DNA of 64,000 nt, from contig JAHHGS010000084.1 of assembly GCA_019359715.1 (NCBI GenBank), positions 1 through 64,000 of the forward strand. The letters run 5' to 3'. The translations under genes were made by a program, and so were the position numbers. Origin of the DNA: Aphanocapsa sp. GSE-SYN-MK-11-07L (GTDB lineage: Bacteria; Cyanobacteriota; Cyanobacteriia; Thermosynechococcales; Thermosynechococcaceae). Positions 1-64,000 of this stretch are shown in pieces. The notes under the pieces were generated by a model. The model had not been told where the DNA came from, did no database searches, and saw only the letters and a program-made list of their open reading frames with translations. Within the stretch, counting starts at the first letter, position 1, and the number at the start of each line of letters is the position of its first letter.

Positions 1-79
1 TTAGTTCATCCGAGAGCGCCTGGATTTAACCCCCCATTTCCTGTCGATTTTCTCCCCTGCCAGGGGTTGCTTTTAAGAG

Positions 80-115
80 GGTGCCGAAGTTCTGACTCAA
101 GGTGCCGAAGTTCTG
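80..115. repeat. Short tandem repeat at the broken 5' end of the chelatase gene
   Basis: Two direct copies of a 15-base unit (GGTGCCGAAGTTCTG) lie at 80-94 and 101-115, in the same frame as the chelatase gene, encoding GAEVL twice. Bases 1-76 in that frame contain stops and do not resemble the family, so the duplication sits at the junction where homologous sequence begins. This suggests a rearrangement that removed the N-terminus. Confidence 0.7.
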
Positions 116-169
116 TCTTTCAGCAGCGATCGCGATTTAGTCAGCCAGCCTGACAAAATTGCTGCCGCT

Positions 170-3100
170 TTGGCCGGGGCAGACGTATTTTTTGGCAGCT
201 TGCTGTTTGACTACGACCAAGTGTTGTGGCTGCGGGAGCGGGTGCAGTCAATTCCGATCCGGTTGGTGTTTGAATCTGCCCTAGAACTGATGGCGCTGAC
301 CCAACTGGGAGCCTTCAAAATTGGCGATTCACCAAAGGGAATGCCGAAACCAATTAAATTCATTCTCAGCAAGTTCAGCCAAGGGCGAGAAGAAGACCGA
401 CTGGCTGGCTATCTGAGTTTTTTAAAGGTTGGCCCCAAGCTGCTCAAATATATTCCGGCCCAAAAAGTCCAGGATTTGCGAAATTGGCTGATTATCTACG
501 GCTACTGGAATGCCGGCGGCAGCGAAAACGTGGCCGCTTTGTTTTGGGTGATTGGGGCTAAATATCTGGGGCTGAATCTAGAGCAAATTCCTCCGCCTTT
601 AGAAACGCCCAACATGGGACTGCTCCACCCCGACTATCGCGGCTATTTTGAATCGCCCCAGCAGTATTTGGATTGGTATCAGGCCAGGGCTGCGGTGAGC
701 ACGTCTTACGCCCCCCAACCCCCCAATTCTGGGGGGCTTCGGATTGAAAGTCCCCCAGAATTGGGGGATTTAGGGGGCTGCCAGGATCAAAATGTAAGCC
801 TCAAGCCTGTAGTCGGAATTTTGCTCTATCGCAAGCACGTGATTACCAAGCAGACCTATATTCCCCAGTTAATTCGCTACTTTGAGCAGGCGGGGCTGAT
901 CCCGCTGCCGATTTTTATCAATGGGGTAGAAGGGCATGTGGCCGTCCGCGATTGGCTGACCACGGAAGATGAGCAAGCGCACGGTTCTGCGCCAACCCTG
1001 TCTCAGCAAGCGGTTAAGGTTAACGCGATCGTCTCCACAATTGGCTTTCCGCTGGTGGGCGGGCCGGCTGGTTCGATGGAAGCTGGCAGACAAGTCGAGG
1101 TGGCAAAGCGGATTCTCAGCGCCAAGAATGTCCCCTACATTGCTGCCGCACCGCTGCTGATTCAAGACATTCATAGCTGGACTCGGCAGGGAATTGGCGG
1201 TTTGCAGAGTGTAGTGCTCTATGCCTTGCCAGAATTGGATGGTGCCATTGATCCCGTCCCTTTAGGCGGGCTGGTCGGCGAAAAAATTTACCTGATTCCG
1301 GAACGGGTACAGCGGCTGACAAGCAGGCTGAAAAACTGGATCAAACTCCGCCAAACCCCTGCGGCTGAAAAGCGAATTGCGATTATTCTGTACGGGTTTC
1401 CACCCGGCTATGGCGCAACTGGCACTGCCGCCTTGCTCAATGTGCCGCGATCGCTGCTCAAATTACTCCAAGCCCTGAAAGCAGAAGGCTACCTCATCGG
1501 CGATTTACCGACTGACGGCGAGGAATTGATCCGGCTCCTGAAAGCGGCTGAGTCTGCCGTCAGCAGCGAGCAACTGACTCACCCAGCCCAAACCCTGACC
1601 AAGATTGATGCGCCGACCTTAGAGGGCTGGTTGGGCTACCTGCGATCGCAGTGGATTCTCAAGCAGTGGCGATCGCTGACGGATACGGGCATCAATACCT
1701 ACGAGCAGCAGATGCTGATTGGCGGGCTGCAATTCGGTAATATTTGGATTGGCGTTCAGCCGGCCTTGGGGATTCCTGGCGACCCAATGCGGCTGATGTT
1801 TGAGCGGGATATGACTCCCCATCCCCAGTACGCCGCCTTTTACAAGTGGTTGCAGCATGGGTTTAAGGCCAATGCCGTGGTTCACTTCGGCATGCACGGG
1901 ACGATGGAATGGCTGCCCGGAGTGCCGCTGGGCAATACGGGCTATTGTTGGCCGGATATTTTGCAGGCAGATTTGCCCAACCTGTATGTCTATGCTGCCA
2001 ATAATCCCTCCGAGTCAATTTTGGCTAAGCGACGGGGTTACGGGGTGCTAATTTCCCACAATGTGCCGCCCTACGGTCGGGCTGGCCTCTATAAGGAACT
2101 GGCCAGCCTGCGGGAATTAATCAATGAATATCGAGAAGATCCGGCCAAGAACTATTTGCTGAAGGAAGCCATCTGCAAAAAAATTCTTGATGCGGGGCTA
2201 GACACCGACTGCCCATTTGAAGCTGCCAAGCATTTGGGGATCGAGTTCACGCCGGAGAACGCTCGTCTGTTCAGTCCCGAAGCCTTTAATCGCTACTTGG
2301 TGCATCTCTACCAATATTTGCAAGTGCTAGAGGAGCGCCTGTTTTCGTCTGGGCTGCATACGCTTGGCCATCCCCCCACCCCAGCCGAACTGAACAGCTA
2401 CCTGGGCGCTTATTTTGGCGAAGCTCTGCCAGCGGTGATTGTGGAGGCGATCGCCGCTGGTGCCGATCAAGCCACTGCTTTGAGCGCTTACCATGATGAT
2501 CTGCACCGAGAGAACCCAAATCAGATGTTCCGGCTAGACCCGGCTTTGCCCGATCGGATTGACGAAGCGCTGACCATCCGGGAGCTGCTGGCCCAGACCG
2601 AGGATGAGCTAATTAACCTCCAGCGCGGTCTGAACGGGGAGTACATTCCGCCTGCACCGGGGGGCGACCTGCTGCGGGATGGGCCAGGCGTGCTGCCGAC
2701 GGGACGCAATATCCATGCCCTTGACCCTTACCGAATGCCCTCGCCCGCCGCCTATGAGCGAGGACGGGCGATCGGACAAAAGCTGCTGGCTCAGCACTTA
2801 AACGCGCATGGGGCTTATCCCGAAACCGTGGCTGTGATGCTGTGGGGACTGGATGTGATCAAAACCAGAGGCGAATCCCTGGGGATTTTGCTAGAGCTGG
2901 TCGGAGCAGAACCCGTCAAAGAAGGGACGGGGCGAATTGTCCGCTATGCATTAAAGCCCTTAGCCGAAGTTGGTCATCCCCGAATTGATGTTTTGGCCAA
3001 TCTGTCGGGGATTTTTCGAGATAGCTTCGTGAATATCATTGAGCTACTAGATGACCTGTTTGGGCGGGCCGCCGCCGCGATCGAGCCAGAAGCGCAAAAC

Positions 3101-3877
3101 TTTATTCGTAAGCACGCTTTGGCCTTGCAAGCCCAAGGGATAGAAAATGCGACGGCGCGGCTGTTCTCTAATCCGGCTGGCGACTTTGGCTCTCAGGTGA
3201 ATGAGCAAGTGGTGGCGGCCACCTGGGACAACGGCGATGAGCTAGGGCAACAGTGGCGCGATCGCAATGCCTTTAGCTACGGGCGCAGCGACAAAGGGCA
3301 AGCCCGCCCCGAAATTTTGACCAATCTGCTCCAAACCACCGGGCAAATTGTCCAAGAAATTGACTCTGTGGAGTACGGACTGACCGACATTCAAGAGTAC
3401 TACGCCAACACCGGGGCATTGAAGCGAGCCGCCGAGCAGCAGCAAGGTAAACAGGTAACTGCTAGCTTTGTTGAAAGCTTCTCAAAAGACACTACCCCGC
3501 GCAGCTTGGAAGAAATTCTCCGGCTGGAATATCGAACCAAATTTCTCAACCCAAAATGGGCAGAAGCAATGGCAGAGCAGGGTTCTGGCGGAGCGTTTGA
3601 AATTTCGCAGCGGATGACGGCCCTGATTGGCTGGGGCGGTACAACTAATTTTCAAGAAGCCTGGGTTTATGACCAAGCCGCTGAGACTTACGCCCTTGAT
3701 GCTGCGATGGCGGCTAAACTACAAGCGGCCAACCCAGAAGCCTTCCGTAATATTGTCGGGCGGATGTTAGAAGCCCACGGTCGCGGCTTTTGGCAGCCTG
3801 ATTCCGAGACCTTAAACCAGCTCCGGGCACTCTACGATCGCTCGGAAGCTGAGCTAGAAGGGATCAAACCCCAGTAA
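170..3877 (+). CDS. Magnesium chelatase subunit H paralog (BchH/ChlH family), N-terminally truncated
   Basis: Large porphyrin-binding subunit of the family that inserts Mg into protoporphyrin IX (CobN/BchH superfamily). The 1235 residues read through the family without a stop, including the region around 'HFGMHGTMEWLPG' and a typical C-terminus. It looks like the second, BchH-like cyanobacterial paralog rather than the main 1330-residue ChlH. The first in-frame start is TTG at 170. The open frame extends upstream only to 77, where a TAA ends it, and codons 77-169 still resemble family sequence (SDRDLV...), so roughly the first 30-45 family residues are missing. Residues about 181-203 are encoded by an inserted palindromic repeat in a linker. 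No bchD/bchI partner is nearby. It could be a decaying copy or be translated from a weak start; family assignment is secure, function is not. Confidence 0.85.
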   Translation: MAGADVFFGSLLFDYDQVLWLRERVQSIPIRLVFESALELMALTQLGAFKIGDSPKGMPKPIKFILSKFSQGREEDRLAGYLSFLKVGPKLLKYIPAQKVQDLRNWLIIYGYWNAGGSENVAALFWVIGAKYLGLNLEQIPPPLETPNMGLLHPDYRGYFESPQQYLDWYQARAAVSTSYAPQPPNSGGLRIESPPELGDLGGCQDQNVSLKPVVGILLYRKHVITKQTYIPQLIRYFEQAGLIPLPIFINGVEGHVAVRDWLTTEDEQAHGSAPTLSQQAVKVNAIVSTIGFPLVGGPAGSMEAGRQVEVAKRILSAKNVPYIAAAPLLIQDIHSWTRQGIGGLQSVVLYALPELDGAIDPVPLGGLVGEKIYLIPERVQRLTSRLKNWIKLRQTPAAEKRIAIILYGFPPGYGATGTAALLNVPRSLLKLLQALKAEGYLIGDLPTDGEELIRLLKAAESAVSSEQLTHPAQTLTKIDAPTLEGWLGYLRSQWILKQWRSLTDTGINTYEQQMLIGGLQFGNIWIGVQPALGIPGDPMRLMFERDMTPHPQYAAFYKWLQHGFKANAVVHFGMHGTMEWLPGVPLGNTGYCWPDILQADLPNLYVYAANNPSESILAKRRGYGVLISHNVPPYGRAGLYKELASLRELINEYREDPAKNYLLKEAICKKILDAGLDTDCPFEAAKHLGIEFTPENARLFSPEAFNRYLVHLYQYLQVLEERLFSSGLHTLGHPPTPAELNSYLGAYFGEALPAVIVEAIAAGADQATALSAYHDDLHRENPNQMFRLDPALPDRIDEALTIRELLAQTEDELINLQRGLNGEYIPPAPGGDLLRDGPGVLPTGRNIHALDPYRMPSPAAYERGRAIGQKLLAQHLNAHGAYPETVAVMLWGLDVIKTRGESLGILLELVGAEPVKEGTGRIVRYALKPLAEVGHPRIDVLANLSGIFRDSFVNIIELLDDLFGRAAAAIEPEAQNFIRKHALALQAQGIENATARLFSNPAGDFGSQVNEQVVAATWDNGDELGQQWRDRNAFSYGRSDKGQARPEILTNLLQTTGQIVQEIDSVEYGLTDIQEYYANTGALKRAAEQQQGKQVTASFVESFSKDTTPRSLEEILRLEYRTKFLNPKWAEAMAEQGSGGAFEISQRMTALIGWGGTTNFQEAWVYDQAAETYALDAAMAAKLQAANPEAFRNIVGRMLEAHGRGFWQPDSETLNQLRALYDRSEAELEGIKPQ
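710..778. repeat. Palindromic C/G-tract repeat inserted in frame in the chelatase gene
   Basis: Imperfect inverted repeat with arms 710-736 and 752-778 built from C-tracts around AATTCT, and a loop of about 15 bases. It is related to the repeat copies at 22233-22263 and 29391-29418, which share the pattern AGTCCCCC...GGGGGATTTAGGGGG. It adds about 23 codons without breaking the frame. The encoded stretch lies between the DWYQAR region and the VVGILLYRKHV segment, where family members have only a short linker. Confidence 0.75.
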
Positions 3878-4272
3878 TTCAACCGTTAGATCAACTCTTT
3901 CTATCCCAATCACAACCTAATTCCTTATTATCTTGAACCAGGGCAGGGATGTGCGCTCCTGATCCGTATTTCGCCCGACTGACGATGGCTGTAAGCCTCT
4001 ATTTTTCCGTGAGATCACGGTGGTCAGCCCTTTGTCAGGCTGCGTAAGATGAGGCATAACCTGAAGTAGATTGAACTGACAGTTATTTAAGCGTTTCACC
4101 TGTTGATGATTCTTTCGATCCCGCAATAATCTTCCAACGGCTCGCTTGTGTTTCCCTAGGTCAACTATCTGCTCAGCGTCATCATTGACTATCAATGGGG
4201 GAGGATTAGTCTGGCAATGATTCAAGCAATACAGTCAATCAATACATTGGCCGACCAGGAGGCGAATAGGCG
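3878..4272. other. 395-bp intergenic region upstream of the PAP-like operon
   Basis: No convincing gene. It presumably holds the chelatase 3' end and the operon promoter. A strong ribosome binding site (AGGAGG, about 4257-4262) precedes the ATG at 4273. I see no clear regulatory motif or strong terminator hairpin. Confidence 0.5.
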
Positions 4273-4827
4273 ATGAAGTCTTCAACTGCATGGTCAGAGA
4301 AGTTTCAACTGCTGAATGGAGGGAGTTCTGCCTGGCCCAATTTAGAAGTAACAACATTTTTCACTCAGTGCAATTGGCAAGGTTTACCGATCGCGAGATC
4401 GCAGCCTCCGATTGCCACCGTTCAGCCCTCAGCTCCAGCTTCAGGAATGTCCTTAAGCGCTCCACAGCCGATTGCTAATTGGCAAGCCTTGAGCGTGGAT
4501 CAGTTTTTTGAGCAAAACAATTGGGCGGGCCGAGTTCGCGCCGTCCCAGTGGTGACTGAACAGCCTAGAAGCTTAGCTGTGGCGGCTGATTGGCCAACCC
4601 TGCCCGTGGCAGCCTTCTTTGAGCAAGTCAACTGGTCTGGTCAACAGCAACGTGTTTACAGTCAGGCTGAATCTGCGCCCGCACTTTCCTTCACGATGCC
4701 AGTGGCAGAGTTCTTTGGACTGATTGCTTGGGAAGCGAAACCCGCGATCGCGGCTCTCCCTGACCTACCTGCTCCGGTTGCTCCGAGCCGCGAGATCTCC
4801 CTATCCGATTTATCCGACCTGTTTTAG
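4273..4827 (+). CDS. Tryptophan-repeat protein, first gene of the PAP-like operon
   Basis: 184 residues of unknown biochemical function. It contains three clear copies and one weaker copy of an 18-residue motif W-x2-L-x-V-x2-FF-x3-NW-x-G, at about residues 21-37, 70-86, 107-123 and 142-155, separated by proline/alanine-rich linkers and ending in an acidic/hydrophobic tail (SLSDLSDLF). No signal peptide or membrane segment. A good ribosome site (AGGAGG) supports the start. It lies 12 bp before the next gene in an operon matching slr0144-slr0152 of Synechocystis, and by position would correspond to slr0145; the repeat could be a docking peptide array for a partner, but this is inference. Confidence 0.75.
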   Translation: MKSSTAWSEKFQLLNGGSSAWPNLEVTTFFTQCNWQGLPIARSQPPIATVQPSAPASGMSLSAPQPIANWQALSVDQFFEQNNWAGRVRAVPVVTEQPRSLAVAADWPTLPVAAFFEQVNWSGQQQRVYSQAESAPALSFTMPVAEFFGLIAWEAKPAIAALPDLPAPVAPSREISLSDLSDLF

Positions 4828-4839
4828 AGGTAATTCACC

Positions 4840-5325
4840 ATGCATCCCGATTTAGAATCTCTGTTTTACAAGTCTGAAGAGAACTTTCTAGAAGCGACAG
4901 AAATCAAGCTATTCAAGCACCATATTGCTTCTCTGGCTGATCGTCTAGCCCTCTACGAATGTTTACGCGATCAAGAAGTCGCCATTTTTCAGCCCGTGGC
5001 CGACCAACTGCTGCAAGCTTTTCCCCAACAAGATCCAAAGCTGCTGGAAAAATCCCTCAAGCAATGGATCACTGTCATGCGCTACGCCACGATGGCGATG
5101 CTGCTGAATAACCCAGAATTTTTACAGCGGCGCTTGCTAGAGTGGTTGACCGATGTGATTCAAGCCCATCAAACTCAGGCGATCGAAGCCAAGCTTTGCC
5201 AACTGCTGCAAGCCCGCCTCAAAGAAGTTGTGCCTGGGGCCCAACTTGGCCTAATTCAACCCCTGCTCGATCAAGCTCAAACTACATTGCTGGGTTCATC
5301 GAGCGTTTACCAAATGGCCAACTAG
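4840..5325 (+). CDS. Helical PAP-operon protein (slr0146-like)
   Basis: 161 residues, predicted almost entirely helical, no membrane segments. Sequence features such as the IFQPVADQLLQAFPQ stretch and the following RYATMAMLLNN segment recall the globin-like helical packing of phycobilisome-type proteins, but I see no bilin-binding cysteine pattern, so any link to phycobiliproteins is only a fold-level guess. Twelve bases separate it from the upstream repeat protein and about 42 from the V4R gene, consistent with co-transcription. By position and size it corresponds to slr0146, whose operon is needed for normal photosystem II accumulation. Confidence 0.75.
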   Translation: MHPDLESLFYKSEENFLEATEIKLFKHHIASLADRLALYECLRDQEVAIFQPVADQLLQAFPQQDPKLLEKSLKQWITVMRYATMAMLLNNPEFLQRRLLEWLTDVIQAHQTQAIEAKLCQLLQARLKEVVPGAQLGLIQPLLDQAQTTLLGSSSVYQMAN

Positions 5326-5367
5326 GCGCTGCTCCACTCGCATCTTAAAATTGAGGAAACCAAGATC

Positions 5368-6045
5368 ATGATTTCTGTTGCTGATTTAACCAAAGAATCG
5401 TATTTGCCCGGCAACTATTTTGCGCCTGATGCCTATATCCAAGGCGACTATGAAGCGGGCTTAATTGAGAATCGCCAGGGTTCGCGTCTAATTGCTTTGC
5501 CAGAAGTGCTGATGGAAGCGATTTATGCCGGTTTAGAGCGCGAAACTGGGCAGGCCTCCGGGATTGTTATGTTTAACTGTGGGCGCTGGTGGGGCAAGAA
5601 CTTTTATCGCCGGTTCGTCGAAGAAGTCAGCCGTTACTACAATCGTCCTGTGGCTGAGATGGAGATGGCCGAGTTTTTACAATGCCTGAAGCAATGCTGG
5701 AAAACCCACGGTTGGGGCGTGTTTGAACTTGATGTTACCCACTATCAGTACGGTTTTCTGGTCGTTAAGGTCACTAATTCTGCCTTTGCCCAATCTGCAC
5801 CCAAAGGCGGTAAGGTGCCGGCCTGCTTTGCCGAAGCCGGAATTTTAAGCTCTTTCTTTAGCCAACTGACTGGCCGAGACTTAAACTGCATCCAGACTGC
5901 CTGCGAGTCTTTGGGCGCAGACTCTAACTCCTTTGTCTTGGGTCTACGGGAGCGAGTCGAGCCAGCCACGGCTTGGTTAGAAGAAGGACAAGACCACGCC
6001 ACGATCATGGAGCGGCTCAGCCAAAGCAAATCTGCTGAGGTTTGA
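5368..6045 (+). CDS. V4R domain protein of the PAP operon (slr0147-like)
   Basis: 225 residues. The C-terminal half (about 125-195) matches the V4R (4-vinyl reductase) small-molecule binding domain, with the typical stretch GILSSFFSQLTGRDLNCIQT followed by a conserved cysteine and glycine-rich end. V4R domains occur in BchJ and in regulators and are thought to bind hydrophobic ligands such as tetrapyrroles. The start is supported by GAGGA about 10 bases upstream. Located between the helical protein and a ferredoxin gene, as in the slr0144-slr0152 operon, which promotes photosystem II assembly. I see no second V4R gene (slr0144 equivalent) upstream. Confidence 0.85.
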   Translation: MISVADLTKESYLPGNYFAPDAYIQGDYEAGLIENRQGSRLIALPEVLMEAIYAGLERETGQASGIVMFNCGRWWGKNFYRRFVEEVSRYYNRPVAEMEMAEFLQCLKQCWKTHGWGVFELDVTHYQYGFLVVKVTNSAFAQSAPKGGKVPACFAEAGILSSFFSQLTGRDLNCIQTACESLGADSNSFVLGLRERVEPATAWLEEGQDHATIMERLSQSKSAEV

Positions 6046-6096
6046 GTCGAGCCAATGGCGTGCATGTGATTAACAAAGTATTGAGGAAGAACTATC

Positions 6097-6579
6097 GTGG
6101 CTAAAATTGTCAGGCTGGAGCCGATCGCTCAAGAGACAGCCGTTCAAACCAACAACAACCTGCTGTCTGCTCTGCTCGAAAATGACCTCAGCGTCATGAA
6201 AGAGTGCGGGGGTCGCGGCATGTGTGCTACCTGCCACGTCTATATTTCGCAAGGGATGGAGAGCCTCTCCCCGATCAATCGGCGCGAACAGCGCACCCTA
6301 GAGGTGATTACCACCTGCAAACCTAATTCTCGTCTGGCCTGCCAGTCGCGAGTAATTGGGCAAGGCGTGGTGGTCGAACTACCGGCCGGGATGTACGTCG
6401 GGGCTGGCACAGATATTGAATCTCTGATTGGTCGTCGGGCTGAGCAAGATATCCTGCATCCTCTCAACGGTAAGGTGCTGGTCGAAGCGGGCAAGCTGAT
6501 TACTCGTTCGATGATCTCTCAGCTAGAAGATACCAAAGCCAAAGCCAGCGAGTATTTAGCCACAACTCAAGATGTTTAG
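6097..6579 (+). CDS. 2Fe-2S ferredoxin-like protein (slr0148-like)
   Basis: 160-residue protein with an N-terminal 2Fe-2S domain. The cluster ligands C37, C43, C46 and C82 fit the C-x5-C-x2-C...C spacing typical of adrenodoxin/bacterial-type ferredoxins; the family fold continues to about residue 100, followed by a 60-residue extension. Start is GTG with GAGGAAG upstream. It likely transfers electrons in the soluble phase for the PAP operon functions in photosystem II assembly or repair. The redox partner cannot be deduced. The separate petF-type ferredoxin gene present in the Synechocystis operon is absent here. Confidence 0.88.
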   Translation: MAKIVRLEPIAQETAVQTNNNLLSALLENDLSVMKECGGRGMCATCHVYISQGMESLSPINRREQRTLEVITTCKPNSRLACQSRVIGQGVVVELPAGMYVGAGTDIESLIGRRAEQDILHPLNGKVLVEAGKLITRSMISQLEDTKAKASEYLATTQDV

Positions 6580-6735
6580 TCAATTTTTCTGAATCTTTCT
6601 CACAGCATTTCTGGGATGGGTTTAGCTTCTAGATTCAAGGTCTACTGCTGCGTTAGCAATGACCAATCAGTTAGCAATCACCGCCACCCGGAAAAAGACA
6701 TAAATTACACGTTATCTGGATCTGGAGATTTTTCT

Positions 6736-7401
6736 ATGGATGGGTCAGCACATAAAACTCAGCACTGGCTAGATGTAGCCGAGGTTGTCGCAGCAGTTGG
6801 GTCTGTCGGCGGGGCGATCGCCGCTGTTGTTTCCCAGCAGGCACTGCTGGCGTCCGTTGCTTCTTTGCCACTGTCGGCATCTGTGGTGCTAAACCTGATC
6901 AATCGCCAGCGGTTGCTGCAAGAACCAACCCCTGCGATCGCTGCTCAAATTCAGCAGCAATCTGCTCAACCTGCTGCCAGCCCTGAGGGACAAAATTCCT
7001 CTTCCCAGGCTCAACCAGTGGCGCAGTTTGCCCAGCCCGCAGTACAGCCTCCAACTCAACCCACGCAAACTGAACTTCATGCGGCTAAAGCTCACTATAA
7101 CGAAGGGCTAGCCCTCCAAAAAGCTGGTGATATGGCTGGGGCGATCGCCGCTTACACGCTAGGCATTGAAGTCAATCCGACCTACGCCAAGGCTCACTAC
7201 AACCGGGGTCTAGCTCATTCTCAGTTAGGCAATAAGCGAGAAGCACTGAATGATTTTCGCACTGCTGCTAACCACTTTTTTGAGCAGGGTGATATTGCTA
7301 GCTATCAAAAAGCGAGAGATCTCAGCAAGCAACTGCATTCGTTTGAAGAACGAGACCTGCAAGCAGCCTACAAAATCAAGGGAGATCTGCTGTTCTCCTA
7401 A
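6736..7401 (+). CDS. TPR protein of the PAP operon (Slr0151-like)
   Basis: 221 residues from the ATG at 6736, preceded by GGAG; an in-frame ATG at 6616 would add 40 residues of low-quality sequence, so the later start is preferred. The N-terminal region (about 10-55) has a hydrophobic, glycine/alanine-rich membrane-associating segment ending in NLINRQRL, as in Slr0151. A Gln/Pro-rich linker follows, then two tetratricopeptide repeats (about 115-185, with AKAHYNEGLALQKAGD and AKAHYNRGLAHSQLGN). Slr0151 acts in photosystem II repair in Synechocystis. A hairpin at 7452-7472 follows the gene. Confidence 0.82.
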   Translation: MDGSAHKTQHWLDVAEVVAAVGSVGGAIAAVVSQQALLASVASLPLSASVVLNLINRQRLLQEPTPAIAAQIQQQSAQPAASPEGQNSSSQAQPVAQFAQPAVQPPTQPTQTELHAAKAHYNEGLALQKAGDMAGAIAAYTLGIEVNPTYAKAHYNRGLAHSQLGNKREALNDFRTAANHFFEQGDIASYQKARDLSKQLHSFEERDLQAAYKIKGDLLFS

Positions 7402-7451
7402 AGCTGAGCAGCCAGTTGGCAATCTAAAAATCCCTGTCCCCTAATTCTTGT

Positions 7452-7472
7452 CCTCCGAAATCTATTCGGAGG
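7452..7472 (+). terminator. Hairpin after the TPR gene
   Basis: 8-bp perfect stem (CCTCCGAA/TTCGGAGG) with a 5-base loop, followed by GCGTATTTT. It could terminate or attenuate the PAP-like operon before the kinase gene. Confidence 0.5.
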
Positions 7473-7673
7473 GCGTATTTTGGGGGACTTTTAGGTAATC
7501 CGGTTACTCGTTTGTGAAAGCACATGATTGTCCCTCGTCAGCCCAGTGCCGTTGCCTGGAGTAAGATAATCTTGCTGGGGACTGTCAGAACAAAGCTTGA
7601 GAAGCATTCATTTCAGACCATTTTTAGAAACCTGTTCAGGGTTGCAATGTTGTGAGCGCGGGGGTTGCCGGTT

Positions 7674-9575
7674 ATGTTTGTTGGCTCTGCTAGTCTGATC
7701 GGGCAAATTGTGCGGCCCCGCAACAATTTAGTCTTGAAGCCTTCTCGCTACCATTTATTGGGGCTAATCGGGCAGGGGCAATTCGGGCAGGTTTTTTGCG
7801 CTGTCGATCGCAAAACGGGTGCCCTGGTTGCCCTCAAAGACCTTGATCATCGGCGTTTCCCCACCAAGCAGTTCCTGCGAGAGCTACGCTTTTTGCTCAG
7901 CCTGCGTCATCCCAACATTGTGGCTTGCCAAACTCTAGAGCATAAGAAAGACAGCCGCTACTTGGTGATGGATTACTGTGAGGGAGGCACCCTGCGATCG
8001 CTGCTCGAATCCGGGGAGCGACTCAGCCTCACCCAGACGCTGAAAATTATTACTGATATTTTGCGAGGGCTAGAATATGCCCATAAGCAAGAGATTATTC
8101 ATTGCGACATTAAGCCCGAAAATATTCTGCTCAAACTAGAAGCCAACAGTTGGACGGCTCAAATTTCAGATTTTGGGATTGCTCGCCTCAGCCAGGAACA
8201 AATGGGCAGTAATTCCGGGGCAACCGGCTCTCCCGCTTATATGGCTCCAGAGCGATTTTATGGACAATATTCCCCTGCCTCTGACCTCTACGCGGTCGGC
8301 GTTCTTCTATATGAAATGATTGTCGGGGAGCGTCCCTTTAGCGGCGTGCCCTTAGACCTGATGAAGGAGCATCTAAATCGTTCCGTTAAGATCCCGGAAA
8401 CTGTGCCGTTTATCCTCCGCTCTCTTTTGACCACTGCTTTGCAGAAGCTGCCCAGCCGTCGCTTTAGCAGCGCAACTGAAATGCTAAAGTCGATTCAATT
8501 GGCGGCTGAAGTGGAAGAGATTACCCAAACGGCAGGTCAACTGTGGCAGATGCCCGCAACTCAGGGCAAAACGGGAGAGTTTAAGAGTGTTCAGCAAGAG
8601 TTCTTAGAGTCTCCGATTACGCATTTGGTCGTTAAGGAGCAACAGGTCTATTTGAGCATGGCCGATCAGGTGAAATGCCGCACCTATCGCAATGGCATGT
8701 TGCAGGGGGCGTTGGATAGCCAATGGCAGGTCTTCTTCCCGCAACCGCCGACGCAACTGTACGTGTCAAAGCAAAGTTGTTTTGTGGTAACCCAGTCCCG
8801 GCTGAAGACTCGCGACAATTATTCATTTTCGCTTTACGAATTGCCGCGCAGCGGTGCTCCAGAACCGAGTACCGATGCGCTGATTTTGTTCTCGGCATTG
8901 GGAGAACGAATGTTCTTGAATCCCGATCCCAATGGGCAATGGCTCACCTATGGCATTTCTGCTGCCGATCCAATCTTGCCGGCGGGGAATCGCCCCCATC
9001 AGCCAATTCGGCTCCGGTTTTTACGGCTGGCCGAAATGCGACAAATTGCTTCCCAAGTGAGTGTGTCTCAGCTCTCGCAGCTCCAAGTGTTAAATCGGCG
9101 CTATGGAGTAGCAATTTGCCAGTCTTCACCGGAAGCTTTGGTCGAAGCTGGCTCTCGGCTGCACATCTTTAATCGTCGCGGCCAGCGGGTAATCACCTTC
9201 AGCCTGCCTGTGACGCTCAGCCATCTAACCCCCAGTCAAGGTTCGGCATCTCGATCTCTGGCTTTAGAATCTAGTAATCCCTCAGTCGGCCTGCTGATTG
9301 ATTTTCAGCCTTGGCGAGTTCAGCGGATTCCGCTGGGGATCGCACCAGACTTTATTCGGGCAACGCCGTGGGGCTATGTGCTGGCCAATCGGCAAGGGCA
9401 GGTAGTGCTGCTAAATGATCTGGGGGAGGCGATCGCAGATTTTCAGGTGCCAGGGACAATTACCGCGATCGCTGCCTTTGAAGTCTATGGGCTGCTGATT
9501 GCAACTTGGCAATCCGTTGAAGGGGTTCTGCACACCATAGACCTGCGAGAATTAAAGCTGAACTTGATTTTTTAG
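7674..9575 (+). CDS. spkG: Serine/threonine protein kinase, SpkG-like (slr0152 type)
   Basis: About 633 residues from ATG 7674 (a TTG lies three codons upstream). Kinase domain about 25-285: glycine loop GQGQFGQV, ATP-binding lysine in VALKDL (about K55), catalytic HCDIKPEN (D about 145; HCD instead of the common HRD), DFG at about 166-168, APE further on. The remaining 340 residues are rich in short beta strands and resemble a propeller-like sensor region; no membrane segment is evident. It closes the PAP-like gene group, as spkG does in Synechocystis, although about 270 bp and a hairpin separate it from the TPR gene, so it may have its own promoter. Confidence 0.85.
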   Translation: MFVGSASLIGQIVRPRNNLVLKPSRYHLLGLIGQGQFGQVFCAVDRKTGALVALKDLDHRRFPTKQFLRELRFLLSLRHPNIVACQTLEHKKDSRYLVMDYCEGGTLRSLLESGERLSLTQTLKIITDILRGLEYAHKQEIIHCDIKPENILLKLEANSWTAQISDFGIARLSQEQMGSNSGATGSPAYMAPERFYGQYSPASDLYAVGVLLYEMIVGERPFSGVPLDLMKEHLNRSVKIPETVPFILRSLLTTALQKLPSRRFSSATEMLKSIQLAAEVEEITQTAGQLWQMPATQGKTGEFKSVQQEFLESPITHLVVKEQQVYLSMADQVKCRTYRNGMLQGALDSQWQVFFPQPPTQLYVSKQSCFVVTQSRLKTRDNYSFSLYELPRSGAPEPSTDALILFSALGERMFLNPDPNGQWLTYGISAADPILPAGNRPHQPIRLRFLRLAEMRQIASQVSVSQLSQLQVLNRRYGVAICQSSPEALVEAGSRLHIFNRRGQRVITFSLPVTLSHLTPSQGSASRSLALESSNPSVGLLIDFQPWRVQRIPLGIAPDFIRATPWGYVLANRQGQVVLLNDLGEAIADFQVPGTITAIAAFEVYGLLIATWQSVEGVLHTIDLRELKLNLIF

Positions 9576-9589
9576 GGCGCGATCGCTCC

Positions 9590-10309
9590 ATGCCGACAAC
9601 ACATACCTGGCTGAACCCATCGCATTTGGTGATTTTGGGCCTGCTGCTCAGCTTTGGGATCGCACACAGTGGGCTGGCGGCGCTGCGGCTCTGGGCTGAA
9701 AAGCAAATTGGCCCCCGCCCCTACCGAATTATCTTTGCCGTCGTCAGCTTGAGTTTGGCAGTGGTGACGGTTGGCTATTTTCTGGCTCATCGCTACGATG
9801 GGGTGCAGCTCTGGCAAGTTCAAGCTATGCCTGGCATTGAACCACTGGTTTGGGGATTATCGGCTATTTCCTTTATTTTTCTCTATCCTTCAACGTTTAA
9901 CCTGCTAGAAATTGCCGCCATTCAAAAACCACAGGTGCATTTACACGACACCGGGATCATCCGGATCACGCGCCATCCCCAAATGGTGGGGCAGGTGATT
10001 TGGTGCTTAGCCCACACCCTCTGGCTAGGCACCTCGTTTACCCTTGTTACATCCTGCGGCTTAGTGGCGTATCACTTATTTGGGGTTTGGCACGGCGATC
10101 GCCGCTTGGCCCTCCGCTATGGCCCAGCCTTTGAAGCCATGAAAGCTCAAACCTCTGTGATCCCGTTTCTGGCGATCGCCCAAGGGCGACAGACGCTTCA
10201 GCTCTCAGAATTCATCCGTCCGGCCTATTTGGGGATAGCAGTCTTTGTGGGACTATTTTGGTGGGCGCATCCACTGATGTACCGTGCAGCATTTAGCATT
10301 CACTGGTAG
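9590..10309 (+). CDS. NnrU/Z-ISO family membrane protein (probable 15-cis-zeta-carotene isomerase)
   Basis: 239-residue integral membrane protein with about six hydrophobic segments. It has family histidines in FGIAHSGLA (N-terminal) and in the stretch HDTGIIRITRHPQMVGQ, followed by CLAHTLWLG. In plants and cyanobacteria this family includes Z-ISO, a heme-b enzyme that isomerises the 15-cis bond of zeta-carotene; in other bacteria it is annotated NnrU (nitric oxide related). Given a phototroph, the carotenoid role is most likely. It follows the kinase gene by 14 bp, possibly co-transcribed. Confidence 0.78.
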   Translation: MPTTHTWLNPSHLVILGLLLSFGIAHSGLAALRLWAEKQIGPRPYRIIFAVVSLSLAVVTVGYFLAHRYDGVQLWQVQAMPGIEPLVWGLSAISFIFLYPSTFNLLEIAAIQKPQVHLHDTGIIRITRHPQMVGQVIWCLAHTLWLGTSFTLVTSCGLVAYHLFGVWHGDRRLALRYGPAFEAMKAQTSVIPFLAIAQGRQTLQLSEFIRPAYLGIAVFVGLFWWAHPLMYRAAFSIHW

Positions 10310-10357
10310 CATGATCCCAGAATCTTCAATCTAAACTTTAATAAAGCATAGGCATTC

Positions 10358-10693
10358 ATGGTCGTTGCAGTCAGTGAAAAAAACTTTAGCCAGGAAGTTT
10401 TAGAAGCGAAAGCACCAGTGATTGTTACGTTTTGGGCCCCTTGGTGCGGTTTATGTCGCCGAGTAGAACCCTTAATCTCCCAGTTACAGTCGGCGGCAAC
10501 CCCACCGCTCAAAGTTGTCCGCATTAATGCCGATGAAAACCTGAGACTGACCAGAGAGTATCGGCTAACTACCCTTCCGACTGTGCTGCTATTTGAGCAA
10601 GGCAAGCTGGTCAAACGCCTAGAAGGAATGGATGGTTACGTAGAGGCCAGAACTGCGATCAACCAAATGCTAGAGCAACACCCGTTAGGCTAG
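10358..10693 (+). CDS. Thioredoxin-like protein
   Basis: 111 residues with the thioredoxin fold. The active-site stretch is WAPWCGLCRR (C30, C33) in place of the usual CGPC, and the cis-proline loop is TTLPTVLLF. Soluble disulfide oxidoreductase; the Leu in CGLC will shift the redox potential, and such atypical thioredoxins are common in cyanobacteria. About 48 bp after the Z-ISO-like gene and followed by a convergent gene. Confidence 0.88.
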   Translation: MVVAVSEKNFSQEVLEAKAPVIVTFWAPWCGLCRRVEPLISQLQSAATPPLKVVRINADENLRLTREYRLTTLPTVLLFEQGKLVKRLEGMDGYVEARTAINQMLEQHPLG

Positions 10694-10772
10694 GCCCCGT
10701 TCAACCTCTGCTTAGATAAAATATTTTTGACCATTAGCGGCATTAGTTCCGCAAACTGGCTGCAGGGTCTAA

Positions 10773-11081
10773 CTACTTGGCTGAGCCTTCTGGGTCAGTT
10801 TCGGTTTGCAGAGCGGCTAATTCTTCGGGCGAGAGTTCTTCTAATCGCTTTTCGAGGACGGCTGTTTCGTAGTCCTCTAGCTGCTGGTTGTAAGTCATCT
10901 TATGGTTAGCTACCCGTAGCAGATAGCTGGCTAACCAGCCGACCAGACCAACGACTAATACCGCCTCGGCCCAAATCCCTGCCTGCTGCCCTTCTATGCC
11001 AAACGCAACTAGCCCAGCGTAAAGGATGCCGCCGCCTAAAAAAACTGCCAGCCCGATCGCCAGCGCATCGATTCGTCGCAT
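10773..11081 (-). CDS. DUF3007 family membrane protein
   Basis: 102 residues, two transmembrane helices (about 5-25 and 33-55), then a charged C-terminal tail with the stretch EKRLEELSPEELAALQ. Matches the small cyanobacterial/plastid family DUF3007, often found next to ndhL, as here (ndhL lies upstream on the same strand, 97 bp away). Function unknown; a role with the NDH-1 complex is inferred from this conserved pairing only. Confidence 0.78.
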   Translation of the reverse strand: MRRIDALAIGLAVFLGGGILYAGLVAFGIEGQQAGIWAEAVLVVGLVGWLASYLLRVANHKMTYNQQLEDYETAVLEKRLEELSPEELAALQTETDPEGSAK

Positions 11082-11178
11082 TTAGCCCTACCTGGCTGCC
11101 CAAAGCAGCTTCGTTGATTTCTGTTTAGTCTTGACATGCTAAGAGATCAAAACCGATCAAATCAACGTTGACAGCACC

Positions 11179-11400
11179 CTAAGCAATTTGTCTACGCTTC
11201 GGTCGAAAGTTTAAAAAGGGAGCCAATGCGAGTAGCCCTGGGAAGAAGAAGAGCACCAAAAAATACATAAATCCGCGCTCAAACGAAGTCGCAACATACC
11301 AGCGTTTTTGCAGGTAAAAATAAGTTGCGGCTGGAAAAACTAGCAAATAGGCTCCAGCGATCGCCACATAGAGCAGCGGCAGAATCAGTCTAACGTCCAT
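11179..11400 (-). CDS. ndhL: NAD(P)H-quinone oxidoreductase subunit L
   Basis: 73 residues from ATG 11400; an upstream in-frame ATG at 11454 would add 18 residues not found in the family. Two transmembrane helices and the family signature, with [20 protein letters not shown] in the middle and [15 protein letters not shown] at the C-terminus. NdhL is an oxygenic-phototroph-specific subunit of thylakoid NDH-1, involved in cyclic electron flow, respiration and CO2 uptake (originally ictA). Followed by the DUF3007 gene. Confidence 0.9.
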
Positions 11401-11595
11401 AGAATAGGTTGGCAGAAAAGAGCAGAAGTTAGAAATCAGCTCCTCAAATAGCAATTTCTCAATGGAAAGAACTATCAGTCAGTAGCTCAGTCTATCAATT
11501 TTAACCGATTGTTAGCTTGCTGCTGCTAGTTTGACCAGGAATATTGCCGGCAGTATTTTGCAGTCTTAGCGCTATATAATGCTAGTTGCATCTGA

Positions 11596-12001
11596 GGGGG
11601 CGTGGCGGAATGGTAGACGCTGCGGACTTAGATAACTGAGCCTTGCCAGAGAAATCTTGCAAGTGAAGGCTCTCAAATTCAGGGAAACCTAACTCTGAAC
11701 TTCAGATACGGCAATCCTGAGCCAAGCCCGGTAGTTTTTTCTGTTTGGTCACAATTGGGCAATTCGCCCAGAACCTGTAGCCGAAAACTTTAAACTCTGG
11801 GAAGGTGCAGAGACTCGACGGGAGCTACCCTAAGGCAATTTTTGCCTGGGTAAAGGGAGAGTCCAATTCTCAAAACTAGATGGGGAGGCAGGAATGGCGA
11901 TCGCCCTCTTGACTCAGACCAGAAGGTAGCTGTGAAAGCAGCAAGAGAATGAAAATCCGTTGACCTTAACAGTCGTGTGGGTTCAAGTCCCACCGCCCCC
12001 A
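11596..12001 (+). tRNA. trnL-UAA: tRNA-Leu(UAA) interrupted by a group I intron
   Basis: Exon 1 is 11596-11629 and exon 2 is 11952-12001. The acceptor stem GGGGGCG pairs with CGCCCCC followed by discriminator A; the joined anticodon loop is CUUAAAA with anticodon UAA. The 322-nt intron (11630-11951) interrupts the anticodon after U34, the classical cyanobacterial/plastid site. It contains the conserved group I elements: CTCAAATTCAGGGAAACCTAA region, GGCAATCCTGAGCCAAGCC (P/Q), GGTGCAGAGACTCGACGGGA (R/S), and ends in G. CCA is not encoded. No homing endonuclease is present. Confidence 0.95.
11630..11951 (+). other. Group I intron in trnL-UAA
   Basis: 322 nt, inserted between anticodon bases U34 and A35. 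Conserved P, Q, R and S core segments are visible and the last base is G, as expected for self-splicing. A variable peripheral extension near 11880-11935 contains a HIP1 site. A 75-residue open frame on the opposite strand across it is coincidental. Confidence 0.92.
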
Positions 12002-12032
12002 TATTAACTTGAGCCATATTGATCAGAACTAA

Positions 12033-13337
12033 TCAGGACTGCTCACTGTCCGCTGAATCGGTCTTTGATTTTGCGATCGCGCTGGTTTCACTCAGGAGAG
12101 CTTGGACAAACTTGTAGGTTTCAGCTTCCGATTGCTCACTCAGAATTTGAGTTTTGAGGTCAATCAAACCTTGAGCAAATTGGCTGGCTCGATCGCTGTA
12201 GTTAAAATTAGCCGCCAAAAAATCAGTAAAGACATGCTGCTCAATTTCGCGCCGGGTTGGCAGATCGTTGGCTGCGGTTGCCAAAGGGGTGACGTAGGTT
12301 GTGCTGGTCACGTCGTAGCGCAGTAAAAAAATTAAGGCTTGGCTAATTTCCTGAAGCTGCTGTTTGAGCAGGCGCAGATCTAGATCCAGTCGATTAAAAC
12401 TGACCTGCCCAGAAACTCTTAGCTCAACAATTGCTGCCGCAGTTTGGCCAGCCTGGGCAGCTTCTCTGACACAGGCGATCGCCGCTTGCTCTAAGTCAGC
12501 CGGGCTTTGTCGAGGGTTAGCCACTACAGACAGCCGTCGGATTGGGCGCTGCTGATAGTCTTGCTTCAGTTCAGCGGTAATTTCCTGCGGGTCTAGGGTG
12601 ACGAGGTAAACTCCTCTGGGGTTTTGGGCTTGATTTTCGGCAATGCTGTTGGCTTCGATCGCGCCGGGGTTAAAAATCCAGCCCTGCTCGGTGTAGTTTT
12701 TGTGAATATGCCCCAGCGCCAAATAATCGACGCCAGCTTGCTGCAAGGGCAAAAAATCCTGATAGCGCAGCGCCCCCGTGTAGCGACCAATTTGCCCTTC
12801 TAGCCCATGATGAAACATCATCACCGTGGGGTGAGGCGTGCGCGGCAACTGCCGAATGCTCTCTGCCAAGGGTGGAATCGCCTGGGGCGAGCTGGCTCCA
12901 TACCACCGTGAACCAATCACCCGCGCCCCACAGTCTAAGTCAATATAGCCGCCGACTTTCAGCTCGGCATCCCACGGCTCTAGCTCCCCAGCTTCGTTGG
13001 GTTCCAGCAGCAGCAATAAATCCTGCTCGGCTAAATACCTTAACCAGCTCGTCGCTGTGCCGTAGGGGCGATGATCGTGGTTGCCCTCAATCGCCAGGAC
13101 GGGAATCTGAGCCTGCTTGAGCAAATCCAAACAAATTTGGGCTTGATTAAGCGTGGCCGGTAAAATATTACGATGCTCGAACAAGTCGCCCGCAATTAAG
13201 ACAAAATCAACGGCTGGATTGAGGGCATAGCGCTCTAGGGCATCGTAGAGGGCATAGAAAAAGTCTTTTGTCCGCTCTGGGCTATCGTACTTGTCAAAGC
13301 CCAGGTGAATATCCGCCAAGTGCAGGAAACGAACCAT
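12033..13337 (-). CDS. SbcD/Mre11-like metallophosphoesterase, DNA repair exonuclease
   Basis: 434 residues. The N-terminal calcineurin-like phosphoesterase domain has the metal motifs LHLADIHLG, LIAGDLFEHRN, EGNHDHRP, and LALGHIHKN, matching SbcD/Mre11-type nucleases. The C-terminal 180 residues are a less conserved capping region. It probably processes DNA ends or hairpins. No sbcC-like ATPase gene lies next to it, so its partner, if any, is elsewhere. It starts with ATG and lies 9 bp upstream of nothing on its own strand; the PAP2-like gene precedes it by 9 bp, suggesting one transcript. Confidence 0.82.
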   Translation of the reverse strand: MVRFLHLADIHLGFDKYDSPERTKDFFYALYDALERYALNPAVDFVLIAGDLFEHRNILPATLNQAQICLDLLKQAQIPVLAIEGNHDHRPYGTATSWLRYLAEQDLLLLLEPNEAGELEPWDAELKVGGYIDLDCGARVIGSRWYGASSPQAIPPLAESIRQLPRTPHPTVMMFHHGLEGQIGRYTGALRYQDFLPLQQAGVDYLALGHIHKNYTEQGWIFNPGAIEANSIAENQAQNPRGVYLVTLDPQEITAELKQDYQQRPIRRLSVVANPRQSPADLEQAAIACVREAAQAGQTAAAIVELRVSGQVSFNRLDLDLRLLKQQLQEISQALIFLLRYDVTSTTYVTPLATAANDLPTRREIEQHVFTDFLAANFNYSDRASQFAQGLIDLKTQILSEQSEAETYKFVQALLSETSAIAKSKTDSADSEQS

Positions 13338-13346
13338 AGTTGATGT

Positions 13347-13799
13347 TTAAGCTGGAATCGCCAGCCAGGAAATGCCAATCCCCAAGGCAGAGCCAACCAG
13401 CACCTGAATTGGCGTGTGTCCCAACAGTTCCTTCAGTCGATCTTGGCTCAGCTCTGGATTTTCTTGAAATAGTTCATCGACAATTTGGTTCAGGACTCGC
13501 GCTTGCTTACCGGCGGCCTGTCGAACCCCAGCCGCGTCGTACATGACAATAAAAGCAAAAATAAGGGCGATCGCAAATTCAATGCTGCTCCAACCGGCAG
13601 TTTGCCCGACTCCGGTCGCCAAAGCTGCCACCAAAGCAGAATGCGAACTAGGCATGCCGCCCGTTGTCACCAAGACGCGAAAATCGAACTTACGATTTTT
13701 GATTAATTCAGCAACGAGTTTTAATAGCTGGGCGATCAGGGTGGCTGACAGGGAAACTAACAGCACTCGATTGTAGATAATATCGCCAAAGTCCTGCAT
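13347..13799 (-). CDS. Divergent PAP2 family (DUF212/YuiD-like) membrane protein
   Basis: 150 residues, about four hydrophobic helices. It carries the reduced phosphatase motif GGMPSSHSALV, typical of the 'divergent PAP2' family, plus YDAAGVRQAAGKQA. Members are membrane proteins related to lipid phosphatases but with an altered catalytic set; activity is unproven. In line with crtE and folD upstream and the SbcD-like gene downstream on the same strand. Confidence 0.83.
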   Translation of the reverse strand: MQDFGDIIYNRVLLVSLSATLIAQLLKLVAELIKNRKFDFRVLVTTGGMPSSHSALVAALATGVGQTAGWSSIEFAIALIFAFIVMYDAAGVRQAAGKQARVLNQIVDELFQENPELSQDRLKELLGHTPIQVLVGSALGIGISWLAIPA

Positions 13800-13849
13800 A
13801 TTTTTTTGCGCGCTTCTTCAGAGTAAGGACTCAAGATGGGATGGAAACT

Positions 13850-14797
13850 CTAGTGAGTACGGGCGGTGACAAAATCGGCGATCGCCATCAGCGGAATTGC
13901 CTTTTCAGCATAAATGGCCAGCTCTGCTTTGGCTTCGTCAATTAAGGCTTGCGCTTGCTGGCGCGACCCTTCAATCCCCCACAGGCTAGGATAAGTTGCC
14001 TTTTGAGCTTTCAGGTCTTTGCCAGCGGTTTTGCCCAACTCTTCCTGGGTTGCAGTAATGTCAAGAATGTCATCGACAATCTGAAAGGCCAGTCCAATAT
14101 TACCCGCATAGCGAGAAAGACGCTGCAAATCACTCGGCTCGGCTCCTGCCAGCACTGCGCCTGACCAAATCGAAGCTTCTAAGAGAGCGCCGGTTTTGTG
14201 GGAGTGAATAAAATGCAGGGTTTCGACCTGGACATCTTTCAGCCCCTCGCATTCGAGGTCGATTACTTGCCCACCGACTAGCCCTGTTGCAGCCACAGCA
14301 TGACCTAAACGAGCTACTACCTTGAGCAACTGCTCAGCCGGAACTCCTTGGGTATGCACGGCCACATACTCAAAGGCGTAGGCCAGCAGTCCATCACCGG
14401 CTAAAATGGCAATGTCTTCGCCGTAGACCTTATGGTTGGTCAGCTTACCGCGCCGATAGTCGTCGTTATCCATCGCCGGTAGGTCGTCATGAATCAAAGA
14501 CATTGTGTGAATCATCTCAAGGGCGCAGGCGGTCGGCATCGACATCGGCAGCGTCCCATCAAATAGCTCACAGGTGGCCAGACAAAGAATTGGCCGCAGC
14601 CGCTTACCTCCCGCCATCAGCGAGTAGCGCATCGCATCATAAATTTTCTCTGGGTAAGTGACGACGATCGATCGCTCTAACGCCTGGTCAACCAGCCGTC
14701 TGCGCTCTTCGAGATAAGATCGGAGGTCAAAGCTGGAAGCCCCTTTCACCGACAGGGATTGTTTCGTCTCCGTTTGGGGGCTGTTAGCTGAAATCAT
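13850..14797 (-). CDS. crtE: Geranylgeranyl diphosphate synthase (polyprenyl synthetase)
   Basis: About 315 residues from ATG 14797, which has GGAG eight bases upstream; the open frame extends to a TTG at 14902 directly after folD, and an ATG also exists at 14809. The first aspartate-rich motif is [10 protein letters not shown] and the second is in [19 protein letters not shown] near the N-terminus binds pyrophosphate. It condenses isopentenyl diphosphate units to C20, feeding carotenoids, the phytyl chain of chlorophyll and quinones. The conserved [15 protein letters not shown] context matches cyanobacterial CrtE. Likely in operon with folD. Confidence 0.92.
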
Positions 14798-14902
14798 CTT
14801 CTGCTCCATCGTGACTGCTGAGGTTGCTGTTTCTGAGTGCGCCTGGCTAGATTTAGCGCCCGTAGCGGAACTGATTGTCAGTGCTCTGGTGGGGAGGCTC
14901 AA

Positions 14903-15787
14903 TTATTTTAAGCCATTGCGCTGTTTGTAACTCCATACCGTATTTTCTAGTAACATAGCGACAGTCATTGGGCCGATGCCACCCGGCACCGGCGTAATCC
15001 AACCGGCGATCGCCTGCACGGCTGCAAAGTCTACATCCCCAACCAAATAGCTTTTATCCACTGCATTGTCGCTAACCCGATTAATCCCGACATCAATCAC
15101 CACGGCTCCTGGCTTGACCCACTCAGCGGTGACTAAGCCGGGGCGACCGACGGCTGCTACCAAAATGTCTGCCTGACGGGCGATCGTAGCTAAATCATCA
15201 GATCGAGAATGGGCGATCGTCACCGTTGCATCTGCCTCTAGCAGCATCAGCGCCAAGGGCTTGCCAACTAAAATACTCCGCCCAATCACGACAGCTTGTT
15301 TACCGGCCGGGCCAAGTTGATAGGCTTGCAGCAGGCGGATCACCCCAGCCGGGGTACAACTGCGTAAACCTGGCTCTGAGCGCACCAGCCGTCCTAAATT
15401 AACCGGATGCAGCCCATCCACATCTTTGTCGGGGTTGATCGCGTACAGCAGCGATCGGGCATCCAGATGATCCGGCAGGGGCAACTGGACTAAAATTCCA
15501 TCGACTCTCGGATCTTGATTTAGGCTTTGAATCAATTGGGCGAGTTCTGCCTGGGTCGTTTCAGCCGGCAAATGATGCCCAAAGGAAGCCATTCCAACTT
15601 TTTCACAGGCCCGCTCTTTGTTGCGAACGTAGGCAGCACTGGCGGGGTTGTCCCCGACCATCAAGACGGCTAAGCCAGGTGGACGACCAACCTGGGGCTG
15701 TAACTGTTCAATTTGGTTGGCTAACTCTGCTTGCGATCGCAGAGCCAATGCTTTACCGTCCAAAATGGAGGCAACGTGAGGTGGCAT
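14903..15787 (-). CDS. folD: Bifunctional methylenetetrahydrofolate dehydrogenase/methenyltetrahydrofolate cyclohydrolase
   Basis: 294 residues from ATG 15787 (a TTG precedes it by one codon). Family motifs include [14 protein letters not shown] with the catalytic lysine, [18 protein letters not shown], and the NADP-binding segment [17 protein letters not shown], ending in [19 protein letters not shown]. It interconverts 5,10-methylene-, methenyl- and 10-formyl-THF in the cytosol. Upstream of crtE on the same strand with little or no spacing, as in several cyanobacteria. Confidence 0.95.
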
Positions 15788-15878
15788 CAAAATCTGAATC
15801 GTACTTAGATTAAAACTAGCTGCCTTTCATTGTACCGATTGAGTTAATCCTAAAAATGCCCTGCGGCCGAATAATTTT

Positions 15879-16109
15879 ATGAAGAAAGAGTTTTCTGTGG
15901 GCGATCGGGTGCGGGTAATTGCCCTGCCAGATTATGTTAAAACCGCAGAACCTATCCCGATGCTCCGCCCTCCAACCGTGATCCAAATTGGTGAAGAGGG
16001 AATTATCTTAAATCGTCAACCCGGCGATTTTTGGAGCGTCCGCCTAGAAAGAGGAGCTTACCTGCTGGATAGCCAATACTTAGAACTGGTCAGCTCAACA
16101 AGTTCGTAG
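15879..16109 (+). CDS. sipA: SipA-like regulatory protein (NblS-interacting, DUF3148)
   Basis: 76 residues, SH3-like beta barrel, with the family segments FSVGDRVRVIALPDYVKTA, PMLRPP, and IGEEGIIL, plus a LLDSQYLE ending. It resembles Ssl3451/SipA, which binds the histidine kinase NblS (Hik33) and modulates high-light and nutrient stress signalling. The database name is often 'DUF3148' or 'NAD(P)H dehydrogenase assembly family'. Transcribed divergently from folD, with the ATG about 90 bp from the folD start. Confidence 0.75.
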   Translation: MKKEFSVGDRVRVIALPDYVKTAEPIPMLRPPTVIQIGEEGIILNRQPGDFWSVRLERGAYLLDSQYLELVSSTSS

Positions 16110-16222
16110 CGCAGACGAGCCATCTAATGTTGCCCATCACTCACCGTAGATAGCCTTTTTATTGCAACTGATCAACTCTCGCCAGTCGGTGTGCATGGGC
16201 GTTGTCATGCAGTTTTAGATCC

Positions 16223-16879
16223 TTATATAGAGCTTAAAGAGCGTAGTTTTTCTCGAAAATAACAGAAGCTTGGTGATTGATTAATATCTACATCCATATG
16301 AGGAGAAATATCACTAGCCCAAGCCATTTTTTCTTTCCCAACTGCTTGCCAACCTAACTTAGCCAAACTTTGAGCACCACCTAAGAATATTGCATCAGCT
16401 AATTTTTCCCATGTACCGCAGATACTATCGTTAACATAAGAATTTAAAACGGCATCCTTTGCTGTGGGGTAAGCAGTTTTCATGGCATTCATATCACCCA
16501 AATACCAAGCCTCTCCTTCCTCAATTGCAATACAGAAATAGGTCTCTGGCTTTACTACACATTTATCTACACAATCAAGCAATTCTGTACGAAAATTACT
16601 TAAGCACCGATCATCAAGATCACAAACAACGATCAATATAGCGGAATAACTAAGAGGATAACCAGTGAATGTATTACCATAACCTTGAATAAGCTTCGGA
16701 ATTTGGTCAAGCAGAATACGTCTCTTTGGATCTGAGGAAGGCGTTAATCCTTGAGGAATACGTCCTATTCCCTTATAAGAATGAATATTAAATGTGTGTT
16801 CATCACTAATGATCTTTGGGATAAGGATCTCAAGAGCAGTCTTGCCAGAAATATCCTCAATAAGAATTTCAAAGTGCAT
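16223..16879 (-). CDS. Toprim-like DUF4276 family protein, partner of the adjacent ATPase
   Basis: 218 residues, no membrane segment. Acidic positions fit a Toprim-like metal site: EDISG near the N-terminus (E8), CDLDD at about 86-90, and an EEGEAW stretch at about 120-125. The family sits next to RecF/OLD-like ATPases in many genomes, as here, where its ATG begins 7 bp after the ATPase stop. Together they resemble an OLD nuclease split into two genes. Role in anti-phage defence is inference. The two genes are AT-richer than neighbours and without HIP1 sites, suggesting horizontal acquisition. Confidence 0.72.
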   Translation of the reverse strand: MHFEILIEDISGKTALEILIPKIISDEHTFNIHSYKGIGRIPQGLTPSSDPKRRILLDQIPKLIQGYGNTFTGYPLSYSAILIVVCDLDDRCLSNFRTELLDCVDKCVVKPETYFCIAIEEGEAWYLGDMNAMKTAYPTAKDAVLNSYVNDSICGTWEKLADAIFLGGAQSLAKLGWQAVGKEKMAWASDISPHMDVDINQSPSFCYFREKLRSLSSI

Positions 16880-16886
16880 TCATTAT

Positions 16887-18179
16887 CTACCTTTTATCCA
16901 AGTAATCGCTGTACCAAAGTCCACCAAGAGGTAAACCTTGAGAAACAAGGTTCTGGATGAGAGGGTCTTCACTCGCACGTTTGATTGTCGAGAAGCCATC
17001 CTGTCCTTTTTCAAGTACCCAGACTTCTTCAGGCTGGAGAGCATCTACAAAGTAAGGTTGGTGTGTTGTAATAAAAATTTGAGACCCTCCTTTTCGTCCT
17101 GTAGCGTGTGCTCGAAACTCTTGTGCTAATGTTTCCAAAAGCTTGTGGTATAAACCATTTTCCGGTTCTTCAACACATATAAATGGTGGAGGTGAAGGAT
17201 CTTCTAAAAGTAATAAATAGGCAAATACTTTGAGAGTTCCATCAGACATTTGTTGCACATAGAATGGATCTTTGAATCCTCTATCATTGAATTTTAATAG
17301 CAGTCTCCCATCTGGACTTTTCTCAGTGCCGATCTTATGTATACCTGGTATTTTCTGGGAAATATTTTCAAGAACGGAATGAAATTTTTTAGAATGCTCT
17401 CTTTCCATAAATTGAACTACATTTCCAAGATTATCTCCGTGTATATTTAGATGTTTCTGAGGTCCAGCAAGAGGCAAGCTTCGTGCTGCGTCTGGTGTGA
17501 AATAGCTAAGATACCACCCTTCTATAAATTTGCGAAACAAAGAAATTCTAGGATGCTGTTTTAACGAGCCTAAAGTCGCAATTCCAAGCTTTCGTTTATC
17601 ACTCAACTCAACAACCTCAGTCTCCTTACTTTCTTCTTCTGCTTCGCCTTTACGAAGCCTTTCTATTAAGTTGAACAGATCAAATTCTTCTTGATCTTCC
17701 TCAACTTGCTTACCTTCCTCTTCACCCTTCCAAGCTATACCTTTACCTTCATTAAGAATTAAAAAGGAAAAGGGCCATCCTGTTTTCTGTCCTTTTCTCC
17801 TTTGTCTAAGCCTTTCTTGCTTCACAAAAGGTCTTCCATCTGAATCGAGATCTATAGCCAATTCGTAAGTGATTGGCCTCGCATTACCATCTTCTTTGTA
17901 ATAGATTTCAAACTCAATACTTCCAACATTCCCTTGAGAGCGAATCCTTTCAAAGCCGCCTCTTCCACGAGCATCACAAGCTTCTTCAACTCCTCCTTTT
18001 AGGCAATCTGAAAGAAAACCAAAAGCATCAAAGAGCGTACTTTTGCCAACACCGTTTTTACCAATAACAGCCGTCATTGGTGTCAGTGATGCTCTATTTT
18101 GAGTGTTCCACAGCTTTCCTAGGGTAATGTCTCTGAGAGTTCTGTAGTTCTTTATCTTAAAGCCTTCAATCCCGGACAT
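16887..18179 (-). CDS. RecF/OLD-like AAA (ABC-type) ATPase
   Basis: 430 residues. N-terminal FKIKNYRTLRD then Walker A IGKNGVGKST (about 39-48); the ABC-signature-like segment is QQMSDGTLK, Walker B is FICVEEPENGL (about 335), and the switch histidine is in ITTHQPYFVDAL. A charged, low-complexity insertion (about 160-205, rich in E and K) lies between. The architecture is that of AAA_21/AAA_15 ATPases in the SMC/RecF lineage, common in defence modules with a Toprim effector. It is the first gene of a two-gene operon with the DUF4276 gene. The start is ATG; the promoter should lie in 18180-18533. Confidence 0.82.
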   Translation of the reverse strand: MSGIEGFKIKNYRTLRDITLGKLWNTQNRASLTPMTAVIGKNGVGKSTLFDAFGFLSDCLKGGVEEACDARGRGGFERIRSQGNVGSIEFEIYYKEDGNARPITYELAIDLDSDGRPFVKQERLRQRRKGQKTGWPFSFLILNEGKGIAWKGEEEGKQVEEDQEEFDLFNLIERLRKGEAEEESKETEVVELSDKRKLGIATLGSLKQHPRISLFRKFIEGWYLSYFTPDAARSLPLAGPQKHLNIHGDNLGNVVQFMEREHSKKFHSVLENISQKIPGIHKIGTEKSPDGRLLLKFNDRGFKDPFYVQQMSDGTLKVFAYLLLLEDPSPPPFICVEEPENGLYHKLLETLAQEFRAHATGRKGGSQIFITTHQPYFVDALQPEEVWVLEKGQDGFSTIKRASEDPLIQNLVSQGLPLGGLWYSDYLDKR

Positions 18180-18533
18180 CTAAGTACCTTTGTTTACCCA
18201 AGTTTTTTATTTTATCAACTTCTTTAGGGATATAGATGATAATCCAGTAAGCAGAATTTTGTATAAGGGCCGCCCCAAGTCCAGAACATGACACCTCAAG
18301 AGACTTGTCTGCATAACAATTATTTACTACTGTCTAATCCCCTCTTAACTGTTGTTATTATGCCCATTAACTCTAACTATAGCGGTACAGTCATTGCGTT
18401 TAAAATAGCCGATTAACAGCACTATTCCTGCACTTATCTTGCTTCAAGAGCATCTAAATCGACTATTTCTGGGTCTAGAAGGCTCTGGGGCTGTCTAAAA
18501 ATTTACGAAGTCGATCGCATCGTCTAGGCATGA
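18180..18533. other. 354-bp AT-rich intergenic region upstream of the ATPase cassette
   Basis: No gene seen. It must contain the ATPase promoter (minus strand) and the aroC 3' end. An imperfect inverted repeat, GCATAACAA near 18312 against TTGTTATTATGC near 18351, could be an operator, but this is weak. Confidence 0.4.
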
Positions 18534-19643
18534 TCAAACCTGGGCGACCGGATCGATCGCTAAAACCTTACATTGAGCCTGGTCGCGCAGCAGATGATCG
18601 CAGAGGACTAGCGCCACCATTGCTTCTACCATCGGGACAGCGCGGGGCAGCACACAGGGGTCATGGCGACCTTTGGCGGCGAGGATTGTTTCTTCGCCAG
18701 CTTGGTTGACGGTGCGCTGGCTAGTGCCGATCGTGGCGGTGGGTTTAAAGGCCACTCGCAGGATAATATTCTCGCCATTGGAAATTCCGCCCTGTACGCC
18801 GCCAGAGCGATTGGTGACGGTGCGGATTTGGCCGTTGTCTGAGTAGAATTCATCGTTATGCTGTTTGCCGGTCAAGAAGGTGCCGCCAAAGCCAGAGCCA
18901 ATCTCAAACCCTTTGCTGGCCGGTAAAGACATTACGGCTTTAGCTAAATCTGCCTCTAATTTGTCAAACACGGGTTCACCTAACCCCTTCGGCACCTGAC
19001 GAGCCACGCATTCGACCACGCCACCAATCGAGTCGGCATCTCGACGCACCTGGTCAATTAAATCAATCATTTTTTCGGCGTAGTCGGGGTGGGGGCAACG
19101 GACAATGTTGCTTTCGACTTGCTCTAGGGTGACGGTATCGGGGTCAATTGGGGCTTCCAGGTCTTTGATCCGGCGCACGTAGGCAATAACTTCGACCCCA
19201 GCCACTTGCTGAAGAATTTTTTTGGCGATCGCCCCCGCTGCCACCCGGCCAATTGTTTCGCGAGCGGAAGACCGACCCCCCCCCTGCCAGTTGCGAATGC
19301 CGTATTTGGCATCGTAGGTGGCATCAGCATGGGAAGGCCGATAGACCTGGGCCATTTCGCTGTAGTCTTGGGGGCGAGTATCTTTGTTACGCACCAAAAT
19401 GGCGATCGGGGTGCCGAGGGTTTTGCCTTCAAACACGCCGGACAAAATCTCACAGGTATCGGCTTCTTGGCGGGGAGTGGTAATCCGGCTTTGCCCTGGG
19501 CGACGGCGATCGAGTTCAAACTGAATCTCTGGGGTTGAAATCTCTAACTGGGGAGGGCAGCCGTCAATCACCACACCCACACCGCCCCCGTGAGACTCGC
19601 CAAAGGTGGTGATCCGAAACAAATGCCCAAATGTATTGCCCAT
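18534..19643 (-). CDS. aroC: Chorismate synthase
   Basis: 369 residues from ATG 19643 ([19 protein letters not shown]), with AGGCGG upstream; the open frame extends 27 codons further without family similarity. All chorismate synthase signatures are present: [32 protein letters not shown], and [12 protein letters not shown]. It converts 5-enolpyruvylshikimate-3-phosphate to chorismate with reduced FMN, the last common step to aromatic amino acids, folate and quinones. Confidence 0.96.
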
Positions 19644-19795
19644 GCTGCCGCCTAAAAATCGCCGCTCCCACCATTTTCTAACCATAGGGTTGAAATAAGT
19701 GGGTTGGCGGTAAAATCGCCTCAACCTAAATCATACGTCTTGGCCTGGAGGAGTGCTCAGGTCAGTCATCTTGATCTCAAGCTCTGACCATTGCG

Positions 19796-20797
19796 TCAGT
19801 GTTTGAGGACAACTCGGTAGCGAGCTTTGCCGCTGTGTAGGCGATCGAGGGCTGAGTTGACATCGGCAAACGAGAAGGTTTCTGTGATCGGTTGAATCCC
19901 TTGCCGGGCCGCAAACTCCAACATCGTATTGGTGGTGGCTGGGCTACCAAGCGGGCTGCCAGAAATCGATTTCTGCCCCAGAATCATTGGAAACACCTGA
20001 GCCGGAATTGGGTTGGGGACAACGCCAACAAAATGCAGCCGTCCTTTTGGGCGCAGGGTAGCAATATAGGTATCCCAATCTAAGTCTGCATTCACCGTGG
20101 ATAGAATCAAGTCAAAAGAGTTGGCGACGGCTTTTAAGGCTTCTGGATCACGGGAATTGACAAAATGGCTGGCCCCAAGCTGCCCAGCTTCGGCTTCTTT
20201 GTCGGCACTGGTTGAAAATGCCGTCACATCGCAGCCCCAAGCTTTTAAGAAGCCTAAGGCCATGTGCCCCAAACCGCCAATCCCAATGACGCCGACCCGA
20301 TCGGTGGGCTTAATGTCGAACTGAACAATCGGGTTAAACACGGTCAATCCACCGCAGAACAGCGGCCCGGTGGATTCTGGGTTGAGTGCTTCTGGGACTG
20401 GTATCACCCAGCTTTGATGGGCCCGCACTTTGTCAGCGAAGCCCCCATGACGACCAACAATGGTTCCTTCAGCCGTCAAACAAAGATTGTGCTGCCCAGA
20501 CATGCACCACTCGCAAGTCATGCAAGAGCGGGCAAACCAACCGAGACCGACCCGCTGCCCAACTTTGAGGGTAGTGACGCGATCGCCAATCGCTGCGACG
20601 GTTCCCACCACCTCATGACCTGGCACAAACGGATATTGAGTAATTCCCCAATCGTTGTTCAACATGCTGAGGTCGCTGTGGCATAGTCCGCAGTATTCCA
20701 CCTGAATTTCAACATCCTGCTCAGCCAAAGCTCCCGGATCGTACTCAAAGGGCTGGAGGGCTTCGCCGGGCGCTTGGGCAGCATAGGCTTTAATCAT
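19796..20797 (-). CDS. Zinc-dependent alcohol dehydrogenase (cinnamyl-alcohol dehydrogenase type)
   Basis: 333 residues from ATG 20797; another ATG at 20830 would add 11. Medium-chain dehydrogenase: catalytic zinc site CGLCHSD and GHEVVG, structural zinc cysteines in CMTCEWCMSGQHNLC, Rossmann motif GIGGLGHMALGFLKAWG. The serine/threonine-rich end of the second Rossmann strand (AFSTSADKE) suggests NADP(H). Such enzymes reduce broad-range aldehydes; the physiological substrate is unknown. Confidence 0.88.
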   Translation of the reverse strand: MIKAYAAQAPGEALQPFEYDPGALAEQDVEIQVEYCGLCHSDLSMLNNDWGITQYPFVPGHEVVGTVAAIGDRVTTLKVGQRVGLGWFARSCMTCEWCMSGQHNLCLTAEGTIVGRHGGFADKVRAHQSWVIPVPEALNPESTGPLFCGGLTVFNPIVQFDIKPTDRVGVIGIGGLGHMALGFLKAWGCDVTAFSTSADKEAEAGQLGASHFVNSRDPEALKAVANSFDLILSTVNADLDWDTYIATLRPKGRLHFVGVVPNPIPAQVFPMILGQKSISGSPLGSPATTNTMLEFAARQGIQPITETFSFADVNSALDRLHSGKARYRVVLKH

Positions 20798-20884
20798 GGT
20801 TGTGACCCGATTGGATTTTCCGCTTTTCATTCTAAGGCATGATTAAATTGGCGTTGCGATCTGTGCCAACCTCTGGGGCGATCG

Positions 20885-22024
20885 CTAGAGGATGTGTTGA
20901 AACTGTTGCAAGTTGAACAATACGTCAATCAAAGCGGTTTGGCGTACCTGTGTGGATAGCTCAGGATGCTTGACAAGCTGCTCAATTTGAGTCTGCACAG
21001 TTGTCAGCAGAGTCTTAAGGTTGGGCAGCTCGCCTTCATGCAGAGAGCAAAACGCAGCCGGTAGGTGAGTGTCGTGGTCAATCGCTGTCGCTAAGACCTG
21101 ATCCAGGTTTAACCCCAATTGCTGGAGGGTACGCTGAAGAGTTTCAATCACCCCATGCATTTCGATCGGGTCAAACACGCGTAGGATGCTGGTTTGGGTG
21201 ACAATCCCTAAATTTTGACCCCAATTCCAAGACACCACCAATCGCCGCACCTGGCGTTCTTCCATGGCTTGGTGAGCCGTCCAGAGGGAATCTTCGGGAC
21301 TAAGCACAAACAGCGGCGTACTCATCACCGTTTGGGCTGGAGTGTGCCGGATATCTAAGCCTAGGGCCTGAAAGTGAACAATATCCCGTTCGGTGACAAT
21401 CCCAACGGGCTGCTGGAGCGAATCATCTTGCTCAGAGACTTGCACAATCACAACACAGCTAATCTGATGGGTCGCCATCAATGTGGTCAATTCCAGTACG
21501 GGGGTGGTCGGCAATGCCACGACAACCTGGTTGGTCATGACTTCGGCCACGCGCCGGATTTTGAGTAAGTTTGCGGGTCGGAGAATATGGCGAATGCTAT
21601 CCAGTGAGACAACCCCAATCAGGTGCTGCTGCTGATCGGCGATCGCCAAATGACGAATCCGATGCCGACGGAACAAAAACAGGGCCGCAAAAATATCGTG
21701 CAGGGACTGCTCAGACATGGTGAGCACCGGATGATGCATCACCTCGCAGATTTTAGTCGTCTGGAGGTCAACCCCAAGCGCCGTCAACTGGACTAAATCT
21801 CGCTCGGTAAAAATGCCCTCTAGCTTCTTGCCCTGCATGACTAACACGCAGCTAGCCCGCGCCCCCCGCAGCGGATCGGTTGAGTGAAGGGAACCCTGGG
21901 CAGTTTGATTCATTAGCGCAACGACATCTGACAGCCAGGCATCGGGAGCCACCGTCAGCGGGTGACGATCAATCGCATCAGCCAAGGGCGGAGTATTGAG
22001 TGAATGATCAAAAACTGCATTCAT
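20885..22024 (-). CDS. Four-CBS-domain protein
   Basis: 379 residues from ATG 22024 (an alternative upstream start at 22087 adds 21 residues without support). Four CBS motifs in two Bateman pairs, with repeated LEGIFTERDLVQL, LIGVVSLDSIR, VGIVTERDIVHFQ and NLGIVTQTSILR signatures, occupy about 10-280; the remaining C-terminal 100 residues are helical. No kinase, GGDEF or channel domain is attached in this gene. CBS pairs bind adenosyl nucleotides, so it may be an energy-sensing regulator; its target is unknown. Similar N-terminal modules occur on cyanobacterial hybrid kinases. Confidence 0.83.
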   Translation of the reverse strand: MNAVFDHSLNTPPLADAIDRHPLTVAPDAWLSDVVALMNQTAQGSLHSTDPLRGARASCVLVMQGKKLEGIFTERDLVQLTALGVDLQTTKICEVMHHPVLTMSEQSLHDIFAALFLFRRHRIRHLAIADQQQHLIGVVSLDSIRHILRPANLLKIRRVAEVMTNQVVVALPTTPVLELTTLMATHQISCVVIVQVSEQDDSLQQPVGIVTERDIVHFQALGLDIRHTPAQTVMSTPLFVLSPEDSLWTAHQAMEERQVRRLVVSWNWGQNLGIVTQTSILRVFDPIEMHGVIETLQRTLQQLGLNLDQVLATAIDHDTHLPAAFCSLHEGELPNLKTLLTTVQTQIEQLVKHPELSTQVRQTALIDVLFNLQQFQHIL

Positions 22025-22335
22025 AAAGCAGGCACAAATACAGAGCGATTTGATCCAGACAGTCAGGGAGGAAGCTTGCTCCCCCAAGTTCCTTATTTTT
22101 AAAGTTACACAGGCTTGCGATAAGTCAAGGCTAGAAGATTGATGATCAGACTTCTGCTTGATTCGTCACTATACCACTGCCAAAATTTTCAGGTAGGCAG
22201 TATTAAAATGCAGTATTCAGCAGCATTTAAAAGTCCTCCTTTTTAAGGGGGATTTAGGGGGATTAAAGATTTTTGAGCGGAGCAAATTTGACTTTCAAAA
22301 CATCCTCTAAATTGAGGACGATCAATTTTATGGTT
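22025..22335. other. 311-bp intergenic region with a dispersed repeat
   Basis: Holds the probable promoter of the CBS gene, a small hairpin (ACTGCC...GGCAGT near 22176-22201), and one copy of the C/G-tract dispersed repeat at 22233-22263. No gene seen. Confidence 0.5.
22233..22263. repeat. Dispersed C/G-tract repeat, copy 2
   Basis: Contains GTCCTCCTTTTTAAGGGGG followed by ATTTAGGGGGAT. It closely matches the reverse complement of the copy at 29386-29413 and shares its core with the in-frame copy at 710-778. Confidence 0.65.
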
Positions 22336-22731
22336 TTAGTGAATCTCAGAAATGTCGCTAACAGAATGATCGTTGAGAGGTTCAGCTTGAGCCTGGGTTT
22401 CCATGCCTGAGATTCTCGGCGTTCGCCCGTAGAGGCGATCGAGGACGCGCTTGACGGAAATCCGCTGCCACTGCTGCCCGCGCTTAGTCGTGTATCCCTG
22501 TTGATTTAGCCAGTCTGCCACTTGCTGAAGCGATTTGCCTGATTTGTGGTGACGGCGAATTAGCTCAATAATCTGCTGCTCGGTTGGGTCTTCGATCAGC
22601 TCACCATCGAGCGATCGCAGTCCATAGGCGGGAGAACCATAGCCAGCATAGCCGCCCTGAGCTGCTTTTTCTCTCCGCCCTTTTTCTAGGCGTTCCCAAA
22701 CTTCCCGATCCTGAAAATTTTCGGCAACCAT
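22336..22731 (-). CDS. Small protein with a stand-alone Recombinase-type domain
   Basis: 131 residues from ATG 22731 with GAGG upstream (a GTG at 22746 is possible). Residues about 28-100 resemble the Recombinase domain that follows the catalytic domain in large serine recombinases: GYGSPAYGLRS, EDPTEQQIIELIRRHHKSG, then QQVADWLNQQGYTTKRGQQW. The catalytic resolvase domain with its serine is absent and the gene has normal codon use with HIP1 sites, so it is not a working recombinase; it probably acts as a DNA-binding protein. Confidence 0.7.
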   Translation of the reverse strand: MVAENFQDREVWERLEKGRREKAAQGGYAGYGSPAYGLRSLDGELIEDPTEQQIIELIRRHHKSGKSLQQVADWLNQQGYTTKRGQQWQRISVKRVLDRLYGRTPRISGMETQAQAEPLNDHSVSDISEIH

Positions 22732-22793
22732 TGCATTTCGCCTCACCTGCTTCTAAGCATAAGCTGAAAACTTCCTGATCAGGGCGGGTTGGC

Positions 22794-23309
22794 TTAATTG
22801 TAGCCATTGTGCAGCAGGTGTTCAGCCCGATCAATCTCTTGAGGTGTTCCTTCGACAATCAGCAAAAAACTGCCGCCAGCAATCTGTTGACTGTAAGCTT
22901 TCGCTTGGGCTGAGGTGAGTCCTAGACCAATCAAGGCTCCTGTCACTCCCCCCGCTGCCGTACAAATGCCGCCGCTGAGCAGAACAAACGCGATCGCCGA
23001 AGACAACACCAGTTGCCCCACCCCTGGCAGGGCAATCAGTCCAGCCCCCAGCAGTAGCCCAGTCGCGCCACCGGCCAGATTGCCCATCAGCAAGCCTTTT
23101 TTGAGGCCAGTTGCCGTGCCGGTGATCCTGCCATAGGGAGGTGCAGGCAGGTTGGCGGGGTGATCTTTATGCTCACTCTCACCCAGTAAAAAAACCTGCG
23201 CGATCGGAAAGCCAGACAGGACAAGCTGATCAAGCGCTTGTCCAGCAACGGCACGATTGGAATACAGTCTGATCGCTTGGCGATGCTGGGTCAGGATGGT
23301 ATTGAACAT
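22794..23309 (-). CDS. General stress protein 17M-like glycine-zipper protein
   Basis: 171 residues from ATG 23309. The N-terminal part (AIRLYSNRAVAGQALDQLVLSGFPIAQV) and the C-terminal part (LIVEGTPQEIDRAEHLLHNGY) form the stress-protein-like alpha/beta domain, and the middle has two glycine/alanine-rich hydrophobic hairpins (about 70-130), as in many cyanobacterial membrane-inserting stress proteins. Function unknown. Confidence 0.68.
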   Translation of the reverse strand: MFNTILTQHRQAIRLYSNRAVAGQALDQLVLSGFPIAQVFLLGESEHKDHPANLPAPPYGRITGTATGLKKGLLMGNLAGGATGLLLGAGLIALPGVGQLVLSSAIAFVLLSGGICTAAGGVTGALIGLGLTSAQAKAYSQQIAGGSFLLIVEGTPQEIDRAEHLLHNGYN

Positions 23310-23421
23310 CTCTCGATTTTTAAGAGGTAAAATTTTTTCTGTATCTTTCAATACTATTTTACCTAATTTATCGCCGCAATTATCAGCTTTGGCTTGGCAT
23401 GTGAGAAAGCGATGACAAAAA

Positions 23422-23451
23422 GCGATCGCGGAAAGTTATTTCCGCGATCGC
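23422..23451 (-). terminator. Hairpin with HIP1 in its stem, downstream of the PII-like gene
   Basis: Perfect 13-bp stem (GCGATCGCGGAAA and its complement) with a 4-base loop, between the PII-like gene and the next minus-strand gene. The stem contains HIP1 on both arms. Likely an RNA hairpin acting as transcript end; no long U-run follows. Confidence 0.5.
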
Positions 23452-23552
23452 AGCCAGACAAAGCCTAAATTTTCAGTTCAGCCTCTACCAGTGAGGCGGG
23501 TTGATTATTTGGTGACTCAAATCATTTTTTGTCATTACTTAAATACCACCGA

Positions 23553-23951
23553 TTACTTCTTCAAAGGATCGCTGAGCGTAGCCGGTGTATCAACGGTCAA
23601 AGCGGCTTCGTTTTGTTCACTCGTGCGAATCCGGATCGCTCTGCTGACGGGGATTACAAATAATTTACCATCCCCAATTGTGCCAGTTTTGGCGGTGGCG
23701 ACAATTGTATCAACCACGGCATCGGTCAGATCATCATTGACGACAATTTCAAGCCTGACCTTGGGCACAAAGTCGATCGTGAACGGCTTGCCCTCCATAT
23801 CGAGCAGGCCCAAAAAAGCGAGCGGGCGACCTTTTTGCCGTCCGAACCCTTTCGCGCCGGTCACGGTCATGCCTTGAATCCCCAGTTTGACCAAAGCTTC
23901 TTTGACAGCATCTAATTTATTCGGTTGGATAACAGCAAGAATCAAATTCAT
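23553..23951 (-). CDS. PII-family signalling protein with altered T-loop
   Basis: 132 residues. The PII core is clear: MTVTGAKGFGRQKG, the ATP-binding B-loop TGTIGDGKLFVIPV (about 89-102) and the C-terminal IRIRT. The T-loop (about 41-59) differs from GlnB: it is longer and lacks the RGSEY stretch, so neither the phosphorylatable serine 49 nor tyrosine 51 is present. A 22-residue extension follows the usual C-terminus. GlnB-type PII trimers sense ATP/ADP and 2-oxoglutarate. It lies 103 bp downstream of an APC permease on the same strand, so it may control that transporter rather than PipX or NAGK. Confidence 0.85.
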   Translation of the reverse strand: MNLILAVIQPNKLDAVKEALVKLGIQGMTVTGAKGFGRQKGRPLAFLGLLDMEGKPFTIDFVPKVRLEIVVNDDLTDAVVDTIVATAKTGTIGDGKLFVIPVSRAIRIRTSEQNEAALTVDTPATLSDPLKK

Positions 23952-24054
23952 GGTGAGTTGAGTTAAAGATGGACTGAGGCATCGATAAAGGCCCTGATGT
24001 TCAGACTAGCGTTCTGGGCGATAGATTCTGTAGCGATCGCAACCCGACAAAACT

Positions 24055-25620
24055 TTATCGAGGTTTAGAGGTGCCGATGCGATCGCGTGAAGGATGGCTC
24101 AGATTGGCCGGTAAAAATAGGGGTTTACCTTTGAGCAAGCTATCGCCAATCAAATAGGCAAATCCGGCCGCGAAGAAGGCGATCGAAATCCCGATCGCTG
24201 TCATCGAATTGGCTTGGGCATTACCTGACCCCGTTAAGCCGTAGTAGAAAATGCCACCGACCATGAGCAGATTCATCACCAAGCCCAAGCTGGGAATCAC
24301 AATTGTTTTGATTGGATTGTGGTCATCGTCTAGAAGATGTCTGAGGGTTGCAATCAGGGCGATCCCACAGGTGATACCGTAGAGCATAAAGGTGCCAATG
24401 TTAGATACCAGGGTAACAATCGTGACATTATCGACGCTTTGAACAGCGTAGGCTCCAATTAAGGCCGACAGTCCTGTCAGAAAGAAAATGCCGATGTAGG
24501 GCGTGTTGTAGCGACCGTGCAAAAACCCAAACACCGAGGGCAGTTCGCGATCGTTGCCCATTGCATAGCTGATTCGGACGCCAGTAGACAGTGAGGACAG
24601 GGCCGTTCCAATCAGTGCCATCACAACAGTGCTGGCGATCGTGATTTGGAGCAGAAAGCCATTCCCGAACAGCAAGGTATCACCCAAAATTTTCGCGATA
24701 TCCCCGATCGGTGCGCCCGACGACAAGGCGGCAGCAAAGCCAGTCACCGTCTTGCCATCAACCGTCACAGCATACTGATCGCCAATGAAAAAATTAGCGG
24801 CAAAATACTCAAAAAAGTAGCAGAGACAAGCCTGAATAAACAGCGACAACACAACTCCGCGCGGAATATCCCGCTGCGGATTGACCGCTTCCCCGGCCAT
24901 GGCGGTGGCTGACTCAAAGCCAACCAGGAGCAGAATTGCGATCGTCGCCTGATAAACCAGCCCCATCAAATCGTGGGGAATCACAACGCTGAGGGCATTG
25001 GCATGTTCGTAATTGACGTTGGGATGCCCCAATCGGTACAGAATCATCAGCAGCCCCAGAAAGACCAGAGAAACAATTTGCACAATATTGATAATGATGT
25101 TGATTAAAGTTGAGCCAGTCACGCCAATCAGAGCAATGCTGCCGACTAAACCTGCGAAAACCAGACAGATTAAGACTTTGCTCAACCAATCTGAAGCAAA
25201 ATTAGGATTAAACAGTTGCCCAATGTAGACGACCAGCGTACCCATAAAGCTAATCATGATGCCGGGATAGGCCCAGTAGTAGAGATGAGCTGCCCAACCG
25301 GTGACAAATTTGGCTACACGGGCCAAGCGGAAATGCTTGTGGGATTGTTTGGCTAAAATAGCTGCCTCGGCGTAGTAGTAGGAACTCCCCGCTCCGGCAT
25401 CTGGATAGGCTTTAGAGAGCGTGGCATAGCAACTCGCGGTCAGCAGGGCAATGCAGGTGGCCAGGGCGATCGCTGCCCACATATTTTTGGCAGAGTCGGG
25501 CGGAGCTTGCAGTTGGTAAGTTGTCCATAGAAAAGCACCCGGCGCTATCAATGCCATGGCATTAATCGTGATACCCACCAACCCAAGCGTGGGCTTCAGT
25601 TCACTACTTGAGTTTGTCAT
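24055..25620 (-). CDS. APC family amino acid permease
   Basis: 521 residues with about 12-14 transmembrane helices. Family features include the N-terminal GLVGITINAMALIAPGAFLW stretch and VGFESATAMAGEAVNPQRDIPRG in the sixth helix region. Substrate is probably a neutral or acidic amino acid (glutamate/GABA-type branch), but this cannot be settled by eye. First gene of an operon with the PII-like gene; divergent from the NtcA-controlled ppk2-glnN genes, with 537 bp between. Confidence 0.87.
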   Translation of the reverse strand: MTNSSSELKPTLGLVGITINAMALIAPGAFLWTTYQLQAPPDSAKNMWAAIALATCIALLTASCYATLSKAYPDAGAGSSYYYAEAAILAKQSHKHFRLARVAKFVTGWAAHLYYWAYPGIMISFMGTLVVYIGQLFNPNFASDWLSKVLICLVFAGLVGSIALIGVTGSTLINIIINIVQIVSLVFLGLLMILYRLGHPNVNYEHANALSVVIPHDLMGLVYQATIAILLLVGFESATAMAGEAVNPQRDIPRGVVLSLFIQACLCYFFEYFAANFFIGDQYAVTVDGKTVTGFAAALSSGAPIGDIAKILGDTLLFGNGFLLQITIASTVVMALIGTALSSLSTGVRISYAMGNDRELPSVFGFLHGRYNTPYIGIFFLTGLSALIGAYAVQSVDNVTIVTLVSNIGTFMLYGITCGIALIATLRHLLDDDHNPIKTIVIPSLGLVMNLLMVGGIFYYGLTGSGNAQANSMTAIGISIAFFAAGFAYLIGDSLLKGKPLFLPANLSHPSRDRIGTSKPR

Positions 25621-26157
25621 AGCAAATTGTTACATCTCTCTAGAGTACGTACCATATCTTTGAAGGTGAGCCGCCATCAGTCTGTATTGCACAACACAAA
25701 CTGCTGCTTAATGGCTGTTTAGTGTTTGATCTGCCTGGACTAGAACCCTATCTGTGTGAAGCTTTGGCAATAAGACTAGATATTTTCGCCCATTTTATAG
25801 ACGATGCATTACAATGCGAAATTACTCTACTCTGTCTGTCAGGCTTGAAAAACTGTCCTTGGGTTTTTGCTGCGCTTTGTAGTTTTCGATACAAATGTCT
25901 TCAGTCCTTCCTCCTACCATAGGTCGAAATGCAGAACCTTGCGAATGGCTAAAGCCCAATCGAAAAGAATTTTACAGATTTCACTGTTACATCTGCAAGG
26001 GAGAGGTTTAGGCTGGTGCAAATCGCAATTTAGATTGCTGATTGTCTTGCACTAAGCAGTTATAACGGTCAGTCAGTCTGGGTTGGCTTAAGTTAATGCA
26101 TTTTCCCTGGTTTTTGTTAGTTTGTCGCTGCTTGCCGCTAAGGCACTGGAGAAAACT
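25621..26157. other. 537-bp divergent regulatory region between the permease and ppk2
   Basis: No convincing gene; short open frames do not resemble proteins. It holds the NtcA promoter at 25879-25920, and, from there, a 5' leader of about 230 nt in front of ppk2. The permease promoter should lie in 25621-25800. Confidence 0.6.
25879..25920 (+). promoter_or_regulatory. NtcA-activated promoter for ppk2-glnN
   Basis: The sequence at 25879-25892 is GTA-N8-TAC (GTAGTTTTCGATAC), extended to TGTA...TACA on its flanks. Exactly 22 bases downstream is TACCAT at 25915-25920, matching the -10 consensus TAN3T. This is the class II layout of cyanobacterial nitrogen-stress promoters (NtcA site centred near -41). 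The only plus-strand genes downstream are ppk2 and glnN. Expected start of transcription is about 25927. Confidence 0.82.
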
Positions 26158-27111
26158 ATGGAGTCCGACATTATGAATGGGGACTTTTCTGCAAGTGAGA
26201 CCGCAGAGTCCCCCACCTCAACGACTAAATCTGGCAAGAAAAAGAATAAGGACAAGAAAAAAAGGAAAAAAGCCAAGTTTGATGATGCTCCCCAGTCAAT
26301 GACCTACTTGCCTACGTCTGAACGGGAAAGTAAGTCTAAGCTCTCGACGAAAGAGTATGAAAAAGAGTTGGCCCGGATGCAGGTTGAGCTAGTCAAATTG
26401 CAGTATTGGGCCAAACATACGGGCACTCGGATTGTGATTTTGTTTGAAGGGCGCGATGCCGCAGGCAAAGGCGGCACGATTAAGCGGATTACGGAACCGC
26501 TGAATCCGCGCGGCTGTCGGGTTGTGGCGTTGGGAACCCCCAGCGATCGCGAAAAAACCGAATGGTACTTCCAGCGCTATTCGCCCCATTTACCAGCAGC
26601 GGGTGAAATTGTCTGCTTTGATCGGAGTTGGTATAACCGAGCTGGCGTCGAGCGTGTGATGGGCTTTTGCACCGACGATCAGTATCGGGAATTTATGCAA
26701 ACTTGCCCGGAATTTGAGCGAATGCTAGTCCGGTCGGGGATTATTTTACTCAAGTATTGGTTCTCTGTCAGCGATGAAGAGCAGGAGCGCCGCTTCCAAT
26801 CGCGCACCATTGATCCGGCGCGGCGCTGGAAACTGAGTCCAATGGATTTGGAATCGCGCGATCGCTGGGTGGAATATTCCCAGGCCAAAGATGAGATGTT
26901 TGCCCATACCAACATCCCAGAAGCCCCCTGGTTCACCGTCGAAGCCGACGATAAAAAGCGGGCCCGTCTTAACTGCATCAACCACTTCCTGACCAAAATC
27001 CCCTACGTTGATATGACCCCAGAACCACTAGAACTCCCGCCCCGCCGGTCTGCCCATGACTACGTGCGACCGCCGCGCAACGAGCAGTTCTTTGTCCCGC
27101 AAGTGTATTGA
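26158..27111 (+). CDS. ppk2: Polyphosphate kinase 2 family protein
   Basis: 317 residues from ATG 26158 with GGAG seven bases upstream (a TTG at 26122 is not needed). Walker A FEGRDAAGKGG (about 96-106), the lid region and the Walker B segment FDRSWYNRAGVERVMGF identify PPK2, which moves phosphate between polyphosphate and nucleoside diphosphates. The N-terminus has a run of lysines (about residues 25-40, interrupted by few other residues) not typical of the core family. It precedes glnN by 87 bp and lies behind an NtcA site, so it may supply ATP/GTP for glutamine synthesis during nitrogen stress. Confidence 0.92.
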   Translation: MESDIMNGDFSASETAESPTSTTKSGKKKNKDKKKRKKAKFDDAPQSMTYLPTSERESKSKLSTKEYEKELARMQVELVKLQYWAKHTGTRIVILFEGRDAAGKGGTIKRITEPLNPRGCRVVALGTPSDREKTEWYFQRYSPHLPAAGEIVCFDRSWYNRAGVERVMGFCTDDQYREFMQTCPEFERMLVRSGIILLKYWFSVSDEEQERRFQSRTIDPARRWKLSPMDLESRDRWVEYSQAKDEMFAHTNIPEAPWFTVEADDKKRARLNCINHFLTKIPYVDMTPEPLELPPRRSAHDYVRPPRNEQFFVPQVY

Positions 27112-27198
27112 TTTGAATGATTGCCGCCAGATTGAGGTCAGGATTTTTCTCTGACAGCCTCCAAGTTTTTTAGTTTCACCCCTAAAGGAAAAATAATC

Positions 27199-29373
27199 AT
27201 GAGTGGTAATGAACTCCGCTTCCAGGCCATTTGCCAAGTCACCGATCGCGAAAAGCTCCCCCCCAAGACGCCCAGCCGCTTAGAAGAACTTTGGGCCACC
27301 GATGTGTTTACGCTGGCCAAGATGCAGGCCTGTCTGCCCAAGGATGTGTTTAAGTCGATTAAAAGCACGGTGCAAACCGGTGGCAAGCTAGATGTCTCCG
27401 TGGCCGGAATTGTGGCTGCGGCGATGAAAGACTGGGCAATTTCTAAGGGTGCCCTCTACTACGCCCACGTCTTTTATCCGATGACCAACTTTACGGCTGA
27501 GAAGCACGATGGATTTATCTCGGTTCAAGGCGATGGCTCAGTAATCACAGAATTCACTGGCAAGGTGCTGGTGCAGGGTGAACCGGATGGCTCGTCTTTT
27601 CCAAATGGCGGCATTCGCTCCACGTTTGAAGCCCGTGGCTACACGGCTTGGGATGTGACCAGCCCGGCCTACGTGATGGAAACCGATAACGGTGTCACCC
27701 TATGTATTCCAACTGTCTTCATTTCTTGGACTGGTGAAGCCCTCGACAAGAAAACGCCGCTGCTCCGCTCCAACGCGGCCATGAGCAAAGCAGCCACCCG
27801 ACTGCTGAAGCTGTTGGGGCATTCTGAAGTTGCCACCGTCAACTCAAGCTGCGGAGCAGAGCAGGAATACTTCTTGGTTGATGCCCATTTTGCCCACAGC
27901 CGCCCCGATATCCTGCTGACTGGCAGAACCCTGTTTGGGCGACCAGCGGCCAAAGGACAACAGTTTGATGATCACTACTTTGGGGCGATTCCAGAGCGGG
28001 TGCAGGTCTTCATGCAAGATGTGGAGGAGAAAATGTATCGGTTGGGGATTCCAGCCAAAACTCGCCACAACGAAGTCGCCCCCGGTCAATTTGAGCTGGC
28101 CCCATTCTTTGAGGCAGCTAACGTGGCCAGCGACCACCAGCAAATGACGATGACCATCCTCAAGAACACGGCCAAGAAGCACGGCTTTATCTGCCTGCTG
28201 CACGAAAAGCCGTTCGCAGGCATCAATGGCTCTGGCAAACACGTCAACTGGTCAGTTGGCAATGCTACTCAAGGCAACTTGCTGGATCCCGGCGATAGTC
28301 CCCATGCCAACCTGCAATTTCTGCTGTTCTGCGGAGCGGTAATTCGCGGCGTCCACAAGTATGGGCCGCTGCTGCGAGCCGTGGTAGCAACCGCCAGCAA
28401 CGATCATCGCCTGGGAGCAAACGAAGCGCCTCCAGCAATCATTTCGGTCTACTTGGGCACCCAGCTTGAAGATGTGTTTGAGCAAATTAGGCAGGGTGAT
28501 GTTAAAAGCTCTGCCCACGCCGGGGTAATGAATTTAGGCGTACCCACTCTGCCGGAATTTCCGAAAGATCCGGGCGATCGCAACCGCACCTCCCCCTTTG
28601 CCTTCACGGGCAATCGGTTTGAATTCCGGGCCGTCGGGTCGGGGCAATCGGTGTCGGGGCCATTGGTGGCCATGAACACGATCTTGACCGATTCCCTCAC
28701 CTGGGTGGCAGACCAGTTGGAAGCTGAGTTGGCCAAAGGCAAAGCCCTAGATGTGGCGGCGTTTGCGATCCTAAAATCGGTGATGGATGATCATGGGGCC
28801 GTTGTGTTTGGCGGCAATGGTTACTCGGAAGCATGGCACAAAATGGCTGTTGAAGAACGCGGCTTACTCAACCTACCGACGACCGCCGATGCGCTGCCGA
28901 TCCTGAAGGAAAAGTACATTGAGGAGCTGTTTGAAAAAACAGGCGTGCTGTCTGCGGCTGAGCTAGAAAGCCGGTTTGACGTTTACGCCGAGCAGTACAC
29001 GCAGGTAATTGAGATGGAAGCCAAGCTGGTGATTAGTTTGGCTAAAACGGTGATTTATCCGGCTGCCTTCCGCTATTTATCGGAGCTGGCCGGCAGCATT
29101 ACCAGTCTGAAGCAAATTGGGATCGCCTTTGAATTAGAAAGCGCCGAAACGGTGGCTTCAGTCACAAAGCTAATGATGGATAGCGTTAGCAAGTTAAGCG
29201 ATGCCAGCAGCAAGCATGAGTTCGCCACGATCGAAGAACACATGCAGTACTGTGCCAAAACCCTGCGCCCGCTGATGGATCAGGTTCGCACCTACGCGGA
29301 TGCTTTAGAGGGGGATGTTGCCGACGACCTTTGGCCATTACCCAAATACCAGGAGATGCTGTTTATCAAATAG
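27199..29373 (+). CDS. glnN: Glutamine synthetase type III
   Basis: 724 residues, the length of the GSIII family (about 720, much longer than GlnA). Family segments include the N-terminal GSIII region, [23 protein letters not shown], and [18 protein letters not shown]. It combines glutamate and ammonium with ATP to give glutamine. In cyanobacteria GlnN is induced by nitrogen starvation through NtcA, consistent with the promoter upstream of ppk2. Start ATG has AAGGA upstream. It ends before two hairpins. Confidence 0.95.
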
Positions 29374-29390
29374 CAAACGCCTGATCCCCC

Positions 29391-29418
29391 TAAGTCCCCC
29401 TTAAAAAAGGGGGACTTA
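29391..29418. terminator. Hairpin 1 between convergent glnN and ABC gene; dispersed repeat copy
   Basis: Perfect 10-bp stem TAAGTCCCCC/GGGGGACTTA with an 8-base loop. It is a copy of the C/G-tract dispersed repeat also found at 22233 and 710. Confidence 0.6.
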
Positions 29419-29424
29419 GAATAA

Positions 29425-29469
29425 GATTATTTTTGAAAGCTTCGCTCTGAGAAGCTTTCAAAAATAATC
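29425..29469. terminator. Hairpin 2, bidirectional terminator
   Basis: Perfect 18-bp stem (arms 29425-29442 and 29452-29469, starting GATTATTTTTGAAAGCTT), loop 9 bases. T-rich on both strands, lying between convergent genes, as expected of a bidirectional terminator. Confidence 0.7.
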
Positions 29470-29485
29470 TGTTTTGATATTGAGG

Positions 29486-30256
29486 CTAATTGAATACTCG
29501 CACCGTTTCTAAAAAAGTTTGGGCTTCCGGGTGGGATGAGCTGGCCAACTCTGCCTGAGTCCCTAGAAACACCATGTTGCCGCTTTCCATTAAGCCAATG
29601 CGGGATGCCAGCAAAAACGCCTCTTGGATATCATGGGTGACGAAGACAACGGTTTTGCCTAAGTCTTGCTGTAAGCGCTGAAACTGGCGCTGCAAGTCAA
29701 GCCGAGTAATTGGGTCAAGCGCTCCAAACGGCTCATCCATTAGCAAAATGGGTGGGTCGGCGGCCAGGGCACGGGCAACGCCGACCCGCTGTCGCTGTCC
29801 GCCCGAAAGCTGGTGCGGATAGCGATCGCTAAACTGGGCTGGCTCCAAGCCGACCAAGTGCAGCAGCTCATGCACCCGCGATTTGATTTGCAAGGGCTTC
29901 CAGCCTTGCAGACTGGGGACTAAACCAACATTGCGCTCGATCGTGAAATGCGGAAACAGGCCCGTTTCTTGAATCACATAGCCAATTTGGCGGCGGAGGG
30001 CGATCGGGTTCCAATCCGTCGTGGCTTTGCCCTGCACCCGCACCTGTCCTGTCGTTGGCACCAATAGATGATTAATCAACTTCATGGTCGTGGTTTTGCC
30101 AGAGCCACTCCGCCCCAGCAGCACCAAAAATTCACCCGCCAGAATCGTAAAGCTGAGCTGATGCAGCAGGGGGCGTCCCTTGAGCGCAAACCCCACCTGA
30201 TCGAATTCAACGGCGATCGACCGACTGGTCGGCTGATGATTTGGACTGACTTGCAT
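29486..30256 (-). CDS. ABC transporter ATP-binding protein, osmoprotectant (OpuA/ProV) type
   Basis: 256 residues. Walker A GRSGSGKTTT, Q-loop in YVIQETGLFPHFT, signature LSGGQRQRVGVARALA, Walker B ILLMDEPFGALDP, H-loop VTHDIQEA. The Q-loop form ETGLFPH and overall segments fit glycine-betaine/choline type importers. No CBS domains at the C-terminus. No permease or binding-protein gene is next to it in the window, so its membrane partner is elsewhere. It is divergent to the symporter gene. Confidence 0.85.
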   Translation of the reverse strand: MQVSPNHQPTSRSIAVEFDQVGFALKGRPLLHQLSFTILAGEFLVLLGRSGSGKTTTMKLINHLLVPTTGQVRVQGKATTDWNPIALRRQIGYVIQETGLFPHFTIERNVGLVPSLQGWKPLQIKSRVHELLHLVGLEPAQFSDRYPHQLSGGQRQRVGVARALAADPPILLMDEPFGALDPITRLDLQRQFQRLQQDLGKTVVFVTHDIQEAFLLASRIGLMESGNMVFLGTQAELASSSHPEAQTFLETVRVFN

Positions 30257-30353
30257 AGGCGGCTGACAGAAGTTTGGTAGGGTCTATATCAGATTAGAGA
30301 AGAGTCAGAGTGATAAGGTTACTGGTTAGGCTTTAACAACCGCTGAGGGCAGA

Positions 30354-31604
30354 ATGAGTTTATCGACGCTGATTTTAGCCTGTTTGGCTTTGGGGATTGG
30401 GTTTGGTGCCGTCCTGCATGACTATTTCCCAGAGTTGATCGCCCCTATCACTCACTATGCCTTAGATCCGCTCGGCAGCGCCTTTTTGCGGCTGATTCAA
30501 TTTGTGGTGGTGCCAATTGTTTTTTCCGCCATGATTTTGGGGTTAACCCGGATCCAGAATGCGGCTCAACTGGGACGCTATGTAATCAAACTGCTGACCA
30601 GCTATCTGGTCACGAGTGGGATTGCCGTGGCGGTGGGAATGGCGATCGTCACGCTGCTCCAACCCGGAGCCGGTATCACCGGATTTACCGCCAGCAGCAC
30701 GGTCAGTACCGAGCACCAGTCGCTGATCGACTGGCTGGTCAGCTTGATTCCAGTCAACCCGCTGGAAGCGCTCAGCAGCGGCAACTTACTACAAGTGATT
30801 TTTTCGGCCGCTCTGATTGGGGTTGCCATTCAGCGGGTGGGTGGGGCCGCCGCCAGTTTTATTAGCTTTATTGAAAGCTGCTACGCCATTTTTGAAGCGG
30901 TATTGGCTTTGGTGTTGCGAGTCGCCCCGATTGGCGTTTTCGCTCTGATTGCGGCGGTGATCGCCAACGAAGGGTTAGGCATTGTCGTTCGCTTGTTTGT
31001 CTATGTGGCCGGGTTATTGCTGAGTACAGCTCTGATGATGAGCCTGTATACAGTGATTCTGCTGCTGCTCAAAGCCAATCCAGTGCGGTTTTTTCAGAGT
31101 ATGTTTCCAGCCCTGTCGTTGGCGTTTGGCACGGCCAGCTCGAATGCGGCGTTACCGATCGCCCTCCAAAATGTCCAGGAAAACTACGGTTTGTCAGCCG
31201 AAATTGCCAGTTTTGCCCTGCCCCTTGGCACCGCCCTCAAGCGGGACGGCTCAGCGATTATGCAAGGCTACAATGCCTTGTTCATTGCTCAGGTTTATCA
31301 GGTGGATATCACGCCGTCGCTGCTGGTGGCGATCGCCCTCAGTTCACTGTTAGTCTCTTTCAGTACACCCGGCGTGCCGGGTTCTGCCATTATCACGATG
31401 GCAACTGTTTTGAGCGCCGCCGGTTTACCTGTGGAGGGGATCGCAATTATTGCTGGCGTTGATCGGTTAACGGACGGCGTTAAGACGATGCTAAATGTAA
31501 CGGGTAACACTGCCAATGCAATCGTGCTCAGCCGTTGGGAAAAGCAGCTCCCATCGCTGCCTCCGCTTCAACCCACTCCTGAACTAACAGAATCAAACCT
31601 TTAA
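30354..31604 (+). CDS. Dicarboxylate/amino acid:cation symporter (DAACS family)
   Basis: 416 residues, about eight transmembrane helices plus two re-entrant hairpins. Family motifs: serine-rich segment FGTASSNAALPIAL and the second hairpin region with the SFSTPGVPGSAIITM stretch, then the DRLTDGVKTMLNVTGN helix that binds substrate and cation. Transports glutamate, aspartate or C4-dicarboxylates with Na+ or H+. Start has GAGG upstream. Its stop codon touches the left boundary repeat of the tRNA-Trp island. Confidence 0.92.
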   Translation: MSLSTLILACLALGIGFGAVLHDYFPELIAPITHYALDPLGSAFLRLIQFVVVPIVFSAMILGLTRIQNAAQLGRYVIKLLTSYLVTSGIAVAVGMAIVTLLQPGAGITGFTASSTVSTEHQSLIDWLVSLIPVNPLEALSSGNLLQVIFSAALIGVAIQRVGGAAASFISFIESCYAIFEAVLALVLRVAPIGVFALIAAVIANEGLGIVVRLFVYVAGLLLSTALMMSLYTVILLLLKANPVRFFQSMFPALSLAFGTASSNAALPIALQNVQENYGLSAEIASFALPLGTALKRDGSAIMQGYNALFIAQVYQVDITPSLLVAIALSSLLVSFSTPGVPGSAIITMATVLSAAGLPVEGIAIIAGVDRLTDGVKTMLNVTGNTANAIVLSRWEKQLPSLPPLQPTPELTESNL

Positions 31605-31629
31605 ACGCGCCCTGGAGGACTTGAACCCC
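31604..31629. repeat. Left attachment repeat (fragment of tRNA-Trp 3' end)
   Basis: 26 bases identical to 37714-37739, the 3' end of the intact tRNA-Trp gene. This fragment lacks the rest of the tRNA. It marks the distal end of an element integrated into trnW. It also overlaps the last base of the symporter stop codon. Confidence 0.85.
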
Positions 31630-31697
31630 GAATATTAAGTTTCTAGACCTTAAAACAATCCTTGTCTAGTAGGGATTTCGGAAATCAGAGTGAATAC

Positions 31698-31943
31698 TTA
31701 CCCCAATTCTGGATTCTTCTTAGGAATTGGCACATTGAAGTGTGCGGTCATCCGCTCACTAATGATTGGCTGTTGCTCAACAAAGGGAAGGTGATCAAGT
31801 TCTCCAGCGGCAATCAGTGTCTTCTTGGGTCTGGCATTACGCCGATCCATGTAGGCATGAAATACAGCTTCATCATCCCGATGGGTCAGGCAATATTGCT
31901 TCAGTTCCTGGTCACTCATGGCTGCATAGTTGACTTGGGTCAT
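31698..31943 (-). CDS. Small DUF6887-like protein
   Basis: 81 residues from ATG 31943 (the open frame extends to 32000 without support). N-terminus MTQVNYAAMSDQELKQYCL followed by HRDDEAVFHAYMDRR matches a small cyanobacterial family often annotated DUF6887 and usually paired with a DUF6888 gene, which I do not see here. Function unknown; possible toxin-antitoxin-like role in the literature is unproven. First gene in the island. Confidence 0.65.
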   Translation of the reverse strand: MTQVNYAAMSDQELKQYCLTHRDDEAVFHAYMDRRNARPKKTLIAAGELDHLPFVEQQPIISERMTAHFNVPIPKKNPELG

Positions 31944-32064
31944 GAGACTAATTCTCCATTGGAGCGCGAATGCAAGTCTGTTAGCCAGAACTGGGTACAA
32001 TCGTCCTTACCCATCAGTCAATTTACAAGATTGGGTTAAATCGATCCAGCAGAAGGGAAATCAA

Positions 32065-32958
32065 ATGCTAACTGGCGAAATTCGATCGCAAATTGACAGA
32101 ATCTGGGATGCTTTCTGGTCGGGTGGCATCTCGAATCCGTTGGAGGTGATTGAGCAAATCACCTACCTGCTGTTTTTGCGCCGGTTAGACGAGCTGCACA
32201 CCCTGGAAGAGAATAAAGCAAATCGCCTCAGACGCCCGATCGAGCGCCGGGTATTTCCAGAGGGTAGTAACTCCTGGGGTAAACCCTACGAGCAACTGCG
32301 TTGGTCGCGATTCAAACACATGGAAGCGCGGGAGATGTTTGAGGTGGTGGGTGAGCATGTGTTTCCGTTTTTGCGGACTTCGCTCACCTCGGCTCCGCTC
32401 GGTGAGCGAAGTCGAACCGAGCGGAGTCGAGGTGAGGGTTCGACCTATGCCCATCACATGAGGGATGCTCGCTTCACGATTCCCACTGCGGCTCTGCTGG
32501 CGAAGGTGGTGGATCTGATTGACCATGTGCCGATGGACGATCGCGATACGAAGGGCGATCTCTACGAATACATGCTGGGTAAAATTGCCAGTGCAGGGCA
32601 AAATGGGCAATTCCGCACACCGCGCCACATTATTCAACTGATGGTGGAGATGACGGCCCCCACTCCAAAAGATCTGATCTGTGACCCCGCCAGTGGCACC
32701 TGTGGCTTTTTGGTAGCGGCGGGGGAATATCTACGCCAGCAGCACCCTGAAGTTTTTCAAGATCAAAAGCTGAAGGAACACTTTCACCGCAAAATGTTCC
32801 ACGGCTTCGACTTTGACAATACGATGCTACGGATTGGCAGTATGAATATGCTGCTGCACGGGGTAGAAAATCCGGATACAGAGTCGAATGTGGAAAGCGG
32901 GAACTCTTTGTATAACCATCGCTGCCAATATTGCAAAAACTGGAATCCTGACTTTTGA
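32065..32958 (+). pseudogene. hsdM: Type I restriction methylase subunit HsdM, 3'-truncated
   Basis: Start ATG 32065 with GAAGGGA upstream. N-terminal HsdM helical domain (GEIRSQIDRIWDAFWSGG, then EVIEQITYLLFLRRLDEL), and SAM-binding motif DPASGTCGF (about 207-215). After MLLHGVENPD (about residue 275) homology stops and the frame runs into the adjacent hsdS remnant, ending at 32958. The catalytic NPPF motif and the C-terminal domain are absent (full HsdM is about 480-520 residues). Residues about 106-126 come from an inserted palindromic repeat. It cannot methylate as encoded. Confidence 0.88.
32383..32436. repeat. Palindromic GAGCGAAGTCGAA-type repeat inserted in hsdM
   Basis: Arms 32383-32402 and 32417-32436 match 19 of 20 positions, loop 14 bases (TGAGCGAAGTCGAA). 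It stays in frame and encodes PLGERSRTERSRGEG. The same element occurs in hsdR at 34785-34841. Confidence 0.85.
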
Positions 32959-33268
32959 CTCTTGCTTCCCAGATAGCATTGTTGGTTTTGAACCCAATAA
33001 TCTAAGTGCAATAGAATATGTACAATCGTGGCTTTCTTTTTTACAAACTACGCTTGAGGCGACCGCCCCAGAAAGTGCACAAAAAAATATCAATTTGGCT
33101 ATTTTAAGAAATCTTGATGTTCCTGTTCCACCCTTCTCCCTTCAACAAGAATTTGCTCGGCGGGTAGAGGCGATCGAACGGCTTAAGACTAACCACCGAG
33201 AAGCGATCGCCCACCTCAATGCCCTGTTTGCTTCTCTCCAACACCGCGCTTTTCGAGGTGAACTATAA
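32888..33268 (+). pseudogene. hsdS: Specificity subunit HsdS, C-terminal remnant
   Basis: From about 32887 the +2 frame reads as an HsdS target-recognition end (GTLCITIAANIAKTGILTF, CFPDSIVGF) followed by the C-terminal conserved region (RNLDVPVPPFSLQQEFARRV) and helix (HLNALFASLQHRAFRGEL). The N-terminal target-recognition domain and central region are missing. The join with hsdM near 32875-32890 shows that a deletion removed the hsdM 3' half and the hsdS 5' part. Confidence 0.85.
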
Positions 33269-33321
33269 GAAACGAGCAACTGTAGAGACGTAAAATATCA
33301 ATATCTGATGAGGGCAAAAGC

Positions 33322-33567
33322 ATGAGCATCGTAATTCCTGACGAAGTTTTAACCACAACTCGGATGACCGAAAGCGAACTCAAGCAAGAAATCGCCATCA
33401 TGCTATTTCAAAAAGAAAAACTAACCCTAGCCCAAGCCAGCCGGTTTGCCGGAACACACCGCATCGCCTTTCAGCACCTCCTCGCCAGCCGTCAAATCCC
33501 CATTCACTATGGCGTAGAAGACCTTGAGCAAGACATCAAAAACCTGCAAAAATTAGATCGCCTGTGA
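33322..33567 (+). CDS. UPF0175 family antitoxin
   Basis: 81 residues: SIVIPDEVLTTTRMTESELKQE at the N-terminus, then a helix-turn-helix-like segment LTLAQASRFAGTHRIAFQHLL. This is the UPF0175 family, typically the antitoxin paired with DUF3368 PIN-like toxins. Its stop overlaps the toxin start by 4 nt (GTGA), a translational coupling typical of such pairs. It lies between hsdS and hsdR, as cargo of the type I locus. Confidence 0.88.
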   Translation: MSIVIPDEVLTTTRMTESELKQEIAIMLFQKEKLTLAQASRFAGTHRIAFQHLLASRQIPIHYGVEDLEQDIKNLQKLDRL

Positions 33568-34049
33568 TTATTGTTAGCGACACATCACCCATCAATAACC
33601 TTGCAGCCATCAACCAGCTCAACTTATTGCAGAAACTCTACAGTACAGTCATCATTCCTGCTGCCGTCTACCGAGAATTAACCGATCCCAACTTTCCCGT
33701 TGCAGGAGCCACCGAAGTCCAAACTTTCGACTGGATTCAGACCCGTCAAATTACGAATCTGGCAATGCTAGAAGCACTCAGCCAAGACCTTGACCCTGGC
33801 GAAGCCGAGGCGATCGTTCTGGCATTGGAGATAGGAGCCGATCAAGTTCTGATTGACGAGCGCCGAGGTCGGCTCATCGCTGATCGCCTTAACCTCAATT
33901 ACACTGGCATCCTAGGCATATTAATTGAAGCTAAACGTCGAGGGCTAATCATATCCGTGAAACCCCTATTAGACTCCCTCATCAATCAAGCAGGCTTCTG
34001 GGTCGCTGAACCTGTGTACAATCGAATCTTGCAGCTTGCAAACGAATAG
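33564..34049 (+). CDS. DUF3368 PIN-like toxin
   Basis: 161 residues, GTG start overlapping the antitoxin by 4 nt. PIN-type acidic residues: IVSDTSPI (D6), LDPGEAEAIVLALE (E), and VLIDERRGRLIA (D/E). DUF3368 proteins are predicted metal-dependent ribonucleases neutralised by UPF0175 antitoxins. The pair may stabilise the island. Confidence 0.88.
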   Translation: MIIVSDTSPINNLAAINQLNLLQKLYSTVIIPAAVYRELTDPNFPVAGATEVQTFDWIQTRQITNLAMLEALSQDLDPGEAEAIVLALEIGADQVLIDERRGRLIADRLNLNYTGILGILIEAKRRGLIISVKPLLDSLINQAGFWVAEPVYNRILQLANE

Positions 34050-34077
34050 CGATTAGCGTAGATGATCGGGGAAGTCT

Positions 34078-37000
34078 ATGAGCATTCATTTCCAGTTTCT
34101 CAAAACCGAATGGCCCAAACTTTACCAAGCTGCTGTCAAAGCCGAAACCCTTGCCCACCCCGACCCACGTACCGCCTGCTTCTATAGCCGCCGCGCCCTA
34201 GAGCTTGCTGTCACCTGGATATTTAACTACGACAACAGCCTGACTCAGCCCTACAAAACCGACCTCAGTGCCTTTCTATTTGAACCCAGCTTCAAAACTC
34301 TAGTCGGGCCCGCCCTGCATACCAAACTCGACATCATCCGCAAACTGGGCAACCAGGCCGTCCACAGCAGCAGACCGATTCGGGCAGACGATGCGATCGT
34401 TGCCGTACGAGAACTGTTTCATTTTTGCTACTGGCTCGGTCGCACCTACGGACTGAGAGCAACTGATAAACCGAACTCCAGCGCCACCTTTGACCCTAAC
34501 GCGCTCCCCAAAACCTCGCCTGTCCCCGCCCAGACCCAGGCTCAACTGCAAGCCCAAGCCCACCAACTGGCCGACAAAGATGCTGAACTCGCTGCCAGCC
34601 AAAGTCGGCTCAGCGAAGTCGAAGGGCAGTTGAGCGAAGTCGAAACTGAACTGCAACAGCTCCGCCAAGATATTGCCCAGGCCAAAGCCGCCAACGTTGC
34701 CCAACCCGATACCCACGACTATTCGGAAGCCCAAACCCGTGACTACTTCATAGACCTGTTACTTAAAGAAGCAGGCTGGGCACTCCCCTCGACTCCGCTC
34801 CCCTCGACTCCGCTCGGTGAGCGAAGCCGAACCGAGCGGGAATTTCCAGTTCAGGGAATGCCCAACGCCTCCGGCGATGGCTTTGTTGATTATGTTCTGT
34901 GGGGTGATGATGGTAAGCCCCTGGCTCTGGTCGAGGCAAAACGAACCCGACGTGACCCCCAGGTGGGACAGCAGCAGGCCAAACTTTACGCCGATTGCCT
35001 GGAACGGCAGTTTAGTCAGCGGCCGATCATCTTCTACACCAACGGCTATCAGCACTGGTTCTGGGATGATCTCCGTTACCCACCCCGGCCCATCCAGGGA
35101 TTTTTTAAGAAGACTGAACTGGAACTGATCATTCAGCGGCGCAGCACCCGCCAATCCATTTTGCTGGCTGAAATTAATGGGGCGATCGTCGAACGGTACT
35201 ACCAAAGCCGAGCCATTCGCCGGATTAGCGAACCCTTTGAGCGCCAGAACGAGCGGAAAGCCCTGGTCGTGATGGCAACGGGCGCAGGCAAAACCCGCAC
35301 AGTGATTGCCCTATGTGACCTGTTGATGCGTTGTAACTGGGTCAAACGAGTTTTATTCCTAGCGGATCGGGTTGCTCTGGTGAACCAGGCTGCCAATGCC
35401 TTTAAGCAGCACCTTCCTGCCTCCAGTCCGGTCAATCTTGTTACGGAAAAGAATGCTGACGGTCGGGTTTATGTTTCAACCTACCCCACGATGATGGGGC
35501 TGATTAACGAACTCGGCGAGGGAAAGCGCAAATTTGGCGTTGGTCACTTTGACCTAGTGGTGATCGATGAGGCACACCGCACGGTCTATCAAAAATACCG
35601 CGCCATTTTTGAATATTTTGACTCGCTCCTGGTGGGGCTGACCGCTACCCCCAAAGAGGAAGTCGATCGCAATACCTACAGCTTATTTAACCTGGAAACC
35701 GGCGTACCTACAGATGTCTACACGCTGGATGAAGCTGTCAAGGATGGTTTTCTCGTGCCACCAAAATCTGTTTCTGTGCCACTGAAATTTCAGTATGAGG
35801 GCATCAAATACGATCAACTCTCGGAGGAAGAGAGAGAACAGTGGGATGAACTGGACTGGAGCGAGGATGGACAAGTTCCCGATCGAGTAGAAGCGGCGGC
35901 AGTGAATCAATGGCTGTTCAATATTGACACCGTGGATAAGGTACTGGCTCACCTGATGACCCGTGGATTAAAGGTCGCCGGGGGCGATCGCTTAGGCAAA
36001 ACCATTATTTTTGCCAAAAACAAAGACCACGCCAATTTTATTTACGAACGGTTCAATGCCAATTACCCCCAGTACAAGGGTGAATTTGCCCGTGTCATCA
36101 CCCACGAAGTCACCTATGCCCAATCGCTGATTGATAGCTTCTCTCACCCGGATAAGTTCCCCCACATTGCAATCTCGGTGGATATGCTCGACACCGGCAT
36201 CGACGTGCCCGAAGTCGTCAACTTGGTCTTTTTTAAGCTGGTGCGCTCCAAGACCAAGTTTGCCCAGATGGTCGGCCGGGGGACTCGCCTTTGCCCTAAC
36301 CTGTTTGGGCCAGGACAAGACAAAGAATTCTTTTACGTGTTTGATTACTGTCAAAACCTAGAATTTTTTAGCCAAACCCCAGAAACAACAGAGGGTGCCC
36401 CAGGCAACTCACTCAGTAAGCGGCTGTTTACCACCCGGTTAGAACTTCTGGGCGCACTCGACAAGCGGCTTCAGCTCCGCTCAGCCGCTGAACGACCGAC
36501 AGCCGCCGAATCCCCCGGCACTTACAACCCTAAACCTCCCACAAGCTGGCTGAGCGAAGTCGAAGCCAGCGAAGTCGCCTCCGAATCAGAAGTACGTCAG
36601 GCGATCGCAGGCCAGTTGCAAACGGAAGTTGCCACCATGAACCTGGATAACTTTATTGTTCGCCCCCAACGGCAACTGGTTGAAACCTACGCCCAACCAG
36701 ATGCTTGGCAGATGCTAGAGGCAGAGAAGTTGAATGAGCTGTCCAATCTGGCCGGTTTGCCGAGTGAGTTACCTGCTGAAGATGAAGCAGCGAAGCGATT
36801 CGATTTGCTGATGCTGCGGGGGCAATTAGCACGATTACGAAATGAACCTGGATTTGTTCGCTTGAGCCAGCAAGTAAGGGCGATCGCGGCTGCCTTAGAA
36901 GAGAAAGATAGTATCCCGATCGTGCAAGAGCAAATGGCACTGATCCAGGAAATTCAGACCGATGAGTGGTGGCAAGATGTGACGCTGCCAATGCTAGAAC

Positions 37001-37602
37001 GTGCCCGTAAACGTCTGCGAACCCTGGTGAGGCTGATCGAAAAGGTTCAACGGCAGCCGCTCTATACTGATTTCGTAGATGAACTTGGTTCCGAAACATT
37101 AATCACAATTGCTGGCTTTGGAGATGCAGATGAATTCGACCGCTTCCGCACAAAAGCAAGGCAATTCTTGATTGCTCATGAAAGTCATCTAACGATATAT
37201 AAGCTCAGGCACAACCAGCCGCTGACCGCCACTGATCTAGACGAATTAGAACGGATCATGTTGGAGGCAGGTGCTGCCACTTCTGAACATCTGCAACAGG
37301 CCAAGCAAGCCAGCCAGGGATTAGGGTTATTCATCCGCTCCATCGTTGGGCTTGATCGGGAAGCAGCAAAACAAGCGTTTGCTGAATTTTTATCTTGCTC
37401 AACGGCATCTGCCAATCAGATTGAATTCGTCAATCTGATCATCAATCACCTGACTTACCACGGCATCATGGAGCCGAGCTTGTTATATGAGTCTCCCTTT
37501 ACAGACATTAACTCTCAGGGGCCCGAAGGGATATTTAGCCAAGATCAGGTAGATACGCTAGTTTCAATCCTAGAGGATATTCGGGCTGCTGCGGCTGCAT
37601 AA
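34078..37602 (+). CDS. hsdR: Type I restriction enzyme R subunit (HsdR, EcoEI type)
   Basis: 1174 residues. DUF4145 domain (about 10-125), a coiled coil with repeated LSEVE (about 155-205), HSDR_N nuclease core with D271 and E286-A-K288 (PD-(D/E)xK), then a DEAD-like motor: Walker A TGAGKTRT (about 400-408), VIDEAH (motif II), and a helicase C domain with QMVGRGTRLCPN, and the EcoEI_R_C C-terminal region. Full length and uninterrupted by stops despite in-frame repeats (residues about 236-256, a smaller one near 178-190, another in the 820-840 area). Without working HsdM and HsdS it cannot be targeted, so it is probably a relict. Confidence 0.93.
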   Translation: MSIHFQFLKTEWPKLYQAAVKAETLAHPDPRTACFYSRRALELAVTWIFNYDNSLTQPYKTDLSAFLFEPSFKTLVGPALHTKLDIIRKLGNQAVHSSRPIRADDAIVAVRELFHFCYWLGRTYGLRATDKPNSSATFDPNALPKTSPVPAQTQAQLQAQAHQLADKDAELAASQSRLSEVEGQLSEVETELQQLRQDIAQAKAANVAQPDTHDYSEAQTRDYFIDLLLKEAGWALPSTPLPSTPLGERSRTEREFPVQGMPNASGDGFVDYVLWGDDGKPLALVEAKRTRRDPQVGQQQAKLYADCLERQFSQRPIIFYTNGYQHWFWDDLRYPPRPIQGFFKKTELELIIQRRSTRQSILLAEINGAIVERYYQSRAIRRISEPFERQNERKALVVMATGAGKTRTVIALCDLLMRCNWVKRVLFLADRVALVNQAANAFKQHLPASSPVNLVTEKNADGRVYVSTYPTMMGLINELGEGKRKFGVGHFDLVVIDEAHRTVYQKYRAIFEYFDSLLVGLTATPKEEVDRNTYSLFNLETGVPTDVYTLDEAVKDGFLVPPKSVSVPLKFQYEGIKYDQLSEEEREQWDELDWSEDGQVPDRVEAAAVNQWLFNIDTVDKVLAHLMTRGLKVAGGDRLGKTIIFAKNKDHANFIYERFNANYPQYKGEFARVITHEVTYAQSLIDSFSHPDKFPHIAISVDMLDTGIDVPEVVNLVFFKLVRSKTKFAQMVGRGTRLCPNLFGPGQDKEFFYVFDYCQNLEFFSQTPETTEGAPGNSLSKRLFTTRLELLGALDKRLQLRSAAERPTAAESPGTYNPKPPTSWLSEVEASEVASESEVRQAIAGQLQTEVATMNLDNFIVRPQRQLVETYAQPDAWQMLEAEKLNELSNLAGLPSELPAEDEAAKRFDLLMLRGQLARLRNEPGFVRLSQQVRAIAAALEEKDSIPIVQEQMALIQEIQTDEWWQDVTLPMLERARKRLRTLVRLIEKVQRQPLYTDFVDELGSETLITIAGFGDADEFDRFRTKARQFLIAHESHLTIYKLRHNQPLTATDLDELERIMLEAGAATSEHLQQAKQASQGLGLFIRSIVGLDREAAKQAFAEFLSCSTASANQIEFVNLIINHLTYHGIMEPSLLYESPFTDINSQGPEGIFSQDQVDTLVSILEDIRAAAAA
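34785..34841. repeat. Palindromic repeat inserted in hsdR, related to the hsdM copy
   Basis: Tandem CCCCTCGACTCCGCTC, then hairpin CCGCTCGG/CCGAGCGG (34810-34817 and 34832-34839) around a TGAGCGAAGCCGAA loop. In frame, encoding PLGERSRTER as in hsdM. Two further GAGCGAAGTCGAA copies sit at about 34612-34648 and one at about 36552-36565, also in frame in hsdR. Confidence 0.82.
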
Positions 37603-37713
37603 AAGTCACAGAACAATAGACCTCTTGCACGAGCTGAGCAGATATGTCAGCCTTATGCTCTCAATCACAAAGTGGTAGGGCTCGAAAGCTTGACTGAATT
37701 TAAATTTCTACTT

Positions 37714-37739
37714 AACGCGCCCTGGAGGACTTGAACCCC
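37714..37739. repeat. Right attachment repeat at the intact tRNA-Trp 3' end
   Basis: 26 bases identical to 31604-31629; most of it is the 3' end of tRNA-Trp (minus strand). This is the layout left by a site-specific integrase using a tRNA 3' end as attachment site. Confidence 0.85.
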
Positions 37740-37788
37740 CGACATCAGGTTTTGGAGACCTGCGTTCTACCAACTGAACTAAGAGCGC
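37716..37788 (-). tRNA. trnW-CCA: tRNA-Trp(CCA)
   Basis: 73 nt. Acceptor stem GCGCTCT/AGGGCGC with discriminator G; anticodon loop CTCCAAA gives anticodon CCA; T-loop GGTTCAAGTCC. CCA tail not encoded. It follows rplS on the same strand, a common cyanobacterial order. Its 3' end is the integration point of the restriction island. Confidence 0.95.
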
Positions 37789-37801
37789 CCGAACTTAGAG
37801 G

Positions 37802-38164
37802 CTAAAGCGCCCGGTCAAACCGCTGCTTGACGCGAGTTGCCTTGCCAACCCGATCGCGGAGGTAGTAAAGCTTAGCTCGACGCACTTTACCCCGACGAAT
37901 CACCTTAATGCTTTCAATCCGAGGAGAATGAATCAGAAAGACGCGTTCGACGCCGACACCCTGGAAAACCTTCCGCACGGTAATGGTGGCGTTGCTGCTG
38001 CCATGACGCTTGGCGATCACAACTCCTTCATAGGGCTGAGTTCGCTCTTTGTTACCTTCTTGAATCTTGACACCCACTTTCACAGTGTCGCCAACGTGAA
38101 TCACAGGTAGATCCTGCTTGAGTTGTTCCGCCTCAATCGAGCGGATAATTTCCAGAGCGTGCAT
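37802..38164 (-). CDS. rplS: 50S ribosomal protein L19
   Basis: 120 residues. Family features [30 protein letters not shown], and the [22 protein letters not shown] ending segments. Located at the interface of the ribosomal subunits. 13 bp upstream of tRNA-Trp, likely co-transcribed. Confidence 0.97.
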
Positions 38165-38292
38165 AGGTGTTTAAAGAGTCACGGCCTTTTAGTCTAGCCC
38201 AATCAGTAGACAGAAGTCTAGAGAGTTAAGTTGGAGTTGTGTTGACGATTACCAATAGTAAAGTAGATCAGCCAACCCTAACAAGCCTTGCT

Positions 38293-38877
38293 TCAGCTTG
38301 CCTTAGACAACAGGCGGGCAGACAAAACTCCCCCCAGCAATCCAAACAGATGCCCTTGCCAAGACACCCCCGGCACCTGCGGCAGGACTCCCCAGACTAA
38401 CCCACCGTAGACCAAAAAAACAATCAGCGAGAAAATGATTGAGCCTAACTTGCGCTCAAACCAGCCACGGGTGAGCAAATAACCTAAATAGCCAAAAATG
38501 ACTCCACTCGCCCCGACGGTGAGCGTATTGGCACCAGCAAACAGCCATACCCCTAATCCGCTCACCAGCATCGTGATTAAACTAACGGTAAAAAAATCGC
38601 TGATGCGGCGGATCATCACTAACCAGCCCAACCCCAAAAAAGGCAAGGTGTTAGCCATTAAATGGGCAAAGTTAGCATGCAAGAAGGGAGCAAAAATGAT
38701 CCCCCGTAGCCCGATCAGGTTACGAGGAATAATCCCAAAGCTTTCCAGGGTGTTGCGGAAGAAAAACTGATTGAGGATTTCTAGCCCCCACATAATCGCA
38801 ACCAAGCCGCCCAAGATTTGAGCATGGGTGATCAGTTCTGCCGTCATGCCCCGAAGTTCTGAATTTTTACTGCTCAT
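38293..38877 (-). CDS. Rhomboid family intramembrane serine protease
   Basis: 194 residues, about six transmembrane helices. Catalytic serine motif GASGVIFG and catalytic histidine in SWQGHLFGLLGG; HANFAHLMANTLPFL supplies the conserved H..N stretch. Cleaves single-pass membrane proteins within the bilayer. Upstream of rplS on the same strand. Confidence 0.92.
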   Translation of the reverse strand: MSSKNSELRGMTAELITHAQILGGLVAIMWGLEILNQFFFRNTLESFGIIPRNLIGLRGIIFAPFLHANFAHLMANTLPFLGLGWLVMIRRISDFFTVSLITMLVSGLGVWLFAGANTLTVGASGVIFGYLGYLLTRGWFERKLGSIIFSLIVFLVYGGLVWGVLPQVPGVSWQGHLFGLLGGVLSARLLSKAS

Positions 38878-38930
38878 AGATGGTTAATTGGTGACGTTTA
38901 CGGTCAGTTAGCCCCCAAAACACCGCACCG

Positions 38931-39461
38931 CTATTTTTTGGGAGCCATCAGCATAATCATGTTGCGTCCCTCTTTTTTGGGGAATTGCTGAATCTCGGCC
39001 ACATCTTTTAGATCATTAGCCATTTGCTTCAGCAGTTCTTCTGCCAAGTGGGAGTGCTGAATTTCTCGCCCTCGAAAAGTAATGGTTGCTTTTACCTTGT
39101 CACCCGCTTTTAAGAAGCGCTCGGCGTTTTTCACCCGCACGTTGTAGTCGTGCTCTTCAATTTTGTAGCGCATCTTCACTTCTTTCAGATCAGCAGTGTG
39201 CTGCTTTTTACGTGCCTCTCGCGCTTTCTTCTCCTGCTCAAATTTGAACTTGCCGTAGTTCATAATCCGGCAAACCGGAGGATCGGCCTTATCGCTGACC
39301 AGCACCAGATCTAGTCCCTTTTCTTCAGCGATCCGCAGGGCATCTCTGGGAACCATAATCCCTAGCTGGGCTCCGTCGGTGTCAACAACCCGAATCTGTG
39401 GGTAACGAATGCGCTCGTTGATATTAGGTAGGTCTTGTTGCGGTTTTTTGATTGGAGGCAC
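38931..39461 (-). CDS. infC: Translation initiation factor IF-3
   Basis: 176 residues, usual length. N-terminal [21 protein letters not shown], linker [18 protein letters not shown], and C-terminal [19 protein letters not shown]. Prevents premature subunit joining and checks initiation codons. The 245 bp upstream may hold the promoter and a leader; no attenuator is obvious. Confidence 0.97.
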
Positions 39462-39706
39462 TGGTATTTAATCGTAATGGCGGTGTAAATTGACAGAACA
39501 AGCTGAACTTAACGGACAAGGTGAACAGACAGCCAGGCGAACTTGGGAACAGCGATCGCGAACCCAACTTGAGGGTCACTCTGTAGCCATTGTAATCAGT
39601 CATCATCAATCCTTGTCCAGATAGTAGAGAAATTAACGGGAAAGTGCCTAAGCGCCGGTTAAGATTTTGATTTATTGCAGACCAAAACAATTAATTTTCA
39701 AAAATT

Positions 39707-40681
39707 TTGGATCTATGCGCAGTGAATAAGATTGCAATTCAGCCGCTGCGGGGCGGGTATCAGCGAGATTGGGCTTGGCGAGGCTGGCAAACCCGCTACA
39801 CTTACCTGCGATCGCCAGTTAAATCTGAGAACCTTCAGCCACGTCCACCGCTAATTTTGCTGCATGGCTTTGGCGCTTCAATTGCGCACTGGCGGCATAA
39901 TTTAGCCGTTTTATCTGAGTTTCAGTCCGTCTATGCCCTGGACATGCTGGGGTTTGGCGCTTCCGAAAAGGCGCTGACCGACTACGACATTAATCTCTGG
40001 GTGGCCCAGGTTTACGATTTTTGGCGATCGCTGATTGGGCGCCCGGTCGTTTTAGTCGGCAATTCGATTGGGTCGCTGGTTTGTCTGGCTGCCGCCGCCG
40101 CTCACCCGGACATGGTGGCAGGAATTGCCATGCTCAGCCTGCCAGATACCTCTGTGCGGTCGGAGATGATCCCCAAACTAGTTTTGCCGATTGTCAGCGC
40201 AATTGAGGGGTTATTCACTTCCCCCCTGCTCTTAAAACCCCTGTTCTACTGGGTGCGTCGCCCCAAAATTGTCCGCCCTTGGGCCGCGATTGCCTACGCC
40301 AGTTCAACTGCCGTTGACGATGAATTGGTCGAGAGCTTGGTCACACCAGCGGCGGATTTTGGGGCGGCGGCGGCCTTTGCTCTGATTATTAAAGCAATGA
40401 CTAACCCCCAGTTTGGCCCCCGGGTGCGCGAAGTCCTGCCCGGCTTAAATATGCCAATTTTGCTGATTTGGGGGCAGCAAGACCGAATGATTCCGCCCAG
40501 TTTGGGGCAAACATTTGCCAGCTACAACCCGCAAGTCAAACTCATAGAGCTAGAAAATGCTGGGCATTGCCCCCAGGATGAGCTGCCAGAGCAAGTCAAC
40601 CAAGAAATTTTGACCTGGTTGCAGGCTTGGTTTGGGTCAGGAAAGAGCCAACCAAGTGAGTTGATTGTTCAGAAGTCTTAA
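39707..40681 (+). CDS. Alpha/beta-fold hydrolase
   Basis: 324 residues; the first start is TTG 39707, and GTG 39722 is an alternative. LLHGFGASIAHWRHN oxyanion loop, nucleophile elbow GNSIGS, acid in WGQQDRMIPP, and histidine in ENAGHCPQDE. The closest look is to the cyanobacterial/plastid hydrolases in the pheophytinase-like group, but the substrate is unknown. Its last 4 nt overlap the convergent cytochrome gene. Confidence 0.88.
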   Translation: MDLCAVNKIAIQPLRGGYQRDWAWRGWQTRYTYLRSPVKSENLQPRPPLILLHGFGASIAHWRHNLAVLSEFQSVYALDMLGFGASEKALTDYDINLWVAQVYDFWRSLIGRPVVLVGNSIGSLVCLAAAAAHPDMVAGIAMLSLPDTSVRSEMIPKLVLPIVSAIEGLFTSPLLLKPLFYWVRRPKIVRPWAAIAYASSTAVDDELVESLVTPAADFGAAAAFALIIKAMTNPQFGPRVREVLPGLNMPILLIWGQQDRMIPPSLGQTFASYNPQVKLIELENAGHCPQDELPEQVNQEILTWLQAWFGSGKSQPSELIVQKS

Positions 40682-41313
40682 CTAACTGGCTCAGAGCGAT
40701 CGCCCTCACTCAGAATCGCTTTTTTGGGGCGATAGGCATCAAAAAAAATCGATTGCACCAACGCCCACTCGCCAATCTTGAAAATATGGCTGACATGGGC
40801 GGTGGCCAAAGCCACAATTACCACCATCGGCAGAAAATGAGCAATTCGCAGGGCTTGCCAGTCTCCGCCAACGCTATCAACAATCCAGCTCAACTGGACG
40901 GGCTTATACATGCCTAACCCGGTGTAAAGGCTGAGGCATAGAGTCAAAATCAGTCCAACCAAGGTCAGACGGTGCCAGGCGTAGGTGCGACGCTTCGGGT
41001 TATGGCTGAAGCTGAGGGCTTTCAGGTCTTGCAGGCTAGGATAGCGCCGCCGCCAGTGCCCGGAAATCAGCAAATATAGCCCATAGCAAAGCAAATTAAC
41101 CGCCAGCAGCCACATAAAGAAAAAATGCAAATGCCGTCCCCCAGCCAGCCAGCCGCCCAGACAGAGGAAAAAGGGCGGCGTCAGACCGCCTCGGCCGCCA
41201 AACACAGGGTTAGCAACATAAATTTGCAAGCCGCTGCCAATCATGGCCCAGAGGGCTAACAGGTTGCATCCATGAAAAATCCGAACCGCTAATTTTTGGT
41301 GGAGACGAAACAT
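40678..41313 (-). CDS. Cytochrome b561-like membrane protein
   Basis: 211 residues, four transmembrane helices with histidines placed for two b hemes: H14 in VRIFHGCNL, H in GGRHLHFFFMW, H in RIAHFLPM, and H in TAHVSH. Matches cytochrome b subunits of the Ni-hydrogenase/thiosulfate reductase type. Probably passes electrons between a soluble or membrane oxidoreductase and quinone; no partner is adjacent. Confidence 0.83.
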   Translation of the reverse strand: MFRLHQKLAVRIFHGCNLLALWAMIGSGLQIYVANPVFGGRGGLTPPFFLCLGGWLAGGRHLHFFFMWLLAVNLLCYGLYLLISGHWRRRYPSLQDLKALSFSHNPKRRTYAWHRLTLVGLILTLCLSLYTGLGMYKPVQLSWIVDSVGGDWQALRIAHFLPMVVIVALATAHVSHIFKIGEWALVQSIFFDAYRPKKAILSEGDRSEPVS

Positions 41314-41388
41314 TTAGCTAAAAATGATCGAAATTTGTCGTTAAGGTAGGAAGTGAAAAAAGATTTAATCTGAAGCTAACCGGAAACT

Positions 41389-42048
41389 ATGAAAGCATTT
41401 GTCGCTGGAGCTACCGGAGAAACCGGGCGTCGAATTGTCCGCCAACTGGTCTTACGAGAGATTCCGGTTGTGGCGCTGGTTCGAGATCTAGAGAAAGCCA
41501 AAAGCATTCTACCGCCTGAAGCGGAGTTAGTGGTGGGGGATGTCTCGCAGCCAGATGGTCTAAAAGCGGCGATCGCCAACTGTACCGTCTTACTCTCTGC
41601 CACCGGAGCCGCCCCCAGCTTCAATCCATTCGGCCCCTACCAAGTCGATTACGAAGGTACCAAGAACCTGATTGATGTCGCCAAGCAGACTGGGATTCAG
41701 CAGTTTGTGATGGTGTCTTCGATGTGCACTTCCCAGTTTTTCCACCCGTTGAATCTGTTTTGGCTGATTTTGTTTTGGAAAAAACAAGCGGAGGAGTACC
41801 TGCAAAAGAGTGGACTCACCTATACAATTGTGCGCCCTGGTGGGCTGAAAAACGAAGACAACGACCTGCCGCTGGTGATGTCATCAGCCGACACTTTATC
41901 TGAGGGCAGCCTGCCCCGGACACGGGTGGCCGAAGTTTGCATTGAAGCTCTGGTTCAGCCGTCTGCTCAGAATAAGATCGTTGAAATTGTTACCCAGGCC
42001 GATGCACCCAATCTTCCCTTGTCTGAGCTGTTTGCGAACGTTAGCTAA
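41389..42048 (+). CDS. NAD(P)H-binding atypical SDR protein
   Basis: 219 residues. N-terminal NADP motif AGATGETGRRIVRQL, then VGDVSQPDGLKAAI, and the IVRPGGL region; the YxxxK catalytic pair of classical SDRs is not apparent, as in atypical SDR/Tic62/Ycf39 relatives. These often serve in photosynthetic complex assembly or as chaperone-like sensors. Function not determinable. Confidence 0.85.
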   Translation: MKAFVAGATGETGRRIVRQLVLREIPVVALVRDLEKAKSILPPEAELVVGDVSQPDGLKAAIANCTVLLSATGAAPSFNPFGPYQVDYEGTKNLIDVAKQTGIQQFVMVSSMCTSQFFHPLNLFWLILFWKKQAEEYLQKSGLTYTIVRPGGLKNEDNDLPLVMSSADTLSEGSLPRTRVAEVCIEALVQPSAQNKIVEIVTQADAPNLPLSELFANVS

Positions 42049-42150
42049 CAGGTATCGACTCTATACCCTAGTTCGCTTCGGATTGATTGTTGAGAAATCA
42101 GCTTTCTGCTTCTGCTGACAATAGATTCAGAACCAAACCGACAACTTGGG

Positions 42151-42879
42151 ATGACTGAAGGAGAAGGTGTGAAGGCTGTGCGCGATAAAACAATTCAACC
42201 GCGTCGAACCAGCAGATGGTTCCAACTCTGCCTGTTAGCGACCTTGGGCAGTGTGATGTTTGTGGGCTGGCACTTTCGGACTAGCCCCCGCCTGTGGACG
42301 ATGATTCATCGCTACGGTGAGATTGCGCCCCTGGCCATGCAGGGGGGTGATCCCTACCTGCGAGCCTTGATGCGAACGATCTCTGCCAGCGAAGCCAACG
42401 ACCCTAGCCCCTACACGATTTTGTATGGGGGAGGGCATATTCATGACCTCAGCCAGCACCCCGATCGCTGTCTGCCGATTGTGAATGGCCCCAATCTGGG
42501 TAATTGCACAACCGCAGCCGGGCGCTACCAGTTTTTGTCTAGCACCTGGTTAGAAAAAGCGAAGCTTTATCATCCCAGCCCGTCTGGGCTGTGGCTGTGG
42601 CAGTCCTATAGTTTTGAGCCGCAGTATCAAGATCAGGTGGTTTACGCCTGGTTGAGCGATCGGCAAGCTTGGGGAATCGACATTCCTCAATTGCTGAGGC
42701 AAGGAAAGCTGCAACCCGTGCTGCAAGAGCTTTCAGGTACATGGACGAGCTTAGGCTATGGAATTGAAGACAACTTAATTACCCCTTCCCTCGGCAAGAT
42801 TTATCGGCAAATGCTAGCGCAGGAGAAGGCTAAAGCCAGCTCAGCTCCTAGGTCAAAAATCGGTCTAGGGCCGTCCTAA
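42151..42879 (+). CDS. Membrane-anchored lambda-lysozyme-like muramidase (GH104)
   Basis: 242 residues. A single N-terminal membrane segment (about 23-41) with a positive-inside flank, then a lambda R-type transglycosylase domain: the catalytic glutamate in ISASEAND (E81), YTILYGGGHI, and TAAGRYQFLSSTW. Cleaves peptidoglycan to 1,6-anhydro products, probably in cell-wall growth or septal remodelling since there is no phage context. Its last 32 bp overlap the convergent inrS-like gene. Confidence 0.87.
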   Translation: MTEGEGVKAVRDKTIQPRRTSRWFQLCLLATLGSVMFVGWHFRTSPRLWTMIHRYGEIAPLAMQGGDPYLRALMRTISASEANDPSPYTILYGGGHIHDLSQHPDRCLPIVNGPNLGNCTTAAGRYQFLSSTWLEKAKLYHPSPSGLWLWQSYSFEPQYQDQVVYAWLSDRQAWGIDIPQLLRQGKLQPVLQELSGTWTSLGYGIEDNLITPSLGKIYRQMLAQEKAKASSAPRSKIGLGPS

Positions 42880-43186
42880 GCTCAGCAATTTCGGCTTCAA
42901 TGTTGCCCGCTTCAGCAGCCCGAGCAATACATTCACTCAGATGCTCGTCCAGGATCATCCGGGCAACTCGATCGACGGCTCCTCGCACGGCGGCCAACTG
43001 CACCAAAATGTCAGGACAGGGGCGACTTTCCTGTACCATCGTTTTGATCCCGCGCACATGCCCTTCAATTCGAGCCAAGCGGTTGGTAATTGACCGCAGC
43101 GATTCCTCGCTGTGGACATGGGCATGAGCTGCCTCAGCGTGAGCGTGACTGATGTGATGTTTATTGTGAGCGGCTGAATCAACCAA
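42848..43186 (-). CDS. CsoR/RcnR family metal sensor, InrS-like (nickel)
   Basis: 112 residues, TTG start. Helical DUF156 repressor with metal residues C57, H82 and C86 and an extra H21 in a histidine-rich N-terminus. The C-x24-H-x3-C spacing plus H21 equals that of Synechocystis InrS (H21, C53, H78, C82), which represses a nickel exporter. Copper or cobalt sensing is the alternative. No efflux gene is adjacent, so its target lies elsewhere. larB, another nickel-linked gene, is about 5 kb away. Confidence 0.82.
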   Translation of the reverse strand: MVDSAAHNKHHISHAHAEAAHAHVHSEESLRSITNRLARIEGHVRGIKTMVQESRPCPDILVQLAAVRGAVDRVARMILDEHLSECIARAAEAGNIEAEIAELRTALDRFLT

Positions 43187-43361
43187 TGTGCTAACGCCTA
43201 GAAAAAACTTCTACGTCCTAGTTTAGCCAGAAAATCTGCTCGAACTGGCTGGTGAATCAAAACTCCTCCAGCGGGGCGGTGTTGCGGATGCAATAAGTAT
43301 TTTTCACCCAAAGAAATCGCTTTCAGGTGAAAAATTCCTCTCCACTATGGAGTTGTAATTA

Positions 43362-43435
43362 CGGGCTAGGAGGGATTCGAACCCCCGACACCGTGGTCCG
43401 TAGCCACGTGCTCTAGTCCACTGAGCTACAAGCCC
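43362..43435 (-). tRNA. trnR-ACG: tRNA-Arg(ACG)
   Basis: 74 nt. D-arm TAGCTCAGTGGACTAGAGCA, anticodon stem-loop CGTGG-CTACGGA-CCACG with anticodon ACG, T-arm GGGGGTTCGAATCCCTC. CCA not encoded; one T-T mismatch in the acceptor stem. Confidence 0.95.
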
Positions 43436-43471
43436 CCGTAGACTATTTATGGTATCACACCCATTTCTGTT

Positions 43472-43987
43472 ATGACGCAAGATTCAACTTCGCTTACGCA
43501 TCTCGATCAGCAGGGACAAGCTCAGATGGTGGATGTGTCAGCCAAATTGCCAACGGTGCGACAGGCGATCGCCAAAGGGCAGGTCAGAATGGCGGCTAAA
43601 ACCTTTGAGGCGATCGCGGCTGGCAACACACCCAAAGGAGATGTTTTAGGGACAGCTCGGCTGGCCGGGATTATGGCAGCCAAGCAGACGGCGAGTTTAA
43701 TTCCGCTCTGCCATCCGTTGCCCCTGCACAAAGTAGAAGTGCTAATTACTCCCGACCCTGGCCTGCCAGGCTACCAAATCCAAGCCACAGCTAAAACTAA
43801 AGCCGAAACGGGCGTAGAAATGGAAGCTCTGACGGCTGTCTCTGTGGCGGCTCTCACCCTCTACGATATGGCAAAGGCAATTGATCAAGGAATGATCATT
43901 GAACAGATTCACCTCTACAGCAAACAGGGCGGTAAATCAGGTGATTGGAGCGCTGGGGAGCGATCGCCAGTTCTAGATTTGCTTTAA
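43472..43987 (+). CDS. moaC: Cyclic pyranopterin monophosphate synthase
   Basis: 171 residues. Signatures [44 protein letters not shown], and [21 protein letters not shown]. Catalyses the second step of molybdenum cofactor synthesis, which is needed for nitrate reductase. No other moa genes adjacent; a MOSC protein gene lies about 4 kb away. Confidence 0.95.
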
Positions 43988-43990
43988 AAA

Positions 43991-44842
43991 TTACGCCTGC
44001 GATCGCGACAAAAATTCTTGCACACAGGCTAAGAAACCAGAGGCATCTTCCAGCATTGGAAAATGAGCCGTTTCTGGAATTACTCGGTAGTTTACCTGCG
44101 GGCTGAGGGAAGCAGCTTGCTCACCCATCTGAGCCGGAATAATGATGTCGTACTGCCCAGAAATTAACAGCGTTGGCACACAGAGGCGGGCAAATTCAGT
44201 TGGCATGACTTCAGCAGCTTTCTTACTCACCGCCGTTAGCATCGTGCCTAAGGCGGCTGCATAGTCTGCCTGCAAAAAGTCGTTCATAAAGGCTTGTCGC
44301 TGGTCAGCCGGAATTGGGCGACGCAGAAACCGAGCCATAAACAGCCGATCCATGAACGGAATTTGACTCAGCCAACGGGGACGAAACTTGACCACATAAC
44401 CGCCAAACTGATGAAACTGCTTGAAAGCAACTTCCTGATACTCAAAAATGCCGCTACAGGTCAAAATCAACTGCTCTAACCGTTCTGGATAGAGATTGGC
44501 AAAAAAGACAGCGATCGAAGAGCCAGTGGAGTGAGCGATTAAATAAATTCTGTCTAATTCCAGTTGATCAAGCAGGAGCGCTAAATCTTCGGCATAGGTT
44601 TCCAGTTCGTAGCCAGGGTCAGTCGCCAACGGTTCGACGGGTAAGAGGCTGCGGCCAAACCCGCGCAGGTCGTACAGCAAACAGTCAAAGCGATCGCTGA
44701 AAGCTTGGGCAGTGCTTTCCCAATAGCGAGCCGATCCGCCCCAGCCGTGCATAAACACCATCACCGGCTTGCCTGGGCTGTGGGGGGCATCTCCCATCCA
44801 CTGGTAATAATGCTCAACGCCACGCAAATTAAGGTAGGGCAT
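43991..44842 (-). CDS. Alpha/beta-fold hydrolase
   Basis: 283 residues from ATG 44842 (GTG at 44866 is possible). Oxyanion loop FMHGWGGSARYWE, nucleophile AHSTGSS, acid in SGQYDIIIPA, and histidine in PETAHFPMLED. Substrate unknown. Convergent with moaC with a 3-bp gap. Confidence 0.88.
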   Translation of the reverse strand: MPYLNLRGVEHYYQWMGDAPHSPGKPVMVFMHGWGGSARYWESTAQAFSDRFDCLLYDLRGFGRSLLPVEPLATDPGYELETYAEDLALLLDQLELDRIYLIAHSTGSSIAVFFANLYPERLEQLILTCSGIFEYQEVAFKQFHQFGGYVVKFRPRWLSQIPFMDRLFMARFLRRPIPADQRQAFMNDFLQADYAAALGTMLTAVSKKAAEVMPTEFARLCVPTLLISGQYDIIIPAQMGEQAASLSPQVNYRVIPETAHFPMLEDASGFLACVQEFLSRSQA

Positions 44843-45014
44843 AGATCGGGAGGAATCAAGCAACACCCTGATTATCTCAGAAATGCCAGAGCAGAAAGCG
44901 CAAGATGGCGATGGCTCCCACCGAAGCTGATCGTAATAACGATCAGGATTAGGACGTTTTTCTGACTTCTGTGGCGATCGCTATAGGATAGAAAGTGACC
45001 TTTGAGTCAAAATT

Positions 45015-45815
45015 TTGGCTAAACAACGCTTAGATACGCTGCTGGTAGAGCGACAATTATGCGATTCGCGCCAACAGGCTCAGCGCCTGATTCGAGCCGG
45101 AGCAGTCAGGGTCAACCAGCAGCTCATCGACAAGCCGGGAACAGTTGTGGCAGTCGAAGCTGAAATTCACCTCAAGCAGCGATCGCCCTATGTCTCTAGA
45201 GGAGGCGAAAAATTAGCCCAAGCGTTGAGGTTGTTTGCGATTCAGATCAGCGATCGGGTTTGCCTGGATGGCGGCATTTCGACGGGTGGCTTTACCGACT
45301 GTTTACTCCAGCAGGGAGCCAGACTGGTCTATGGCATAGATGTTGGCTACGGACAGGTGGCTTGGTCAATCCGCACTGACCCACGGGTGATATTGCGAGA
45401 ACGAACCAATATCCGCTATCTTCAGCCTACCGATCTTTATTTACCCAACCAGCCCTGGCCAGATTTGGGGGTGGTCGATGTCTCGTTTATTTCTTTAACC
45501 AAAGTCTTACCGAGCTTGTGGTCGCTGCTGATTGAGCCAAAAGAGTTGATTTTGCTGGTTAAACCCCAGTTTGAAGTCGGGCGATCGCGGGTCGGTAAAC
45601 AGGGCGTGGTTCGCGATCCGGCAGATCAGACAGCGGCGATCTCCCAAGTTCTGAAGGCTGCCCAAGCACTTGGCTGGAGTTACTGCGGACTTACCTGGTC
45701 TCCTTTGCTTGGCCCGGCCGGCAATATGGAATTTTTACTCTGGCTCAAGACCAACGGTTTAAACTTTGAGCCAGACATCCAAGCGTTAGTCCGACAAGCG
45801 CATCAGCACCTGTAG
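45015..45815 (+). CDS. tlyA: TlyA family rRNA methyltransferase (S4 domain)
   Basis: 266 residues, TTG start. N-terminal S4 RNA-binding domain (LDTLLVERQLCDSRQQAQRL) followed by a Rossmann methyltransferase: CLDGGISTGGFTDCLLQ SAM motif, GVVDVSFISLT, and LVKPQFEVGR. TlyA-type enzymes 2'-O-methylate cytidines in rRNA; the old name hemolysin A is misleading. Confidence 0.9.
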   Translation: MAKQRLDTLLVERQLCDSRQQAQRLIRAGAVRVNQQLIDKPGTVVAVEAEIHLKQRSPYVSRGGEKLAQALRLFAIQISDRVCLDGGISTGGFTDCLLQQGARLVYGIDVGYGQVAWSIRTDPRVILRERTNIRYLQPTDLYLPNQPWPDLGVVDVSFISLTKVLPSLWSLLIEPKELILLVKPQFEVGRSRVGKQGVVRDPADQTAAISQVLKAAQALGWSYCGLTWSPLLGPAGNMEFLLWLKTNGLNFEPDIQALVRQAHQHL

Positions 45816-45869
45816 GGCTGGCTGCTGAGAGCAACTAGGATCATCACTACTTAGATACCCCCCAGCCGT

Positions 45870-46322
45870 CTAGCGGCGATCGTCGTCCATGCCTGGATGA
45901 GTTTCAGACTTGTGGTCAACATCTGGAACTTCACCAACTTCTGTCGTTTTAGAGGCAATTAGGCCAAGCGATTCAGGCAGTGTGGCAGCATTAACCGAAG
46001 AGGCAACACCCTCGTCTACGCCGACGCGCACCTGCAAATTCGGCCCAGAGCGCCCCAGCCGCAGGGTTCCACCGTCGCTGAGCGGAGACTGATGCACCCG
46101 CTTACCATCCAAATAAGTGCCGTTTGTGCCGAGGTTGATCACCTCCCAATCTGGGCCAGAGCGGCGCAGCTCAATATGGTGGCGAGAAACCACAGCGCTG
46201 TAGAGCACAACCTGGTTATCTACGGCTCTGCCAATTCTAATTACGGGTTCATCCTCAAACGTCCAACTTTGAACAGGAGTGGATTGAACCGGGTGCAGTA
46301 GGGTAAGAGTAATCACAGGCAA
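45870..46322 (-). CDS. FHA domain protein
   Basis: 150 residues, TTG start (GTG three codons on is an alternative). FHA signature: IRIGRAVDNQVVL, SRHHIELRR, and NLGTNGTYLDGKRV. Binds phosphothreonine. It follows the FHA/zinc-ribbon gene by 8 bp on the same strand, giving a two-FHA operon; kinase partner not adjacent. Confidence 0.9.
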   Translation of the reverse strand: MPVITLTLLHPVQSTPVQSWTFEDEPVIRIGRAVDNQVVLYSAVVSRHHIELRRSGPDWEVINLGTNGTYLDGKRVHQSPLSDGGTLRLGRSGPNLQVRVGVDEGVASSVNAATLPESLGLIASKTTEVGEVPDVDHKSETHPGMDDDRR

Positions 46323-46330
46323 ATGAATAG

Positions 46331-47104
46331 TTAGCTGAGTTGAAACAAAAAGGTGACCAAATCGCCTTTACCTAAACCAATGCGATCGCCAGCCCGGAGG
46401 CGATGGCGGTTGCCTGGCGGCAAAGGCAAATTGTTGATGTATGTGCCATTGGCGCTGCCAACATCTTCAATAAAAAAAGTGTCACCTTCAATTCTAATGT
46501 CGGCATGAATGCGAGAGACAACTTCTGAGTTCGGAAATCCGGCGACGTCTACATCTGGCGGAATGCGATCGTTGGGCTTGCCAAGATGAACAACTGTTAA
46601 GTTCGGCGGAATATCAATTAAGGTGCTGGTTTGCAGATGCAGTAGCCGAGCGGCTTGCTGCTGAATTTGGGTGGCCGGATTGCCGCCATTGCTGCGACTG
46701 AAAGACGGTGGGGGCGGATTTGGGGTGGGTGGCGGCGGCAGGACAGGCGGTTCGGATTCGCTCTTGGCGGGCACCTCACTCTCTGGTAAGCCAACGCCAG
46801 AGGCAATCGGGTCAACTTCAAGCGGCTGAAGGGTGACTAAGGGATCAGGTAAAACCAAATCGGGAATTGGCACTTCTTGTTGATCAGCCTCAGATGCCGG
46901 AACTGCTTGTTCCCCAGTCGGTTCAGCCAGAACTGGCACTGCCTGCTTCAAATCAAACCCGCATTGTCCGCAGAAACTGGCGTCAGATTGAACAGCAGCG
47001 CCGCAGTTGGGGCAAGTTGTTGCTACCGGCAACTTTGTGTAGCAGGCTTCGCACTGAACAGCCCCGTCAGGGTTCTGATGAAAGCAACTAGGACAGACGA
47101 TCAT
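46331..47104 (-). CDS. Zinc-ribbon plus FHA domain protein
   Basis: 257 residues from ATG 47104. Two N-terminal CxxC zinc ribbons (CPSCFHQN..CEACY and CPNCGAAV..CGQCGFD, residues about 4-50), a Pro/Glu-rich linker, then a C-terminal FHA domain (VSRIHADIRIEGD, IEDVGSANGTYINN, about 180-255). Reads phosphothreonine marks of Ser/Thr kinase signalling. Upstream of the smaller FHA gene. Confidence 0.9.
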   Translation of the reverse strand: MIVCPSCFHQNPDGAVQCEACYTKLPVATTCPNCGAAVQSDASFCGQCGFDLKQAVPVLAEPTGEQAVPASEADQQEVPIPDLVLPDPLVTLQPLEVDPIASGVGLPESEVPAKSESEPPVLPPPPTPNPPPPSFSRSNGGNPATQIQQQAARLLHLQTSTLIDIPPNLTVVHLGKPNDRIPPDVDVAGFPNSEVVSRIHADIRIEGDTFFIEDVGSANGTYINNLPLPPGNRHRLRAGDRIGLGKGDLVTFLFQLS

Positions 47105-47279
47105 AGGGCATTCCTTTTGTGCCACTTATTCTCCACATAGTAGCAGTAGAGTAGGCTTCCTGCGTGCATAGGTTTTTTAGAGAACAAAGACCAATTCAGG
47201 GCTTTGAGTTCTAGTAAAGATCAAATGCAGTCTTGTTTGCTGTTTTCGTACGGTACAAGAAATATTCAGAATTCAGAAA

Positions 47280-48083
47280 CTAGCAGTTACGACTGACGCC
47301 GATCATTTTAATTGCATCGCCAAGCTGTAAGACTTTTTGCGTCAACGATGCCGGCACGCTTGTATTGAGTCCCAGTCGATAAAAGTGGTTAAAGCGATCG
47401 CGGTTAGCCCAATCTGGCAGGGTTGCCCGCCGCTGCTGAATAAAATGTTTTTGAAAGTTGATGGTACTTTTACCCGTTTGAGGATCGCGGGTGGGGACAA
47501 TGCAGTGTTGGCAGGGATTAATCCCCTCAAACTGCACAGTGCCAATTTGGAACTGAACCTTTTGATCTGAGCTGGCAAACAACTGATCTTCCCAAAAGGG
47601 AGGAACGCCGCTAATTTCTAAATTCATCCGCAGCTTGCGGCGGATTTGATCAACGCTCACTCCTTCAAACCAAGCGGCGACGGTTTCTAGCGTGGCGGTG
47701 CTAATTAAGGTCGGGCCAGGCGCATTCAGGTCATCTGGGAAACCGACGACAGGGTTTCGCTCAATTTTGATCGGTAAATTAAAAAACTGACTCAGCCAGG
47801 TTTCCAGGGCTGCTCGTTCGGTATCAAGATTAAAACTGACCGGTGCAATGGCCTCGGTGTGGAGGCTGAGCGTAGTCAGGTCAGGGTCAAAGCGGGATCG
47901 TAGCTGGTGAACCTTCGGGTTGCGCTTGCCGTTTACATACTGACCTTGCGGATCAAAGAGAGCAAAAGTGCGATTACGCTGTAGCGCTCCACCAGGCAGC
48001 ACACGGGCTTGAGTCAGGGAAATTCCATCTAAAGATTTGACTGGGTAGACCGAGATGGCTGCTAGATAAGGAGTTGAACTCAC
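47280..48083 (-). CDS. MOSC domain-containing protein
   Basis: 267 residues, GTG start. N-terminal beta-barrel domain (ISVYPVKSLDGISLTQARV) and C-terminal MOSC domain with the cysteine stretch NPCQHCIVPTRDPQTGK. Resembles the mARC-like/MOSC family that binds molybdenum cofactor. Likely an oxidoreductase component (electron source not adjacent). Confidence 0.9.
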   Translation of the reverse strand: MSSTPYLAAISVYPVKSLDGISLTQARVLPGGALQRNRTFALFDPQGQYVNGKRNPKVHQLRSRFDPDLTTLSLHTEAIAPVSFNLDTERAALETWLSQFFNLPIKIERNPVVGFPDDLNAPGPTLISTATLETVAAWFEGVSVDQIRRKLRMNLEISGVPPFWEDQLFASSDQKVQFQIGTVQFEGINPCQHCIVPTRDPQTGKSTINFQKHFIQQRRATLPDWANRDRFNHFYRLGLNTSVPASLTQKVLQLGDAIKMIGVSRNC

Positions 48084-48160
48084 TGTAAATCATCAGTGCT
48101 GGGCTAACCCGGTTGATTAGCGCCTATAAAACCTGCTGGGTTAAAGCCCTTGGCAAGACG

Positions 48161-48370
48161 TTAACGGGCGATCGCCAGATCTCGGACTAAGGAAAGCCGG
48201 GAGCCAATATACTCGCTCAGGCAAGAAACCTCGGAGCTGTCTAAGCTGTGTTGATCGGTGAACTGACGCAGGAGCCATTGGCTGAGAGCCGCATCATCTA
48301 GGGTAAGCAGGACGCTAGCTTGAGTCATTTCCACGAAAACCCAGAAGCGGCGCATTAGATTGGGGTTCAT
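48161..48370 (-). CDS. Small conserved cyanobacterial protein of unknown function
   Basis: 69 residues from ATG 48370. Reads MNPNLMRRFWVFVEMTQASV followed by LTLDDAALSQWLLRQF, then an acidic stretch and RDLAIAR. Helical, no membrane segment. Coding potential is suggested by its conserved-looking N-terminus and by placement in a gap; function unknown. Confidence 0.6.
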   Translation of the reverse strand: MNPNLMRRFWVFVEMTQASVLLTLDDAALSQWLLRQFTDQHSLDSSEVSCLSEYIGSRLSLVRDLAIAR

Positions 48371-48508
48371 AAGCATGATCACTCTGGTGGTAGAACGGGT
48401 CTGGGAACTTTAGATTTTCTTTATGTTGAATACATTAACTTAGACACTAACTATGCATCATTAAATCCGAGCGAGATGCAATAAAAGTTACAGAAGGCTC
48501 ATGAAGCC

Positions 48509-49363
48509 TCATGAAGTTTCGTCACCAACCTTGAGTTTTGTAGCAGTTCTGAGAATTTGCCCCGCCAAAATAGCAGCCCCAAATCCATTGTCGATGTTAA
48601 CGACGCCAATCCCTGGGGCGCAGGAGTTGAGCATTGTCAGCAGTGGAGCTAAACCGTTGAAACTGGCGCCATAGCCAATGCTGGTCGGCACAGCCACCAC
48701 TGGGCAATCAACCATCCCCGCCACAACGCTGGGCAGCGCCCCTTCCATGCCGGCCACCACAATTAGAACGTGAGTTTGGGCGATCGCCGCTCTGGCACTC
48801 AGCAAGCGATGAATCCCCGCTACCCCCACATCCCAAAACCGCTGAACTTGAAACCCGGCCAGTTGGGCCGTCACCGCCGCTTCTTCAGCCACGCCCAAGT
48901 CTGCTGTGCCGGCCGAGATTAATCCAATAATCCCAGGGCGGTGAGGCTGCTCCGGCAAATCTACGCTGGCGCAGATCGCTGCTTGGGCAAAATAATGCAA
49001 ATCAGGCAGGTGCGATCGCAGTTGAGCGTAGACTTCTGGCGTAATCCGAGTTGCCATCACGCAGTCGTGGTTGACCTGCATGGCCTGAAAAATTTGCCTA
49101 ATTTGGTCTGGGGTTTTGCCGGGCCCCCAAATTACTTCTGGGAAGCCGGTTCGCAGGGTGCGATGATTATCAATTCGGGCAAAGTCTGCCACCGGTTCAT
49201 AGGCAAAGTATTTCAGTTTTTCCAGGGCAGCGTCGGGGCTAATTTCCCCTTGGGCTAAGGCTTGCAGCAGCGCTTTGAGGGCTTCAGGTTGAGTCACAGC
49301 GGTCAGGATAATTTCTCTTTTGATCTTAATCGGGGAGTAAGGTAACTCACTCATTCTGGGCAT
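48509..49363 (-). CDS. larB: Nickel-pincer cofactor biosynthesis protein LarB (AIR carboxylase-like)
   Basis: 284 residues from ATG 49363 (another ATG at 49354; GTG at 49429 would overlap the next gene). C-terminal PurE-like domain: GLISAGTADLGVAEEAA, the VVAGMEGALPSVVAGMVDCPVVAVPTS stretch split by conserved glycines, and NIDNGFGAAILA. LarB carboxylates and hydrolyses nicotinic acid adenine dinucleotide in making the nickel pincer cofactor of lactate racemase. LarC and LarE are not in this window. Confidence 0.9.
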   Translation of the reverse strand: MPRMSELPYSPIKIKREIILTAVTQPEALKALLQALAQGEISPDAALEKLKYFAYEPVADFARIDNHRTLRTGFPEVIWGPGKTPDQIRQIFQAMQVNHDCVMATRITPEVYAQLRSHLPDLHYFAQAAICASVDLPEQPHRPGIIGLISAGTADLGVAEEAAVTAQLAGFQVQRFWDVGVAGIHRLLSARAAIAQTHVLIVVAGMEGALPSVVAGMVDCPVVAVPTSIGYGASFNGLAPLLTMLNSCAPGIGVVNIDNGFGAAILAGQILRTATKLKVGDETS

Positions 49364-49419
49364 ACTTGAAGACTGAAAGCCTGCCCAGATACGCCTGCGA
49401 TCGCTAATGTTTCCTGAGC

Positions 49420-52182
49420 TTGAAATCACCCTTGAACAGCCTAGTTGCTAAAACCGTTAGCAGAGTTCCGCTCAGAGCCGTTTTGATTGTGCCCTTCGTT
49501 GTGCAAATTGTCAGCGCGGTTGGGCTGGTGGGGTATTTGTCGTTTAAAAACGGTCAGCAGGCAGTCACCGAGATGGCCAATCAGTTGATGGCAAAAACCG
49601 ATCGCCTAGTCACTCAGCGCTTGAATAGCTATCTGATCCTACCGCATCAGATTAATCAAACTAATAGTAATGCCGTCAAGCTGGGGCTGCTGAATTTGGA
49701 TGATTATTCAACCAACCAACGGTTTTTTTGGAATCAAGTCAAAACTTATAACGTTGGCTATATCTCCTACGCGCTTCAAAATGGAGCTTTTGCCGGGGCT
49801 GGCTATTGGCAAAAGTATGGGCTGATTATTGAAGAGATTACGCCGAGAACCCAATTTAAGCTCCATTCCTATACGACCGATCGCGAAGGTAACCGTCAGC
49901 AAAGGATTGCCAAAGCAGATGAATATAATCCCCTGAAAGAGCCTTGGTATACGGAAACTGCGAAGGCACGCCGACCCATTTGGTCATCGGTCTATAACTG
50001 GAATGATAATCCGAGTATTCTCTCAGTTTCTGCCAATGCGCCACTTTTCGATCGTCGCAATCAACTTGTAGGGGTGATGAGTGTTGACTTGCTGCTGGCA
50101 GAACTGAGCCATTTTTTAGCCAAGCTCAAGATTAGCCCTAATGGCAGAGTATTTATTATTGAGCGAGACGGGTCAGTGATTGCCACGTCCAGCGATCAGA
50201 AACCGTTTACTTTAGTTAATGACGTGGCCCAGCGGCTGAATGTTGTAAACAGCAGCGATCGGCTGATCCAAGCCACTGCCGGCCAACTCAAGCAGCGCTA
50301 CGGTGATTTTGACAAGATCCAAAAGTCTCAACAGTTCATTTTCAGCCTCGATCAGCAGCGGCAGTTTGCTGAAGTCACCCCCTGGACAGATCAGTATGGA
50401 CTCGACTGGCTGGTGGTAGTTGCCGTGCCTGAATCAGATTTCATGGGACAAATTAACGCCAACACCCGCACCACGATTTTGCTCTGTCTGCTGGCCCTAG
50501 GCGTCTCAACCCTGGTTGGCTTGCTGACGGCTCGCTGGATTACGCAGCCGATCGCCCGCCTGAATCAAGCCGCCAAAAACCTGGCGGGCGGCGATTGGGA
50601 GCAGTCAATTACCCTCAATCGCTCGGATGAAGTCGGTCAACTCGCAGCCGCTTTCAAGCACATGGCTCAGCAACTGCAAACTGCTTTTACGACTCTAGAA
50701 CAGCAGGTGGGAGAACGCACCGCCCAACTGGCCCAAGCCAAGGCAGCCGCCGAAGTTGCTAACCAAGCCAAAAGCTCATTTTTGGCGAATATGAGCCATG
50801 AACTGCGGACGCCCCTGAATGCGATTTTGGGGTTTTCCCAGTTGCTCAGCCGCCCTACTACAACGGAAAGCGATCGCCAGGAAGGGCTGCGGCTGATTCA
50901 AACCAGCGGTGAGCACCTGTTGAGCTTAATTAACGATGTGCTCGACATTTCCAAAATTGAGGCAGGTCGAACCACCTTTAATCCGGTTAATTTTGACTTG
51001 CACCAATTGCTAAACGATGTCCAGGAGGTCTTTGCGCTCAGAGCCGAAGACAAAGGCTTAGGACTGAAGCTCGAACTGCAACCGGATGTTCCACAGTATG
51101 TGCGCACGGACTCGCTTAAACTCCGGCAGGTTTTAATCAATCTGATTAGCAATGCAATTAAGTTTACCCAAGCCGGTGGGATTGCAATTCGCGTTCGCGC
51201 CGGCAGAGCCAGGGATGCCGAAAAGACGAGCCAAATCGCCACCTTGACTGCGCCAGCTTGCCTCTATTTTGAAATTGAAGATACGGGCCCAGGGATTTCG
51301 CCAGAAGAATTAAAGCGCCTATTTGAGCCGTTTTTCCAGACCCAAACTGGGCGCAACTCTCAGGAGGGTTCCGGCCTGGGTTTATCGATTAGCTGTAAAT
51401 TTGTTGAGCTAATGGGCGGGCAACTAAGCGTCAAAAGCCAGGTGGGGCAAGGCTCAATTTTTACGTTCAATCCGGCGATCGAAGTTGTGGCAGCCAGTGA
51501 GTTGCCGACTCCAACCCCTAGCCAACGGGTGATCTCTCTGGCACCAGCGCAACCGAGGTGGCGAATTATGGTTGTGGACGATAACCCAACCAATCGCCTC
51601 TTGGTGACTAAGTTACTGACCAAAGTTGGCTTTGAGGTGCAGCAAGCAGAGAATGGACAGATGGCAATTCAGATCTGGCAAGGTTGGCAACCGCATTTAA
51701 TTTTTATGGACATGCGAATGCCAGTCATGGACGGCCACCAAACAACGCTTCAGATCAAAGCAACACCCCAGGGACAGGCAACCGTTGTTGTCGCCCTGAC
51801 CGCCAGCACGTTTGAAGGGGAACGGGCGATTGTGCTTTCGGCTGGCTGCGATGACTTTATGCGGAAACCGTTTAAGGAACCCACCCTGTTTGAAATCATC
51901 CAAAAACATTTGGGGGTAGTTTACCAATATGAAGACAGCATACCGTTAGCTCAGGTAAACGGTCTGGCGGAAGATGTCAGCCCGCTGCTGACGCTGATGC
52001 CGATCAGTTGGCTGCAAACGCTCCATCAAGCGGCGGTGAATGCCGATGTTGAGCTAACCCTCAACTTGCTGCACCAAATTCCAGACTCGCACCAGGCGAT
52101 CGCCGCAGTCTTGATCAACTGGGTGAATCGTTTCCGGTTTGATAAAATCACTAACTTAACGGAGGTGGCTACCCGTGACTAG
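49420..52182 (+). CDS. Hybrid histidine kinase (dCache, HAMP, HisKA, HATPase, REC)
   Basis: 920 residues, TTG start. Membrane helices at about 20-42 and 345-370 flank a large extracytoplasmic dCache sensor (about 45-340). HAMP follows (about 370-420), then HisKA with SHELRTPLNAILG (phospho-His about 461), HATPase with GLGLSISCKFVELMGG, and a C-terminal receiver starting MVVDDNPTNRLL (about 716), phosphoacceptor Asp in FMDMRMP (about 764). A 100-residue tail ends the protein. Coupled with the next gene by an 8-base overlap. Confidence 0.92.
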   Translation: MKSPLNSLVAKTVSRVPLRAVLIVPFVVQIVSAVGLVGYLSFKNGQQAVTEMANQLMAKTDRLVTQRLNSYLILPHQINQTNSNAVKLGLLNLDDYSTNQRFFWNQVKTYNVGYISYALQNGAFAGAGYWQKYGLIIEEITPRTQFKLHSYTTDREGNRQQRIAKADEYNPLKEPWYTETAKARRPIWSSVYNWNDNPSILSVSANAPLFDRRNQLVGVMSVDLLLAELSHFLAKLKISPNGRVFIIERDGSVIATSSDQKPFTLVNDVAQRLNVVNSSDRLIQATAGQLKQRYGDFDKIQKSQQFIFSLDQQRQFAEVTPWTDQYGLDWLVVVAVPESDFMGQINANTRTTILLCLLALGVSTLVGLLTARWITQPIARLNQAAKNLAGGDWEQSITLNRSDEVGQLAAAFKHMAQQLQTAFTTLEQQVGERTAQLAQAKAAAEVANQAKSSFLANMSHELRTPLNAILGFSQLLSRPTTTESDRQEGLRLIQTSGEHLLSLINDVLDISKIEAGRTTFNPVNFDLHQLLNDVQEVFALRAEDKGLGLKLELQPDVPQYVRTDSLKLRQVLINLISNAIKFTQAGGIAIRVRAGRARDAEKTSQIATLTAPACLYFEIEDTGPGISPEELKRLFEPFFQTQTGRNSQEGSGLGLSISCKFVELMGGQLSVKSQVGQGSIFTFNPAIEVVAASELPTPTPSQRVISLAPAQPRWRIMVVDDNPTNRLLVTKLLTKVGFEVQQAENGQMAIQIWQGWQPHLIFMDMRMPVMDGHQTTLQIKATPQGQATVVVALTASTFEGERAIVLSAGCDDFMRKPFKEPTLFEIIQKHLGVVYQYEDSIPLAQVNGLAEDVSPLLTLMPISWLQTLHQAAVNADVELTLNLLHQIPDSHQAIAAVLINWVNRFRFDKITNLTEVATRD

Positions 52183-53989
52183 TCAGCCGCCGCTTAAGGG
52201 CGATATTTTGATCGTTGATGATAAACCGGAGAACCTGCGGGTGCTCTCGGCAATGCTAAACGAGCAGGGCTATAAAGTCCGGGCAGCGATCAGTGGCGCA
52301 GTTGCCCTGCGGGCCGCCCAATCGACCCCGCCCGATTTGGTTTTGCTCGATATTCTGATGCCAGAAATGGACGGCTATGAAGTCTGTCGGCGGTTAAAGC
52401 AGACAGAGATCACTCACGATGTGCCAGTAATTTTCCTAAGCGCCCTGGATGAAACCCTCGACAAGGTGAAAGCCTTTCAAGCCGGCGGTTTAGACTACAT
52501 TACCAAGCCTTTTCGACTAGAGGAGGTGCTGGCTCGGATTCAAACCCAGCTCAATTTGCGGCTGGCCCAAGTTGAAGTTCGCCAGCTTAACTCGGAGTTG
52601 GAGGCGCGAGTTCAACGGCGAACCGCTCAATTGGAAGCTGCAAATCAGCAGTTAAGGGTAGAAATCAAGGAGCGCCAACAAATTGAAGCCCAACTGCGAA
52701 AACTGGTCTTGCACGATCGCCTGACCGGACTCCCCAACCGAGCCTTCTTTTTGCAGCACATGGAGCAGTTGCTGCACCAATCCGGGGCTGACCATTTATT
52801 TGCTCTCTTATTTTTAGATTGCGATGGGTTTAAGGTCGTTAACGATTCGCTGGGGCATTTGGTTGGAGATCAACTGCTGATTGCGATCGCCCGCCGCTTA
52901 GAAAACTGCCTAGCACCCGGTGAAATTTTAATTCGTCTGGGCGGAGATGAGTTTTTATGCTTAATGGAAACGGTGGCTTCGGTTGAAACCGCTGCGGAGC
53001 TAGCCAACCGGATTTTACAAGCCTACACCACCCCATTTTGGGTGGAGCAGCAGGAAATGTTTCTGAATGTCAGCATTGGGATTGTGACCGGGGGAGCCAA
53101 CTATCAGCAACCAGAGCACGTCCTGCGTGATGCCGACATTGCCATGTACCGAGCCAAGGAGCAAGGCAAAGGCATGTACCAAGTGTTTACGCCTGAGATG
53201 TATACGCAAGCGCTTGATCGCTTGCGGCTAGAAAACTCCCTCCGCCAAGCGCTTGAGCGCCAGGAGCTAGTTCTTTACTATCAACCGATTGTGGCGATCG
53301 CCACTGGCAAAATTGTTAGCTTTGAAGCCCTATTACGCTGGCAGCATCCAGACTATGGGTTGATCAGTCCGGTCAGATTTGTGCCGATCGCCGAAGAAAC
53401 AGGGCTAATTGTGCCGATTGGGCAGTGGGTCCTCCAAACGGCCTGTCAGCAGTTGCAGAAGTGGCAGCACATCCAACCCGATTTACACATCAGCGTCAAC
53501 CTATCGATTAAGCAACTCAGTCATCCCCGGTTTTTAACTGAAATCAATTGCCTGCCTTTAGAGCACATTAGTCCTGGCAGCTTCAACCTGGAGTTAACCG
53601 AGAGCATGATGATGCAAAATGCCGAATCGACGATCGCCACGCTCAATCAGCTAAAAGCGCGATCAATCCGGTTGAGTATTGATGATTTTGGCCAGGGCTA
53701 CTCCTCCCTCAGCTATCTGCATGATTTTCCAGTTGATTTGATCAAAGTTGATCGGGCTTTTATCAGCGGCACCGATCAAAACCCAGAAAAAGAAATTGCC
53801 CGCCAAGAAATTGTCAAAACGATTATTGATTTAGCCCACAACCTAGAAGTTGCTGTAGTGGCCGAAGGGGTCGAAACTGAAATCCAGCGCGATCGGCTCT
53901 TGCAGCTCGGCTGTGAATTTGGACAGGGATATTACTTTTCCAAACCTGTCGATGCCACAACAGCCACAGCAATGCTGGCTGATCATTAA
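52175..53989 (+). CDS. Response regulator with GGDEF and EAL domains
   Basis: 604 residues, GTG start with GGAGG upstream, inside the end of the kinase gene (8-base overlap). REC (about 10-125, with LVLLDILMPEMDGYE), a coiled coil, GGDEF (intact LGGDEFLCLM, DRLTGLPNRAFF) and EAL (FEALLRWQHP, and ESMMMQNAES, then DDFGQGYSSLSYL). Both active-site motifs look complete, so synthesis and breakdown of cyclic di-GMP are both possible. It probably receives phosphate from the upstream hybrid kinase. Confidence 0.93.
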   Translation: MTSQPPLKGDILIVDDKPENLRVLSAMLNEQGYKVRAAISGAVALRAAQSTPPDLVLLDILMPEMDGYEVCRRLKQTEITHDVPVIFLSALDETLDKVKAFQAGGLDYITKPFRLEEVLARIQTQLNLRLAQVEVRQLNSELEARVQRRTAQLEAANQQLRVEIKERQQIEAQLRKLVLHDRLTGLPNRAFFLQHMEQLLHQSGADHLFALLFLDCDGFKVVNDSLGHLVGDQLLIAIARRLENCLAPGEILIRLGGDEFLCLMETVASVETAAELANRILQAYTTPFWVEQQEMFLNVSIGIVTGGANYQQPEHVLRDADIAMYRAKEQGKGMYQVFTPEMYTQALDRLRLENSLRQALERQELVLYYQPIVAIATGKIVSFEALLRWQHPDYGLISPVRFVPIAEETGLIVPIGQWVLQTACQQLQKWQHIQPDLHISVNLSIKQLSHPRFLTEINCLPLEHISPGSFNLELTESMMMQNAESTIATLNQLKARSIRLSIDDFGQGYSSLSYLHDFPVDLIKVDRAFISGTDQNPEKEIARQEIVKTIIDLAHNLEVAVVAEGVETEIQRDRLLQLGCEFGQGYYFSKPVDATTATAMLADH

Positions 53990-54103
53990 TATTCTTGGCC
54001 AGCGGATTGGCCCAAATCCGAAGCCTTTCTTAGGGTTCAATTGTCTGTGCCCCTCCTTCGGTAGGATCAAATCCGGTGAGTCATTAATCTTGGCAATCTA
54101 GGA

Positions 54104-55186
54104 ATGGGCGACTATAAGCGGATTGGGATCTTGACCAGCGGTGGCGACTGCGCGGGCTTAAATGCTGTGATTCGGGCAGTGGTGCATCGGGCGATCGGCA
54201 CCTATAGCTGGGAGGTGATTGGGATTCGGCAAGCGACCCAGGGTTTAATGGTCGATCCTCCCCAGGCAACCCAGCTCAGCATTGAGAAAGTTGATCCGCT
54301 GCTGATTGCTGGCGGCACCGTTTTAGGCACCACTAATAAAGGCGACCCGTTTGCCTTTCCGATGCCGGATGGCACACTCTGCGATCGCTCGGCAGAGATC
54401 ATTGCTGGCTACCATACCTTGCAGCTAGATGCTCTGGTCGGAATTGGTGGCGACGGCAGTATGGCAATCCTGCGTAAGCTGGCCCAGCAGGGCGGCTTGA
54501 ACTTGGTCGGGATTCCGAAAACAATTGACAACGATGTTGGGATTACCGAGCACTCGATTGGCTTTGACACCGCCGTCAACACAGCCACCGAAGCCCTGGA
54601 TCGGCTCCACTTTACCGCTGCCAGCCACTCGCGGGTGATGATTTTGGAGGTGATGGGGCGCGATGCCGGGCACATTGCGATCACCGCCGGAATTGCCGGG
54701 GGCGCAGATGTGATTCTGATTCCCGAAATTCCCTACACGATCGCCAATGTTTGCGAAAAAATCCGCGAGCGGCAAAGCCAAGGCAAAAACTACTCGCTGG
54801 TGATTGTTTCCGAAGCCGTCCGCACCGAAGATGGACAGACAATCTCATTCATGAAGGAACTCAAGCAAAAACACTGGGGCGGAATTGGCGATTACGTGGC
54901 TGAGCAAATCAGCCTCTCCAGCGGCGCGGAAACACGGGTAACGGTGCTAGGGCACGTCCAACGGGGCGGTACTCCCTCACCGCTCGATCGCTTAGTTGCT
55001 TCTGCCTTTGGCGTCGCGGCGGTTGATCTAATTGCTGAGGAGAAGTACGACCACATTGTGACCTGGCAAAATCGCCAAATTGTCAGCATTCCAATTGCCG
55101 ATGCGATCGCCCAATATCGCTCCGTAGACCCCAAAGGCACATTAGTTAAAACCGCGCGCGGGCTGGGAATTTATTTGGGCGATTAG
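54104..55186 (+). CDS. pfkA: ATP-dependent 6-phosphofructokinase
   Basis: 360 residues. GILTSGGDCAGLNAVIRAVV (nucleotide/phosphate site), GIPKTIDNDV (fructose-6-phosphate loop), and LGHVQRGGTPSPLDR. Phosphofructokinase of glycolysis. The segment GTTNKGDPF and the overall pattern are typical of cyanobacterial PfkA, some of which use ADP-insensitive regulation. An A/T-rich hairpin region follows at about 55220-55266. Confidence 0.95.
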   Translation: MGDYKRIGILTSGGDCAGLNAVIRAVVHRAIGTYSWEVIGIRQATQGLMVDPPQATQLSIEKVDPLLIAGGTVLGTTNKGDPFAFPMPDGTLCDRSAEIIAGYHTLQLDALVGIGGDGSMAILRKLAQQGGLNLVGIPKTIDNDVGITEHSIGFDTAVNTATEALDRLHFTAASHSRVMILEVMGRDAGHIAITAGIAGGADVILIPEIPYTIANVCEKIRERQSQGKNYSLVIVSEAVRTEDGQTISFMKELKQKHWGGIGDYVAEQISLSSGAETRVTVLGHVQRGGTPSPLDRLVASAFGVAAVDLIAEEKYDHIVTWQNRQIVSIPIADAIAQYRSVDPKGTLVKTARGLGIYLGD

Positions 55187-55348
55187 GAGAAAGACCTTTT
55201 TTGGATCGGGCTTCACGTTATGTTTTGGGTCATATTTTTTAGGGATGTGTGCGCCCCCAAAAACATGATGGTGCCTGACTCTGCCATTTTTTGGAAATTT
55301 GCGCTGTTGTAAGCGTAGTTTAATCAGCAAAGTGTTATCGACTGAACT

Positions 55349-56779
55349 GTGACTAAACTTCAACCCTATCTTTACCTCGGCTGCTGCCTGGCGGCTCTAC
55401 TGCTAGCGATCGCCAAAACCTCTGCCCAAACTCCACCGCCTAGTCCGCCTGTTCCCTCTCCTAGTCCTGCTCCGTCGCCGCAGGTGATCGTGCAGCCTCA
55501 ACCTGTCCGTCCGCTGCCGGGAGAGCTAGATCAGATTCTGACCTTTAATAGCAACAGTCCAGAAGTTGTCCAAACAGAAGGAATCTTGCTGTCTACGTTT
55601 CCCCAAGCCGGCATGAAAGTGCCCGACGCACACTTAAATTTACCGCTCAAGGGGCGGTTTGACCTGTTTACCCATCACATTGCCAAAGCTGCCTCTCCTG
55701 AAGATTTGCGGACGCTTTATCTGGGGATTATTCTCTCTAATCCGGGCGAAAATCCAGTCACGGTCAATCTGCTGCAAGCGGCCAGTTACCTGAGTCAGCC
55801 CGATGCGCCCTTTATTCCGCTGCCGTCGATGCAAGACAACCCAGATGGGCAAGTGTTTGCTGGGCCGGGCGATCGGGCAATGAATGACGTGCTGCGAGGT
55901 CAGCGGCAGATGGGTTGGCCGGCTCAAATTATTATTCCGCCGGGGCAAAGCCAAATGTTGATGAACCTGCCGATTCCAGTCAAGGGACTGACGCCGCCGC
56001 TGAATGGGCGATCCAGCTTGTTGCGGGTGAACACGAATGGGCCGGTCTATGCCGCTAGCTTGGGCATGTTTGCGCCGACTAATCCTGATGGCAGCGATCG
56101 CCCCCCAACCTTAGAAGAATGGCAAACCTTACTCCAAACGAGTGGACTGGCTGGGCCGCGGGATAAAACTCCCACCCCGCCGAATGCCCCTGGCAAAGTT
56201 ATTTACGGCCGGGTGGCTGGAGTTGCCAAGGGTTCCCGCTGGTTGGCCCAAATCGCAGATACCCCCCAGCGCGGCTCTCGGCTGACCATCCCTCAACCGG
56301 GAGCGGCTTTCTCCTATGTGCTCAGTTCGGTCGCCCAAGGCAGCTTTGGCACTGGCCAAGTCCAAAGTGCGCCGATGATTGTCCGTTATCCAGACACGGC
56401 CTACGAAGCTCACGGTAACTACGGGATTGAGTACAGCCTCAATCTGCCCCTCTACAACAATTCTGCTCAACCCCAGCAAGTCTCAATCACTCTCCAAACG
56501 CCGCTCAAAAATGATCTAGCGACGGGGAATCTGCGCTTTAACCAGCTTCCACCGGCGCGGGTCTTTTTCCGCGGCACGGTGCGATTGCGCTACCGGGATG
56601 ATCAGGGCACTCCTCAGACTCGGTTTCTTCATCTTGTCCAGCAGCAAGGGCAACAGGCCCAGCCCCTTGTCACATTAACCCTACCTGCCCAAGGAATCCG
56701 ACTGGTAGAAGTTGACTTTCTCTATCCACCCGATGCCACCCCGCCCCAGGTGCTGACGATTCAGACACTGCCTTCCTAA
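55349..56779 (+). CDS. DUF3370 family secreted protein
   Basis: 476 residues, GTG start. Signal peptide: hydrophobic helix about 8-24 ending near TSAQ, then a proline-rich segment (about 26-55). The rest is a beta-rich periplasmic or cell-surface domain with GELDQILTFNSNSPEVVQTEG and NYGIEYSLNLPLYNN, matching DUF3370, a family seen in cyanobacteria. Function unknown. Confidence 0.83.
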   Translation: MTKLQPYLYLGCCLAALLLAIAKTSAQTPPPSPPVPSPSPAPSPQVIVQPQPVRPLPGELDQILTFNSNSPEVVQTEGILLSTFPQAGMKVPDAHLNLPLKGRFDLFTHHIAKAASPEDLRTLYLGIILSNPGENPVTVNLLQAASYLSQPDAPFIPLPSMQDNPDGQVFAGPGDRAMNDVLRGQRQMGWPAQIIIPPGQSQMLMNLPIPVKGLTPPLNGRSSLLRVNTNGPVYAASLGMFAPTNPDGSDRPPTLEEWQTLLQTSGLAGPRDKTPTPPNAPGKVIYGRVAGVAKGSRWLAQIADTPQRGSRLTIPQPGAAFSYVLSSVAQGSFGTGQVQSAPMIVRYPDTAYEAHGNYGIEYSLNLPLYNNSAQPQQVSITLQTPLKNDLATGNLRFNQLPPARVFFRGTVRLRYRDDQGTPQTRFLHLVQQQGQQAQPLVTLTLPAQGIRLVEVDFLYPPDATPPQVLTIQTLPS

Positions 56780-56793
56780 CTTGACTTAAAGAG

Positions 56794-58839
56794 CTAGTTG
56801 CTCAAGTAGTCTTCTACGGGAACTTGGGCTAATTCCTGGGTTTGCATACATCGCTGCTGGTCGAGCTGTTGTAGATAGCGTTTTTCTTGGTAGTAGAGCT
56901 TCTTCAGCCGTTCTAACTCTTGCAGGCATTGGTTGGCTTCTGTTAGTAAGTCTTGGATTTGCTCGGTTTCTGCATCTAGCATTTGCCGCAGATAATCGCT
57001 GAGGGCTTGTTTTTGGTCTTGCTCGGCTAATGCCAAATGGCTGGCTTCCTCCCATAGTTGCAGTAGGTGGCGGCATCGTTTTTCGCAGGCAATCCGCTCT
57101 AGACTAGCGGAGGCGGCTTGAATTGAGAGGGTCGGGCGGAGAATATCTAGCTCCGTTTTTTCATCTAGCTGAATCAAATGATAAACCTGCCCCATTTCCT
57201 GGGGATAGTCTGTACACAAGTCTTGTAGAGCAGCAATTAAATCAAAGCTGGGGAAATCACTCTCTGGCGAAGGGAATTGACGATTTTGGTCTTCAAGGAT
57301 GAGAATTTGCCGCCACAAAAAGCGGTGATGGGAGAGGCTAAATTCGATATCTCGACTTTGCAGCGCGGCTTGGACAACGGGGCGAAACTGGGAACGATGC
57401 AGATAAATGCGTAAAAGCTGGGCTTCAGCCGCTTCCCGCAGCGTAAAGTCAGCCGGACGCTGCCACTTTTGCGATCGCCCATGCCAGCGCTGCCCCCGCA
57501 CCTGCGATCGCAGGTCTTCTTCCAGTTGCAGCCCCAGCCGAGTATCTCCCTGGCTGAGTAATTCAGCGCAGTGATGGACATAGTGGGTGCGCAGGGTGGC
57601 ATTGGGCAAATTGCCCAGCAGCTTGACGATTTGCTGCACTACCTGCTGAAACTGGTCTGCCTGCCGGAGGTCTTGCCCTGCCAAGGCTGAATCAATTTGC
57701 CAGTCTAGCCAGAGTGGAGCTTGGTCTATTAAATGCTGATAGTCAGCCCGCGAATATTCCCGCAAGAACTCATCGGCATCCTTGCCGTTGGGGATGTTCA
57801 GCACCCGCAGTTGGACTTCGCCTCGGTAGGCTAATTCTTCGACTTCACCGATCGCCCGTTCGGCCGCCTTGACCCCGGCTTTATCGGCATCAAAGTTGAG
57901 AATAATTTGCTTGGACTCGCTGTAGCGCAGGAGCTGGCGGATTTGCTCTTGGCTGAGAGCGGTGCCCATGGAAGCGACCACGTTGCTAATCCCCGCCGCA
58001 TGGAGGGCGATCGTATCAAAGTAGCCCTCGACCACGATCGCCTGATCTTGCTTAGAAATTGCGGCTCTGGCTTTATCTAGCCCAAACAAAATTTTGCCCT
58101 TAATAAAGACCTCGGTTTCCGGTGAATTGAGGTATTTGGGTTCTTCGTTGGTGAGGGTGCGACTGCCAAACCCGACCACGCGGCTTTGCAGGTCGTGGAT
58201 TGGAATCATTAGCCGATCGCGGAAGCGATCGTAGTAGCCCTCGCCTGATTTGCGGGGCACAACCAGTCCGGCTTGCTCGACCAGCGCCGCCGGGTAGTTT
58301 TTCCCCGTTACTAAATAGTCATACAGGGACTGCCAGCCGCCCGGAGCATAGCCAATCTGAAACTGCTGGATCGTCTGTTCACTTAGTTGCCGAGCCGAGC
58401 GGACATAGCTCAAGGCATGACCGCCCGCTGGTTGGCGCAAAGCGTGTTGGTAAAAGCTATTGGCGGAGGCCAGCACTTCGTAGAGTTGCTCCCGCCGAGA
58501 GAGCTGTTTTTGCAGCTCCTGCTTCTCGGACTTTTCCAGGGTTTGAACCGGGACGCTGTACTTTTGAGCTAACTCTAGGACGACATCGCTAAAGGAGCGC
58601 TTGCCCAACTCCATCAAAAACTTAATTGAATTGCCACCCGCCCCACAGCCAAAACAGTAGTAGAACTGTTTGGCCGGACTGACGCTAAAACTGGGAGATT
58701 TCTCATCATGGAAAGGACAACAGCCGACAAATTCCCGCCCCTGCTTCCGGAGCACCACATGCTCAGAGACAATATCAACAATGTCTGCGGCGTGGCGCAC
58801 CTGCTCAATTGTGTCGGGATGCAGCCGGGGAATATCCAT
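56794..58839 (-). CDS. dnaG: DNA primase
   Basis: 681 residues. CHC2 zinc finger at the N-terminus (CCPFHDEKSPSFSV and YYCFGCGAGG), Toprim domain with VVEGYFDTIALH and LNFDADKAG, and a cyanobacterial helicase-interaction C-terminus. Makes RNA primers for replication. Start ATG, divergent from the ABC gene. Confidence 0.97.
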   Translation of the reverse strand: MDIPRLHPDTIEQVRHAADIVDIVSEHVVLRKQGREFVGCCPFHDEKSPSFSVSPAKQFYYCFGCGAGGNSIKFLMELGKRSFSDVVLELAQKYSVPVQTLEKSEKQELQKQLSRREQLYEVLASANSFYQHALRQPAGGHALSYVRSARQLSEQTIQQFQIGYAPGGWQSLYDYLVTGKNYPAALVEQAGLVVPRKSGEGYYDRFRDRLMIPIHDLQSRVVGFGSRTLTNEEPKYLNSPETEVFIKGKILFGLDKARAAISKQDQAIVVEGYFDTIALHAAGISNVVASMGTALSQEQIRQLLRYSESKQIILNFDADKAGVKAAERAIGEVEELAYRGEVQLRVLNIPNGKDADEFLREYSRADYQHLIDQAPLWLDWQIDSALAGQDLRQADQFQQVVQQIVKLLGNLPNATLRTHYVHHCAELLSQGDTRLGLQLEEDLRSQVRGQRWHGRSQKWQRPADFTLREAAEAQLLRIYLHRSQFRPVVQAALQSRDIEFSLSHHRFLWRQILILEDQNRQFPSPESDFPSFDLIAALQDLCTDYPQEMGQVYHLIQLDEKTELDILRPTLSIQAASASLERIACEKRCRHLLQLWEEASHLALAEQDQKQALSDYLRQMLDAETEQIQDLLTEANQCLQELERLKKLYYQEKRYLQQLDQQRCMQTQELAQVPVEDYLSN

Positions 58840-59042
58840 GCATTGCCTAAAGGAAGCCGCCCTTATTATCTAACGAACTTCGAGTAGAGACCATGCAGAC
58901 TGAAAAAATTATCCTTTGCCGTATTCTTAGCTACTTTTAACTCGGCCTTGCCAAAAGCAGCTTAATGCGACCAATTTTGATTGCAGTTAAAAAGCGCTTA
59001 CAGTGAGATGATCAGCCAGTGTCTTTAAGAGGGCAACCCGCC

Positions 59043-59813
59043 ATGTCTGACCAGCCCATTATTGTTGCCACAGATGTTCATAAATGGTACGACAAGTTTC
59101 ATGTTTTGCGAGGAGTCAGCCTCACCGTTTATCCAGGCGAAGTGGTGGTGATTATGGGCCCGTCTGGCTCAGGTAAATCGACTTTCATTCGCACGTTTAA
59201 TGCTCTCGAAACCTATGAGCAAGGCCAGATTGTGATCGATGGGACGGAGCTATCCCACGACCTGCGAAACATTGACAAAATTCGCCAGGAAGTCGGCATG
59301 GTGTTTCAGCAATTTAATCTGTTTCCCCATTTAACGGTGCTGCAAAATATTACCCTGGCTCCGCGCTGGGTGCGGGGCTGGTCTAAACCGAAGGGGGCAG
59401 AAATTGCGATGCAGCTCTTAGAGCGAGTCGGAATTTTGGAGCAGGCTCATAAGTATCCAGGTCAACTGTCAGGGGGGCAGCAGCAGCGAGTCGCGATCGC
59501 CCGTGCCCTAGCGATGCAGCCGAAAGTGATGCTATTTGACGAACCGACTTCTGCCCTCGACCCAGAAATGGTGCGGGAAGTGCTAGACGTGATGCGATCG
59601 CTCAAAACTGCAAAAATTTCAGCCGACAACAACCAGATGGAGGCCGGCATGACGATGGTAGTCGTCACCCATGAAGTCGGGTTCGCCAGAGAAGTGGCTG
59701 ATCGGATTGTGCTAATGGATGGCGGTATTCTGGTCGAAGAAGCTGCTCCCACCGAGTTCTTTCAACACCCGAAAGAAGAACGTACCCGCAGGTTCCTGTC
59801 GCAAATTCTGTAG
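59043..59813 (+). CDS. Polar amino acid ABC transporter ATP-binding protein (GlnQ/BgtA type)
   Basis: 256 residues from ATG 59043 (GTG at 59019 possible). Walker [11 protein letters not shown]-loop [13 protein letters not shown], signature [16 protein letters not shown], Walker [18 protein letters not shown]-loop VTHEVGFA. The order and motifs are those of glutamine/basic amino acid importers; BgtA of Synechocystis is a likely ortholog. Permease and binding protein not adjacent. Confidence 0.9.
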
Positions 59814-59967
59814 TGATCGCAACCGCCACAGCCGTTGGGGAAAAACTATCCGCAGAGATATAGCAAAGACAGGGCGACTGCGACCACACTGCCCCCAAAA
59901 TTGAGCAAATTAAGTTATTCTTTGCTCATGCGTATTGTTGCATCAAACCCAACTGAGGCTCTCCACT

Positions 59968-61254
59968 ATGGGAGAAGGTTTGAATCAAGATCAGATCCCA
60001 GATGCTTCGATGAGTGAATTCACCGATCCGGGAAGGCTAGAAACTGGTTGGCAAACAACTCAGCTAGAGTTTGCTTGGGTGAGCGAAGAGCCACCCACAT
60101 TGAAACCTGTTTTAACAACTCTAAATTCGACCTTAGACCTAGCTGCAATCAGGCAAAACAGCGCTCAGGAAGTTGATCAAAACCTGCGAATTCAGCAGAT
60201 GGAGCAGGCGTTAGACCAATGCCAGGTCTATATTAACGAACTTAAATTGCAGTTGGCAGACCAACAGTTTTTGGAAGAGGTTTTAGCTAAAACGGAGGAA
60301 GCCTCACATATCCAGCAACAGGCAATTCATAGCCTGCGTCAGCAACTGAGTCAGCATGAAGGGCTGGAGCAACAGGTTGCTGAATTAAACCAATCTAAAC
60401 TGGAAATTCAGGCTGCCCTGGCTGCCGTGGAGGTCCAATCGCAAGCTGATCGAGCGCAACTAGCGGCGATGCAAACCCAGCTAGAGCATCAACAGGCTAA
60501 GGCTGAAACGGCACAGGGTTTGCTAGAGCAGCAAATTATGGCCCTCCAAGCCCGTTTAGAAACCAGAGAAGCTGAAAGCCAAGCTCTCCAAATCGCCGCC
60601 CTCCAGCGAACGGATCAAGTGGCTCGCCTTAAAACTCAAATTAGCCAACTTGAAACCGATATCGGCGATCGCCAGCATCAAATCAACACCCTAGAATCTC
60701 GTGTCCAGCGCACCAAAGAAGTAATCGCAGCTCAGCAAGATATTATTAGTGCGCTCCAACAGAACCAAGGCACAGATTCTAGCAAAAATAAAGTGATCCA
60801 AAGCATGAGTAAAACTCTGCTGACTGCTCAAAATAAAATGGAGTCCCTAGAAGCAGAATTTTCTAGCCAACGCCTGCTGCATGCCCAACTCCAACACTAT
60901 TCGCAAGAACTAGAAGGCAAAACAGGCGAGTATCAAAAGCGGTCTAGCCAGCTTGAGAAGCAAGTCGCAGAAATGCAAGAGCAAATTTTGCATCAGGCTC
61001 AGCAGTCAAGTGAGTACGAAGCAGCCATTCAACATTGGAAAGACCGCTGCCTGAATGCTGAGCAGAGCGTGTTGCAACTCAAGACGGTCATGGAGCAGCT
61101 ACTGATCGACCGCAATTTAACTGACCTTTTACCCACGGCTGACAGTGTGATTGATGCTGCGGCGCTCAACACCTCTGAGTCAGATCAGTTAGAAAAAGGG
61201 ATTAAGTTTGACCTGCCAGCTTTTCTTTATCTCCGCCGCAACAGCAAAGTTTAA
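59968..61254 (+). CDS. Long coiled-coil protein of unknown function
   Basis: 428 residues from ATG 59968 with GAGG upstream (a TTG lies 33 bp earlier). Residues about 70-385 are an almost unbroken coiled coil rich in Q, E, L and A; the N-terminal 60 residues and C-terminal tail (FDLPAFLYLRRNSKV) are non-repetitive. No membrane segment. It may be a structural or scaffolding (cell-shape or filament) protein, a common role for such cyanobacterial proteins, but this is inference. Terminated by the palindrome at 61284. Confidence 0.85.
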   Translation: MGEGLNQDQIPDASMSEFTDPGRLETGWQTTQLEFAWVSEEPPTLKPVLTTLNSTLDLAAIRQNSAQEVDQNLRIQQMEQALDQCQVYINELKLQLADQQFLEEVLAKTEEASHIQQQAIHSLRQQLSQHEGLEQQVAELNQSKLEIQAALAAVEVQSQADRAQLAAMQTQLEHQQAKAETAQGLLEQQIMALQARLETREAESQALQIAALQRTDQVARLKTQISQLETDIGDRQHQINTLESRVQRTKEVIAAQQDIISALQQNQGTDSSKNKVIQSMSKTLLTAQNKMESLEAEFSSQRLLHAQLQHYSQELEGKTGEYQKRSSQLEKQVAEMQEQILHQAQQSSEYEAAIQHWKDRCLNAEQSVLQLKTVMEQLLIDRNLTDLLPTADSVIDAAALNTSESDQLEKGIKFDLPAFLYLRRNSKV

Positions 61255-61283
61255 CTTTTGATTGTCCTCAACTTGTCAAGATT

Positions 61284-61317
61284 ATCGTTTGCCAGTTTTG
61301 CAAAACTGGCAAACGAT
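61284..61317. terminator. Perfect palindrome between convergent genes
   Basis: 34-bp perfect inverted repeat (17-bp arms starting ATCGTTTGCCAGTTTTG, no loop). Lies 30 bp after the coiled-coil gene and 24 bp after the RTX gene end on the other strand; a bidirectional terminator. Confidence 0.75.
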
Positions 61318-61341
61318 ATAGTGCCCGTCGCTTGGTCTTGA

Positions 61342-64000
61342 CTAGGCAACAACAACGAAATCAGTTGCTGCCAGAACACTGACATTGTTGACGATCGCAA
61401 ACTGCCCGCCGGCGCCAAAACCTGCTTCTGCTCCATTTTGGTTGTAGAACAATTTGCCTGTGCTGGTGCTGAAAGTAATCAACGATTCACTTGCAGCAGC
61501 TAGAGCATCAGTAGTCACGTTAGCAAAGCTGGTTCCAGCCGTAAAGGTGGCGCGACTGAGCGCAATTTTATCTGTATTATCAGCCGTGCGCTTAAAATCA
61601 GTGATCCGATCGATCCCGATCGCTGCTGCTGCATAGGCAGAGCCAGTCGCAAACAGAAAGCTATCGTTGCCCAAGTTGCCGGCCAGCATATCGTTGCCTG
61701 CCCCGCCGTTCAGGGTGTCATTGCCAACCCCACCGGAGAGGCTGTCTCTGCCAGCTTGCCCGTCTAGCTGGTTGTGACCAATATTGCCAACGATCGTATT
61801 GTCTAGCTGATTGCCGATCCCGATCAAGTTCTGATCACCCCTCAGCCCAAGCCGCTCTAAAGTTGAATCGAGCCTGTAGTTGATAAAAGAGCGGACTGTA
61901 TCAGTTCCGGCATTGAAGGCTTCAACCACAACGTCACCGATATTTTCAACGTAGTAAAAGTCATTGCCGTCAAAGCCTGTGAGTGTATCGTTGCCTGTCC
62001 CCCCAGACAGCGTATCTGACCCGGCCCCTCCAAGCAAAAAGTCATTGTCATTGCTGCCAGTCAGTGTCCGCCCAGACTCAGGTTGATGATCCGCAATTGT
62101 CAAGATGCTCTGGTGATTAGTGCCTAAGATTGCCTGAGTTGGAGTTCCCAACTTGAGGCTGAACGTCTCATCTGACTCGATCGCAGAATCGCTGTTGACC
62201 TGGAGGGTGATTTGCTGGCTAACTTCGCCCGGCTTGAAGGTGAGGGTGCCGCTGTTGGCCTGATAGTCAGAGCCGGCGATCGCCGTGCCATTTTGAGTCG
62301 CAAACGGAACCGTAATCGTCTGGCCAAATGAATGGCTGAGGCTGACAGTAAAGGTAATTGACCCGCTACCTTCGGTCAAGCTGACCGTGTTTGGACTCAG
62401 GCTGACGGTTGGCGGTGAGTCATTGTCAACAATCGTCAGCACGGCTGTACTTTGACTGCCGAATGTGACTCCACCTTTTGGCCACATTAAACTGAGATTA
62501 ACCGTCTCATTTGGCTCAGCCATCCCGTCATCAATCATCGGAAACTGAACGACCTTTGGCGTCAGATCACCGTCAGCAAACGTAATGATTGGTGGATTGT
62601 CGTTGGTGTATGGGTAATCTCTGGGATCACTAGCTGTTCCCTTTCTGACCCAAAGCGCAGTGCTGACAGCTCCAGAACTACTCCCCGTCCGGGTAATGGT
62701 GATTGCCTGCACCGGAGTGCCATCTTCATTAATGCTAAAGGTAGGAGAACTAAAGCTCAGGCTCGAATCGTTATTGATGATTGTGGCTGTACTCTGAGTC
62801 GTTGTTCCGAGTGAGGCATTGGTTGGGGTGCCCAATTTGAGGCTGAAGGTTTCATCTGACTCAAGCCTGTTGTCACTATGAACCCGGACAATTACTTTTT
62901 TGCTGACTTCGCCTGGATTGAAGGTGAGGGTGCCGCTGTTGTCCATGTAGTCGGAGCCAGCGATCGCCGTCCCATCTTGAGTTGCAAACGGAACAGTAAT
63001 CGTCTGACTGCTGGAATTACTCAGGTTGACGGTGAAGGTTAACAGACTGGTGCCAGAATTTCCTTCGAGCAAGCTGACTGCTTCCTGGCTCATCGTCACC
63101 GTTGGCGATGAATCATTATCGACAATCGTTAACACCGCTGCATTTTGAGTTCCAATCGTTGCCCGCCCCTTTGGCCAGACTAAACTGAGGTTAACCGTTT
63201 CATTGGGTTCATAGCTGCGGTCATCAATGACTGGAAACTGAATGACCTTTGGTGTGGTATCACCGTCAGCAAACGTCACCAGGGGTGGATTGTCGTTGGT
63301 ATACGGGTAATCCTTTGGCTCTTTGGCGGTGCCGCTCTTGACCCAGAGGGCAGCACTGACTTTGCCGTAGCTTCCTCCAGTTCGGACGACGGTAATTGCC
63401 TGCACCGCCGTCCCATCTTCGTTAATTGTGAAGCTAGAGGAACTGAAGGATAGGGTGCCAGGCGTGGTGTAATTGAGCTGATAAAAATCACTGACGCGCT
63501 GAGCAGTTTGCCAGTAAGTTTGCTGATGGCTGAACAGCGCAGCGTAGCTGAAGGCATTGACAACTGTCTTGACATCCACACTTTTCTGGATGTTCATCGA
63601 GGTTTCACCGTCAGGATGAACGCGAGTGTTGCCCTCGGTGGATACCTCACCTGTAGATAACACCTTCGACTGCTCCCAGGCTGCGCCAGCAATGACCGCT
63701 TGTTGGATTTTTGTCCGCAGCGGATCATTCTCGTCGAGCAAGAGGCTAAATCGGCTAGCCAAAACCAGACTAACTGCCTGGTAGCTAGAGTCACCCCCAC
63801 CATTTTCCAAAAAGATGCCTGTTTTAGAATCGAACTGACTCATTGCTGCCTGGGCAAAATTCAACCCAATTTGCTGAGCTTTCGGATCTCCCAACGCTTC
63901 GCCAAGACTGTAATAGGCCAGCGCCTTGTGCCAGGTTCGATTAGCGGCTCGGCTATCTCCTTTCAACCGACTGACATTGCTGTCAAGGGTCATAAAATCT
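61342..64000 (-). CDS. Secreted Calx-beta/RTX protein, 5' end beyond the window
   Basis: At least 883 residues; the frame is open to the right edge, so the true start lies beyond 64000. The visible N-terminal part (about 1-175) looks like the end of an alpha/alpha-barrel (glycoside-hydrolase or lyase-like) domain: WHKALAYYSLGEALGDPKAQ, NGGGDSSYQAVSLVLASRF. Then two A-B pairs of Calx-beta-type domains (about 180-640), where A ends AVLTIVDND and B contains DGTAIAGSDY. Then RTX nonapeptide repeats (GGAGSDTLSGGTGNDTLTG and GGVGNDTLNGGAGND) and a C-terminal beta domain typical of type I secretion. Likely an extracellular calcium-binding adhesin or enzyme. Confidence 0.9.
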   Translation of the reverse strand, partial: DFMTLDSNVSRLKGDSRAANRTWHKALAYYSLGEALGDPKAQQIGLNFAQAAMSQFDSKTGIFLENGGGDSSYQAVSLVLASRFSLLLDENDPLRTKIQQAVIAGAAWEQSKVLSTGEVSTEGNTRVHPDGETSMNIQKSVDVKTVVNAFSYAALFSHQQTYWQTAQRVSDFYQLNYTTPGTLSFSSSSFTINEDGTAVQAITVVRTGGSYGKVSAALWVKSGTAKEPKDYPYTNDNPPLVTFADGDTTPKVIQFPVIDDRSYEPNETVNLSLVWPKGRATIGTQNAAVLTIVDNDSSPTVTMSQEAVSLLEGNSGTSLLTFTVNLSNSSSQTITVPFATQDGTAIAGSDYMDNSGTLTFNPGEVSKKVIVRVHSDNRLESDETFSLKLGTPTNASLGTTTQSTATIINNDSSLSFSSPTFSINEDGTPVQAITITRTGSSSGAVSTALWVRKGTASDPRDYPYTNDNPPIITFADGDLTPKVVQFPMIDDGMAEPNETVNLSLMWPKGGVTFGSQSTAVLTIVDNDSPPTVSLSPNTVSLTEGSGSITFTVSLSHSFGQTITVPFATQNGTAIAGSDYQANSGTLTFKPGEVSQQITLQVNSDSAIESDETFSLKLGTPTQAILGTNHQSILTIADHQPESGRTLTGSNDNDFLLGGAGSDTLSGGTGNDTLTGFDGNDFYYVENIGDVVVEAFNAGTDTVRSFINYRLDSTLERLGLRGDQNLIGIGNQLDNTIVGNIGHNQLDGQAGRDSLSGGVGNDTLNGGAGNDMLAGNLGNDSFLFATGSAYAAAAIGIDRITDFKRTADNTDKIALSRATFTAGTSFANVTTDALAAASESLITFSTSTGKLFYNQNGAEAGFGAGGQFAIVNNVSVLAATDFVVVA

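Follow-up and report, generated by a model that had tools for sequence, protein, structure and literature searches.

The genes ppk2 and glnN, which encode a polyphosphate kinase and a type III glutamine synthetase (GSIII), are preceded in the window (the whole 64-kb stretch of DNA analyzed here) by a predicted NtcA class II promoter that is kept ahead of the same gene pair in related genomes, and we put the probability that this promoter is real at about 0.88. Judged from sequence, ppk2-glnN joins the predicted NtcA regulon as a conserved new member and is no new kind of system, the recurrent pairing adding a polyphosphate kinase to that regulon. In the open-access literature searched, we found no paper describing a ppk2-glnN operon and none that treats the two genes and NtcA together; they are mentioned jointly only in connection with picocyanobacterial gene content.

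Anatomy of the promoter

The first-pass annotation of this DNA had described an exact GTA-N8-TAC site, extended to TGTA...TACA and followed after 22 bases by TACCAT, and direct reading shows this to be correct to the base (Table 1). Within the palindrome, TGTAGTTTTCGATACA, the core matches GTAN8TAC exactly at 25879-25892 (GTA at 25879-25881, N8, then TAC at 25890-25892), flanked by a T at 25878 and an A at 25893, and a 22-base spacer (25893-25914) separates the TAC half-site from the TACCAT box. The canonical geometry of NtcA-activated promoters is a GTAN8TAC site centered at -41.5 with a TAN3T -10 element (PMC3898017); a transcription start near 25927, as predicted from this geometry, would place the center of the palindrome (25885.5) at -41.5. 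The GTAN8TAC site and its 22-nucleotide distance to a TAN3T -10 element are common to the ppk2-glnN promoter, where the -41.5 center is a prediction, and to the canonical class II promoters of glnA, nirA, urtA and ntcB (PMC3898017). Unlike in those promoters, the first gene here is ppk2, and the start and the binding are predicted.

Table 1. Features of the ppk2-glnN region and the divergent unit, in window coordinates (L, loci; G, genomes)
Feature	Position	Strand	Basis
PII-family paralogue beside permease	23553..23951	-	PF00543; alignment to E. coli PII
APC-family amino-acid permease gene, divergent	24055..25620	-	PF13520, PF00324; adjoins ppk2-glnN also in L003, L016/G017, G115
Second NtcA-like site, permease side, GTGTTGTGCAATAC, one mismatch	25684..25697	-	Exact GTAN8TAC at same place in L003, L016, L233
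Predicted NtcA-binding palindrome, TGTA-N8-TACA	25878..25893	+	Sequence; kept before ppk2-glnN in 15/15 loci tested
-10 element TACCAT (TAN3T), 22 nt past palindrome	25915..25920	+	Sequence; TAN3T invariant at 22-23 nt in 18-row alignment
Predicted leader, about 231 nt	25927..26157	+	Start inferred from -41.5 geometry; length and sequence vary among relatives
ppk2, polyphosphate kinase 2, P. aeruginosa PPK2 type	26158..27111	+	PF03976, E 9.5e-107; TIGR03707, 386.4 bits (cut-off 301.8); nearest structures 5ll0, 6dzg
glnN, type III glutamine synthetase (GSIII)	27199..29373	+	PF12437 GSIII_N, E 3.6e-72; full-length match to 3o6x
Terminator-like hairpin, 20-pair stem, closing ppk2-glnN unit	29424..29470	+	Sequence

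The bare palindrome is by itself no proof of function, because the window contains four copies of GTAN8TAC against 3.06 expected, which is no enrichment, and we regard conservation as decisive. The palindrome extended to TACA and combined with a -10 element at the right spacing has eight matches in the 5.1-Mb genome, against three for a reversed-pattern control.

Conservation among relatives

A scan for PPK2 yielded 80 loci, 15 of which have glnN directly downstream (L002-L008, L010, L011, L013, L015-L017, L026 and L072). With L011 left out, as it has too little upstream DNA, the tested set consisted of the window and 14 relatives. Under a permissive criterion that allows one mismatch, the class II layout is present at all 15 of these ppk2-glnN loci, seven times exactly (shuffle expectations 1.8 and 0.03), and at 7 of the 42 loci with ppk2 alone, three times exactly (shuffle expectations 2.1 and 0.03). 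The difference between pair loci and solo ppk2 loci has a Fisher p of 8e-9, a value that ignores the shared ancestry of the 15 loci. Nearly all pair loci carry the site in one extended form ending in ATACAA, followed by TAN3T as TA[CTA][CT]AT. In an 18-row promoter alignment, from which L026 and L096 (both degenerate) and L015 (a near-duplicate) were left out, there is no variation at G1, in the TAC half-site and the two A bases after it, or at the fixed positions of the -10 element, and most columns of the flanks hold little information.

NtcA itself is encoded in the same genome (G000:C96, 392 bits), and its recognition helix is identical to that of Anabaena NtcA (3la2). In the genome survey described below, 4 of the 16 ppk2-glnN neighbors are without a good class II site: it is degenerate in G024 and G220, a palindrome without a spaced TAN3T in G048, and missing in G195. 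Therefore, NtcA control of ppk2-glnN is not universal. The earlier claim of an NtcA class II promoter for ppk2-glnN gains strong support from conservation, promoter anatomy and the NtcA gene in the genome; the tie to phosphate storage that came with it is not established.

The divergent permease-PII unit

Upstream of ppk2, on the opposite strand, lie an amino-acid permease gene and a PII-family paralogue, whose T-loop, as aligned to E. coli PII, is lengthened by six residues and is without the usual tyrosine. The two co-occur in exactly the same seven genomes (7/7) among the 242 surveyed, and the unit stands back to back with ppk2-glnN in four loci (the window, L003, L016 and G115). At -76 to -78 from the permease start is a second NtcA-like site, an exact GTAN8TAC in three relatives and with one mismatch in the window. 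The permease-PII unit is possibly under NtcA control as well, less certainly than ppk2-glnN because the distance from this site to a -10 element is non-canonical, except perhaps in G115.

Since the conserved palindrome is situated in the intergenic region that both units share, with 259 bp between it and the permease start, it might in principle serve the divergent operon and not ppk2-glnN. This is very improbable, as the palindrome persists at loci with no permease homologue detected upstream (for example, L004-L008 and L010), its -10 element is on the ppk2 side, and the permease has a conserved NtcA-like site of its own. The idea that the palindrome is a chance match with no function agrees with the lack of GTAN8TAC enrichment within the window, but a full class II layout kept in 15 of 15 loci makes coincidence scarcely credible.

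Two side observations concern these gene families. Five PII-family genes are present in the 5.1-Mb genome (G000, contigs C35, C84, C146, C130 and C114), and in Phormidesmis priestleyi (L002, 4108-5523) the permease gene seems broken, with homology in three pieces.

The ppk2 and glnN genes

The ppk2 product has a single PPK2 domain and scores above the TIGR03707 cut-off, as do the PPK2 enzymes of Pseudomonas aeruginosa and Francisella tularensis (5ll0) and the polyphosphate:ADP phosphotransferase 6dzg, the last two being its nearest matches in the PDB. Unlike these, the PPK2 of the window has a predicted nitrogen control, a linkage to glutamine synthetase and an N-terminal lysine-rich extension. 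PPK2 of the P. aeruginosa type produces GTP from polyphosphate. Aligned start codons of relatives back the ATG at 26158 as the ppk2 start, an in-frame TTG at 26122 being less likely. GlnN, at 724 amino acids, contains PF12437, PF00120 and PF18318, and its match to 3o6x spans residues 5-724; it has the N-terminal, catalytic and C-terminal domains and the length over 700 amino acids that characterize GSIII. The same genome also holds PPK1 and a type I glutamine synthetase.

Joint transcription of the two genes, ending at the downstream hairpin, is likely because they lie on the same strand with a gap of 87 nucleotides, no terminator-like site was found in that gap, a 20-pair terminator follows glnN, and glnN retains the promoter when it stands alone.

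History of the pair and ownership of the promoter

To get a wider view of this arrangement, we surveyed 242 genomes of the class, 83 of which have both ppk2 and glnN. The genes are neighbors in the order ppk2-glnN in 16 of the 83 and in the order glnN-ppk2 in three more, where chance would give about 0.005 adjacent pairs; as related genomes share the arrangement, these counts cannot be taken as independent. In G055, G132, G174 and G187, ppk2 and glnN face each other in convergent orientation across a few kilobases, the distance being about 1.5-2.5 kb at loci L104, L105 and L106 (genomes G132, G055 and G187). In a midpoint-rooted GlnN tree, a single clade of 30 rows contains 22 of the 23 ppk2-glnN rows, with eight solo rows scattered within it, which suggests that the pairing is old and has broken up repeatedly. 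The PPK2 tree is more poorly resolved.

Where close relatives have glnN alone, the same promoter is found 505-637 nucleotides before the gene (L107, L108 and L113). These leaders are non-coding, and a search for another gene or a ppk2 remnant inside the 500-640 nucleotides revealed none evident. By contrast, ppk2 copies located apart from glnN are not preceded by this promoter (for example, in G015, G214, G080, G138 and G235), in keeping with the low count at solo ppk2 loci, where an NtcA site is mostly absent. Because solo glnN keeps the promoter and solo ppk2 copies are without the site, the control element very probably is glnN's own NtcA promoter, with ppk2 carried on the same transcript. 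Weak one-mismatch sites upstream of glnN fall within the ppk2 coding sequence and were disregarded. In Synechococcus elongatus PCC 7942, glnN is reported to be induced in nitrogen starvation through NtcA (PMC4973221); it, too, encodes a type III enzyme with the NtcA activation predicted for the window glnN, which differs in being second in its unit, behind ppk2.

Possible role of the pairing

By analogy with known NtcA promoters, 2-oxoglutarate-bound NtcA would, under nitrogen limitation, occupy the palindrome at -41.5 and bring RNA polymerase to the TACCAT box, and ppk2 and glnN would be induced as one mRNA ending at the hairpin. In cells that are energy-poor, nitrogen-starved or reawakening, PPK2 would then use polyphosphate to regenerate ATP or GTP, and GSIII would consume ATP in fixing the scarce ammonia. 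Polyphosphate-driven ATP/GTP regeneration beside an ATP-consuming GSIII is the purpose we would ascribe to the pairing, at slightly less than even odds.

PPK2 enzymes are reversible, and this reversibility favors another reading in which the promoter is real and driven by NtcA, but PPK2 stores, converting surplus phosphate and NTP into polyphosphate during nitrogen starvation. We consider storage somewhat unlikely, given that the TIGR03707 match is to the P. aeruginosa type, for which a nucleoside diphosphate kinase activity 75 times that of elongation was reported (Ishige 2002, as cited in PMC7564538), and that the genome has PPK1. A role in spending polyphosphate is favored on the same two grounds, the far greater activity of P. 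aeruginosa PPK2 as a nucleoside diphosphate kinase and the separate PPK1, and spending would fit the PPK2 family at least as well as storage. Where the first-pass annotation saw phosphate storage tied to nitrogen starvation, the nitrogen side is upheld by the predicted NtcA control, and on the storage side the gene content suits spending at least equally.

A different objection is that ppk2 may be a passenger, lodged in a long glnN leader without any starvation-specific role, so that the promoter would matter only for glnN. It draws on the fact that the promoter goes with glnN when the genes are apart, on the non-coding leaders of equal length before solo glnN, and on the repeated break-up of the pair. 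However, the genes are also neighbors in reversed order (L030, L102 and L103), adjacent in G048, which lies outside the main clade of the GlnN tree, and convergent within a few kilobases in the four genomes named above, and a mere passenger therefore appears unlikely to us. Returning to the spending of polyphosphate, we tentatively propose, with the odds leaning against so full a picture, a nitrogen-starvation energy module in which NtcA would activate both GSIII and a regenerator of ATP/GTP driven by polyphosphate, stored polyphosphate would pay for ammonia capture, and, in at least four genomes, the module would stand back to back with a possibly NtcA-controlled permease/PII-paralogue unit. 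The pairing makes it possible to test concretely if polyphosphate is spent by cyanobacteria to drive glutamine synthetase as nitrogen becomes exhausted or is resupplied.

The leader and other features

The leader of the window was also considered as a structured RNA or riboswitch, a candidate rejected because it has no Rfam match and the alignment of relatives' leaders shows little conservation apart from its first few bases and the brief motif TGTTACATC. The window leader also contains short upstream ORFs, which were set aside as not conserved, the alignment being judged by eye. The leader motif TGTTACATCTG at 25985-25995 recurs in the leaders of several relatives, and a similar sequence, TGTTACATCTCTC, sits just before the permease start codon.

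Elsewhere in the genome (L174, G000:C145:21436-21477), one of the seven other matches to the same class II pattern falls between urtA-like and urtB-like ABC transporter genes, named from their translations only, and this site is a plausible further NtcA target. Within the window, an exact GTAN8TAC, GTATCTTTCAATAC, at 23341-23354 overlaps the start of an unnamed 185-amino-acid ORF (22794-23351), and a group I intron is found at 11620-11882 (Rfam, 66.6 bits).
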